NCBI GenBank assembly: GCA_026417175.1
Contig: JAOADT010000018.1
Coordinates: 1-44,353 of the forward strand
Length of the DNA: 44,353 bases
Direction: 5' to 3'
Origin: Deltaproteobacteria bacterium
Lineage (GTDB): Bacteria > Desulfobacterota > Syntrophorhabdia > Syntrophorhabdales > JANXAF01
Below are positions 1 through 44,353 of this stretch, piece after piece. The position numbers and the translations under genes were made by a program. The notes under the pieces are model-generated. The model ran no database searches. It saw only the letters and a program-made list of their open reading frames with translations, and was not told where the DNA came from. Positions within the stretch are counted from its first letter, which is position 1. Each line of letters starts with the position of its first letter.

Positions 1-3
1 ATT

Positions 4-57
4 TCCTCCTCAGATTTTGGTTTCCTAATTTTTAAAGATAAAGGGATGGGATGTCAA
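4..57 (-). promoter_or_regulatory. Promoter and RBS of a gene starting left of the window
   Basis: On the minus strand TTGACA (57-52) and TAAAAA (34-29) are separated by 17 bp. They are followed by the strong Shine-Dalgarno GAGGAGG at about 11-5, pointing off the left edge. A minus-strand gene therefore probably starts within a few bases outside the window, divergent from the methyltransferase at 122. Its product cannot be seen. Confidence 0.5.
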
Positions 58-121
58 GGGAATAATTTCACAAGACAAATGTTTTTCTTATAAGGCACAA
101 TATGTTAAAAATTTTTATAAT

Positions 122-829
122 ATGCTCGTCGGAAAGGGAAGATCCGAAATTTACGGTAAGGTACTTAATTGGTTCCAAGACAAAAAAAGAGGTACTATTC
201 TCGATATTCCAGCTGGCACTGGATACTTAGCCAGAGAACTCAAAAACTTGGGATATAAATTGGTCTGCGGAGAAATAAACCCCGAAATCTTCCAACCGAA
301 AGAAATTGAATGTATCCCTATGGATATGACTAAACTTATTCCATTTCCCGACAATTATTTTGATTACGTATGCTGTATAGAAGGCATTGAACACACAACA
401 GATCCTTATAAAGCTGTTTCTGAGATTTCAAGGGTTTTAAAAGCTGGGGGCTTCGCTATATTTACTGTCCCAAATTACTCAAACATTGAAAAAAGGTTGA
501 AATATCTTTTCACAGGATATTTGACAAAGCCGAAAGTTGCCACTGATTTTTACAAGGCTGGAAATCTCTACGATTTTCATAATTCTCCTCTTACTATAAC
601 CCTTCTCGACTTCATTTTTCAGATTAATAACCTGAAGATAGTATCTCTTTTCAAGGATAAAACCAAAAAAAAGCAGTTGGTCTTTTATCCACTAGTCCTT
701 CTTTTAGATCTTATCAATTTTTTTACCTCCGAGAAAAAAAGAAAACTCAGACGTACTGATCTAACTCTAAATCGGGAAGTGGTACTGGGCGGAAATACAC
801 TTATTATCATAACCCAGAAACTTTCGTAA
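122..829 (+). CDS. Class I SAM-dependent methyltransferase
   Basis: The 235-aa product is a soluble class I methyltransferase of the Methyltransf_11 type. Motif I is ILDIPAGTGYLARE (about residues 27-40), where the G-x-G loop binds SAM. It is followed by an acidic strand end (CGEINPE) and the post-I segment PFPDNYFDYVCCIEGIEHTTDP, with the usual F-D-x-V-x-C pattern. The substrate is unknown; the C-terminal half (residues 130-235) is basic and carries no recognised domain. The ATG at 122 is the only common start, although the frame stays open upstream to about 29. There is no Shine-Dalgarno, and TATAAT directly abuts the ATG. The gene stands alone, with about 490 bp of non-coding DNA after it. 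Confidence 0.75.
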   Translation: MLVGKGRSEIYGKVLNWFQDKKRGTILDIPAGTGYLARELKNLGYKLVCGEINPEIFQPKEIECIPMDMTKLIPFPDNYFDYVCCIEGIEHTTDPYKAVSEISRVLKAGGFAIFTVPNYSNIEKRLKYLFTGYLTKPKVATDFYKAGNLYDFHNSPLTITLLDFIFQINNLKIVSLFKDKTKKKQLVFYPLVLLLDLINFFTSEKKRKLRRTDLTLNREVVLGGNTLIIITQKLS

Positions 830-1315
830 ATAGACTGTCTTTTTTAAGTTTGTTGAGACGAAAAACAATCTTCTGTGACCCGTATGAAACTTTTTGACCG
901 ATAAATCCCTTCACTAGAACCAGAGTACTTATTCCTCAAAAATACATAAAGCAATTATTAAAAATCCATTTTAAAAAAGGTCGAATGCGAGTTCAAAACC
1001 GTAATGCCGACAAATCATATACATTAAGTGAACAAGATTTTTTAAAGAGCCGTTTACACTTTTTTCATACGTAAGGTTTTTGTACACAAGATTTAAAATT
1101 CTTCCGAGAAAGCACCATTATATTCATCCATTACTTAGTAAGAACATCACTCCAAACTTAGATATCATAACCCTCAACTGGTACAGTAACTTTAGCAAAC
1201 ATAGCGTTCAACTTATTTACATATTTTTTATCCCTTTAAACGCAGAAAAACACCGTAAGGAAAAGTGCCCCTTTTTTATAATCTAAAACACAAAGTCTTA
1301 TATAAAAATGTTAAG
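830..1315. other. Intergenic stretch between convergent genes
   Basis: This region lies between the methyltransferase (plus) and the rhodanese (minus). It is AT-rich with no credible gene. A 68-codon open frame at 1080-1286 lacks family features and a ribosome-binding site. No strong hairpin terminator was found for either flanking gene. A GTTTACACTT motif at 1052-1061 also occurs upstream of the alcohol dehydrogenase operon. Confidence 0.5.
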
Positions 1316-2272
1316 CTATTCCCATCGATACTTCACCAAAGGCGCATCTGGATCTAGAGACCATTCCTGAATAGAACCATCGTAAATTTTTACGTTTTTG
1401 TAACCAAGAGCCTCCCTCAGAACAAATGCCATCGTACTCGCATAGCCACCCACTCCACAGTAAACTATTATCTCTTGCGTATCTTCTGGATCACCTATGA
1501 GGGTTTTAGCTATTTCCTTTAACTCTTTGAGGTCCCGATATGCAGTATAGTCCGCCGTCGCATTCCATAGCCAAGGGGTAGGAAAACTTTTTGCCGTTGG
1601 TATATGGCCTGGCTTAGGTCCCCATGGTTCTATTTTTACCCCAAAATAGGCTTCGGCATCTCTTGCGTCTACTATAAGTGTCTTTCCAATTTTTTCCTTC
1701 ACGTATTCCTTAGTTACAAACATGTCTTTCTTGGACGACACCTGATAATCCGAAGCAATAGGTTTTTCAACCTTTTTCGAAATTGCCTTTCCTTCCCACA
1801 TCCATTTATCAAAGCCTCCGTCGAGAATAGCTACATTCTCGATACCAGCATAAATAAGAGTTACTGCTACTCTGGTGGCATCAGCCATAGCATACTGGGC
1901 CATCGGGCCTAAAGTTCTTCCCACAATAATAACCCACGAATCGCTTTTGATTCCTGCACTGCTTATAGTTTTGGAAAGCTCTGAATCTGATGGTACCTCA
2001 AAAAGTACTTCACCCCTGGTGGCAGTCCATGCAGATGAGGGGAAGGATATAGGTACATTTATCGCTCCTGGAATATGTCCTTTCTTGTATTCTTCTGGAC
2101 TTCTAACATCAAGAACCACAATCCTCGGGTTAAAAATGTTTATACCTAGCCATTCAGGTGACACAAAAGCTTCAATTTCTCTCTTAGCGTAAGCATCAAC
2201 CGTGATTAAGAGTAAGAAAACAATGGTTATTAGAGAAACTGTGACTTCAAAAATTTCTTTAAGTCCTTTCAT
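1316..2272 (-). CDS. Exported tandem-domain rhodanese (sulfurtransferase)
   Basis: The 318-aa protein has a hydrophobic N-terminal signal (residues 10-26) with a likely cleavage after A-Y-A (29), so it should act in the periplasm. Two rhodanese domains follow. The N-terminal one (about 35-165) has VLDVRSPEEYKKGHIPGAINVP but has VGRTLG where the catalytic cysteine loop would be, so it looks inactive. The C-terminal one (about 185-315) carries the active-site loop Y-C272-G-V-G-G-Y-A-S. This matches the thiosulfate/3-mercaptopyruvate sulfurtransferase plan of one structural and one catalytic domain. It is the last gene of the Liv operon, 23 bp after livF, with its own GGGGGG-type ribosome-binding site. 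The sulfur donor and acceptor are unknown. Confidence 0.85.
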   Translation of the reverse strand: MKGLKEIFEVTVSLITIVFLLLITVDAYAKREIEAFVSPEWLGINIFNPRIVVLDVRSPEEYKKGHIPGAINVPISFPSSAWTATRGEVLFEVPSDSELSKTISSAGIKSDSWVIIVGRTLGPMAQYAMADATRVAVTLIYAGIENVAILDGGFDKWMWEGKAISKKVEKPIASDYQVSSKKDMFVTKEYVKEKIGKTLIVDARDAEAYFGVKIEPWGPKPGHIPTAKSFPTPWLWNATADYTAYRDLKELKEIAKTLIGDPEDTQEIIVYCGVGGYASTMAFVLREALGYKNVKIYDGSIQEWSLDPDAPLVKYRWE

Positions 2273-2295
2273 AATTCACCCCCCAATTGGTTTGT

Positions 2296-2994
2296 TTACA
2301 TACCTAGATAGGCTTTTTTTATTAGTTCGGTCTGTAAAAGTTCTGTACTATTTCCTTCCAAAACTATTCTCCCATTTTCTAAAACATAACCTCTATCCGC
2401 AACTTGCAGAGCTATGTGAACGTTTTGTTCAACCAAAAGCACAGATATACCCTCATTTGGTAAGGATCGTATTACGCGCATAACTTCGCTTACGACCACA
2501 GGCGCTAAACCGTATGAGGGCTCGTCAAAAAGACAAATTCTTGGTTTCGACATAAGTCCACGTGCAATAGCAACCATCTGCCTTTCACCACCACTTAGAG
2601 TTTTTGCAAGCTGAGTCTCTCTCAAATGAGGGAAAATTCTCAGGACGTTTCTTATTTCGTGATTTTTTTTCTTCCACGCCCTTATTGGGAAGGCCCCCAA
2701 TTCAAGATTTTCTTTTACACTCATTTCTGCAAAGAGCCTGCCACCTTCAGGTATATGAGCTATACCCATTTCCACAATCTTGTGAGGAGGGTAACCATCA
2801 ATTCTTTTCCCATCAAGCTCTATACTTCCTGAAGAGACCCTTATTACACCGGAAATCGCTTTAAGTAATGTTGTTTTACCTGCCCCATTAGCTCCTATTA
2901 GCGCAACTATTTCATTTTCTCCTATGCGGAGACACACGTCCCAGAGTGCTCTGATTTTCCCATAAAAAACACTCACATTATCAATTTTGAGCAT
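2296..2994 (-). CDS. livF: Branched-chain amino acid-type ABC transporter ATPase LivF
   Basis: This is the second ATP-binding subunit of a HAAT-family importer. Walker A is GANGAGKTT, the signature is LSGGERQMVAIARGL, and Walker B is ICLFDEPSYGLAP, followed by the switch LLVEQNVH. LivF-type proteins characteristically have VEQN. The start is placed at 2994 (232 aa) because GGGGGAG sits six bases upstream; an upstream in-frame ATG at 3018 would add eight atypical residues. It overlaps the end of livG by 14 bp, indicating translational coupling, and pairs with LivG on LivH/LivM at the inner membrane. Confidence 0.93.
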   Translation of the reverse strand: MLKIDNVSVFYGKIRALWDVCLRIGENEIVALIGANGAGKTTLLKAISGVIRVSSGSIELDGKRIDGYPPHKIVEMGIAHIPEGGRLFAEMSVKENLELGAFPIRAWKKKNHEIRNVLRIFPHLRETQLAKTLSGGERQMVAIARGLMSKPRICLFDEPSYGLAPVVVSEVMRVIRSLPNEGISVLLVEQNVHIALQVADRGYVLENGRIVLEGNSTELLQTELIKKAYLGM

Positions 2995-3712
2995 ACTTCT
3001 CCCCCAAATATACCTCAATCACTTTGGGGTTAGAACAAACCTCCTCCGGGGTTCCTTCTGCGATCTTTTCCCCATAATGGAGAACCATAACCCTATCGCA
3101 CAAGTTCATGATCGCGCGGAGCACATGTTCAACAATGAATACAGTACACCCTCTATCTCTTATGGCTTTTACCAACCTCATAGCATCCAATGTTTCAGTA
3201 GGATTAAGCCCGGCCATCATCTCATCCAGAAGGATAAGCTTCGGTTGTGTGGCCAAAGCCCTCGCTACTTCCAATCTTTTCTGATTGACAAGAGAAAGAT
3301 CCCTTGCCAACATGTTTTTTACTTCAATTAGTCCACAAAACCTTAATAGGTCTGTGGCTAATCTTTGAGCCTCATTAGTAGGTATTCTTTCTCTTGCAAA
3401 TGTGGCCGCAAGGGCAATGTTTTCCACAACCGTCATATTTGGGAACACTTTCACATCTTGAAAAGTTCTCGATATTCCCATCTTGCATATTTTGTGGGGC
3501 CTAAGTCCGCTAATCTTCGCGTCTCCAAAAAAAATCCGCCCTTTGTCCGGTTTCAGAGCCCCGGAGATCAGATTGAAAAGTGTGGTTTTTCCCGCCCCAT
3601 TTGGACCTATCAAGCCTAATATTTCGCCTTCCTTCACAATAAAACTAAGTTTATGTATCGCTAAGAGCCCACCAAAAGATTTCGTAAGGTTTTCCACTTT
3701 AAGTAATTCCAT
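2981..3712 (-). CDS. livG: Branched-chain amino acid-type ABC transporter ATPase LivG
   Basis: The 243-aa ATPase subunit has Walker A GPNGAGKTT, the Q-loop region GISRTFQDVKVFPNMTVVENI, and Walker B LILLDEMMAGLNPTE, typical of LivG. The switch histidine is in FIVEHVLRAIM. The ABC signature reads LSLVNQKRLEVARAL rather than the LSGGQ-like or LSYGQQ form, a variation tolerated in LivG proteins but worth noting. It lies 6 bp after livM and overlaps livF. The substrate is set by the LivK-like binding protein, not by this subunit. Confidence 0.93.
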   Translation of the reverse strand: MELLKVENLTKSFGGLLAIHKLSFIVKEGEILGLIGPNGAGKTTLFNLISGALKPDKGRIFFGDAKISGLRPHKICKMGISRTFQDVKVFPNMTVVENIALAATFARERIPTNEAQRLATDLLRFCGLIEVKNMLARDLSLVNQKRLEVARALATQPKLILLDEMMAGLNPTETLDAMRLVKAIRDRGCTVFIVEHVLRAIMNLCDRVMVLHYGEKIAEGTPEEVCSNPKVIEVYLGEKYAQN

Positions 3713-3718
3713 CTTTCC

Positions 3719-4633
3719 TCAGTTTATTTTTGTTTTCAACCTTCTATCAATAATTCCCACAATGCCCTCTGGCAAAAATGTTATGACAAACACCATCAAT
3801 AACCCGAAAAACAACATGTAGTAGTATGGAATTCTAGTCGTCAAGATCTCCTGCAGGTAAGTAAAAACTATAGCTCCTAAAATTGGCCCATACAGCTTCC
3901 TTGCTCCTCCTAGTATGGCCATAAATATAGGAATGAAAGAATACAAGGGGTTGAACGCTATTTTGGGATCTACATACGTCCATCTCGTTGCCATAACTAC
4001 ACCGCATGCTCCAACAAAACTAGAGCTTACACAGTATGTTAAAATTTTTAATTTTGCTGTATCTATCCCAATGTGCTCTGAGGCCATTTCATTTTCACCG
4101 ATACTTTTTAGTGCCATCCCATAACGAGAGTTGTTTAGATATTGCGTGAAAACAATGGTCACAAAAGCTAAGGCCAACATCATATAGTAGACAGTTTGAT
4201 TGGAAAGCGTTAAAACCACGCGTCCAGTGGTGCCAGTAATGTTCGTCTCATACCACAAAAGAAAATGCAACAGCAGTTCCACAAATCCGAAGGTAAACAT
4301 GGCAAAATATATCCCTTTAAGCCTCAATGAGACTATGCCAATAATAAGTGCGAGAAAAAAGCTAATCAGAGCACCTACTAAAACTGTCAGCAAAAGAGGT
4401 ACCTTAAATGATATGACGGCGGCCGTATATATACCTGCCCCAAAGAATGCGGATGTAGCTAAAGAGATATATCCCGTAGGACCACAAAACATTACCCATG
4501 TCACAGTGAGTACCACATACATGAAAATGTTGCTTAAGAGTACAAGACTATAGGGTGATCCAAAAAAAGGTAAAAGGACAAGAAAGAAAAGAGTAACACC
4601 TATTAAAGCCAAACTTATCAATTTAAAGTTCAT
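3719..4633 (-). CDS. livM: HAAT-family ABC permease LivM
   Basis: The 304-aa integral membrane protein has about eight to nine hydrophobic helices. It has the LivM signature region around YGMALKSIGENEMASEHIGID, the cytoplasmic EAA-like loop that contacts the ATPases, and the conserved GGARKLYGPILGA segment near the C terminus. It forms the permease heterodimer with LivH. Its ATG shares one base with the livH stop (TGATG), so the two are translationally coupled. The length is normal for the family. Confidence 0.93.
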   Translation of the reverse strand: MNFKLISLALIGVTLFFLVLLPFFGSPYSLVLLSNIFMYVVLTVTWVMFCGPTGYISLATSAFFGAGIYTAAVISFKVPLLLTVLVGALISFFLALIIGIVSLRLKGIYFAMFTFGFVELLLHFLLWYETNITGTTGRVVLTLSNQTVYYMMLALAFVTIVFTQYLNNSRYGMALKSIGENEMASEHIGIDTAKLKILTYCVSSSFVGACGVVMATRWTYVDPKIAFNPLYSFIPIFMAILGGARKLYGPILGAIVFTYLQEILTTRIPYYYMLFFGLLMVFVITFLPEGIVGIIDRRLKTKIN

Positions 4634-5505
4634 CAGCTTCCTCTGCCCATTAGGCCTGTGGGTCTTACTAGCAATAAAATCATAAAAAGCATATAGTAAG
4701 CTACAAGGGTTAATCCAGGTTCTAAATAACTAACTATACTTCCGACGATCCCTAGTATTAGACCCCCTAGCATACTACCTGTTATACTTCCCAAACCACC
4801 GAGCACTATTACTATGAGAGCTATTACTGTATATTCCATTCCCATGGTTGTATGGATGCTGTACATCATGCTGATAAGAGCCCCAGCAGTACCAGCCAGA
4901 AGGGCCCCGAATGCAAAACAGAGACTCAATACAAATTTTATGTTAATTCCCATCAGATTGGCAGCAAAGATATCCTGGGACGCAGCTCTTATGGCCTTTC
5001 CATATCGAGTTTTTGTGAGAAACAGATAAAATATCCCGGCTATACCAAGTGAGTAAGCAAGTGTTATCAGACGGTTAGCCCCAAATAACGCTCCAAGTAT
5101 GTTCACTGGAGAAGCCATGTAGCTAAAACCTTTTAGTTCAGCCCCCCATATGACTATTGCAATGTTTTGAATCACAAATTGGAGTCCAAAGCATGCCATC
5201 AATGAATTAGCTTCAAAAGCAGCTACTGAAGGAGAGATATTTCTCAACCTTGAAAACAGACTCCTATCTAAAAGAAAACCAAAAAAGAAAAAAACAAAGG
5301 CGATAAGAATTAGTGATATAAGAGGACTGATTCCATAAATTGTAAATAGATACCAGGTAATAAGGGCTCCAACCATCAAAAATTCACCGTGGGCGATATT
5401 CAAGACTCTTCCTACACCATACTGAATGCTTAATCCAGCAGCAACAAGGGCGTAAATACCCCCCATAAGCAACCCACCGATGAATATGTTTAAAAAAGTA
5501 ACCAT
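4633..5505 (-). CDS. livH: HAAT-family ABC permease LivH
   Basis: The 290-aa permease subunit is highly hydrophobic, with an N-terminal GGIYALVAAGLSIQYGVGRVLNIAHGEFLMVGA segment diagnostic of LivH. It has the coupling loop YGKAIRAASQDIFAANLMGIN and the C-terminal VLGGLGSITGSMLGG. It follows livK after an 82-bp gap that contains a strong hairpin and precedes livM with a one-base overlap. It should import the ligand delivered by the LivK-like protein. Confidence 0.93.
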   Translation of the reverse strand: MVTFLNIFIGGLLMGGIYALVAAGLSIQYGVGRVLNIAHGEFLMVGALITWYLFTIYGISPLISLILIAFVFFFFGFLLDRSLFSRLRNISPSVAAFEANSLMACFGLQFVIQNIAIVIWGAELKGFSYMASPVNILGALFGANRLITLAYSLGIAGIFYLFLTKTRYGKAIRAASQDIFAANLMGINIKFVLSLCFAFGALLAGTAGALISMMYSIHTTMGMEYTVIALIVIVLGGLGSITGSMLGGLILGIVGSIVSYLEPGLTLVAYYMLFMILLLVRPTGLMGRGS

Positions 5506-5536
5506 ATTTTCCCTTTTCTAAACCTTGCTTATAAAA

Positions 5537-5581
5537 GGGGAAGGACACTTTGGCCCTATTGGTTAAGTAGGCCCCTTCCCC
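5537..5581 (-). terminator. Intercistronic hairpin between livK and livH (attenuator/processing stem)
   Basis: GGGGAAGG (5537-5544) and CCTTCCCC (5574-5581) are perfect 8-bp arms, with a further partly paired inner stem (GGCC...GGCC). On the transcribed minus strand the stem is followed by TTTTAT. Such stems after binding-protein genes usually give partial termination or protect the upstream mRNA 3' end, so that the binding protein is made in excess over the permease. The short T tract argues for partial rather than full termination. Confidence 0.65.
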
Positions 5582-5587
5582 GACTCA

Positions 5588-6820
5588 TTACTTTTTCTTT
5601 GGCCAAGAAGGTTTAGGATAAAGTGGCTTGGCGGTTCTTTTTGGTCCCACATCTACTACTTCAAAAACACCTTTTTGCCATTGCCCAATTTCTCCTGGAT
5701 GACACTCTTTGGCTAGGAACCTTCTTTTATCATAATAGTAAGTTCCTAAAGCCGTCTGAAATTTAGCTGTAGCTAAAACGTCACGCACCGCTTTTTGATT
5801 TAGGGTACCCGCCTTTTCTATAGCCTGCTGAAAATGTTGCAATGATGACCAATAATACAGTGCACCCCAGTAATCTGGTTCAGCCTTAAAGTACTCTTTG
5901 TGTAAACGCACAAGCTCAGCAGCACCTTTAGACGTTTTTGCATTCCAAGCACCTCCACCCATTACTCCTTCTACTACGCTAGCTCCAAACGTATCTCTGT
6001 ATATCACTGGATCGTAAGGTCCAACACTCATCCACATGGCGTTGAAGTTTATCCCTGTAGCAATAGCTTGTTCCGTGATGGCTATAGTTTCATGCGGATA
6101 ACAGGCAACAACAAAAGCATCAACACCCAATCCTTTCGCTTCTTTTAGTAAGGGTGTGAAGTCTTTTGTAGCATCAGGAGGGAATGATTTCATCATTTTA
6201 ACTTCTATTCCAGCTTCCTTAAAATGTGGAGCAATCGCGCTTCCATATTCGATACCGTGTAGATCGCCCCTGTGTAGAACGGCTGCAGTTTTTACTCCTA
6301 TCTCCTTGTATATTTGAGCAAGTGCCGGACCCTGGGTTTCTGAAAAGTTTAAAACTTGGAAAAAATAAGGAAGATCCAACTCTTTCAACTTGGCAGCCCC
6401 CCCTGGACCGCCGATAAGAATGTATCCATACTTGTTGCATATTGTGGCTGCCGCGTAAAGCCATGCCGTACCCCAGGGAGGAAGCACAAAATCTACCTTA
6501 TCTTCAAGGATCAACTTTTCAAGAAGCTTTGTGGTTTTTCCAATGTCACTTTCGTTATCATATATCTTGTGCTCCACAGGCAACTTTTTCCCAAACTCTT
6601 TTACGTATATTCCACCAGCTTTGTTTACCTCTTTTACCCACATCTCATAGATTGTGCCGCCTGAAATTTTGGCTGCTGCTGCTACCGGTCCCGAAAGTGG
6701 CCAAGCCTGTCCAATAACTATTTTATCCTTCCCAAAAACACAAATGGGTACAAACAAAATAACAACTAGAAGAAAACACCAGACAACTTTAAAAAACTTA
6801 AATTGTGCTCCAATCTTCAT
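5588..6820 (-). CDS. livK: Periplasmic LivK-type substrate-binding protein
   Basis: The 410-aa product has an N-terminal signal peptide (hydrophobic residues 12-27, likely cleaved near CVFG-KDK). It then has a type I periplasmic-binding fold (Peripl_BP_6), beginning IVIGQAWPLSGPVAA with AGGI(Y)V shortly after. This family binds branched-chain or other amino acids, but also amides, urea and aromatic or short-chain acids; the ligand cannot be read from the sequence. It follows an AOR and a MoaD-like gene by 21 bp, so the ligand may be related to the alcohol/aldehyde/acid chemistry encoded upstream. That link is inference. A hairpin after the stop probably boosts its expression relative to livHMGF. 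Confidence 0.88.
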   Translation of the reverse strand: MKIGAQFKFFKVVWCFLLVVILFVPICVFGKDKIVIGQAWPLSGPVAAAAKISGGTIYEMWVKEVNKAGGIYVKEFGKKLPVEHKIYDNESDIGKTTKLLEKLILEDKVDFVLPPWGTAWLYAAATICNKYGYILIGGPGGAAKLKELDLPYFFQVLNFSETQGPALAQIYKEIGVKTAAVLHRGDLHGIEYGSAIAPHFKEAGIEVKMMKSFPPDATKDFTPLLKEAKGLGVDAFVVACYPHETIAITEQAIATGINFNAMWMSVGPYDPVIYRDTFGASVVEGVMGGGAWNAKTSKGAAELVRLHKEYFKAEPDYWGALYYWSSLQHFQQAIEKAGTLNQKAVRDVLATAKFQTALGTYYYDKRRFLAKECHPGEIGQWQKGVFEVVDVGPKRTAKPLYPKPSWPKKK

Positions 6821-6841
6821 AATGACCCCTCCTTTTCAAAG

Positions 6842-7117
6842 TTATCCCCCGATTAGTGGGGTTATAAAAATAAAATTTTCACCATCTGTAATTTCCAAAT
6901 CTGCGTCTTTTTCGTATTGTAATGCACGATTTCTAAATAAGAGAACAACTTTCTTGCTCATTAAAAACTCTCCTATGTTAGTACTTAGCCTCTCGGAAAG
7001 CAAATTCACAACATCGCATACCCTGCTTCCACAAGGAACATCAATTTCGAAGGTTTTTCCATCTGGTGGCACAAAGTCTTTAAATTGCAAGGCCAAAAGT
7101 GATACTTTAGCTTTCAT
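6842..7117 (-). CDS. MoaD/ThiS-family ubiquitin-like sulfur carrier
   Basis: The 91-aa beta-grasp protein ends in a C-terminal Gly-Gly (FITPLIGG), the site thiocarboxylated in MoaD and ThiS. The body KTFEIDVPCGSRVCDVVNLL and ...GENFIFITP matches the family. It lies 7 bp after the AOR gene, an arrangement common for tungsten AORs. The likely role is to supply sulfur for the dithiolene of the pterin cofactor used by that enzyme. No MoaE or MoeB is present in the window, so partner enzymes must be elsewhere. Confidence 0.85.
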   Translation of the reverse strand: MKAKVSLLALQFKDFVPPDGKTFEIDVPCGSRVCDVVNLLSERLSTNIGEFLMSKKVVLLFRNRALQYEKDADLEITDGENFIFITPLIGG

Positions 7118-7124
7118 AATTAGT

Positions 7125-8903
7125 TCAAATAAACTGATCTATCCCCAATTCTTCAATCTTTTCTTTTAGAGGATAACCGTTGTCTCCGATTTTACGGATC
7201 TTATAGTAAAGCTGTAGTGTTTTTTCAAGGTTTGGAGAAAATCCCCCAGTCCCACCTCTTTTCAAAGGGGTTGTTACGACTTTTGGAAGCCTTTCTTGAT
7301 CTTTAGTCATACCTAATTTGAGATTAAGCAATCGTTTAAGTATATAACTCCTTTCACCATAGAGGGATATATCAGCTGGTTTGGTCTCTATTCCAGTGAC
7401 AACGGTGTGAAATCCGCAATAGTCATTTATATCAAAAATACCCAACATGCATATAAGCGCGGCGTTCCACATTTCTTTCACATTTTGATGAACCACCATC
7501 ATCTTTACTTTTTGTTCGCTTTCTTCAAACCTGTCAGAAGGAGTTATTCCGAGCTCTGGTATAGGAGCCGCAGCAATGTCTACAGTAAAATAATCTGATC
7601 TCATATGACATGCCCCTCTAACGCTTGTGGCGTACGATATAGCTTGCATACTGAATGCTCGGGGATCATGCATTGGAACCTCCAAACCCTTTACATTTGC
7701 TGCTTCGTCAGAAGGGATACCAAGTTTCATGGCGGCTCTCATGGTACCTTCGGCAAACAGGTCACCAATTTCTTCTCTCAAAGCAATTTTTTCGAGAAGA
7801 GAAACACATGCCTTCCCATCTCCCCATTGTATCTTGTCCTTTAAAATACCCTTTTCTGACAGATACATCGCAAAAGCCACTGTAACCCCTGCTGATATAG
7901 TATCAAGGCCCATCTCGTTACAGACTTGAGTGGCGTCAAGCAACGCATCAAGATCAAAAATCATACATGTTGATCCTAACGCTCCAACAGATTCATATTC
8001 CATTTTGACCCCTCTCACCCTATGTCCACAAATTACTGGGCACAAAGCACAGCCTTCGTTTTTAACGTCGTATTTTTCAAGCATGCTTTCACCGGATATT
8101 TTAAAAGCTGGAAAAACACCCTCCTGGAAATACTTTGCTGGTGTATCACCTATCTCGTAACCTTGAGTTGTGTACATAAGCGTTCCATAAGTATGCCAGA
8201 GTTCCCTACCAGGATTAGCTGATATCTTTTCAAGGGTTGCTGAATAAAGCTCTTTCAATCTCCTTTGGTCTGCCACTTCGGGCAGCCCCTTATCCCCTGA
8301 GATAGCAACACCTTTCAAATTTTTGGCACCCATTACTGCACCCATTCCCGTCCTTCCGGCGGCTCGATGTCCTTCATCCATAATGCTTGCGAACCGTACA
8401 AGTTTTTCGCCCGCCGGACCAATACATATAACTCTTGTACCCTTCCCAATTTCGTTCTTAATGGAAAAAGTGGTCTCGGTTGTACTTTTCCCCCAGAGAT
8501 GGGTTGCATCCTTTATCTCTATAGTCCCGTTCTTTAAGGAAAGGTACACCGGTTTTGGTGCCTTTCCAGTGATTATGAGAGCATCAATCCCAAACCTCTT
8601 AAGCTCTACACCAAAAAAACCTCCCATCGTGGTCTCACCCCATAGCTCTGTAAGGGGGGACTTACCTGCAACTACATGACGGCCAGAAAAAGGAGAAAAT
8701 CCAGTTAAAGGACCAGTGCAAAAGATTATGGGTGCGTTGGATGAGAACGGGTCCAGATCTTTATCAAGTCTACTATAAAGAAGAATAGCAGCTAGGCTGG
8801 CACCGCCAGTAAAATGCTTTAGATACTCATCAGTTATTTCCCTGAATGTTGTATTACCATTCGTTAAATCAATTTCAAGCAATTTTCCGTGGTATCCCTT
8901 CAT
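7125..8903 (-). CDS. aor: Aldehyde:ferredoxin oxidoreductase (tungsten/molybdopterin)
   Basis: The 592-aa protein oxidises aldehydes to carboxylic acids with ferredoxin as electron acceptor, using a bis-pterin W (or Mo) site and a [4Fe-4S] cluster. Domain order is normal: AOR_N (about 1-205, with GPLTGFSPFSGRHVVAGKSP and the GRTGMGAVMGAKNLK pterin region) and the AOR C-terminal domain. Cluster ligands are visible as C285-x2-C288-x3-C292, with the fourth at C485 (ALIC). There is no signal peptide, so it is cytoplasmic. It starts 2 bp after the alcohol dehydrogenase gene and is followed by a MoaD-like carrier, suggesting an alcohol to aldehyde to acid route. The substrate range is unknown. Confidence 0.93.
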   Translation of the reverse strand: MKGYHGKLLEIDLTNGNTTFREITDEYLKHFTGGASLAAILLYSRLDKDLDPFSSNAPIIFCTGPLTGFSPFSGRHVVAGKSPLTELWGETTMGGFFGVELKRFGIDALIITGKAPKPVYLSLKNGTIEIKDATHLWGKSTTETTFSIKNEIGKGTRVICIGPAGEKLVRFASIMDEGHRAAGRTGMGAVMGAKNLKGVAISGDKGLPEVADQRRLKELYSATLEKISANPGRELWHTYGTLMYTTQGYEIGDTPAKYFQEGVFPAFKISGESMLEKYDVKNEGCALCPVICGHRVRGVKMEYESVGALGSTCMIFDLDALLDATQVCNEMGLDTISAGVTVAFAMYLSEKGILKDKIQWGDGKACVSLLEKIALREEIGDLFAEGTMRAAMKLGIPSDEAANVKGLEVPMHDPRAFSMQAISYATSVRGACHMRSDYFTVDIAAAPIPELGITPSDRFEESEQKVKMMVVHQNVKEMWNAALICMLGIFDINDYCGFHTVVTGIETKPADISLYGERSYILKRLLNLKLGMTKDQERLPKVVTTPLKRGGTGGFSPNLEKTLQLYYKIRKIGDNGYPLKEKIEELGIDQFI

Positions 8904-8905
8904 AA

Positions 8906-10159
8906 CTACAACCTCCCGTAGTACATATTTTCTATTAACTCACGCATTTCTTCGAACGTGGGTTGTCTGGGAGCCATAGGACCAGTCGGATCCATAACCG
9001 CGTATCTAGTAAACACATCCAAATTCCTTTGAAAGGAATTTTCTTCAACCCCTAACTCTTTTAGAGTGGTGGGTGCTCCAACTCTTCTTAAAAAGTTTTT
9101 GAAGTAAGCCACTAGTTGTTGAAGAATTTCTCCCGTATTATTTTTTAACCCCAGTTCCTCTGCAAGTAACATATACTTGTCGTCGACCTCTGAGTAAAAT
9201 TTTATGACATAAGGGATAGTTACCCCACACGCCATTCCATGATGCACCCCAAATATGGTCCCAATATTGTGTGCCAACGCATGCGTTGTTCCTATGCCTC
9301 CGTTCGAAAATGCTGCTCCTGCTATAAGCGCCGCAACCTGGGTCCTTAGTCTGAGCTGCAGATTACTGGGTCTTTCAAGCACAAGGGGGAGATAATTAAT
9401 GACCATCTTAGTTGCCTTAATCGCTAGCGCATCAGAAATAGGATTACTAGATCTGCAAAGGAAACAATCGACAGCGTGGGAAAGCGCATCCAATGCAGTC
9501 CCGATGGTAAGATCTCTCGGCATCCTTACTATAAACCTGGGATCAAGCAGGGCAAAATCAGGATAAAGTTCAGGGTGAACAACCCCTTGCTTTCTCGGTG
9601 GACTTACCGTCTCGTCATGCACTACAGCTACGTTTGTTGCTTCAGAACCCGTGCCGGCTGTGGTCGGTATACAGGCTAATAAAGCCTTTTTTCTAAGTCC
9701 TAATGGTTTGAGAGGATCTATTGCGGTAAGATTAGCGTCCGGCACCTCGTAAAGAATCCATGCTACTTTTGCAGTATCCATAACGCTTCCGCCACCCACT
9801 GCAACAATAAGATCAGGATTCATCGCTCCTATCTTTTTTGCAATTCTTTCAGGAACGTGCAAAGGCACTTCTGGCTCCACATCATCTGCTATCTCGGTTT
9901 CAATCCCAACTCCCTTTAATGCCTTTTCAACAATTCTTGCAAGCTCCTTAACTCCCTTGTCAGTAATAATAAAAGCCTTTTTCCTACCCATTTGGGACAT
10001 TGCGCCCACAAAAATCTGCAATCCAGCAAGGGCATAGAATACCTTTGGAAAAGAAAACACATTGACTAGAAGTTTCGTCTCTGGAGCGTTGAATGTAGTG
10101 ACCACAGTGCGCAAAACAGGTTCATCCATCGGCCACACTATCCGTTTGTTTTGTTCCAT
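8906..10159 (-). CDS. Iron-containing (group III) alcohol dehydrogenase
   Basis: This is an NAD(P)-dependent Fe-ADH of the methanol/1,3-propanediol/butanol dehydrogenase superfamily, 417 aa from the chosen start. The dinucleotide site is GGGSVMDTAK. The metal site is built from D and H residues in GTALDALSHAVDCF and from THALAHNIGTIFGVHHGMACG. A longer open frame begins at 10231, but that ATG lies inside the spacer of a clear promoter. The ATG at 10159 has a GGGGGGG ribosome-binding site and is the expected family N terminus. It is the first gene of the operon and probably interconverts an alcohol with the aldehyde used by the adjacent AOR. Confidence 0.92.
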   Translation of the reverse strand: MEQNKRIVWPMDEPVLRTVVTTFNAPETKLLVNVFSFPKVFYALAGLQIFVGAMSQMGRKKAFIITDKGVKELARIVEKALKGVGIETEIADDVEPEVPLHVPERIAKKIGAMNPDLIVAVGGGSVMDTAKVAWILYEVPDANLTAIDPLKPLGLRKKALLACIPTTAGTGSEATNVAVVHDETVSPPRKQGVVHPELYPDFALLDPRFIVRMPRDLTIGTALDALSHAVDCFLCRSSNPISDALAIKATKMVINYLPLVLERPSNLQLRLRTQVAALIAGAAFSNGGIGTTHALAHNIGTIFGVHHGMACGVTIPYVIKFYSEVDDKYMLLAEELGLKNNTGEILQQLVAYFKNFLRRVGAPTTLKELGVEENSFQRNLDVFTRYAVMDPTGPMAPRQPTFEEMRELIENMYYGRL

Positions 10160-10210
10160 GATCCCCCCCGTTTTCTGTGGAATAATTGGATTTTTTTGAC
10201 GTAAATTTTT

Positions 10211-10239
10211 TTCATACAACGCTATTTTCACCGTGTCAA
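10211..10239 (-). promoter_or_regulatory. Sigma-70 promoter of the ADH-AOR-Liv operon
   Basis: TTGACA (10239-10234) and TATGAA (10216-10211) are separated by exactly 17 bp on the minus strand. Predicted transcription start is near 10204, giving a leader of about 45 nt to the ATG at 10159. A perfect -35 with a 4/6 -10 suggests an activatable or moderately strong promoter. Confidence 0.7.
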
Positions 10240-10703
10240 GTTTTTTTCTTTAAGTAAGGATCGCACCAAAAAAGTACAAGGATCTTTGACGAGTGTAAAA
10301 CTCTGATCGTTCAATTGCCATCATCAATCTGGATGGGTTTACACTTACCTTTTTTTCATCCCATTTATATTCGGGCTTTAAAACCTACCTTAGAGACATT
10401 CAATCTCTCTTCATAAGAGAGGGGTGAACATTGATCAGGTTACACTTACATTATCCTAGACATGCCTTATGAAAGACCGTCTTCCTGCACCTTTAGTTAC
10501 TTTTATAAGGAAAATCAGTGAATATTTTTGGGATTTTGAGCTTCAGATTTTTTAGATGTCGGACAGAACTTCTTTTGGCTATAATGTTGGAACCTGAAAA
10601 TTATGAGAAGAAAAGATGCTTAAGAAACAGGTTATTTCAGAAGAAAATTGGCACAAATAGATCATTTGCCTAAAAAGAAGATTTCTAGCTCTTGTTTTAA
10701 GAA
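10240..10703. other. Divergent intergenic region with repeated TTACACTT motifs and a small hairpin
   Basis: The region lies between the divergent ADH operon and purB and has no credible gene. It holds TTTACACTTAC (10338-10348), TTACACTTACA (10440-10450) and the reverse-oriented AGTGTAAA (10292-10299), possible binding sites for a regulator of the ADH operon. A perfect 7-bp hairpin with arms CTCTCTT and AAGAGAG and a 3-nt loop lies at 10405-10421. A TATAAT at 10580-10585 has no good -35 box. Confidence 0.45.
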
Positions 10704-10733
10704 TTGACAAGAGAAAAGATTGTCAGTTATTAT
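10704..10733 (+). promoter_or_regulatory. purB promoter, apparently leaderless, with overlapping palindrome
   Basis: TTGACA (10704-10709) and TATTAT (10728-10733) are 18 bp apart. Predicted start is about 10740, one or two bases before the purB ATG at 10742, and no Shine-Dalgarno fits. A palindrome with arms TGACAA (10705-10710) and TTGTCA (10720-10725) overlaps the -35 and the spacer and may be an operator. Confidence 0.6.
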
Positions 10734-10741
10734 AAAGGCCT

Positions 10742-12034
10742 ATGATAGAAAGGTATACTTTGGAAAGGATGCATAAGGTATGGACAGATGAGAACAGATT
10801 TAAAAAGTGGCTTGAAGTGGAAATTCTCATCTGTGAGGCCTATGCGAAGCTTTCAATAATTCCTGAGGACGCTGTAACGAGAATAAAAGAAAGGGCCAGA
10901 ATAGACGTAAATAGGATTAAAGAGATTGAGAAACGTACAAAGCACGATGTGGTAGCGTTTGTCGAATCTGTCTCGGAATTCATAGGTCCTGACTCGAAAT
11001 ATTTCCACATGGGTGTCACCTCCTCCGACATATTAGATACGTCTTTCTCCTGTCTCCTTAAAGATGCTTGCGATATCATAATAAATGACGTGGAAAGCTT
11101 AATGAGCGTATTGAAAGAAAAAGCTTACGAGTACAAAGATACAAAAATGATGGGAAGAACCCACGGGGTTCACGCTGAACCGATAACCTTTGGACTGAAA
11201 TTAGCAAATTTTTACGACGAGATGAGAAGAAATTTGGAAAGGTTGAGAAAGGCAAAAGAATATTTGAGTTACGGGAAGATTTCTGGAGCGGTCGGTACAT
11301 ATGCACATGTTCCTCCTTTTGTGGAAGAGTATGTACTTAAAAGCTTGGGACTTAAAGTTGCTCCCATCTCATCTCAGATCATTTCTAGAGACTATTATGC
11401 TGATTTTTTTACAACATTAGCCATACTAGCTTCTACAGTAGAAAGAATGGCAGTTGAGGTTCGTCATCTTCAGAGAACGGAGGTAAACGAGGCGGAGGAG
11501 TTCTTCGAAAAAGGACAGACGGGCTCTTCTGCAATGCCTCATAAAAGAAACCCAATTGCTTCAGAAAATCTTTCGGGATTAGCAAGGCTTCTAAGATCAT
11601 ACGCAATAGCAGCCTTGGAAAATATTCCTCTCTGGCACGAAAGAGACATAAGCCACTCATCGGTTGAAAGAGTTATTGCACCAGACGCTACCATACTTAT
11701 AGATTACATGTTGGAGAGGGCTAAAAACTTATACAATAAATTGGTTGTTTACCCTGAAAACATGAGATCCAATATAGAAAAGACAAAAGGGCTTTATCAT
11801 TCAGAAGGAGTTCTTGTGGCTTTAATGAAAAAGGGAGTGGATAGGACTACGGCTTACGCTATAACACAGAGGGTTGCTATGAAATGTTACGAAAACAATC
11901 TCGACTTCAGGGAAGAGATAAAGAAAGATGAAGACATAAGAAAACACCTCGGTGTAGAGGAAATAGACAAACTTGTAGATGACACCAAGTACTTTAAGTA
12001 CGTTGATATGATTTTTAATAGAGTTTTTAGATAA
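10742..12034 (+). CDS. purB: Adenylosuccinate lyase PurB
   Basis: The 430-aa enzyme cleaves SAICAR and adenylosuccinate, releasing fumarate, in purine synthesis. It is a member of the fumarase/aspartase superfamily. Visible motifs are TSSDILDTS, the catalytic histidine region MMGRTHGVHAEP, and the flexible signature loop GSSAMPHKRNP, which carries the catalytic serine. The N terminus MIERYT is the standard start for the family, supporting the ATG at 10742 despite no ribosome-binding site. It heads a plus-strand operon reaching lolD, with 15 bp to the next gene. Confidence 0.97.
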   Translation: MIERYTLERMHKVWTDENRFKKWLEVEILICEAYAKLSIIPEDAVTRIKERARIDVNRIKEIEKRTKHDVVAFVESVSEFIGPDSKYFHMGVTSSDILDTSFSCLLKDACDIIINDVESLMSVLKEKAYEYKDTKMMGRTHGVHAEPITFGLKLANFYDEMRRNLERLRKAKEYLSYGKISGAVGTYAHVPPFVEEYVLKSLGLKVAPISSQIISRDYYADFFTTLAILASTVERMAVEVRHLQRTEVNEAEEFFEKGQTGSSAMPHKRNPIASENLSGLARLLRSYAIAALENIPLWHERDISHSSVERVIAPDATILIDYMLERAKNLYNKLVVYPENMRSNIEKTKGLYHSEGVLVALMKKGVDRTTAYAITQRVAMKCYENNLDFREEIKKDEDIRKHLGVEEIDKLVDDTKYFKYVDMIFNRVFR

Positions 12035-12049
12035 GTTTTTGATACAAGA

Positions 12050-13000
12050 ATGCCTGCAAATCTTCCCCCTCAATACTACGAGGAAGAGAAGAAGTTAAAA
12101 GAAGCAAGGACACCTGATGAAAAAATAAGAATCATAGAGAGAATGTTAGCCATTATCCCCCATCATAAAGGCACAGACAAACTAATTGGATCTCTTAGGG
12201 CAAAGATCGCAAAACTTAAAGAGGAAAGGGATAAAAGACCTCAGACGAGAAAGGGAATAGATGCCCTATATAACATCAAAAAAGAGGGTGCGGCCCAGAT
12301 ATTATTCATCGGTTTCCCTAACTCTGGAAAATCTTCAATAGTTGGTGCACTTTCAGAGGAATACATAGAGGTAGCAGATTATCCGTACACAACTAAAATA
12401 CTTCAACCTAGAATGATGCGATATGAAGACATATGGATTCAGCTTGTTGATACACCGGCTTTAGGTGATGATAATACAAACATGTGGTTTGGGAATATGG
12501 TTAGGAAGGCAGATCTTATATGTATCGTTCTATCGATATCCGAGGATGTCTGGACTGAGTATGAGCTTATAAAAGAAGAATTAAACCCACACTTAGAAGA
12601 AACGAAGAAACCTTACATCGTTGTAGTTAACAAAATGGACCTTACGGATCATGCCCACAAGTACGAAGAGCTTGAAGAAAAATTGAGAAACGAAAAAACT
12701 TTATGCATACCCGTTTCCGCTACCCATCTCATGAACCTTCACGAATTAAAAGAAAAGATATTCCTTATGTCTGGTATTATAAGGATTTACTCGAAGCTGC
12801 CTGGCAAAAAACCTGACCTAGACGCACCTTTCACTATGAAAAAGGGAAGCACAGTTCTTGACTTTGCTGAAGGTATACACAAGGATTTTGTAAAGAAATT
12901 AAGGTATGCCAGACTCTGGAGAAAAGAGACACTAAATGGCATGATGGTGAGTAAGGATTTTATCTTAGAGGATAGAGACATAGTTGAACTCCACGTATAG
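12050..13000 (+). CDS. Obg/DRG-like GTPase with C-terminal TGS domain
   Basis: The 316-aa protein has an N-terminal helical region (residues 1-75). A GTPase domain follows, with G1 GFPNSGKSS (about 88-96), G2 region ADYPYTT, G3 DTPA and G4 NKMD. A C-terminal TGS domain (about 245-316) ends in EDRDIVELHV. This layout matches the DRG-like branch of TRAFAC GTPases (COG1163), which is typical of archaea and eukaryotes and patchy in bacteria. Members associate with ribosomes or RNA, but the precise function here is unknown. It overlaps the next gene by 17 bp. Confidence 0.85.
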   Translation: MPANLPPQYYEEEKKLKEARTPDEKIRIIERMLAIIPHHKGTDKLIGSLRAKIAKLKEERDKRPQTRKGIDALYNIKKEGAAQILFIGFPNSGKSSIVGALSEEYIEVADYPYTTKILQPRMMRYEDIWIQLVDTPALGDDNTNMWFGNMVRKADLICIVLSISEDVWTEYELIKEELNPHLEETKKPYIVVVNKMDLTDHAHKYEELEEKLRNEKTLCIPVSATHLMNLHELKEKIFLMSGIIRIYSKLPGKKPDLDAPFTMKKGSTVLDFAEGIHKDFVKKLRYARLWRKETLNGMMVSKDFILEDRDIVELHV

Positions 13001-13811
13001 TGCCTGTAAGGAAAGTCTCATAAAAGAAGTTCTCGAAGAAACGTTACTGAAAATGAGAAAGCAAATCAGAGAAAGGGTTCAAAATGACCCAATCTTTTTT
13101 CCAAAACTTTACAGAAATAAAAATGATATTGAGATTGCCGGGTTCATTTCAGCCCAGTTTGCTTACGGAAATATAAGACAGATTAAACGTTTTCTATCAG
13201 TTCTATTTTGTGAAATGGGCGACAGCCCTTATGAATTTATAAGAGAGTGGAATGGAAGGGGGCTTTCTCGGCTGTATTACAGATTTCAAAAAGAGGAAGA
13301 AATAAAGGGACTTTTTCACGTATTAAAAGAAATTCTAGTTCGTCACGGGAGTTTAGGAACGCTTTTTTCTAATCTCTATAATGGCGATATTAGAAAAGCT
13401 ATTTTTTCCATAAGAGACCATTTGAACATTAATCAGAGACATCTCATTTTTTTCTTCCCCTTTGAGTCTTCCTCCAACCCTTTGAAAAGATGGAATCTAT
13501 TCTTAAGATGGATGACGAGGAAAGATGACATAGATTTTGGAATTTGGGAATTTATAAAACCGAGTGAACTTATCGTGCCACTTGATACTCATATATTCAG
13601 GATAAGTGGGTGTTTAGGTTGGACATTCCGTAAAACAAGGGATAAAAAAGCTGCTCTTGAAATCACAGAAAAACTTAAAATCCTATCGCCAGAAGACCCT
13701 TTAAAATATGATTTCTTGCTTTGCCACTTTGTCGGTATAGATAATAAATGCTCAGGAATAAAAACAGAAATCTGTAAAGAAAAATGTATCCTATGGATAG
13801 CTTCAATATAG
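12984..13811 (+). CDS. TIGR02757/DUF2400-family protein
   Basis: The 275-aa protein matches the TIGR02757 family by its motifs NDPIFFPKLY, EIAGFISAQFAYGNI and, later, LIVPLDTHIFRISGCLG with DPLKYDFLLCHFG-like residues. The family has no firmly established function, though its C-terminal D-T-H segment recalls HhH-type DNA glycosylases. The start is TTG (12984), inside the end of the GTPase gene; no nearer ATG or GTG is in frame until about residue 24. A C-x-G-I-x(4)-C-x(3)-C pattern lies at the C terminus. It overlaps rimO by 28 bp. Confidence 0.75.
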   Translation: MNSTYSACKESLIKEVLEETLLKMRKQIRERVQNDPIFFPKLYRNKNDIEIAGFISAQFAYGNIRQIKRFLSVLFCEMGDSPYEFIREWNGRGLSRLYYRFQKEEEIKGLFHVLKEILVRHGSLGTLFSNLYNGDIRKAIFSIRDHLNINQRHLIFFFPFESSSNPLKRWNLFLRWMTRKDDIDFGIWEFIKPSELIVPLDTHIFRISGCLGWTFRKTRDKKAALEITEKLKILSPEDPLKYDFLLCHFVGIDNKCSGIKTEICKEKCILWIASI

Positions 13812-15064
13812 TAAGTCTTGGCTGTCCCAAAAATCTAGTTGATTCTGAATATATAGTGGAGGCATTACATCGGGATGGTTTTCATTTAGCGAAAGAGGGC
13901 AAATACATAATAGTTAATACGTGTGCTTTTATCGAGGACGCAATAAAGGAGTCCATAGAGACCATCTTAAAATTGGGGGAGGAGAAACAAAAATCAGACA
14001 AGATACTAGTAGTGACAGGTTGTCTCGTTGAGCGGTATAAAGAAAAACTTGCAGAGCTTTTACCAGAAGTAGACCTTTTTGTGGGTAGAGCTTATTACTC
14101 CAAAATGAATGAGATAATACGTAAAAAGGGAGTATTTGTTGGAAATGAGCCGTTCTACGAGACATTTCCCAGAAGAATTCTTACCACACAACCTGTTGCG
14201 TATCTTAAAATCCAGGAAGGATGTGACAACATGTGCACTTATTGTACAATTCCTAAAATAAGAGGTCCCTTAAATTGTAGAAGACCGGAAGATATTGTAA
14301 GAGAATTTAAATGGCTCATAGATTCTGGGTATAAAGAAATAAACATCATAGGCCAAGATATTACCGCTTACGGCAAGGGACTGAACCTCACACTGAAAGA
14401 CCTCCTATCGTTGGTTTTGAATGTTGAGGGGGATTACTATTTGAGGTTGCTATATTTACATCCTAAAGGAATTTCCGATGATCTTCTAGATCTCATTGCC
14501 AAAGAAGAAAGAATCATAAAATACATTGATATGCCAATTCAACATTCAGAAGATAGGATTCTTTCCCTTATGGGTAGAGGGTATACGAAGCAACAATTAG
14601 AGAAGCTTTTGGAAAAAATCAGAACAAAGATACCCGAAGTAACATTAAGGACTACTGTAATGGTGGGTTTTCCTTCTGAAACAGAGGAGGAATTTGAAGC
14701 TCTTTTAGCTTTTATTGAAAGTTGGGGCTTTGATATGTTGGGCGCATTCATGTATTCTAGGGAAGAAGGGACTATCGCGTACAAAATGAAAGGACAATTG
14801 ACCAAAAAAATAAAACGTGAAAGGCTAGATAGACTTATGACAAAACAAAGAGACATCTCTCGAAGAAGACTTGCTCGTCTCCTTGAAAAGAACACTAAAG
14901 TGATTGTAGAGGATTACGGTAATCCTTACATGATCGGGAGGATCCTCAATCAAGCGCCTGAAGTAGACGGGATAGCCTTTATTAAGGGGCAAGCCGGAAA
15001 AGGTAAAATAGTAGAATGTAAAATCATAAAGACACTGGATTATGACGTAGTAGTAGAAGTTTGA
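13784..15064 (+). CDS. rimO: Ribosomal protein S12 methylthiotransferase RimO
   Basis: The 426-aa radical-SAM methylthiotransferase attaches a methylthio group to an aspartate of ribosomal protein S12. The UPF0004 domain shows three auxiliary-cluster cysteines in SLGCPKNLVDSE, NTCAFI and TGCLVER. The radical SAM motif is CDNMCTYC (C-x3-C-x2-C), and a TRAM domain forms the last 65 or so residues. SLGCPKN and EGCDNMCTYCTIPKIRG separate RimO from MiaB. An ATG three codons downstream (13793) is equally possible; neither has a strong ribosome-binding site. Confidence 0.93.
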   Translation: MYPMDSFNIVSLGCPKNLVDSEYIVEALHRDGFHLAKEGKYIIVNTCAFIEDAIKESIETILKLGEEKQKSDKILVVTGCLVERYKEKLAELLPEVDLFVGRAYYSKMNEIIRKKGVFVGNEPFYETFPRRILTTQPVAYLKIQEGCDNMCTYCTIPKIRGPLNCRRPEDIVREFKWLIDSGYKEINIIGQDITAYGKGLNLTLKDLLSLVLNVEGDYYLRLLYLHPKGISDDLLDLIAKEERIIKYIDMPIQHSEDRILSLMGRGYTKQQLEKLLEKIRTKIPEVTLRTTVMVGFPSETEEEFEALLAFIESWGFDMLGAFMYSREEGTIAYKMKGQLTKKIKRERLDRLMTKQRDISRRRLARLLEKNTKVIVEDYGNPYMIGRILNQAPEVDGIAFIKGQAGKGKIVECKIIKTLDYDVVVEV

Positions 15065-15082
15065 AAGAAGAGGTGGGAACCT

Positions 15083-16546
15083 ATGGAACCGATTCACGAG
15101 ATAATGGAAATAAGAAGAAAAAAAATGGAGGATTTGAAAAGTCTTGGTATAGAGCCATACCCGCAGATCAGAGATGAATTTCTAACTACTGAAGAAATAA
15201 GGAAGCTTTACGATGGGAAAGAAGAAGATGAATTACAGAAAACATCTCCCCGTGCAAGATGCGCGGGAAGAATAGTTTCTATGAGGGATTTTGGTAAAAG
15301 CGTTTTTTTTCACATTCTCGACCGTAAGGGGAAGTTACAAGTTTATGTGAGGAAGGATGTTATTCAATCACCTCCTTACGAAGCTTTTAAAAAGCTCGAC
15401 ATCGGAGATATAGTAGGCGTTGAAGGTACCATTTTTAAAACAAAAACAAAGGAGCTTACGCTTCTTGCAAACTCCGTAACTCTACTTTCCAAATCTCTCC
15501 GACCTTTACCTGAAAAATGGCACGGATTAAGGGACGTGGAAGAAAGGTACAGAAAAAGATATGTGGATCTTATAGTGAACGAGAAAGTAAGAAACGTTTT
15601 CACCAAGAGATCCCAAATAATCAACTTCATACGTTCATATTTAAACAGCAAGGACTTTATAGAAGTTGAGACTCCTATGATGCACACTATTCCAGGAGGT
15701 GCCGACGCGAAACCTTTCATAACCCATCATAATGCACTCGATATGGACCTTTATTTGCGAATAGCTCCGGAACTTTACCTTAAAAGGCTCGTAGTAGGAG
15801 GGCTTGAGAGGGTGTTTGAGATTAACAGAAACTTCAGAAATGAGGGCATCTCGGTAAAACATAATCCTGAATTCACCATGCTAGAATTTTACCAAGCTTA
15901 TGCGAGTTACGAAGATCACATGGTTCTTCTGGAGGATCTCATTAGTAGAATACTCGAACAACTGACTGGAGAGTCAAAAATCCTTTATAAAGGAAACCTC
16001 ATAGATTTCACACGCCCATGGAGAAGATATACCATGGAAGAGGCACTTTCTATATTTGGTGGTTTTAATTTGAGAGAAGTATCAGATATAAAAAATCTAA
16101 GAGAAAAGGCAATATTCTTAGGCATAGAAGAGGCAAAAAGCATGTCCAAAGGGAAACTCATAACAAAAATCTTTGAAATGCTCTGCGAGGATAAATTGAT
16201 ACATCCTACTTTTATAACTCATTACCCCGTTGATGTTTCACCTTTAGCGAAAAGGAGTAAAGAAAACCCAGAAATAGTTGAGAGATTTGAGCTTTATATA
16301 GGTGGAATGGAAATCGCGAACGGCTTCAACGAGCTTAACGACCCTTTTGATCAGAAACAGAGATTTATAGAACAAAGGGAAAATAAGAAAGAGGAATATC
16401 CGATAGATGAAGACTTTATTGTCGCATTAGAGTATGGGATGCCTCCTACTGCAGGATGTGGAGTGGGAATTGATAGACTCGTAATGATCCTTACTGATAG
16501 TCCCTCTATAAGGGAAGTCATTCTGTTTCCGCTACTTAGGCCATGA
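15083..16546 (+). CDS. lysS: Class II lysyl-tRNA synthetase
   Basis: The 487-aa enzyme has an OB-fold anticodon-binding domain (about 50-145) and a class II catalytic domain. Motif 2 is seen as FEINRNFRNEG (F-R-N-E-G) and motif 3 as GCGVGIDRLVMIL. MEIANGFNELNDP is the conserved LysRS substrate loop. The ATG at 15083 has a GAGGTGGG ribosome-binding site. Its stop overlaps the lolC start as ATGA, tying it to the lipoprotein-release genes as seen in Deltaproteobacteria. Confidence 0.97.
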   Translation: MEPIHEIMEIRRKKMEDLKSLGIEPYPQIRDEFLTTEEIRKLYDGKEEDELQKTSPRARCAGRIVSMRDFGKSVFFHILDRKGKLQVYVRKDVIQSPPYEAFKKLDIGDIVGVEGTIFKTKTKELTLLANSVTLLSKSLRPLPEKWHGLRDVEERYRKRYVDLIVNEKVRNVFTKRSQIINFIRSYLNSKDFIEVETPMMHTIPGGADAKPFITHHNALDMDLYLRIAPELYLKRLVVGGLERVFEINRNFRNEGISVKHNPEFTMLEFYQAYASYEDHMVLLEDLISRILEQLTGESKILYKGNLIDFTRPWRRYTMEEALSIFGGFNLREVSDIKNLREKAIFLGIEEAKSMSKGKLITKIFEMLCEDKLIHPTFITHYPVDVSPLAKRSKENPEIVERFELYIGGMEIANGFNELNDPFDQKQRFIEQRENKKEEYPIDEDFIVALEYGMPPTAGCGVGIDRLVMILTDSPSIREVILFPLLRP

Positions 16547-17742
16547 GAGTAGAAACTAAAATAGGACTTAGGTATTTAAAGTCAAAGAGAAAGGAAGCTT
16601 TTATAGCATTTACAACATGGATAGCTATAACGGGAATAGCAATAGGTGTTATGGCTTTGATTGTTGTTATAGCTGTAATGACAGGATTTCAAGAGGAGAT
16701 CAAAAGTCGAATACTGGGTATCAATCCACACATTTTGATTTTAAGCCTTGAAGGAGAGATAAAAAACCCCACTCCAGTAATTGAATCCATCAAGAAGGAA
16801 AATGGGGTAACCCATGCCTTTCCTTTCATTCAGTTTCAGGCGCTCATCCAGGGCAAACGTCAGCAACAAGGAGTAATAGTAAAAGGGGTAGAACCTCAGA
16901 GTGTTGATTTTTTGAAACAAATAGTCAAGTCTGGGGATCTAAATGTCTTACAGGAAAAAGGTAAAGCTTTAATAGGAAAAGAGCTTTCCCGCCAGTTAAA
17001 TTTGGCTCCAGGCGATGATTTCTATCTTTTTATTCCTTATGCGGGAGTGTCTCCCACCGGTCTCATTCCAGATGTTGTCTCTTTTAAGGTTGGGGGGGTG
17101 ATCGAAACAGGTATTTTTGATGTTGATAGTGTTATGATTGTGGTATCCTTAAACGATATCCAAAGGCTCACGGGCTATGGGACAACTGGTATTGAAATTA
17201 GACTTAAGGATGCCTACCTGGCGAACAAAATGAAAGAAACATTAGTAAGAAAACTTGGTAATCCTTATATTGGGCGCACCTGGGTCGAAATGAATAAGAA
17301 TTTATTTTCAGCTCTGAAGCTAGAAAAGATTGCCATGTTCATAATTTTGGCTCTAATAATTCTCGTTGCAAGCTTCAATATAATTAGTTCCCTTGTAATG
17401 ACTGTGATGGAAAAAAGAAAGGATATCGCGATCTTAAAATCTTTTGGTGCAAAAAGGAAAACGATCATGAAGATATTCATCATTGAGGGCGTCACTATAG
17501 GTGTTGTGGGTGCTATATTTGGCTCTTTTTTTGGATACAGTCTCTGTGAGATTATAAAGAGATATAAAATAGTGAGTCTACCTCAAGATGTTTACTACAT
17601 AACTAACCTACCCGTAAAAATTAGTCTGTGGGATGTTTTTCTTGTAGCATCAATAACTATGGTAATATGCATTTTATCGACACTTTATCCATCATATAAA
17701 GCTTCAAGAGTTAACCCAGTTGAGGCCTTAAGGTATGAATGA
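16543..17742 (+). CDS. lolC: Lipoprotein-releasing system permease LolC/LolE
   Basis: The 399-aa inner-membrane permease helps extract outer-membrane lipoproteins from the inner membrane. It has the MacB/LolC plan: one N-terminal helix (about 22-46), a large periplasmic domain (about 47-265), and three C-terminal helices (about 267-297, 312-340 and 363-388). Family marks are GLRYLKSKRKEAFIAFTTWIAITGIAIGV and VMEKRKDIAILKSFGAKRKTIMKIFIIEG. Only one permease gene is present, so it probably works as a homodimer (LolF-like). It overlaps lysS by 4 bp and lolD by 8 bp. Confidence 0.92.
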   Translation: MRVETKIGLRYLKSKRKEAFIAFTTWIAITGIAIGVMALIVVIAVMTGFQEEIKSRILGINPHILILSLEGEIKNPTPVIESIKKENGVTHAFPFIQFQALIQGKRQQQGVIVKGVEPQSVDFLKQIVKSGDLNVLQEKGKALIGKELSRQLNLAPGDDFYLFIPYAGVSPTGLIPDVVSFKVGGVIETGIFDVDSVMIVVSLNDIQRLTGYGTTGIEIRLKDAYLANKMKETLVRKLGNPYIGRTWVEMNKNLFSALKLEKIAMFIILALIILVASFNIISSLVMTVMEKRKDIAILKSFGAKRKTIMKIFIIEGVTIGVVGAIFGSFFGYSLCEIIKRYKIVSLPQDVYYITNLPVKISLWDVFLVASITMVICILSTLYPSYKASRVNPVEALRYE

Positions 17743-18415
17743 AATCATAATCGAAGCAAAGGGATTAAAAAAAATATTTCAAAAAGAAAACAATGTAATA
17801 GAAGTGCTTAGAGGGATAGATTTAAAGATAAAAGCGGGTGATTTTGTAACAATCATGGGACCTTCTGGAGCTGGGAAAAGCACGCTTTTACACATTTTGG
17901 GGACTCTAGATAAACCAACACAAGGGGAGATTATATTCGAAAATCGGAAAATAGAAAAGCTTACTGAGGAGGAACTAGCAACAATAAGAAATGAGAAGAT
18001 AGGTTTCGTTTTTCAATTTTACCACCTTTTACAAGACTTCTCTATTCTTGAAAACGTGAGCATGCCCCTTCTCATAAGAGGAATGAAGAGAAAAGAAGCA
18101 GAATTAAAGGCCGAGAAACTTTTAGATCTTTTTGGACTTTCTCAAAGAAAAAATCACCGTCCACAAGAACTTTCAGGGGGTGAACAGCAGAGGGTTGCTA
18201 TTGCCAGAGCTCTTGTATGTGAACCGAGGGTGATCTTTGCCGATGAACCAACAGGTAATCTGGACAGGAAAACAGGAACAACTATAATCGATCATTTCGT
18301 TTATATAAATGAGCATTTCCACACCACCATAGTGATAGTTACTCACGATCCTGAAATAGGCAGTTTAGGAAAAAAAAAGTTTAAGATGCTGGATGGCGAA
18401 ATATTTCCTCTATAA
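17735..18415 (+). CDS. lolD: Lipoprotein-releasing ATPase LolD
   Basis: The 226-aa ABC ATPase energises LolC. Walker A is GPSGAGKST, the signature is [16 protein letters not shown] and Walker B is [12 protein letters not shown]. The 40-residue spacing and the segment [16 protein letters not shown] are typical of the LolD/MacB group. It is the last gene of the purB operon. The convergent nitroreductase ends only 21 bp beyond, with no clear terminator hairpin between them. Confidence 0.95.
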
Positions 18416-18436
18416 GTTCATTACTTAATTGAAGAA

Positions 18437-19030
18437 TCAGATTGACACGTATTTGAAGAACTTTTTTAAAATAGAGAGAGGGCCTGATTTTGAAATCGTC
18501 TCAACAAAAGACTTTTCCTTCACATTGTGCCAATTTTCATAGTGAACTATTTTTTCAAGCTCAAACCTAGGAGGCGGATCCGGATTCTCCTTAGGGTAGC
18601 CTATAGTGATAAGAGCGACAACTGCAACATTTTCAGGGATGTCAAGGAGTTGTTTTATTTTCATTTCATCAAAGGCACCTATCCAACAAGTTCCGAGTCC
18701 TAAACTCTGCGCCATAATCAGAATATTTGCACCTGCCAAAGTAGCATCATAAATTCCAAACCTTCCTTTGTTTTTTTCGTAGCACAGGACTATTATGCAA
18801 GGGGCGTTCTGTACATGTGCAGATTTTAAAAAAAAGAATTTGGCATATTTCCCAATTTCTTCCCTCATTTTTTTGTCACGTATGACTATAAAATGCCAAG
18901 GCTGAAGATTCGCCCCAGTTGGAGCCCACCTTGCCGCCTCAAGCACGATTTTAAGCTGATCGTCCTCTATCGATTTTTCCTCATACACTCGTATTGACCT
19001 TCTTGACTTTATCAAAGTGAGTATTTCCAT
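18437..19030 (-). CDS. Nitroreductase-family FMN oxidoreductase
   Basis: The 197-aa protein has the nitroreductase fold. Its N-terminal FMN phosphate-binding motif is RRSIRVYEEKSIE, followed by AARWAPTGANLQPWHFIVI. GAGxCWIGAFDE-like residues appear as LGLGTCWIGAFDE, and the C-terminal segment has TIGYPKENP. Such enzymes reduce nitroaromatics, quinones or enones with NAD(P)H and act in the cytoplasm. The physiological substrate is unknown. It has its own promoter downstream of trpA, and its ATG falls 2-4 bases after the predicted transcription start. Confidence 0.88.
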   Translation of the reverse strand: MEILTLIKSRRSIRVYEEKSIEDDQLKIVLEAARWAPTGANLQPWHFIVIRDKKMREEIGKYAKFFFLKSAHVQNAPCIIVLCYEKNKGRFGIYDATLAGANILIMAQSLGLGTCWIGAFDEMKIKQLLDIPENVAVVALITIGYPKENPDPPPRFELEKIVHYENWHNVKEKSFVETISKSGPLSILKKFFKYVSI

Positions 19031-19038
19031 ACGTGAAA

Positions 19039-19067
19039 ATTATACCTCAGTGAGTTTTGTTTTTGAA
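19039..19067 (-). promoter_or_regulatory. Nitroreductase promoter, leaderless geometry
   Basis: TTCAAA (19067-19062) and a perfect TATAAT (19044-19039) are 17 bp apart on the minus strand. The predicted start (19034-19032) lies 2-4 bases before the ATG at 19030, leaving no room for a Shine-Dalgarno. Confidence 0.65.
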
Positions 19068-19205
19068 ATTATATAGAGTTATCGTGCTTGGATAGACCCT
19101 TAAGAAAAATGGTATAAAAAGCTCCAAAAATTTTGAGTCGAGTTTATCCAGGGAAAGAGTCAAAATTGACAAAAAGTGAGGCCATACATGTCATTTTGAA
19201 TTCGT

Positions 19206-20006
19206 CTAAACAGACTGTTTGTGGCAGATCTTTTCTAGTTCCAGAAAGAAACTTTTGAATCCCTCTGCATGTATGTTAAATGAGACCTCTTCTAATCTTC
19301 TTATAAGCGCGCTCCCTACGACAAATCCATCCGTATAATTCCAGAACTCTTGGATGATGGCTGGTTTAGATACTCCAAATCCTAGTACCACGGGTTGCTC
19401 AGTACAATGCCTTAAATGGATCAATCTTTCCCTTACTTCCAAAGGTAAACTCTCTCTTTCCCCAGTTACACCTGTTACAGAGACGAAATAAATAAAACCA
19501 GATGCATACTTTTCTATGCGTTTCACTCTCGCATTGTTTGTAAGCGGTGAAACAAGTGTTATAAAATTAAGTTCCTTTTTCTTTGCATATCTCCAAAATG
19601 GGTAAACCTCTTCTACAGGCAAATCAACACATAAAATTCCATTTACTCCAGAGTCTTTCGCCTCATCTACGAGTCTTTCGAATCCATAGGCGAAAAATGG
19701 ATTCATATATCCCATTAGAATTACCGGTTTTTGTGAATTCTTTCTAAATCTTCTTACAATTTCTAAAATATCGGGGATTGTTGTTCCACTCCTAAGCGCC
19801 CGTTCCATAGCCCTCTGAATTACAGGTCCATCCGCCATCGGATCAGAAAAAGGAACACCAAGCTCTATAATGTCTGCGCCTTCCCTTGCAAAGAAATCTA
19901 ATATCTCAAGAGTCTTCTCCTGGTCTGGATCCCCAGCAGTAATATATGGAATCAAGGCCTTTTTTTCATTTTTTCTGAGAGTCTCGAAAATCTCTTTTAA
20001 TCCCAT
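19206..20006 (-). CDS. trpA: Tryptophan synthase alpha subunit
   Basis: The 266-aa TIM-barrel enzyme cleaves indole-3-glycerol phosphate to indole and glyceraldehyde-3-phosphate. [27 protein letters not shown] (catalytic Glu and Asp) and the phosphate site GFGVSKP are visible. The ATG at 20006 is preferred over the in-frame GTG at 20012 because AAGGA is nine bases upstream of the ATG and only three from the GTG. It overlaps trpB by 41 bp and is the last gene of the aromatic supra-operon. No convincing terminator hairpin follows. Confidence 0.96.
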
Positions 20007-21174
20007 CTTCACTTATCCTTCGTAAAACAGTGGGTAAATCTTTGTCTCCTCGACCGGAGAGATTAAGAAGCACCACTTGATCCTCAAAATCTCTTTTATT
20101 TTTCATCAAAAAGGCAAGGGCATGGCTACTTTCAAGTGCAGGAAGGATTCCCTCTTCTCTCGAAAGAAAAAGATAGGCCTCTATTACCTTGTCGTCTTCG
20201 GCGTAGGTGTAATGGACTCTGCCAGATTCAAAAAGAAAACTATGTTCAGGTCCCACACTCGCGTAGTCGAGTCCCGGCGCAATAGAATAGGTATCCAATA
20301 TCTGCCCCCATTCGTTCTGAAGCACATAACTCTTTGTGCCTTGAAATATACCTACTTTTCCTGTCTGGAACCTAGCTGCATGCCTTCCCGAGGCTATTCC
20401 TTCACCGCCCGCCTCAACCCCTATAAGTTTAACATTCTTCATTTTCAGAAAAGGAAAGAATATCCCTATGGCGTTACTTCCACCACCTACACAAGCGATC
20501 ACAGCATCAGGCATTTTTCCTTCCTTTCTTAAAATCTGCTTTTTTGCTTCTCTTCCTATAATTGACACGAAGTACTTTACTAATTCGGGATAAGGGTATG
20601 GACCAAATACTGTTCCCAAAATGTAGTGCGTTGTCGTCACATTTGTAACCCAGTCCCTCAGGGCCTCATTTATAGCATCTTTCAGGGTTCTTGTTCCTTT
20701 TGTGACAGGTTGAACCTTAGCACCGAGAATCTCCATTCTCATGACGTTGGTTTTCTGCCTTTCTACGTCATCTGCCCCCATATAAATCACACATTGTAAT
20801 GCTAGAAGAGAGGCGGCTGTTGCGACCGCTACTCCGTGCTGACCTGCTCCTGTCTCTGCGATTACCCTTATTTTATTCATTCTCCTTGCAAGTAAAGCCT
20901 GGCCTAATGCGTTCAGGATCTTATGGGCACCAGTATGACAGAGATCCTCCCTTTTTAGATAAAGCTTAAAGCCAAGTTTTTTTGAAGCATTTCTAGCATA
21001 GTAAAGTGGTGTTGGCCTGCCCACATACTCCTTAAAGTAATAGTCGAGTTCTTTTCTAAAAGAGATATCCCTTCTTGCGGTTCTCAAAGCATCTTCGAGT
21101 TCGTAAAGAGCCGGCATAAGGGTTTCAGGTACGAATCTCCCTCCGAATTTTCCGTAGTAACCTTTTTTACCCAT
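19966..21174 (-). CDS. trpB: Tryptophan synthase beta subunit
   Basis: The 402-aa PLP enzyme joins indole with serine to make tryptophan. The PLP lysine lies in [16 protein letters not shown] (the usual second N of HKINN is L here). The phosphate cup GGGSNAIG and [11 protein letters not shown] are intact, as is [13 protein letters not shown]. It belongs to the TrpB1 class that pairs with TrpA, which is encoded immediately downstream. It overlaps trpF by 8 bp and trpA by 41 bp. Confidence 0.97.
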
Positions 21175-21751
21175 AATGCTTTATCCTCTTAAACAGTTCT
21201 TCCATTTTTTTTATGTCTTTTTTGCCTGGCCTTTCTTCGATACCTGAACATATGTCTATTCCGTATGGCCTAAGCTGCAATGCTTCATCTATATTTTGGA
21301 GATTTATTCCTCCTGCGAGTATGAAATCCCTTTTTACCTTTTTGACTAGACTCCAATCGAATCTTATCCCTTCTCCTCCGTATGTTTCCGTATAACTGTC
21401 AAGCAGGGGGAAGTACTGAGTACCCTCAATGTCCAAAATATCCCTTTCATCTTTAACCCTTATGACCCTTATGACAATCCTTTTATCCAGCTTTAGATCT
21501 TTATATATCTGGGCCCGGTCTAAGCCTGTATCTTTCATGATAGAGAGGATCTCCTTTTCGTCTTCTTCTACAAAAACACCAACCGTTGTTATAAACGTGG
21601 GAATTCTCTCTATTATTTTTCTTGCCTCCTTAGGTTCAATGAACCTTTTACTTTTCTTGTAGAATACAAATCCAATCGCATCTGCACCAAGTTCACAAGC
21701 AGAAAGAGCATCTTCTAAGTTCGTTATGCCGCAAATCTTAACCTTCACCAT
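21167..21751 (-). CDS. trpF: Phosphoribosylanthranilate isomerase
   Basis: The 194-aa (beta/alpha)8 enzyme isomerises N-phosphoribosyl-anthranilate to CdRP. The catalytic cysteine is in [28 protein letters not shown] and the phosphate loop [12 protein letters not shown] are typical, and the C-terminal [16 protein letters not shown] matches the GVDVSSGVE motif. It overlaps trpC by 14 bp and trpB by 8 bp. Confidence 0.95.
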
Positions 21752-22529
21752 ATTTCAGCCGCCTTATCTCTCTTTCAGGATCATTTGATCCCATAAGTGC
21801 AGTACCCACAAGAAAACCTGAAACTCCGTAATCCATGAATTTTTCAATGTCCTCTCTTTTTTTTATTCCACTTTCGACAATCACTGGGACATGATTCGGA
21901 ACTTCTTTCAAAAGGTGCAAAGCATTGTCCAGATCCACATTAAGGGAAGAGAGGTTTCTAGAGTTTATGCCTATTAAAAAATTTCCTTCAAATAAGCTCA
22001 ATACTCGAAGAAGGGCATCCTTTGTGTAAACCTCCACAAGTACATCGATCCCATAGGTTTCACACATCCCTAAAAAACTTTTTAGATCTTCTGTTTTTAG
22101 TATTTCCGCGATAAGTAGAACACAGTCAGCACCGAAATATCTGCTTTCTAATATCTCATAAGTATCTACTATGAAGTCCTTTCTCAGTATAGGAAGAGAA
22201 GTAAGTTCCTTTGCGGCCTTTATATAAGCCAGATCCCCTTTAAAGTATTTTTCCTCTGTGACGATAGAGAGCGAATCTGCACCTCCCATTTCATAAGCTT
22301 TGATCTGTTCATCGAATTTCACATTCTCATTTATGATCCCCAATGTGGGAGACGCTTTTTTGTATTCCGCGATTATCTTTATATCAGTACAAAATCTTTT
22401 AGAAAAAGTTTGCAAAAAGGGCCTCTTTTTAAGTTCATAAATTCTTTCTTCCATCTCTCTTTCGTTTATGTGTTTCTTTCTTTTTGCCAGTGAGAGACGC
22501 TTTTCTTCGCAAATCTTCTCTAGAAACAT
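21738..22529 (-). CDS. trpC: Indole-3-glycerol phosphate synthase
   Basis: The 263-aa TIM-barrel enzyme converts CdRP to indole-3-glycerol phosphate. Motifs are AEYKKASPTLG (catalytic Lys), SIVTEEKYFKGDL, LRKDFIVDTYEI, GINSRNLSS and VESGIKKREDI. It is monofunctional and separate from TrpF, unlike the enterobacterial fusion. It overlaps trpD by 10 bp. Confidence 0.96.
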   Translation of the reverse strand: MFLEKICEEKRLSLAKRKKHINEREMEERIYELKKRPFLQTFSKRFCTDIKIIAEYKKASPTLGIINENVKFDEQIKAYEMGGADSLSIVTEEKYFKGDLAYIKAAKELTSLPILRKDFIVDTYEILESRYFGADCVLLIAEILKTEDLKSFLGMCETYGIDVLVEVYTKDALLRVLSLFEGNFLIGINSRNLSSLNVDLDNALHLLKEVPNHVPVIVESGIKKREDIEKFMDYGVSGFLVGTALMGSNDPEREIRRLKYGEG

Positions 22530-23539
22530 TTCTTACTTTCCTCTATGTAAGTCTCTAAGACTTTTATGGCACATCCAGAATCTATAATTTCTTCTGCATA
22601 CTTGATCCCTTCTTTTACGCTTTTTGTCTTCCCGATAAGGTAGAAACCGTATCCGCTATTTAAAAGCACTATATCCCTTTTGGGGCCTTTTTCTTCTCCG
22701 CTTAGAACTTTTTTCGCGATAATAGCGTTCTCTAAAGGTCCACCACCTTTTAGATCCTCTTTTTTTGCCTTTTTAAACCCAAAATCTTCTGGCGAAATTG
22801 TATATTTCTCCACATTGTTTCCCTTTATTTCGAAAATTGTGGTTTCTCCCGCTACGCTTATTTCATCTAGACCATCGGAACTGAAAAAGACGGCTGCTTT
22901 TTTCACTTTTGTCTTAGTGAGGACTTCCGCGTAAATTTTAGCCATATCTGGTTTTGCTACTCCGAGAAGCATATGTGTAGGAGATGCGGGATTTGCAAGA
23001 GGACCCACAATGTTGAATATAGTCCTTATGCCTATATCTTGTCTCACTTTTTGAGCATGCTTTAAAGCGGGATGGAAGAAGGGAGCAAACAGAAAGACAA
23101 ATCCTGTAGTATCTATTAACCTTTCAACACTGATTCCATCTGGAGATATATTTGCACCCAAAAATTCAAGTAAATCCGCGCTTCCACAGAGGCTTGAGGC
23201 GGCACGGTTTCCGTGTTTTGCCACCTTGACACCCCCACCGGCCAACACAATAGCAGAAACGGTAGAGATGTTAAACGTTTTTCCCCCATCCCCTCCCGTG
23301 CCGACTATATCGATAAGAGGTTCATGGGAAATAAAGACCTTTTTTGCCTTCTCTTTTATTACGTTTAGAGCTCCTACTACCTCCTCTGGTTTTTCACCTT
23401 TCATTTTTAAAGCAGTTAAAAATGCGGCTATTTGAGATTCGGTGGCCCGGGCTTCAACGATCTCAGTTACAACTTGCATCATCTCTTCCAGGGAAAGATC
23501 CATTCCCTCTGCTACTTTGGATATTGCCTCCCTGATCAT
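22520..23539 (-). CDS. trpD: Anthranilate phosphoribosyltransferase
   Basis: The 339-aa enzyme transfers phosphoribose from PRPP to anthranilate. The PRPP/glycine loop VGTGGDGGKTFNIST and the anthranilate region VAKHGNRAASSLCGSADLLEFLG are intact, followed by RTIFNIVGPLANPA. It is monofunctional (not fused to TrpG). It overlaps trpG by 4 bp (ATGA). Confidence 0.96.
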   Translation of the reverse strand: MIREAISKVAEGMDLSLEEMMQVVTEIVEARATESQIAAFLTALKMKGEKPEEVVGALNVIKEKAKKVFISHEPLIDIVGTGGDGGKTFNISTVSAIVLAGGGVKVAKHGNRAASSLCGSADLLEFLGANISPDGISVERLIDTTGFVFLFAPFFHPALKHAQKVRQDIGIRTIFNIVGPLANPASPTHMLLGVAKPDMAKIYAEVLTKTKVKKAAVFFSSDGLDEISVAGETTIFEIKGNNVEKYTISPEDFGFKKAKKEDLKGGGPLENAIIAKKVLSGEEKGPKRDIVLLNSGYGFYLIGKTKSVKEGIKYAEEIIDSGCAIKVLETYIEESKKCF

Positions 23540-24117
23540 ACTTTTACCCCCGCAATCTCCAGGAAGTTTGCTATGATTTTTCTTCCAGTTTCTGTTAAGA
23601 TTGATTCTGGATGAAATTGAACGCCTTCTATACAGTAGTCTTTGTGCCTTATCCCCATTATTTCTCCATCTTCAGATCTAGCGGTAACCTCTAATATGGA
23701 ATCTTCAAGAGATGTCTCATCTATTACTAGAGAATGGTATCTCACGGCAGAAAAGGGATTCTTCAGCCCTTTAAATATATTTTGTCCATTGTGAAATATG
23801 AGGGAAGTCTTTCCATGTAAAATTCTTTTTGCCCTTACTATTTTCGCTCCAAAGGCGTATCCAATAGCCTGATGACCTAAACATACTCCAAAGATGGGGA
23901 TTTTACTACCGAATCTCTTTATGACATCAACTGTTAATCCTGCATCCTCCGGTCTCTTCGGACCTGGTGAGATGACTATAGCGGAAGGAGTGAGTCTTTC
24001 TATCTCATCCAGAGTGAATCTATCGTTTCTCAACACCACTATTTCTGGAACCAGTTCTCCAATGTACTGGAAGAGGTTGTATGTAAAGGAATCGTAGTTG
24101 TCTATAAGTAGAATCAC
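23536..24117 (-). CDS. trpG: Anthranilate synthase glutamine amidotransferase subunit
   Basis: The 193-aa class I glutamine amidotransferase feeds ammonia to TrpE and may also serve p-aminobenzoate synthesis. The triad is visible as C79 in GVCLGHQAIG, with H169 and E171 in GVQFHPES. The start is ILLIDNYDSFTYNL, standard for TrpG/PabA. It overlaps both trpE and trpD by 4 bp. Confidence 0.96.
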   Translation of the reverse strand: MILLIDNYDSFTYNLFQYIGELVPEIVVLRNDRFTLDEIERLTPSAIVISPGPKRPEDAGLTVDVIKRFGSKIPIFGVCLGHQAIGYAFGAKIVRAKRILHGKTSLIFHNGQNIFKGLKNPFSAVRYHSLVIDETSLEDSILEVTARSEDGEIMGIRHKDYCIEGVQFHPESILTETGRKIIANFLEIAGVKV

Positions 24118-25565
24118 GCCAGAATCTCCTTTAAGTCCCTTAGTGTCTCGGTTAAGGCTTTTGCCTTATTTACGGTCTCATAATACTCGTTTTCCGGGAT
24201 TGAATCTGAAACGATGCCTGCTCCGGCCTGTATGTACAGCTCTTTCCCTCTCATGAGAAGGCTTCTTATAGTGATGCAAAAGTCCATGTCTCCGCTAAAC
24301 AGAAAATAACCTGTTGCTCCCGCATAAAACTCTCTTTTTTCTTCTTCCAACTCTTCTATAATCTCCATAGCCCTTATTTTAGGAGCGCCAATTACTGTTC
24401 CAGCGGGAAAACATGAGGCAAACACATCAAAGGCATCTAAACTATCCCTCATTACTCCTTTGACTGACGAAACTATATGCATTACGTGTGAATATTTCTC
24501 CACCTCTAAAAACCGTTCTACACTCACGCTGCCGATTTTAGATACTCTACCCACATCATTTCTCGCAAGATCAACAAGCATCACATGTTCTGCCAATTCC
24601 TTTTCATCGGAAAGTAGGTCTTTTTCTAATCGTTGATCCTCTTCTTTGGTTTTTCCCCTCGGTTTCGTGCCGGCGATCGGATTTAATTGTATTAACCTGT
24701 CTCTCATCCTCACCATTGTTTCTGGAGAAGAACCAATGAGGCTGTATTCTGGAAAGTTAAGGAGGAACATATAAGGAGAAGGATTTATGAGCCTTAAAGC
24801 CCGGTAAACGTCCATACTTTCCGCATCGATAAAAACTTTAAATCTTTGGGACAAGACCACTTGAATAACATCTCCGTTGACTATGTATTCTTTTGCGGCA
24901 TCTACCATCTCCTTGAACTTCTGCTTCGAAACACCAGATTCCATCTTCTCAACAAATCGGTCCTTTCTGGGCGGAGTAGGAATAGGAAAGCGCAAAAAGA
25001 GTTTTAACTCACGTAACGCTTCTTCACATTCGTTACCATTGGGACTTACTGAGATAAGGGTTATTCTGCCCGCATAATTGTCAAAAATAGCGATCTTCGA
25101 CGGAAAAATGAAATACATGTCAAAACATCCTATCACCCTTGGCTTTATGTCCGGAATTTTTTCAAAAAACCGGACCGAATCGTATGAAACGTATCCGAAT
25201 GCGCCAGCGGTAATTATGTCATTCTGGTTTTGGTCTCTTACTTTCAGGCTCTTCACTAGGTACTTTAAAATCAGAAATGGATTTCCAACGCACAACTCGT
25301 CTTCAATAAGGCCAGAAAGAAGAACTTTTTGACCTTTAGCCTTGAATATGAGGTAAGGATCAAAACCTATAATCGAGTATCTACCAGATTCTTCTTTTTT
25401 TTCCGCGCTTTCGAATAGAAAGGAATGACCATCCTCATAGGCCGATTTCATCTTCAGATAATAAGAAAGAGGGGTATCGAGATCTCCAAGAACCTCTTTT
25501 GTGGTCAAAGTAAGCTGAAACGGACCTTTGTTCCGTACCAGCTCTTGAAAATCAGAATACTTCAA
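24114..25565 (-). CDS. trpE: Anthranilate synthase component I
   Basis: The 483-aa enzyme converts chorismate to anthranilate. The N-terminal domain has the L-F-E-S element (about 50-53), equivalent to the LLES tryptophan-binding site, so feedback inhibition is likely. The C-terminal chorismate-binding domain shows GSSPETMVR, IAGTKPRGK, HVMLVDLARNDVGRV, AGTVIGAPKIRAME and the final IQAGAGIVSDS. It overlaps tyrA and trpG by 4 bp each, so it sits mid-operon with no promoter of its own. Confidence 0.97.
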   Translation of the reverse strand: MKYSDFQELVRNKGPFQLTLTTKEVLGDLDTPLSYYLKMKSAYEDGHSFLFESAEKKEESGRYSIIGFDPYLIFKAKGQKVLLSGLIEDELCVGNPFLILKYLVKSLKVRDQNQNDIITAGAFGYVSYDSVRFFEKIPDIKPRVIGCFDMYFIFPSKIAIFDNYAGRITLISVSPNGNECEEALRELKLFLRFPIPTPPRKDRFVEKMESGVSKQKFKEMVDAAKEYIVNGDVIQVVLSQRFKVFIDAESMDVYRALRLINPSPYMFLLNFPEYSLIGSSPETMVRMRDRLIQLNPIAGTKPRGKTKEEDQRLEKDLLSDEKELAEHVMLVDLARNDVGRVSKIGSVSVERFLEVEKYSHVMHIVSSVKGVMRDSLDAFDVFASCFPAGTVIGAPKIRAMEIIEELEEEKREFYAGATGYFLFSGDMDFCITIRSLLMRGKELYIQAGAGIVSDSIPENEYYETVNKAKALTETLRDLKEILA

Positions 25566-26335
25566 ATCAAATTCCTCCTGAGCCTAAAAAGAAATCCTGA
25601 AAGTTCCTCGTAGTCTTTTTGCTTTACAATATGTTTCAGATACTCTAGCCTACCAGTGATCTTTTCTAATTCAGGAAGGGAGCTCGGATTAAAAAGAATT
25701 TCTGCTAAAAGATGATCGTCTTCTGACAAAAGCCCCTTAGCGATAGTTAAATGCTTTGCAAAGGTGGTCCCAGGAACGATCTTTTTTTCCACACAGGATG
25801 CAAACACGAGTGAAGAAACAAAAGGCACCGTTAAGGAATATGCCATCATTCTGTCATGTTCGTCGAATGTTAGTTCGAAAAATTTGACCTTAAATCTCAT
25901 GAAAAACCTTTTAAAAACCTCCACAGCTTCTTTATCCGAACCCGAAATAAAAATGACGTTTTCTCCTTCAAGCTTTTCCATATTCGCAAAGGTAGGACCA
26001 AACATGGGATGCATTGAAAGGTACCTTACTTTTTTTCTTCTGTAGTATTCCGGAATATCTCCCTTTATGGATGCTATGTCAGAAAAAATGGTTTCTTTTT
26101 CCACATATCGCTCTATCTCCTGGAAGGCTCTTATCGTCTCCTTTAAAGACACCGCATTCAGAACCAGGTCAGGCCTGAAGCTTTTAAGATCATCAGGCGG
26201 CAAAATGCCTATTTGACTTTCTACTAACCCAATTTTCTTTTTATCCCTGTCAAACCCTAAAACCTCATGTTCCTTACTCAATCTTGATGCAAACCAACAT
26301 CCCATATTACCTAGGCCTAAAATGTATATTTTCAT
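25562..26335 (-). CDS. tyrA: Prephenate dehydrogenase
   Basis: The 257-aa NAD-dependent enzyme oxidises prephenate to 4-hydroxyphenylpyruvate on the tyrosine branch. The Rossmann motif is ILGLGNMGCWFA. The catalytic region has DIASIKG and SMHPMFGPT, and the C-terminal helical domain is present. It is short for the family and has no ACT or chorismate-mutase domain, so it lacks a visible tyrosine-sensing module. A use of arogenate rather than prephenate cannot be excluded. It overlaps pheA and trpE by 4 bp. Confidence 0.88.
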   Translation of the reverse strand: MKIYILGLGNMGCWFASRLSKEHEVLGFDRDKKKIGLVESQIGILPPDDLKSFRPDLVLNAVSLKETIRAFQEIERYVEKETIFSDIASIKGDIPEYYRRKKVRYLSMHPMFGPTFANMEKLEGENVIFISGSDKEAVEVFKRFFMRFKVKFFELTFDEHDRMMAYSLTVPFVSSLVFASCVEKKIVPGTTFAKHLTIAKGLLSEDDHLLAEILFNPSSLPELEKITGRLEYLKHIVKQKDYEELSGFLFRLRRNLI

Positions 26336-27405
26336 ATTTTTTCTCCTCTGTCAGACATGTAGCATCCTAGAAATTTGAAAAAGTCGGTCTCCTTCTTCAC
26401 ATCCTCTAACGCTTTTTTCACATTTTCTTCCTTTTCAGACCCGTGAAAATCTGTGTAGAATAGATAACGTCCCGGATCGCTTCTTTTAGGTCTTGACTCT
26501 ATCTTGGTGAGGTTGATGCCATACTCGGAGAATATCTTTAAAACCCGAAAAAGGGCCCCAGGTTCGTGTTTAGTACCAAATATTATCGAACATTTATCCC
26601 CATCATTCGCCCTACTATTTGAAAGCACAGCGAATCTTGTGACGTTATCGGGATGGTCTTCCACATTTTCCTTTATGATGTCAAGGTTATAGATGCTAGC
26701 GCAAAGTTTGCTGGCTATAACGCAGACCCCTTTCAGTCTGTTTTCTGATAACATTTTTGCAGCCCCCGCTGTATCATAATACGGTCTTGGTTCAAGTTTA
26801 TGTCTACTTATGAAATCCCTGCACTGATTTAGAGCTTGGGGATGGGAATAAACTATCTTAAGATCCCTATAATCTTCATCTGGTAAAGCAAGAAGACAAT
26901 GATGGATAGGAAGATTCACTTCTCCTACCATGTACAATTTAGTGCTCAAAAGAAGATCCAAAACTCTAGAAATTCCTCCCTCAAGAGAATTCTCGATTGG
27001 GACTATTCCGAAATCAAGTATCCCTTTTTCGGTTTCCTCAAAGACCTCTTCAAATTCCATACAAGGAATGGGAATGCAATTACGATCGAACTTAGTAGCA
27101 GCAATCTCACTAAATGCACCGTGTTCTCCCTGAAATCCTATAAGCCTCAATCCCTGTGTCTGAACATCCCTACTTCGCTCTAAAATCAATCCAAAAAGTT
27201 TTTCAGTAAAACCTTTGTCAATCAGATAACTTGGGTGTCTCTCGGCATTTGTGAGGATCTCTCTTTCTCTTTGTGTATCTATTATATGGTCTTTCAATCT
27301 CCCTATTTTTAGAGAAATTTCAAACCTCTCATCTAAAAGCTGAAGAATCTTTTTATCAATCTGATCAATCCGTTTTCTTAACGTCTTAATCTCACTCTCT
27401 TTCAT
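26332..27405 (-). CDS. pheA: Bifunctional chorismate mutase/prephenate dehydratase
   Basis: The 357-aa P-protein has an N-terminal AroQ chorismate mutase (about 1-85, LRKRIDQIDKKILQLLDERF). A prephenate dehydratase domain follows (about 90-265), with GFQGEHGAFSE, GIVPIENSLEGGI and the catalytic region DNVTRFAVL. A C-terminal ACT domain (about 275-350) carries GALFRVLKIFSEYGIN and the phenylalanine-binding E-S-R-P motif. The enzyme should therefore be feedback-inhibited by phenylalanine. Its mutase also supplies prephenate to TyrA. It overlaps aroC by 14 bp. Confidence 0.96.
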   Translation of the reverse strand: MKESEIKTLRKRIDQIDKKILQLLDERFEISLKIGRLKDHIIDTQREREILTNAERHPSYLIDKGFTEKLFGLILERSRDVQTQGLRLIGFQGEHGAFSEIAATKFDRNCIPIPCMEFEEVFEETEKGILDFGIVPIENSLEGGISRVLDLLLSTKLYMVGEVNLPIHHCLLALPDEDYRDLKIVYSHPQALNQCRDFISRHKLEPRPYYDTAGAAKMLSENRLKGVCVIASKLCASIYNLDIIKENVEDHPDNVTRFAVLSNSRANDGDKCSIIFGTKHEPGALFRVLKIFSEYGINLTKIESRPKRSDPGRYLFYTDFHGSEKEENVKKALEDVKKETDFFKFLGCYMSDRGEKI

Positions 27406-28393
27406 GCCACACCCTCCCTATTATCTGTTCCATAAGCATAAGATCGGCGATTACTATGCTACATGCCGCTTCAAGAATGACTGGGATTCTCAAAGCAAAA
27501 CATGTATCATGTCTACCTTTTATTTCTATCTCAGTTCTTTGACCTGTTTTTAGATCTATGGTCCATTGCTTCTTTTTTAAGCTTGGGGTGGGCCTTACCG
27601 CTACTCTAAAAACAACATCATTACCATTTGTAATCCCACCTTGGACACCCCCACAGTTATTGGTTCTTGTCTTACCGTCTGCTGATAATATCTCATCATT
27701 ATATTCAGATCCCTTCATACGAGATGAATCAAAGCCTCTACCGAACTCTATACCTTTTACCCCTGGAATCGAAAAAACCATATGGCTCACTAATGACTCA
27801 AAGCTATCAAAAAATGGTTCCCCAAGCCCTGATGGAACATTACTTACTCTGCATTCCACAATACCACCAAGTGTATCACCACTTCTTTCCGCCTCTTCTA
27901 TTAGGGTGAGAAAATCTGTTTTTCCTCCAATCTCAACTACCTCTGCATAAGTCTCTACAGGTTTTATGATCTTCTTTGCCACGACCCCTGCTGCACAAAT
28001 GGCCACCGTCATCCTTCCTGAGAACTGTCCACCTCCTCTCGGGTCGTTAAACCCTCCATATTTTTTGTTAGCAACAAAATCTGCGTGGCCTGGTCTAGGA
28101 AGAAATGCCATCTCTTCATAACTCTTTGAAAGAACATCTTTATTCTCAAAGAGAATCACTATTGGAGAGCCGTCTGTTCTCCCTTTGTAAAGTCCAGATT
28201 TAATGAAAGGAATATCTTCCTCATTTCTTTGGGTTACCCCTCTTAAATTTGGTCTTCTTCTTTTTAGGTCTTCTTTAAAATCGTCGATTGTAAGCGGTAA
28301 ACCAGTTGGGCATCCATCTATTACTACACCTACTATTTCTCCATGAGATTTACCAATTATCGTTATTCTGAATAGTCTTCCAAAGGTGTTCAT
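27392..28393 (-). CDS. aroC: Chorismate synthase
   Basis: The 333-aa FMNH2-dependent enzyme converts EPSP to chorismate. GKSHGEIVGVVIDGCPTG, GRTDGSPI and FNDPRGGGQFSGRMT are signature motifs, and CGGVQGGITNG and RHDTC follow. The ATG at 28393 forms an ATGA overlap with the aroA stop and gives the standard MNTFGRLF start; a longer frame from 28447 would add 18 atypical residues. It is the branch point of the pathway, followed directly by pheA. Confidence 0.97.
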   Translation of the reverse strand: MNTFGRLFRITIIGKSHGEIVGVVIDGCPTGLPLTIDDFKEDLKRRRPNLRGVTQRNEEDIPFIKSGLYKGRTDGSPIVILFENKDVLSKSYEEMAFLPRPGHADFVANKKYGGFNDPRGGGQFSGRMTVAICAAGVVAKKIIKPVETYAEVVEIGGKTDFLTLIEEAERSGDTLGGIVECRVSNVPSGLGEPFFDSFESLVSHMVFSIPGVKGIEFGRGFDSSRMKGSEYNDEILSADGKTRTNNCGGVQGGITNGNDVVFRVAVRPTPSLKKKQWTIDLKTGQRTEIEIKGRHDTCFALRIPVILEAACSIVIADLMLMEQIIGRVWHERE

Positions 28394-29646
28394 CTTCTTA
28401 TCCTTGAAAGTTCCTTGAAGAATTCTGGGTAAGATTTTTTTGTGCATCGGGGATTTAATATTTCAATCCCTTCATCACTTCTTAATCCCAAAATGGCAAA
28501 AGCCATGGCAATCCTATGGTCTTGGTGTGGGTCTATTGTCCCGCCTTTTATTGAGCTTCTACCCTCTATGGTTATGATGGTCCCATTAAGTTCAAAGTTG
28601 ATTCCTAATCTTTTAAATCCTTCACACATACTTAAAAGTCTGTTACTCTCCTTAAATAGTTGCCTTTCAACACCGTAAATCGTACTTTTGCCTTCTGCGC
28701 AGGCAGCAAGAACACAGAGTGGCGGAAAAAGGTCAGGGCAATCGGATACATCAAATTTAAAAGGTTTGATTCTGTCTTTCTGGACCCATACACCTTCGGG
28801 TGTAACTTCTACTTTGGCTCCACATTGGTAAAGAGCATCAATAATACGTCTGTCAGCTTGCTCTGACTGATAAACTAAATTCTTTACGAAAATGCTTCCA
28901 GAGATTGCAGCTCCTACAAGGAAAAAAGACGCAGAAGACCAGTCCCCTTCTACGGTATAAGTGAGAGGTTGTAAACTTTGACCCCCCTGAATGTATATGG
29001 CGGACAGATGATCTTGTGCTTCAATTTTAACTCCTGCCATTTTTAATATCTCTAATGTCATACGAATGTAAGGCTTACTTTTTGCTTCCTTTATGTGAAG
29101 GAAGGAATCTTTCTCTGTAAGGGGGAGACAAAAGAGGAGTCCCGAGATAATTTGCGAAGTTAAGCTCCCATCTAATGTAGTACTGGCGCCTTTCACTCTT
29201 CCCTTAACCCTTACAGGCAAATATCCGTTATCGCTTGTACAGTGGATATTGAATTCTCTCAGTTCGTCTAAATTTCCAATTGGTCTTTTCTTTAAAGTCC
29301 CTCGACCATCTACTATTAATTCTTCATCCTTTAGGGCACAGATAGGGATAAACATTCGGGCACAAAGTCCGCTTTCTAAGCAATCAATAAGGCTATCCTT
29401 TATTGGACTTTTAAGACCGTTCGTGCCTTCTACTATTACTCTTCTATCCTCCACCTTAAAACTCCCACCAAGCCTATTAACAAGCGAAATTGATGCCAGC
29501 CCATCGTCAGAAAATGATGGATCTATTATGGTCGATTTTCCACAGGCAAGTAGAGAAGCCGCAATGGCTCTTATTGTCATACTTTTTGAGGGAGGAGCCA
29601 CTAACTCTCCTTCAATTAAAGCGGATTTAATCACAATTGAGTCCAT
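28390..29646 (-). CDS. aroA: EPSP synthase (3-phosphoshikimate 1-carboxyvinyltransferase)
   Basis: The 418-aa enzyme adds the enolpyruvyl group of PEP to shikimate-3-phosphate. Visible motifs are the N-terminal APPSKSMTIRA, LTSQIISGLLF-type substrate loop, EGDWSSASFFL, and the C-terminal DPHQDHRIAMAFA. CESGLCARMF stands where many enzymes read GN-G-T-R/LRF, so the N-terminal PEP loop is a divergent form (C-A-R-M). It overlaps aroEK by 20 bp and aroC by 4 bp. Confidence 0.95.
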   Translation of the reverse strand: MDSIVIKSALIEGELVAPPSKSMTIRAIAASLLACGKSTIIDPSFSDDGLASISLVNRLGGSFKVEDRRVIVEGTNGLKSPIKDSLIDCLESGLCARMFIPICALKDEELIVDGRGTLKKRPIGNLDELREFNIHCTSDNGYLPVRVKGRVKGASTTLDGSLTSQIISGLLFCLPLTEKDSFLHIKEAKSKPYIRMTLEILKMAGVKIEAQDHLSAIYIQGGQSLQPLTYTVEGDWSSASFFLVGAAISGSIFVKNLVYQSEQADRRIIDALYQCGAKVEVTPEGVWVQKDRIKPFKFDVSDCPDLFPPLCVLAACAEGKSTIYGVERQLFKESNRLLSMCEGFKRLGINFELNGTIITIEGRSSIKGGTIDPHQDHRIAMAFAILGLRSDEGIEILNPRCTKKSYPEFFKELSRIRR

Positions 29647-30916
29647 ACTCGATCTCCGTTTTTAGCATATCTGATATTTTGTGAGCCGTTCTATCTTTAG
29701 TTGAGATTAAGATGTCCGCTGTCTCAGCATAAAAAGGTGTCCTTTCCTTAATGAGTTTATGGATATTCCAATGACTGAGCAACGGGCGGTTCCCACTACC
29801 GTCTGTACGGTCAATAACCGTTTTTTCATCTATCCACAGCCATATGGTTGTTGCCTTTTTCTTCAAAAACTCTCTCACCTTTTTACTCAGAACCGAACCA
29901 CCTCCTAGGGAAATCACAGCTCCTTCTTTCCTGTTTATGAGTTGTGTCACAATTCTTTCTTCAATCAATCTGAAATAACTTTCGCCTTTTTCTTTGAATA
30001 TTCTGTCTATGCTCAAACCCTCCTGTGCCTGTATCACCTCATCTGTATCTACGAATTCGACTCCCAATTTCTGTGCCAGCAACCTTCCTATGGTAGTTTT
30101 ACCCGAGCCCATGAATCCCACAAGACACAGCGTTTTTTTTCTCTTTCTGGGCCCAAAAGCCGCGTTTTCAAGAATTTTGTATGAGATCTCAACGTTCAAA
30201 AAATGTTTGATAGAGTATATTGCCTGAAAAAGGAGCCAGTCTCTGCCATCTATGTATTTTACGCCTCTTTCCTCTAATTTCTTTCTCCTTTTTTCTGTTT
30301 GAACATAATTAGCATCGAGAACCACTTGCCCTTCTTTTAAAAAGTGCTCGTACTCGAAAGCAACCCCCGCAGGTAAACAGTAGATCAATACATCCATATC
30401 TCTCATTTTGTGTTTGTCCGCGAGTGATAATACCCGCCCTCGAAAGAGATCTGCAATTTCTTTAGCCTTTTCTTCAGTTCTATTGAAAATGTAGGGAGAC
30501 GTATATAGAGAGAGAAAAAATGCTACTGCTTTTGCAGATCCACCAGCTCCAAGGATGGCAACCTTCTTTCCCTCTATCTCTACACCATTTTTTGCCAATG
30601 CTGCTCTTACACCATCTACATCAGTATTAAAAGCAAAAGTTTTATCGCCAGAAAACAATATAGTATTTGCTGCCCCCACTTTTTTCACCAAATCTTCTCT
30701 TTCGTCAACGTACCTTAAAATGTCTTCCTTGTATGGACTAGTTACGTTTAAACCTGATATCCCTATCTTTTTTCCAACCTTAATAGCTTCTTCTGCTGAA
30801 TCGACAACGAAAGCAAGGTAATTGGCATTTATCTTTTTTTTCTGAAACAGGGATCTGAATATTTGAGGGCTTTTACTGTGAAATACAGGACGACCTATAA
30901 CTGCGTATATAAGCAT
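29627..30916 (-). CDS. aroEK: Shikimate dehydrogenase-shikimate kinase fusion
   Basis: The 429-aa fusion carries two consecutive pathway enzymes. The N-terminal shikimate dehydrogenase (about 1-252) has GRPVFHSKSP, the catalytic lysine in NVTSPYK63, FNTDVDG and the NADP loop GAGGSAKAV. The C-terminal shikimate kinase (about 260-429) has P-loop GFMGSGKTT (267-275), FVDTDEVI and VISLGGGSVL. The order in the protein is kinase after dehydrogenase, matching the reaction order. Most bacteria encode these as separate proteins. No internal start or stop suggests a sequencing artefact. It overlaps aroD by 22 bp. Confidence 0.95.
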   Translation of the reverse strand: MLIYAVIGRPVFHSKSPQIFRSLFQKKKINANYLAFVVDSAEEAIKVGKKIGISGLNVTSPYKEDILRYVDEREDLVKKVGAANTILFSGDKTFAFNTDVDGVRAALAKNGVEIEGKKVAILGAGGSAKAVAFFLSLYTSPYIFNRTEEKAKEIADLFRGRVLSLADKHKMRDMDVLIYCLPAGVAFEYEHFLKEGQVVLDANYVQTEKRRKKLEERGVKYIDGRDWLLFQAIYSIKHFLNVEISYKILENAAFGPRKRKKTLCLVGFMGSGKTTIGRLLAQKLGVEFVDTDEVIQAQEGLSIDRIFKEKGESYFRLIEERIVTQLINRKEGAVISLGGGSVLSKKVREFLKKKATTIWLWIDEKTVIDRTDGSGNRPLLSHWNIHKLIKERTPFYAETADILISTKDRTAHKISDMLKTEIEYGLNCD

Positions 30917-31563
30917 TCTCTACCCTCAAAGAGAAGAGCTAATATTTCCTCAAGCACGTACTTTTCTATCTGTCCTTCTGCTGTCTCCTTACCCTCTCTG
31001 TAAGAAGCAAAAGTAAAAGGACTTCCAAGCACCACAGAAAGAATTCTCGTTATCTTTCCCTTTTCTCCCATCCCCGTGACTATTACTCTACCCTTAAACT
31101 CTGGAAGTTTAAGAAGTCTAAGTAAATTTAGATTGTCTTCGTCTTTTCTGACTTTGCACGATATCTTCCCGTAATCACCAATAGAAAGACACGTAGAGAG
31201 AATTCTTCTAAGCTCAGAAAAGGGCTCTGTCTTTTCAAAGTCATGATAAGAAACGATGAGTTTTGAACCCTTCTCCTTCGCTTTTTTTCTTACCCGATAG
31301 ATGAATTCAAAAGGGGATTGAATGTCTACATCAACGTACGAAGCTCCATGGTCTATGGCTTCAATCAACAGCTCCTCCCTTTTTTGTTCTGGGATTTCTC
31401 CTTCCCTGAATGTTGCTATGAGATTTTTATGGGAAGAAAAGATTTTTCTCACATCCTCTCTTTCTATTTTCATTCTGTCCATTCGAATCTCTGCAAATTC
31501 GACTTTGTCCAAAACTTCTAAACACTCCTCAATAGATACATCTCCTATGCTTACACAAACCAT
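30895..31563 (-). CDS. aroD: Type I 3-dehydroquinate dehydratase
   Basis: The 222-aa class I enzyme dehydrates 3-dehydroquinate through a Schiff base. FAEIRMDRM (E-x-R-x-D), the catalytic His in VSYHDFEKT, and the lysine in GKISCKV are visible. The ATG at 31563 follows GAGGAGGT at ideal spacing; the upstream TTG frame start at 31578 falls on that ribosome-binding site and is rejected. It overlaps the aroB end by 35 bp. Confidence 0.94.
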   Translation of the reverse strand: MVCVSIGDVSIEECLEVLDKVEFAEIRMDRMKIEREDVRKIFSSHKNLIATFREGEIPEQKREELLIEAIDHGASYVDVDIQSPFEFIYRVRKKAKEKGSKLIVSYHDFEKTEPFSELRRILSTCLSIGDYGKISCKVRKDEDNLNLLRLLKLPEFKGRVIVTGMGEKGKITRILSVVLGSPFTFASYREGKETAEGQIEKYVLEEILALLFEGRECLYTQL

Positions 31564-32563
31564 CAAAAACCTCCTCAAGTGCTTTAAGTTTCACCTTTTC
31601 TAGCTTCGAACAACCGATTCTCTCTATGAGAACAATGGTTATCAGGTCATTTTCCCTTTTTTTATCTGCTTTGATCCTTCTAACGATTTTTCGAAAACTT
31701 GGTTTGAAGTCTACTGGTAACCCAAATTTATCTAATACTTTTTTTATCTTTGATGCCTCTTCGGGACTTAAAACTCCCCATTTCAGAGAAAACTTGAGCT
31801 CTAGCAACATGCCGACTGAAATAGCGCGCCCGTGACTTAGATTACACGTCGTCTCTATCGCGTGTCCAAAGGTGTGACCAAAATTCAGTTTCTTTCTTTC
31901 GCCGTTATCTTTTTCATCTTTTTCCACAATGGCACTTTTTACTAATAGTGATTCGTAAATTATGTCCCTTAGAAGCTCTTTGTCTTTCAATTCAGGAAGC
32001 GGAAGATGTTCAAGTGTTTCAAACAAGGTTCTATTTCCTATAATCCCGTGTTTTATAATCTCCGCAAAACCATTCTCCCATTCCTCGTGAGGAAGAGTCT
32101 CCAAAAATTTTGGGTCGATCACCACAAAAGAAGGTTGAGTAACAGTTCCTATCACATTCTTAATTCCGCTAAAATTAACGCCGTTTTTTCCACCAATAGA
32201 TGCGTCTACCTGGGCAAGTAAGCTAGTGGGAACGAAACCGAAAGAAATACCCCTCATGAATGTTGATCCCACAAAACCGGTTATATCGAGAATAACCCCA
32301 CCGCCTACACCAATAAGCCAAGTGTCTCTGTCAGTCTCAAACTTTAGGAGCTTTCTGTAGATGTCCTGAATAGTTTTCAAGCTTTTATTTTTTTCCCTTC
32401 CCTCGATTCTTATGACGTAAGGTGTATCAAGAGACCTCCCATAGATTTTCCAAACATTCTCATCAAATATAAATACGCTCTTCTTTTTACCCAAAAATCT
32501 CTCTAAATGAAAGAGATACTCGCCGAAAACTATTCTAGACTCCTTAAGCCGAATCTCTTTCAT
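31529..32563 (-). CDS. aroB: 3-Dehydroquinate synthase
   Basis: The 344-aa NAD- and metal-dependent enzyme cyclises DAHP to 3-dehydroquinate. [30 protein letters not shown] covers the nucleotide site. [11 protein letters not shown], the metal ligands in [11 protein letters not shown] and [12 protein letters not shown] are typical. The ATG at 32563 has TAGGAG five bases upstream; the open frame from 32584 is not preferred. It overlaps aroF by 20 bp. Confidence 0.96.
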
Positions 32564-33374
32564 AAAAACTCCTAATAGTCTCATTCAACTTTCTTATTTT
32601 TTCCATCAGGTTCTCGAATTCGCTAGGTCGTAAAGACTGTTCTCTATCTGACAGGGCTGTCTCCGGGTTTATGTGGACCTCAATCATAAGACCGTCTGCG
32701 CCCGCAGCCAAAGCAGCAAGACTAAGTGAAGGCACTAAAGATGCACGTCCTGCCGCATGTGAAGGATCTACTATGACCGGAAGAAAAGTGATTTCTTTCA
32801 GTACAGACACTGCACTAATGTCAAGAGTGTTTCTAGTTGCCTTTTCAAACGTTCTTATCCCTCTCTCACACAGGATAACGTCGTAATTTCCTTCCGCAAG
32901 AATGTACTCAGCGCAGCTTAACCATTCGTCTATTGTGGAATGCATACCTCTCTTTAAAAGAACGGGCTTCCTTGCTTTTCCCACCTCTTTAAGAAGAGAA
33001 AAGTTTTGCATATTTCGTGCTCCTATTTGTAGAACATCAGCATACTCGCATACCCAAGATACATCCCTCGGATCCATAACTTCGGTAACTATGGGCAATC
33101 CAGTTTCTTCCCTTGCCTTTTTGAGTATCTTTAATCCTTTAAGACCGAGACCTTGAAAAGCGTAAGGAGAAGTCCTAGGCTTGAAAGCCCCACCCCTTAG
33201 CATATGGGCACCGGCTTTCTTTACGGCTAAAGCAGTTTCTATAGTTTGTCTCTCATTTTCCACTGAACAGGGACCGGCGATTACTACAAACTCTTTACCA
33301 ACCTTTATCCCCTCTACTTCTACTAATCTTGTTCTATCCTCTCCTTTTAAGACAAGCTTTATGTTTTCCTTCAT
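32544..33374 (-). CDS. aroF: DAHP synthase, type I-beta, catalytic core only
   Basis: The 276-aa enzyme condenses PEP with erythrose-4-phosphate, the first committed step. AGPCSVEN (34-40), [17 protein letters not shown] (61-77), the metal cysteine in GPCS, and [13 protein letters not shown] place it in the I-beta/KDO8P-synthase group. It begins almost directly at the barrel, with no N-terminal ferredoxin-like or ACT domain and no chorismate-mutase fusion, so no allosteric site is visible. The ATG at 33374 has AAGGAG seven bases upstream. It is the first enzyme gene after the attenuator, so leader control may substitute for feedback inhibition. Confidence 0.95.
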
Positions 33375-33398
33375 ATGTTCACTCCTTAAAAGAGCAAT

Positions 33399-33435
33399 AA
33401 AAAAGGGCCATGAGTGAGTTTTGCACTCATGGCCC
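33399..33435 (-). terminator. Intrinsic terminator (attenuator) in the aromatic operon leader
   Basis: On the minus strand GGGCCATGAGTG (33435-33424) pairs perfectly over 12 bp with CACTCATGGCCC (33416-33405) around a 7-nt loop, followed by T6 and then ATT. This is a strong rho-independent terminator placed 25 bp before the aroF start codon, with aroF reading in the same direction. It can only make sense as a conditional (attenuation) terminator. Confidence 0.93.
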
Positions 33436-33474
33436 CCAAAAATGCCCCTTTTTCCTTAAGGGGGGCCCGAGTGC
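33423..33474 (-). promoter_or_regulatory. Antiterminator pairing of the aromatic attenuator
   Basis: GCACTC (33474-33469) and GGCCCCC (33467-33461), which lie in the last codons of the leader ORF, pair with GAGTGC (33428-33423) and GGGGGCC (33437-33431). This gives 13 bp with a 1x2 internal loop. The pairing uses the 5' arm of the terminator, so the two structures exclude each other. A small competing stem of CCCCTT (33463-33458) with AAGGGG (33450-33445) forms earlier during transcription and would favour termination when the leader is not translated. Confidence 0.8.
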
Positions 33475-33542
33475 AAATAACCGTAAAAATAAAACCACCA
33501 ATATATCTTTGAGGATAAATCTTTATAAATTTTTGTCATCAT
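33456..33542 (-). CDS. Aromatic leader peptide controlling the aro-phe-tyr-trp operon
   Basis: This 28-codon ORF is too short for routine gene callers. It starts with two ATG codons (33542, 33539) and ends at TAA (33458-33456). Residues 14-22 read Y-W-W-F-Y-F-Y-G-Y; in total 2 Trp, 2 Phe and 5 Tyr among 28. The aromatic run (33503-33477) ends just before the antiterminator arm (33474-33461). A ribosome stalled at the Trp, Phe or early Tyr codons would leave that arm free, while one reaching the stop would cover it. This is the logic of trpL and pheL leaders, here for all three aromatic amino acids. No strong Shine-Dalgarno is visible; the predicted mRNA start is only 5-8 bases upstream. Confidence 0.9.
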   Translation of the reverse strand: MMTKIYKDLSSKIYWWFYFYGYLHSGPP

Positions 33543-33564
33543 CTTGTACTAAAATTAGTACAAG
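33543..33564 (-). promoter_or_regulatory. Perfect 22-bp palindrome, TrpR-like operator
   Basis: Half-sites CTTGTACTAA and TTAGTACAAG are perfect inverted repeats around a 2-bp centre. They cover the -10 box and the predicted start of the aromatic operon. The outer GTACT/AGTAC matches the ends of Escherichia coli TrpR operators, but the gap between them is 6 bp here against 8 bp there. The binding protein is therefore either a TrpR relative with altered geometry or another repressor; no regulator gene is in the window. Confidence 0.75.
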
Positions 33565-33581
33565 TCGTTGAGGAATGTCAA
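33554..33581 (-). promoter_or_regulatory. Promoter of the aromatic supra-operon
   Basis: TTGACA (33581-33576) is followed after 16 bp by ACTAAT (33559-33554), preceded by TG as an extended -10 (TGT-ACTAAT). Predicted start is near 33550-33547. The palindromic operator overlaps the -10, so a bound repressor would exclude RNA polymerase. Confidence 0.65.
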
Positions 33582-33670
33582 GAATTTTCTAATGGGTTTA
33601 CTTTAATTACTCTATCGTCGTTGATCATTGGAGTCTTTTATGATAGATATAGTCATACTTTTCGATTTAT

Positions 33671-33742
33671 GCCGATGTGGCTCAGTGGAAGAGCAGCTCA
33701 CTCGTAATGAGCAGGTCGTGGGTTCGAATCCCACCATCGGCT
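33671..33742 (+). tRNA. tRNA-Thr (anticodon CGU)
   Basis: A complete cloverleaf can be drawn. Acceptor arms are GCCGATG and CATCGGC, and the D arm is GCTC...GAGC with AGTGGAA in the loop. The anticodon stem is GCTCA/TGAGC with loop CTCGTAA, so the anticodon is CGT (reads ACG, Thr). The T arm is GTGGG-TTCGAAT-CCCAC. The discriminator base is T and no CCA is encoded. A T6 tract begins at the discriminator and may end transcription right at the mature 3' end. It is divergent from the aromatic operon. Confidence 0.96.
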
Positions 33743-33747
33743 TTTTT

Positions 33748-34081
33748 GATTTCCAAAATTACAGAGCTTCAGACACGACTACATAGAGGGTCTTTCACAA
33801 ATAACTTATAATATTTTATTCCTTTACATCCTATCTACACTGATGAGTCTCTCTATTAATATTTCAGATCCTGAGGGGGTTGATTTTTCTATAAGGGACA
33901 AAAACCATTAATCTACAGAATTATACCTTTGAATGTTCCACAAAACAGGCTGTAAATATTAAAAAAGAGAAAAAGGCAAAAAGAGCTAGAATTCTAATTG
34001 TCCTTATCATTTCTCTTGATTATTTTTGTTTTTCTAAGACAAGAAGAACTAGACTCCCCGGAAGTCTCATATAACCTTTAT
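33748..34081. other. Intergenic region between tRNA-Thr and katG
   Basis: This AT-rich stretch has no long ORF. It holds a possible 29-codon lipoprotein-like ORF on the minus strand (listed separately) and a small 5-bp inverted repeat, AGACT...AGTCT, near 34052-34068. A TATAAT near 33808 has no convincing -35 partner. Nothing else was recognised. Confidence 0.4.
33921..34010 (-). CDS. Possible 29-aa lipoprotein-like small ORF
   Basis: The minus-strand ORF would encode a basic start (MIRTIR), a hydrophobic stretch of about 14 residues and then I-F-T-A-C, resembling a lipobox with Cys at residue 22, followed by only seven residues. This is the plan of entericidin-type mini-lipoproteins. The lipobox has F at -3, the ribosome-binding site is weak (AAGAGA directly before ATG), and AT-rich DNA gives hydrophobic ORFs by chance. 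It lies about 110 bp downstream of katG on the same strand. It could well be spurious. Confidence 0.25.
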   Translation of the reverse strand: MIRTIRILALFAFFSFLIFTACFVEHSKV

Positions 34082-34116
34082 AATTTGGCCCCATCCAAAC
34101 CGGATGAGGCCAAATT
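34082..34116 (-). terminator. katG 3' hairpin
   Basis: Arms 34082-34096 and 34102-34116 pair over 15 bp with one C-A mismatch around a 5-nt loop, starting four bases after the katG stop. The downstream T tract is poor on the minus strand (ATAAAGG), so this may be a stabilising stem or weak terminator rather than a canonical one. Confidence 0.65.
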
Positions 34117-34119
34117 ATT

Positions 34120-36321
<2,202 letters not shown>

Positions 36322-36336
36322 TTAGAATTTTTATAA

Positions 36337-36365
36337 TTTATACTTCCAGATTTGGAAAAAGTCAA
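36337..36365 (-). promoter_or_regulatory. katG promoter with palindrome in the spacer
   Basis: TTGACT (36365-36360) and TATAAA (36342-36337) are 17 bp apart, predicting a start near 36330 and a 27-nt leader with GGGAGGG before the ATG. Arms TTCCA and TGGAA (36344-36348, 36353-36357) form a small palindrome in the spacer, a possible site for a peroxide-responsive regulator. Confidence 0.7.
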
Positions 36366-36371
36366 TTTTTT

Positions 36372-36400
36372 TTGTAAAAAATAATTAAATAATTTAAACT
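36372..36400 (+). promoter_or_regulatory. Candidate pyk promoter, leaderless geometry
   Basis: TTGTAA (36372-36377) and TAAACT (36395-36400), both 4/6 or better, are 17 bp apart. The predicted start, about 36407, coincides with the pyk ATG. The surrounding DNA is very AT-rich, so chance matches are likely. Confidence 0.4.
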
Positions 36401-36406
36401 TAAACT

Positions 36407-37888
36407 ATGATTTTTACCATGAGGAAAACAAAAATAATCGGCACAGCTGGTCCTTCATCAGATGATCCCGAAACTATAGAAAAATTAATTAAAGGTGGCG
36501 TCAACGTGTTCAGACTCAATTTTTCTCACGGAGATCACGACTACCATGGAAGAATTTTTAAAATAATCAGAAATAAATCTAAGCTCCTTAATGTGGCGGT
36601 GGGTATATTACAAGATCTTTCTGGGCCAAAAATAAGAATACAGGACGTAAAAAAGCCTTTTATATTACATCCAGGAGATACAGTAGAAATATGGAAAATA
36701 AAGACGCTAGGAGAAAAAATCGATAAAGTGGCAAGAATAAGTATAGACCATCCTCAAATTCTTGACGACCTAAAACCCAATGATATTGTATGTGTGGCTG
36801 ATGGTACAATAAGATTGATAGTTTGTTCTAATCTTCCAGAAAAAGTTGTTACACAGGTACTCCAAGGTGGGACGATCTCTTCTAGAAAAGGGGTAAACTT
36901 TCCAGGTGCAAATCTATCTATTAGCGCTTTTACTGAAAAGGATAAAATTGATCTCATCTATGGCTTAAAACTCGGTGTCGACTTTGTTGCTCTTTCTTTC
37001 GTTAATACGGAAGAAGATGTGATTGCTTGCAAAAAAGTAATTAATGATCATGGTTCAGGCCAACCTGTTTTTGCAAAAATCGAAACAGTGAATGGGCTAA
37101 AAAACATCGAAAAAATCCTCGATGTCTCAGATGGTATTATGATCGCAAGAGGCGATCTTGGGGTCGAAATTCCAATTGAGAAAGTCCCCGTAGAACAAAA
37201 AAAACTCATTGAAAAAGCTCGCATCCGTAATAAACCAGTCATAGTCGCAACCCAAATGCTAAATTCTATGATCCATTCTAGTAGTCCCACAAGGGCGGAT
37301 GTTTCAGATATTGCAAATGCCGTAATAGACGGAGCAGATGCACTTATGCTTTCTGATGAAACAGCAATTGGTAATTACCCAGTTGAATCGGTTCAAGTTA
37401 TGTCAAAAACCATAGAGGAAGCGGAAAAAGTATACCCATATTTTAGGGAAATTTTGGAGGAAGAATCTCCTGACTATGCTATAGCAAAAAGTAGTTGCGT
37501 TCTTGCCAGAGAAATAAAAGCAAATGCCATAGTGGTATTCACTAAAAGTGGAAGTACGGCATTGAGAGTTTCAAGATTTAGACCTAAAAATTTGATCATA
37601 GGAAACGTACACGATGAAGAGATACGGAGAAGGTTGACAGTTATATGGGGAGTATACCCGTATGCGGTATTTTCTAGTGTGTATGACTTAGAATCCTTAG
37701 TGCGGACGTTTTTAATGAAGGCTTCAAAGGACAGATTAATATTAGGTACTGAAACATTGGTACTCACTATGGGATACCCAATTGGAAGTTCTGGTTCAAC
37801 CAATCTTATAAGAGTGTTAAAACCTGATCAAATAAAAGATTTCTTAAAATTTGACACTAATGTCGATACCTTAGTAGAAGGTATTTAG
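36407..37888 (+). CDS. pyk: Pyruvate kinase
   Basis: The 493-aa glycolytic enzyme converts PEP and ADP to pyruvate and ATP. KIIGTAGPSSDDPE, FRLNFSHGDHDYH, DLSGPKIRI, the catalytic-lysine region FAKIETVNGL, MIARGDLGVEIP and ATQMLNSMIHSSSPTRAD are all visible, followed by the C-terminal allosteric domain. There is no extra PEP-utiliser domain. An ATG four codons downstream (36419) gives the common MRKTKIIG start and is also possible; neither has a Shine-Dalgarno. Its last 32 bp overlap the 3' end of the convergent glycosylase gene. Confidence 0.95.
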   Translation: MIFTMRKTKIIGTAGPSSDDPETIEKLIKGGVNVFRLNFSHGDHDYHGRIFKIIRNKSKLLNVAVGILQDLSGPKIRIQDVKKPFILHPGDTVEIWKIKTLGEKIDKVARISIDHPQILDDLKPNDIVCVADGTIRLIVCSNLPEKVVTQVLQGGTISSRKGVNFPGANLSISAFTEKDKIDLIYGLKLGVDFVALSFVNTEEDVIACKKVINDHGSGQPVFAKIETVNGLKNIEKILDVSDGIMIARGDLGVEIPIEKVPVEQKKLIEKARIRNKPVIVATQMLNSMIHSSSPTRADVSDIANAVIDGADALMLSDETAIGNYPVESVQVMSKTIEEAEKVYPYFREILEEESPDYAIAKSSCVLAREIKANAIVVFTKSGSTALRVSRFRPKNLIIGNVHDEEIRRRLTVIWGVYPYAVFSSVYDLESLVRTFLMKASKDRLILGTETLVLTMGYPIGSSGSTNLIRVLKPDQIKDFLKFDTNVDTLVEGI

Positions 37889-38492
37889 CCTTTTCAAAGT
37901 CTTCCATAGCTTCCTTAATTTTGCTCTCGTTTCTCAAAAGAAAAGAAGGATGATAAGTCGGCAAAACATTAACGTCTCTAAATTTTTTTATCTCACCTCT
38001 TATCCTTGTTATCTTTTCATCCGTTTCAAAGAGTGTATTATACGCATGCCTTCCTAGAGTAACTATCACTTTTGGCTTCACAAAATTTATCTGTTGAAAA
38101 AGAAAATATTTACATGCCTCAATTTCGTCTTTTTCTGGGTCCCTATTATTTGGCGGTCTACATTTTAAAACATTGCAAATGTAAGACTCTTCCCTTTTTA
38201 ACCCAGCGTCCTCCATAAGACGCGTAAGAAGTCTACCTGCTTTTCCTACAAAAGGTCTACCTTCTCTGTCTTCCTCTTCCCCTGGTGCTTCCCCTATAAA
38301 CATTATATCTGCATCATATTTTCCTTCTCCAAAAACAACATGGGTTCTAGTTTCCGCAAGGCGACACTTATTACACTTCTTTACTTCCTCTATAAAGCTC
38401 TTGAGCTCTCTCTCTGTTTTTACAACGAGGTCCTCTATACCCATCTGTTTGAGAGCTAAAAGAAACGAGCGAATCTCAGACAGAGAATTCAT
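37857..38492 (-). CDS. Family-4 uracil-DNA glycosylase
   Basis: The 211-aa iron-sulfur glycosylase removes uracil from DNA. Motif 1 is [17 protein letters not shown] and motif 2 is HPSFLLRN. The four [4Fe-4S] ligands are C40, C43, C111 and C127 (C-x2-C and C-x15-C spacing). Family 4 enzymes are common in thermophiles and many anaerobes. It overlaps gatA by 17 bp and ends inside the 3' end of the convergent pyk. Confidence 0.93.
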
Positions 38493-39939
38493 CCGGAATT
38501 TTTTTGAGATCAGTCTCCTTTTCTAATACGTAGGCAACTTTGAAAATCGTTCCCTCATCTAAAGGACGTCCAATAAGCTGAATTCCAATTGGCAGATTCT
38601 GACTGTCAAAACCACACGGGACCGACATTGCCGGAAGACCGGCAAGATTCGCAGGGATAGTAAATATATCTGAGAGATACATTTTCAAAGGATCATCTAT
38701 TTTTTCTCCAAGTTTAAAGGCCGTTGTAGGTGAGGTAGGAGTCACTATAACTTCACACAGTTTAAAGGCTTCTTCAAAGTCTCTTCTTATCAATGTTCTC
38801 ACCTGTGATGCCTTCCTGTAGTAAGCCTCATAATACCCTGAAGATAGAACATAAGTTCCAAGAAGGATTCTTCTTTTTACTTCTTTACCAAATCCGTTAA
38901 CTCTAGTCTTCTTGTACATATCTAGGATGTCTTTCCCTCCCATTCTAAGTCCGTATTTTACACCATCGTACCTCGCCAAGTTTGATGAGGCTTCTGCAGT
39001 GCATATTATATAGTAGGTGGCCAGTGCATATTTGGTATGCGGAAGACTTATTTCCACCGGTTCCGCACCGCATTTCATAAGTGTTCCTATTACTTTTTCA
39101 ACCCCATGTTTTACCTCGTGATCTATACCCTCAGTAAAGTATTCCTTTGGGATACCGATTCTTAGACCTTTTATGTCCTGACCGAGAAAGGTAGTGTAGT
39201 CTGAGGCAGAGAAAGGTAAGGATGTGGAATCAGATGGGTCGTATCCTCCAATTATCTTTAGCAAAATTGCAAGGTCTGTCACACAACGGGCTAGCGGTCC
39301 TATCTGATCAAGCGACGACGCAAAGGCAATAAGTCCAAACCTAGACACAGCTCCGTAAGTAGGTTTAAGACCAAAGACCCCACAAAAAGACGCGGGTTGC
39401 CTTATAGAACCACCGGTATCTGTCCCCAGGGAAGCCACGCATAATCCTGTGGCTACGCTAGCCGCAGAACCCCCACTCGACCCACCTGGTGCTCTATCTT
39501 TGTCCCATGGGTTTCTAGTTACTTGGAACGCAGAGTTTTCCGTGGAAGAACCCATCGCGAATTCATCCATATTAACCTTTCCTAGTAATACATATCCTTC
39601 TCGTTTTAATCTTTTTATGACGGTAGCATCGTATGGGGGGATGAAACCTTTTAGAATTTTGGAAGCACAGGTAGTTTCAATACCTTTTGTACATATAATA
39701 TCTTTGACCGCTATAGGTATACCTAAGAGTTCCCCGCTCTCTCCGCTTCTTATCCGCCTATCCGCTTCTTTAGCCATCTCTTTAGCTAAATCTCTGGTAA
39801 CTAGAAGGTAAGATTTAATTTCTCCATCGTATTTTTCTATCCTATTCAGAAAGAATTCCGTCAACTCTAAAGCGGAAAATTCTCCTTTTTTCAATGCAGT
39901 GCCTATCTCTCTTATGTTCATAGTTAGGACTTCTCTCAT
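38476..39939 (-). CDS. gatA: Asp/Glu-tRNA amidotransferase subunit A
   Basis: The 487-aa amidase releases ammonia from glutamine for GatB-dependent transamidation of Glu-tRNA(Gln)/Asp-tRNA(Asn). The Ser-Ser-Lys triad is in IPIAVKDII and [14 protein letters not shown], with [16 protein letters not shown]. The start at 39939 fits a GGAGG in the end of gatC; an internal ATG at 39921 gives a more usual MNIREI start and cannot be excluded. gatB is not in the window. Confidence 0.96.
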
Positions 39940-39946
39940 ATTATTG

Positions 39947-40243
39947 CTATTCCTCCGTTTCTATCACTGGTGGAACCTTGAAAAACGGTCCTTTTCTTTC
40001 AGGTGCATTGCTGACGGATTCTTCCTGAGATAAGGAATTCCTTACCACATCCTCTCTTAAAGGAGTCTTTATTTCGATTGCGTGAGAAGTTGGTTCTACG
40101 CCTTCTGTCTTTAGTTCATTTAGCTGGTCCATGTATCTCAAAATGTTATCGAGCTGTCCTGTAAACTCTACTATTTCCTCGTCAGTCAAATCTAGCCTGC
40201 TCAAATGAGCAATGTACTTTACTGTTTCTTTTTCTATTTTCAT
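39947..40243 (-). CDS. gatC: Asp/Glu-tRNA amidotransferase subunit C
   Basis: The 98-aa subunit stabilises the GatA-GatB complex. [31 protein letters not shown] and the late LREDVV...[17 protein letters not shown] are typical of GatC. It overlaps valS by 4 bp and precedes gatA by 7 bp. Confidence 0.95.
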
Positions 40244-42879
40244 CTAATGGTCTCCAATCTGTTCTTACTTAAAATTAGCCTAGACCTCTTAATCTTTAGT
40301 TCTTCCATAGTTCCCTTATTTTTCTCGATTACATCCTTAGGAGCTTTACTTAGAAAATCCCTATTGTTTAGTTTCCTACAAATCTTTTCTAGTTCCTCAT
40401 CTATCTTCTTAATCTCTTTGTCTATTCTGGAAATCTCTCTATCCACATCTATTAGGTCGCCTAATGGAATATAAATCTCTACATCATGGGACATATCGAT
40501 TGCACACTTCTCTTTAAGTTCCTTATCAGTGAAAAAAAGAGCTTTCAGCTTTGAAAGTTCCATTATGTACGGTGTATATTTCTCCAGTAACTCTCGCTTT
40601 CCATTTGCCTTTAAATAGGCATCGGTTTTCACGCTTGGCTGAATGTTTATTTCACCTCTTATCCTTCGGATAGCCTCAACAACACCCATTATGACATTCA
40701 TATCGGTTTCAGCGCCCTCATCAATTAGATCTTCTCTAGCTACTGGGTATTTTTCTATGACTATACTTTCCATCCCTTTCAAGGGTAGCATCTGGTATAT
40801 CTCCTCAGTAACAAATGGCATAAACGGATGAAGGAGTTTGAGGATAGATCTCAATGTGAAAAGGAGTGTTTTTTTCGTTTTTTTTCTGTCATAAGTAGAA
40901 ACTTTTCCGTAAAGGTTAGGCTTTATCATTTCAAGATACCAATCGCAAAACTCATGCCATACAAAATCGTAAATGGCAATTGATGCTTCATTGAAATTAT
41001 AGGTTTCTATAGCGTCAGTTATCCTTTTTGTGACCCTTTGTAACCTTGAAACTATCCATCTGTCAGGCAAGAACTCGGAATCGTTCCTAAAACTCTCCTC
41101 ACTTAATTCCTTTATTCCTTCGAGTAAAGTTAAAGAAAGTCTAGCTGCATTCCATATTTTATTAACAAAGTTTCTCGATCCTTCAATCCTTTCCTCTGAC
41201 AAAAGGATATCGCGCCCCTGAGACGCTAGCATGGAGAGAGTGAATCTAAAAGCGTCACATCCAAACTTATCTATCATTATCAATGGATCTATAACATTTC
41301 CCTTTGATTTACTCATCTTCTTTCCTTCAGCATCTCTCACCAAAGCATGAATATATACGTGTCTAAACGGGACATCACCCATAAACTTTAGTCCCATCAT
41401 TATCATCCTCGCTACCCAGAAGAAAAGAATATCGAAACCAGTAACTAGTAAAGAAGTGGGATAAAAAATTTCCAGCTCTTTTGTTTTTTCGGGCCACCCA
41501 AGGGTAGAAAAAGGCCAAAGAGCAGACGAAAACCAAGTGTCAAGGACGTCACTATCCTGTGTGAGATTTTCGCCGCATGACTCACACACAACCAAATCGT
41601 CTCTAGATACGTAGGTTTTGCCGCACCTTTCGCAGTACCACACAGGTAACCTATGACCCCACCAGATCTGTCTGGAAATACACCAGTCTTTTATATTAGT
41701 CATCCATTCATAGTAAACCTTCTCCCACACTTCCGGGATTATCCTTATCTTATGACTCCTTACCGCTTCTATTGCAGGTTCTGCGAGGGGTTTCATTCTA
41801 ACGAACCACTGCATGGAAAGATAAGGTTCAACTATGGTTTTACATCTATAGCACCTACCTGCAACAACTGAATACGGTTCCACCTTCTCCAAGAAGTTTT
41901 TAAGTTTCAACTCTTCAACAAGGGCCTTTCTACATTCAAATCTATCCGTCCCCTTGTAATGCAAAGCGTTTTCGTTCATGACCCCATCTTCGTCCATCAC
42001 TTTAACCTGTGGCAAGTTATGTTTTTTTCCTATCTCGAAATCGTAAAAGTCATGAGCAGGTGTTACCTTAAGAACCCCGGTACCGAAATTCATGTCCACA
42101 TAATTGTCTGCTATAACAGGGATTTTTTTCTCTGCAATAGGAAGGATTGCATATTTACCAATGTATCCTCTATATCTTTCGTCTTCAGGATTCACAGCAA
42201 GCGCCGTATCACCAAACATAGTCTCCGGTCTCGTAGTGGCAACAACTAGGTATCCAGACTGGTCCGCCAATGGATATCTAATGTAATATAAAAAACCTTT
42301 ATCGTCTTCATGTTCAACCTCAAGATCAGATAGGGCAGTTTTGCATCGTGGACACCAGTTGATAATATAAAATCCCCTGTAAATCAATCCTTCTTCATAA
42401 AGACGGACGAAAACCTCTCGAACAGCTTTTGAAAGTCCAGGATCCATTGTGAATCTTTCTCTTGTCCAGTCAAGAGAGCAGCCAAGCTTTTTTAGTTGCT
42501 CTATAATTGTCCTTCCATACCTTTCTTTCCATGCCCAGACCCTCTTTATGAACTCTTCTCGGCCTAGGCTTTCTCTAGTGAGGTTTTCTCTGGCTAACTC
42601 CCTTTCTACGACGTTTTGCGTAGCAATCCCAGCATGGTCTGTTCCTGGGACCCAAAGAGTGTTAAAGCCCTTCATCCTTTTGTAGCGTACCATAATATCC
42701 TGGAGCGTATTATTAAGGGCATGACCCATGTGAAGAGAGCCAGTTACATTAGGTGGTGGTATCACCATACAAAATGGCTCTGCTACTTTGTCCGTTTTCG
42801 CAATAAAATACCCTTTTTCAAGCCAAAAGCTATACCACTTTTCTTCCACATTGTGGGGATTGTACACTTTGTCAAGCAT
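40240..42879 (-). CDS. valS: Valyl-tRNA synthetase
   Basis: The 879-aa class I enzyme has the HIGH-type signature in PPPNVTGSLHMGHALNNTLQD and KMSKSKGNVIDP. Editing-domain motifs are VATTRPETMFGDTA and GTGVLKVTPAHD. Two zinc-like cysteine clusters are seen (CPRCK with CYRCK, and CERCG with CESCG). A C-terminal coiled-coil arm (about 810-879) is rich in Glu and Lys, as in bacterial ValRS. It lies 24 bp after dgt and overlaps gatC by 4 bp. Confidence 0.97.
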   Translation of the reverse strand: MLDKVYNPHNVEEKWYSFWLEKGYFIAKTDKVAEPFCMVIPPPNVTGSLHMGHALNNTLQDIMVRYKRMKGFNTLWVPGTDHAGIATQNVVERELARENLTRESLGREEFIKRVWAWKERYGRTIIEQLKKLGCSLDWTRERFTMDPGLSKAVREVFVRLYEEGLIYRGFYIINWCPRCKTALSDLEVEHEDDKGFLYYIRYPLADQSGYLVVATTRPETMFGDTALAVNPEDERYRGYIGKYAILPIAEKKIPVIADNYVDMNFGTGVLKVTPAHDFYDFEIGKKHNLPQVKVMDEDGVMNENALHYKGTDRFECRKALVEELKLKNFLEKVEPYSVVAGRCYRCKTIVEPYLSMQWFVRMKPLAEPAIEAVRSHKIRIIPEVWEKVYYEWMTNIKDWCISRQIWWGHRLPVWYCERCGKTYVSRDDLVVCESCGENLTQDSDVLDTWFSSALWPFSTLGWPEKTKELEIFYPTSLLVTGFDILFFWVARMIMMGLKFMGDVPFRHVYIHALVRDAEGKKMSKSKGNVIDPLIMIDKFGCDAFRFTLSMLASQGRDILLSEERIEGSRNFVNKIWNAARLSLTLLEGIKELSEESFRNDSEFLPDRWIVSRLQRVTKRITDAIETYNFNEASIAIYDFVWHEFCDWYLEMIKPNLYGKVSTYDRKKTKKTLLFTLRSILKLLHPFMPFVTEEIYQMLPLKGMESIVIEKYPVAREDLIDEGAETDMNVIMGVVEAIRRIRGEINIQPSVKTDAYLKANGKRELLEKYTPYIMELSKLKALFFTDKELKEKCAIDMSHDVEIYIPLGDLIDVDREISRIDKEIKKIDEELEKICRKLNNRDFLSKAPKDVIEKNKGTMEELKIKRSRLILSKNRLETIR

Positions 42880-42903
42880 AATTAACTCCTATTTCTTCGG
42901 AAT

Positions 42904-43965
42904 TTATAGGGGGATCTTCCATGGTAGTGGTAAAAATATCTTTTCGAAGAGATAAAAAGCATATCTATCTGTCATTCCAGATATAAAATCTGCAACACAA
43001 TTCTCCGGTTCGTCGTAAAACTCATTCTTCCCAATTTCTCTGAGAAAGGCATCAGGATTTTTCAAAAAGTAGAAATAAAGATCTTCGATTATTCTCGCAC
43101 ACTTCTCGAAATCGCCATGAACTATTTCATTCTCGTATACCCGTTCGTAAAGAAAATCCCTCAGTCTATAAATGTGATATTTGAGCTCTTCACTTATAGA
43201 GATCTTTAACTCCTTAGACTTAAGTGTTTCTTCTATTACGCCTCTAACCATTGTATCTATTCTTTTCGAGCTCGTGTTTCCAAGGTAACTCACTGACTCT
43301 TTTGGAAGATCCTCTTCTTTTATCACATTCCCCCTCAATGCATCATCTATATCATGGTTTATGTAAGCTATTATGTCAGCGATTCTAACTATTTCTGCCT
43401 CTTTGGTCAATGGCCTTTCGCTTTCCTTGTCTGGTATTATCTCCCCCTTTCCCTTGGTGTGTTTTAAAATCCCATCTCGCACCTCATGCGTCAAATTAAG
43501 TCCTAAACCGTCTCTTTCTAATCTATCCACTACCCTTAGGCTCTGCTCATTATGTCTAAAACCACCCTTGTGTATCCTGTTCAAAACTTCTTCTCCAGCA
43601 TGTCCAAAAGGTGTATGACCTAGATCATGTCCCAGGCAAATGGCTTCAACCAAATCTTCGTTAAGGAATAAAGATTTCGCTATAGTTCTTGCAATTTGGG
43701 ATACCTCCAAAGTATGGGTGAGCCTTGTTCTGTAGTGATCACCTTGAGGGGAAAGAAATACCTGTGTTTTATGCTTTAGCCTACGAAATGCTTTACTATG
43801 TATGATCCTGTCTCTATCATGCTGAAAGGCTGGCCTTATATCACATTCCTGCTCCGGTTTTAACCGACCACGGGAGTTTTTGCTCTTTTGTGCATAAGGT
43901 GAGAGTAACAATTCTTCTTTGCTTTCGATTAGTTCTCTTATTTTCACAGGAAGGTAATCTATCAC
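42904..43965 (-). CDS. dgt: Deoxyguanosinetriphosphate triphosphohydrolase-like HD protein
   Basis: The 353-aa protein belongs to the dGTPase subfamily of HD-domain hydrolases, which release triphosphate from dNTPs. The metal site is seen in [29 protein letters not shown] and the later Asp in [26 protein letters not shown] is a family signature. The start is GTG (43965) with only a weak AGG nearby. It appears to be the first gene of dgt-valS-gatC-gatA-udg; no clear promoter was found. Confidence 0.92.
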
Positions 43966-44353
43966 AACCTAGATTGTTATTGCAATAAGCCCTAAATTGT
44001 GCTGAGAAATTTTAGCCTCATTATTTCCATTACTTATCGCTTTTACAAATATCATAGAAAAATAAATCGGGAACTAGAGGCTTTTGCAATTTTCGACAAA
44101 AATATTTGACTACCGGATAGCCAGCTAACTTCCTTAATCGCAGTGTACAAAAGTGGTCTCCGAATCAAAATAATGTCGTTGAGTGACAGCCCATGTCTTT
44201 TTAAAGTTAGTTTAAAAAACTATTGTCGCTTTCCGAAAGCTTAACTTTTTCTCTCAATTTTTGTTACCTTTTTTAGCTTGATGGAAAAATGAGACAGTAT
44301 TATAGCCCACGAAGGTAGGTGTTAGTGAGCTTAAAAACGGCTAATTTTTGTAG
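43966..44353. other. Right-edge intergenic region
   Basis: No gene, RNA or strong terminator was recognised. An AT-only hairpin with arms TTTTTAAA (44198-44205) and TTTAAAAA (44211-44218) is present. The dgt promoter should lie here, but no clear -35/-10 pair was found. Confidence 0.4.

Follow-up and report, generated by a model that had tools for sequence, protein, structure and literature searches.

A putative composite Trp/Phe/Tyr leader peptide attenuator ahead of a 15-gene aromatic amino acid operon

The stretch of DNA analyzed in this study, which is 44,353 nucleotides long and is referred to as the window, very probably contains a ribosome-mediated transcription attenuator whose composite Trp/Phe/Tyr leader peptide controls the operon from aroF to trpA. 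Judged by its sequence, this leader is a new composite version of ribosome-mediated transcription attenuation. Sequence comparisons established the parts of the attenuator, their conservation, the compensatory changes in their stems, the geometry of these stems relative to the leader ORF and the match between leader codons and pathway products.

The aromatic operon, its leader ORF and the RNA arms

The 15-cistron operon proposed in the initial annotation was confirmed gene by gene with family models. On the minus strand, the gene order is aroF-B-D-EK-A-C-pheA-tyrA-trpEGDCFBA, and the genes overlap at every junction. The first gene, aroF, is preceded by a Shine-Dalgarno sequence, AAGGAG (33382..33387), and encodes a DAHP synthase of the B. 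subtilis type (32544..33374; TIGR01361, E 1e-122). It is followed by aroB for 3-dehydroquinate synthase (31529..32584; TIGR01357), aroD for type I 3-dehydroquinate dehydratase (30895..31578; TIGR01093, below cut-off), an aroE-aroK fusion for shikimate dehydrogenase and shikimate kinase (29627..30916; TIGR00507, shikimate kinase models and PF01202), aroA for EPSP synthase (28390..29646; TIGR01356), aroC for chorismate synthase (27392..28447; TIGR00033), pheA for a chorismate mutase-prephenate dehydratase-ACT protein (26332..27405; PF01817, PF00800 and PF01842) and tyrA for prephenate dehydrogenase (25562..26335; NF006409 and other prephenate dehydrogenase models, all below their cut-offs). The remaining genes are trpE (24114..25565; TIGR00564, above cut-off), trpG (23536..24117; TIGR00566), trpD (22520..23539; PF00591), trpC (21738..22529; PF00218), trpF (21167..21751; PF00697), trpB (19966..21174; PF00291) and trpA (19206..20012; PF00290).

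Upstream of aroF, a leader ORF of 28 codons on the minus strand (33456..33542) encodes the putative peptide MMTKIYKDLSSKIYWWFYFYGYLHSGPP and ends with a stop codon. As previously noted, nine of its residues are aromatic: Y6, Y14, W15, W16, F17, Y18, F19, Y20, and Y22. Eight of them fall within nine codons, which form the run Tyr-Trp-Trp-Phe-Tyr-Phe-Tyr-Gly-Tyr (33477..33503, minus strand). No short ORF matched this density of aromatic codons in 60 randomizations of the 44-kb window generated with a first-order Markov model.

Between the leader ORF and aroF lies an intrinsic terminator (33399..33435, minus strand), and the earlier description of a 12-bp stem with T6 was accurate. Its sequence is GGGCCATGAGTG-CAAAACT-CACTCATGGCCC followed by T6, with positions 33435-33424 paired to 33416-33405 around a 7-nt loop and the T tract at 33404-33399. 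Arm 3 (33420..33437, minus strand), defined by its pairing and compensatory changes, is common to this terminator and to an antiterminator, whose 5' arm (arm 2; 33461..33477, minus strand) is within the 3' end of the leader ORF. In the antiterminator, positions 33477-33461 pair with 33437-33420 over about 16 bp with one bulge. The alternative pairing in the initial annotation was therefore real and excluded the terminator, but the 13 bp assigned to it were too few. The antiterminator duplex had an energy of -32.7 kcal/mol, compared with -13.8 +/- 2.9 kcal/mol for shuffled arms (z = -6.5).

In addition, the CCCCTT/AAGGGG stem reported earlier is present at 33463-33445 (minus strand), where it forms a small hairpin across the leader stop codon; its proposed role, termination without translation, is putative. 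By eye, small hairpins were also seen at the equivalent place in several relatives. The protector (1:2) hairpin was strong in five related loci (L004, L005, L010, L015, and L016) and weak in the window. Moreover, four related loci (L017, L012, L015, and L016) had a second terminator-like hairpin directly after the first one.

Conservation and compensatory changes in the same order

Relatives of aroF were gathered from 60 related genomes. The comparison set consisted of 16 genomes of the same order in which readable DNA was available upstream of a full-length aroF of this type, at 67-76% identity. All 16 possessed an aromatic leader ORF, an antiterminator and a terminator before aroF, and the distance from the end of the leader ORF to aroF ranged from 76 to 192 nt. 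Together with that of the window, this gave 17 leaders, each of which was scored on its best nine-codon run. An aromatic run was found in 17/17 leaders, Trp was within the run in 16, and Trp, Phe and Tyr were all inside nine codons in 14. The exceptions were L004 and L011, whose nine-codon runs lacked Phe, and L013, whose run lacked Trp. Thus, of the outcomes considered in the initial annotation, retention of the terminator with loss of the aromatic codons was not the one observed; the codons were kept as well. Beyond the order, other aroF relatives from its phylum (L018-L024) had no comparable leader near aroF.

Over the runs of the 17 leaders, the aromatic share was 74% in frame 0, compared with 13% and 20% in the two alternative frames. 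Given that this enrichment was in frame and that the synonymous codons TTT/TTC and TAT/TAC were both in use across the leaders, selection acts on the amino acids.

Both stems covaried among the leaders, which the initial annotation had suggested looking for. In the 17-sequence alignment, 99.5% of the cells of the terminator were paired and six of its 12 pairs were changed on both sides; for the antiterminator, 83.6% of the cells were paired and six pairs were changed on both sides. For either structure, none of 500 shuffles was as good in doubly changed pairs, and slid versions of the pairings scored far lower; because kinship of the sequences inflates such counts, they are strong hints and not probabilities. 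Some of the compensatory changes were three-way, since arm 3 is common to both stems. For instance, L001 had CACTC/GAGTG/CACTC where others had CACCC/GGGTG/CACCC, and L002 had CCTATG/CATAGG/CCTATG.

These results bear on the reading that the leader ORF is incidental and that the terminator serves simply as an insulator of the operon or as the end point of a short constitutive RNA. Such a reading would agree with the searches of Rfam for leader families, Trp_leader among them, and for T-box, in which nothing in the window matched at the curated gathering score except a tRNA and in which no leader family matched in 12 related loci. However, the aromatic enrichment is frame-specific and conserved in 17/17 leaders, the antiterminator covaries, the chance level is near zero, and leaders that share the scaffold differ in codon content according to the function of their gene, as described below. 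An incidental ORF is therefore hardly plausible.

Predicted stalling, the leader promoter and a promoter palindrome

Stalling was modeled by folding the free RNA under a ribosome mask with the A-site placed at each codon and the leading edge assumed to be 13 nt past the A-site. With arm 4 unmade, antiterminator pairing in the window was 0.88 for stalls at Y14-F19 and fell to 0.77 at Y20 and then to 0.36 at G21. For the full-length RNA, the terminator was 0.11 up to W16, 0.67 at F17, 0.97 from F19 and 1.00 at the stop codon. The modeling thus reproduced the stall geometry that the initial annotation had put forward, in which stalls in the run free the antiterminator arm and a ribosome at the stop codon covers it. 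Given that F17 was intermediate and F19 was terminating at full length, the response to Phe in the window would rest on kinetic folding. In most relatives, antiterminator pairing also fell a few codons or less from where the run ends, and in several of them it partly recovered further on. At equilibrium, the terminator was favored in most relatives even with arm 2 free, so that their switch must be kinetic.

The leader promoter of the window contains a -35 element, TTGACA (33576..33581, minus strand), that is a perfect consensus. Nearly all relatives had a TTGAC(A/G/T) -35 element with a -10 element about 7-9 nt before the leader ATG. The ATG was about 8 nt past the -10 element in nearly all leaders, while the best -10 match in the window leaves 11 nt; the leader starts of L002 and L010 were set by eye. 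No Shine-Dalgarno-like sequence was found ahead of the leader ATG in the window or in the leaders of the relatives. Given this short spacing and the lack of a Shine-Dalgarno-like sequence, the leader mRNA is probably leaderless or near-leaderless. According to Morbach (2000), as cited in PMC4046766, the leader peptide of C. glutamicum ilvBNC is made without a ribosome binding site.

Based on these features, the attenuator is proposed to work as follows. A short mRNA would start at, or a few nucleotides upstream of, the leader ATG, and a ribosome translating it would trail the polymerase along the aromatic run of nine codons. With any one of the Trp-, Phe- and Tyr-tRNAs uncharged, the ribosome would stall inside this run, leaving arm 2 free to pair with arm 3; no terminator would then form and the 15 genes would be transcribed. 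If all three tRNAs were charged, the ribosome would reach the TAA codon and cover arm 2, arm 3 would pair with arm 4, and transcription would be expected to stop at T6.

A perfect 20-bp palindrome, TTGTACTAATTTTAGTACAA (33544..33563), lies over the -10 region of the leader promoter and is a putative repressor operator, which suggests a second, repressor-type control. It was the sole such site in the genome when up to three mismatches were allowed. Palindromes of the form TTGTAY-N8-RTACAA were also present at the leader promoter of several relatives and at one separate trp leader promoter. A repressor acting at this palindrome might then be the main control, with attenuation being minor, and the perfection of the palindrome and its recurrence would favor this. 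The palindrome, however, was missing or degenerate in several relatives that retain the attenuator. TrpR was ruled out as its regulator, as PF01371 had no match in 19 genomes of the order, including the one that contains the window. Moreover, both controls can coexist, as they do in the E. coli trp operon. Control mainly by a repressor is thus improbable. When the genomes were searched for further copies of the operator, the sites returned were merely scattered, and none pointed clearly to an aromatic gene or a regulator.

Sister attenuators, amino acid sensing and related systems

A covariance model built from arm 2 to the terminator was run on 46 genomes of the order and matched 45 of them, including some without an aromatic pathway. 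The extra matches were sister attenuators, whose RNA scaffold and leader geometry are like those of the composite leader but whose codon run is narrowed to match the product of the aminotransferase gene that they regulate. They precede two aminotransferase families, both assigned by eye from sequence. The first family (GWTRRMFEEG) had 39 leaders with Phe/Tyr runs such as FFYFYF; Trp was in the run of 2/39 of these leaders, compared with 16/17 aro leaders (Fisher p 6e-11), and the leader ORFs were chosen by total aromatic content, which favors no single aromatic residue. The second family had 11 leaders with Tyr-only runs (YYYYYYY) and no Trp (L162, L168, L173, L174, L176, L178, L180, L182, L203, L206, and L156), some with up to eight consecutive Tyr codons. 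Since the runs of the sister leaders match the products of their own genes, codon content tracks pathway product.

One of the sister attenuators is in the same genome as the window, before an aminotransferase gene (G000:C22:93977-94049; L171). Its leader peptide is MKALNYFYFYFRIGHP, with the run ALNYFYFYF. The initial annotation had spoken of a single attenuator, which holds for the 15-gene operon but not for the whole genome, where the aminotransferase gene has its own Phe/Tyr attenuator. A cobalamin riboswitch is found on the opposite strand near this attenuator (L171:966-1142). A weak model match before a TrpB-like gene in G001 (L211) had no leader and was dropped.

In the five genomes examined that have separate trp operons, trpE was preceded by a leader ending in WWWGS or WWWDS. 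These WWW leaders are parallel in function to the composite leader, to which they are likened by codon content and not by scaffold. Those of L099, L102, L103, L104, and L105 included MLNVWWWGS and MLNIWWWDS and were accompanied by two successive terminator-like hairpins. The explanation that Trp codons are in the composite run merely because trp genes are joined to the operon was rejected, as genomes with separate trp operons retain them. Given that the composite leader keeps Trp beside a separate trp attenuator, what it follows is the common pathway, not trp gene presence alone. Among the 46 genomes of the order, a trpE match was missing from 29, most of which likewise lacked an aroF at 70% identity. 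Sequence data of this kind suggest that many members of the order are aromatic auxotrophs that still keep aminotransferase attenuators.

The sister leaders also help to assess a different mechanism, in which the leader would be a nascent-chain arrest peptide of the TnaC/Trp type, responding in the exit tunnel to a free aromatic amino acid and not to tRNA charging. The hydrophobic aromatic stretch just ahead of the stop codon and the LHPG-like C-termini common in the family would fit such a peptide. However, the run keeps its aromatic identity but is otherwise free to vary in order and composition, the arm-2 RNA TTGCACCC dictates the LHP(G) ending, and some leaders on this scaffold have homopolymeric Tyr runs. 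An arrest peptide would also invert the logic, with the product acting as an inducer. An arrest peptide is thus very improbable.

Similar to the attenuator of the window, those of Escherichia coli trpL and pheL use arm exchange, in which stalling at regulatory codons picks the antiterminator or the terminator. Each of them, however, serves one amino acid and one branch and has a Shine-Dalgarno sequence, whereas the window has one leader for all branches and an mRNA that looks leaderless. Composite leaders with codons for several amino acids of one pathway are those of the enterobacterial ilvGMEDA and thrABC operons, but their codons are branched-chain or Thr/Ile codons and their genes are different. 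The novelty claimed for the composite leader had to be narrowed: the composite principle is already known from ilv, thr and aroR. For a leader that combines Trp, Phe and Tyr, the open-access literature yielded no description, which is weak evidence of novelty.

The closest experimental case, similar in kind, is aroR of C. glutamicum, a mixed-aromatic-codon leader attenuator ahead of the DAHP synthase gene aroF with a Phe-Tyr-Phe leader (PMC11802643, PMC4046766). The reported run has no Trp, whereas the leader of the window contains Trp, Phe and Tyr and precedes all 15 pathway genes. In Acholeplasma, the uORFC-13-1 motif upstream of aroF is a predicted attenuator with at least one Phe codon (PMC8632094). 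Compared by description, it shares with the leader of the window a short, Phe-encoding ORF and a terminator ahead of aroF, but it has an RBS and no composite run is described for it.

Since the aroR leader was reported to respond to Phe but not to Tyr (PMC11802643), the amino acids encoded in a leader are not necessarily those that it senses. For the same reason, we infer rather than observe the sensing of all three amino acids in the window. The attenuator might work but sense mainly one or two of them, for instance Trp or Phe, with the other codons reflecting drift or tuning. Besides aroR, the runs without Phe in two leaders and without Trp in a third point in this direction, as do stalls from F17 on, which in the window block the terminator less well at equilibrium. 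But most leaders hold all three residues within nine codons, Trp is retained even beside a separate WWW trp attenuator, and in the kinetic model arm 2 stays open for every stall at Y14-F19. In addition, the sister leaders of single-product genes are pure Phe/Tyr or Tyr, which indicates that drift does not freely mix codons. Partial sensing is thus rather unlikely, and the composite leader likely responds to all three amino acids.

If so, mixing the codons of all end products would let one attenuator govern an entire branched pathway, and a shortage of any one aromatic amino acid would raise the shared supply. Together with its sisters, the composite attenuator would form a natural design series differing mainly in codon content, which would make the rules of tRNA sensing, such as the number, place and order of codons, directly testable. 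The composite case would also yield a clear prediction that aroR of C. glutamicum seems to break for Tyr. A broader reading is possible but tentative: one scaffold would have been re-tuned by codons alone into Trp/Phe/Tyr, Phe/Tyr and Tyr sensors beside WWW trp leaders, the composite version would act as an OR gate on three tRNA pools and switch the 15 genes by way of a leaderless transcript, and a Micrarchaeota aro operon of like kind, also with an aroE-aroK fusion, would have an archaeal ribosome-coupled attenuator.

Composite or Phe/Tyr leaders before aroF were also found in other Deltaproteobacteria or Desulfobacteraceae (L044, L050, L063, and L089) and in Spirochaetes (L033, L039, and L061). 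In Micrarchaeota, 14 loci had an aromatic leader with an FF-x-FSFxY-like run before aroF. Aromatic residues made up 82/126 of the positions in frame, compared with 4/126 and 11/126 out of frame. These loci had three mutually exclusive arms, namely GTGGTTT (start codon), GAAAACCAC (stop codon) and GTGGTTTTC (downstream); z for the pairing of arms 2 and 3 ranged from -2 to -5, and many had a T-rich tract between these two arms. An upstream leader was also sought for trpE of Micrarchaeota and was not found. A leader-peptide attenuator in Archaea is a possible, separate lead. In L035, aroF is followed by an aroE-aroK fusion and preceded by trpC-trpB-trpA, while trpA is upstream in L052 and trpB in L032. 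The 14 leaders (L032, L034-L038, L041, L046, L047, L051, L052, L060, L064, and L069) are about 150-280 nt upstream of aroF.
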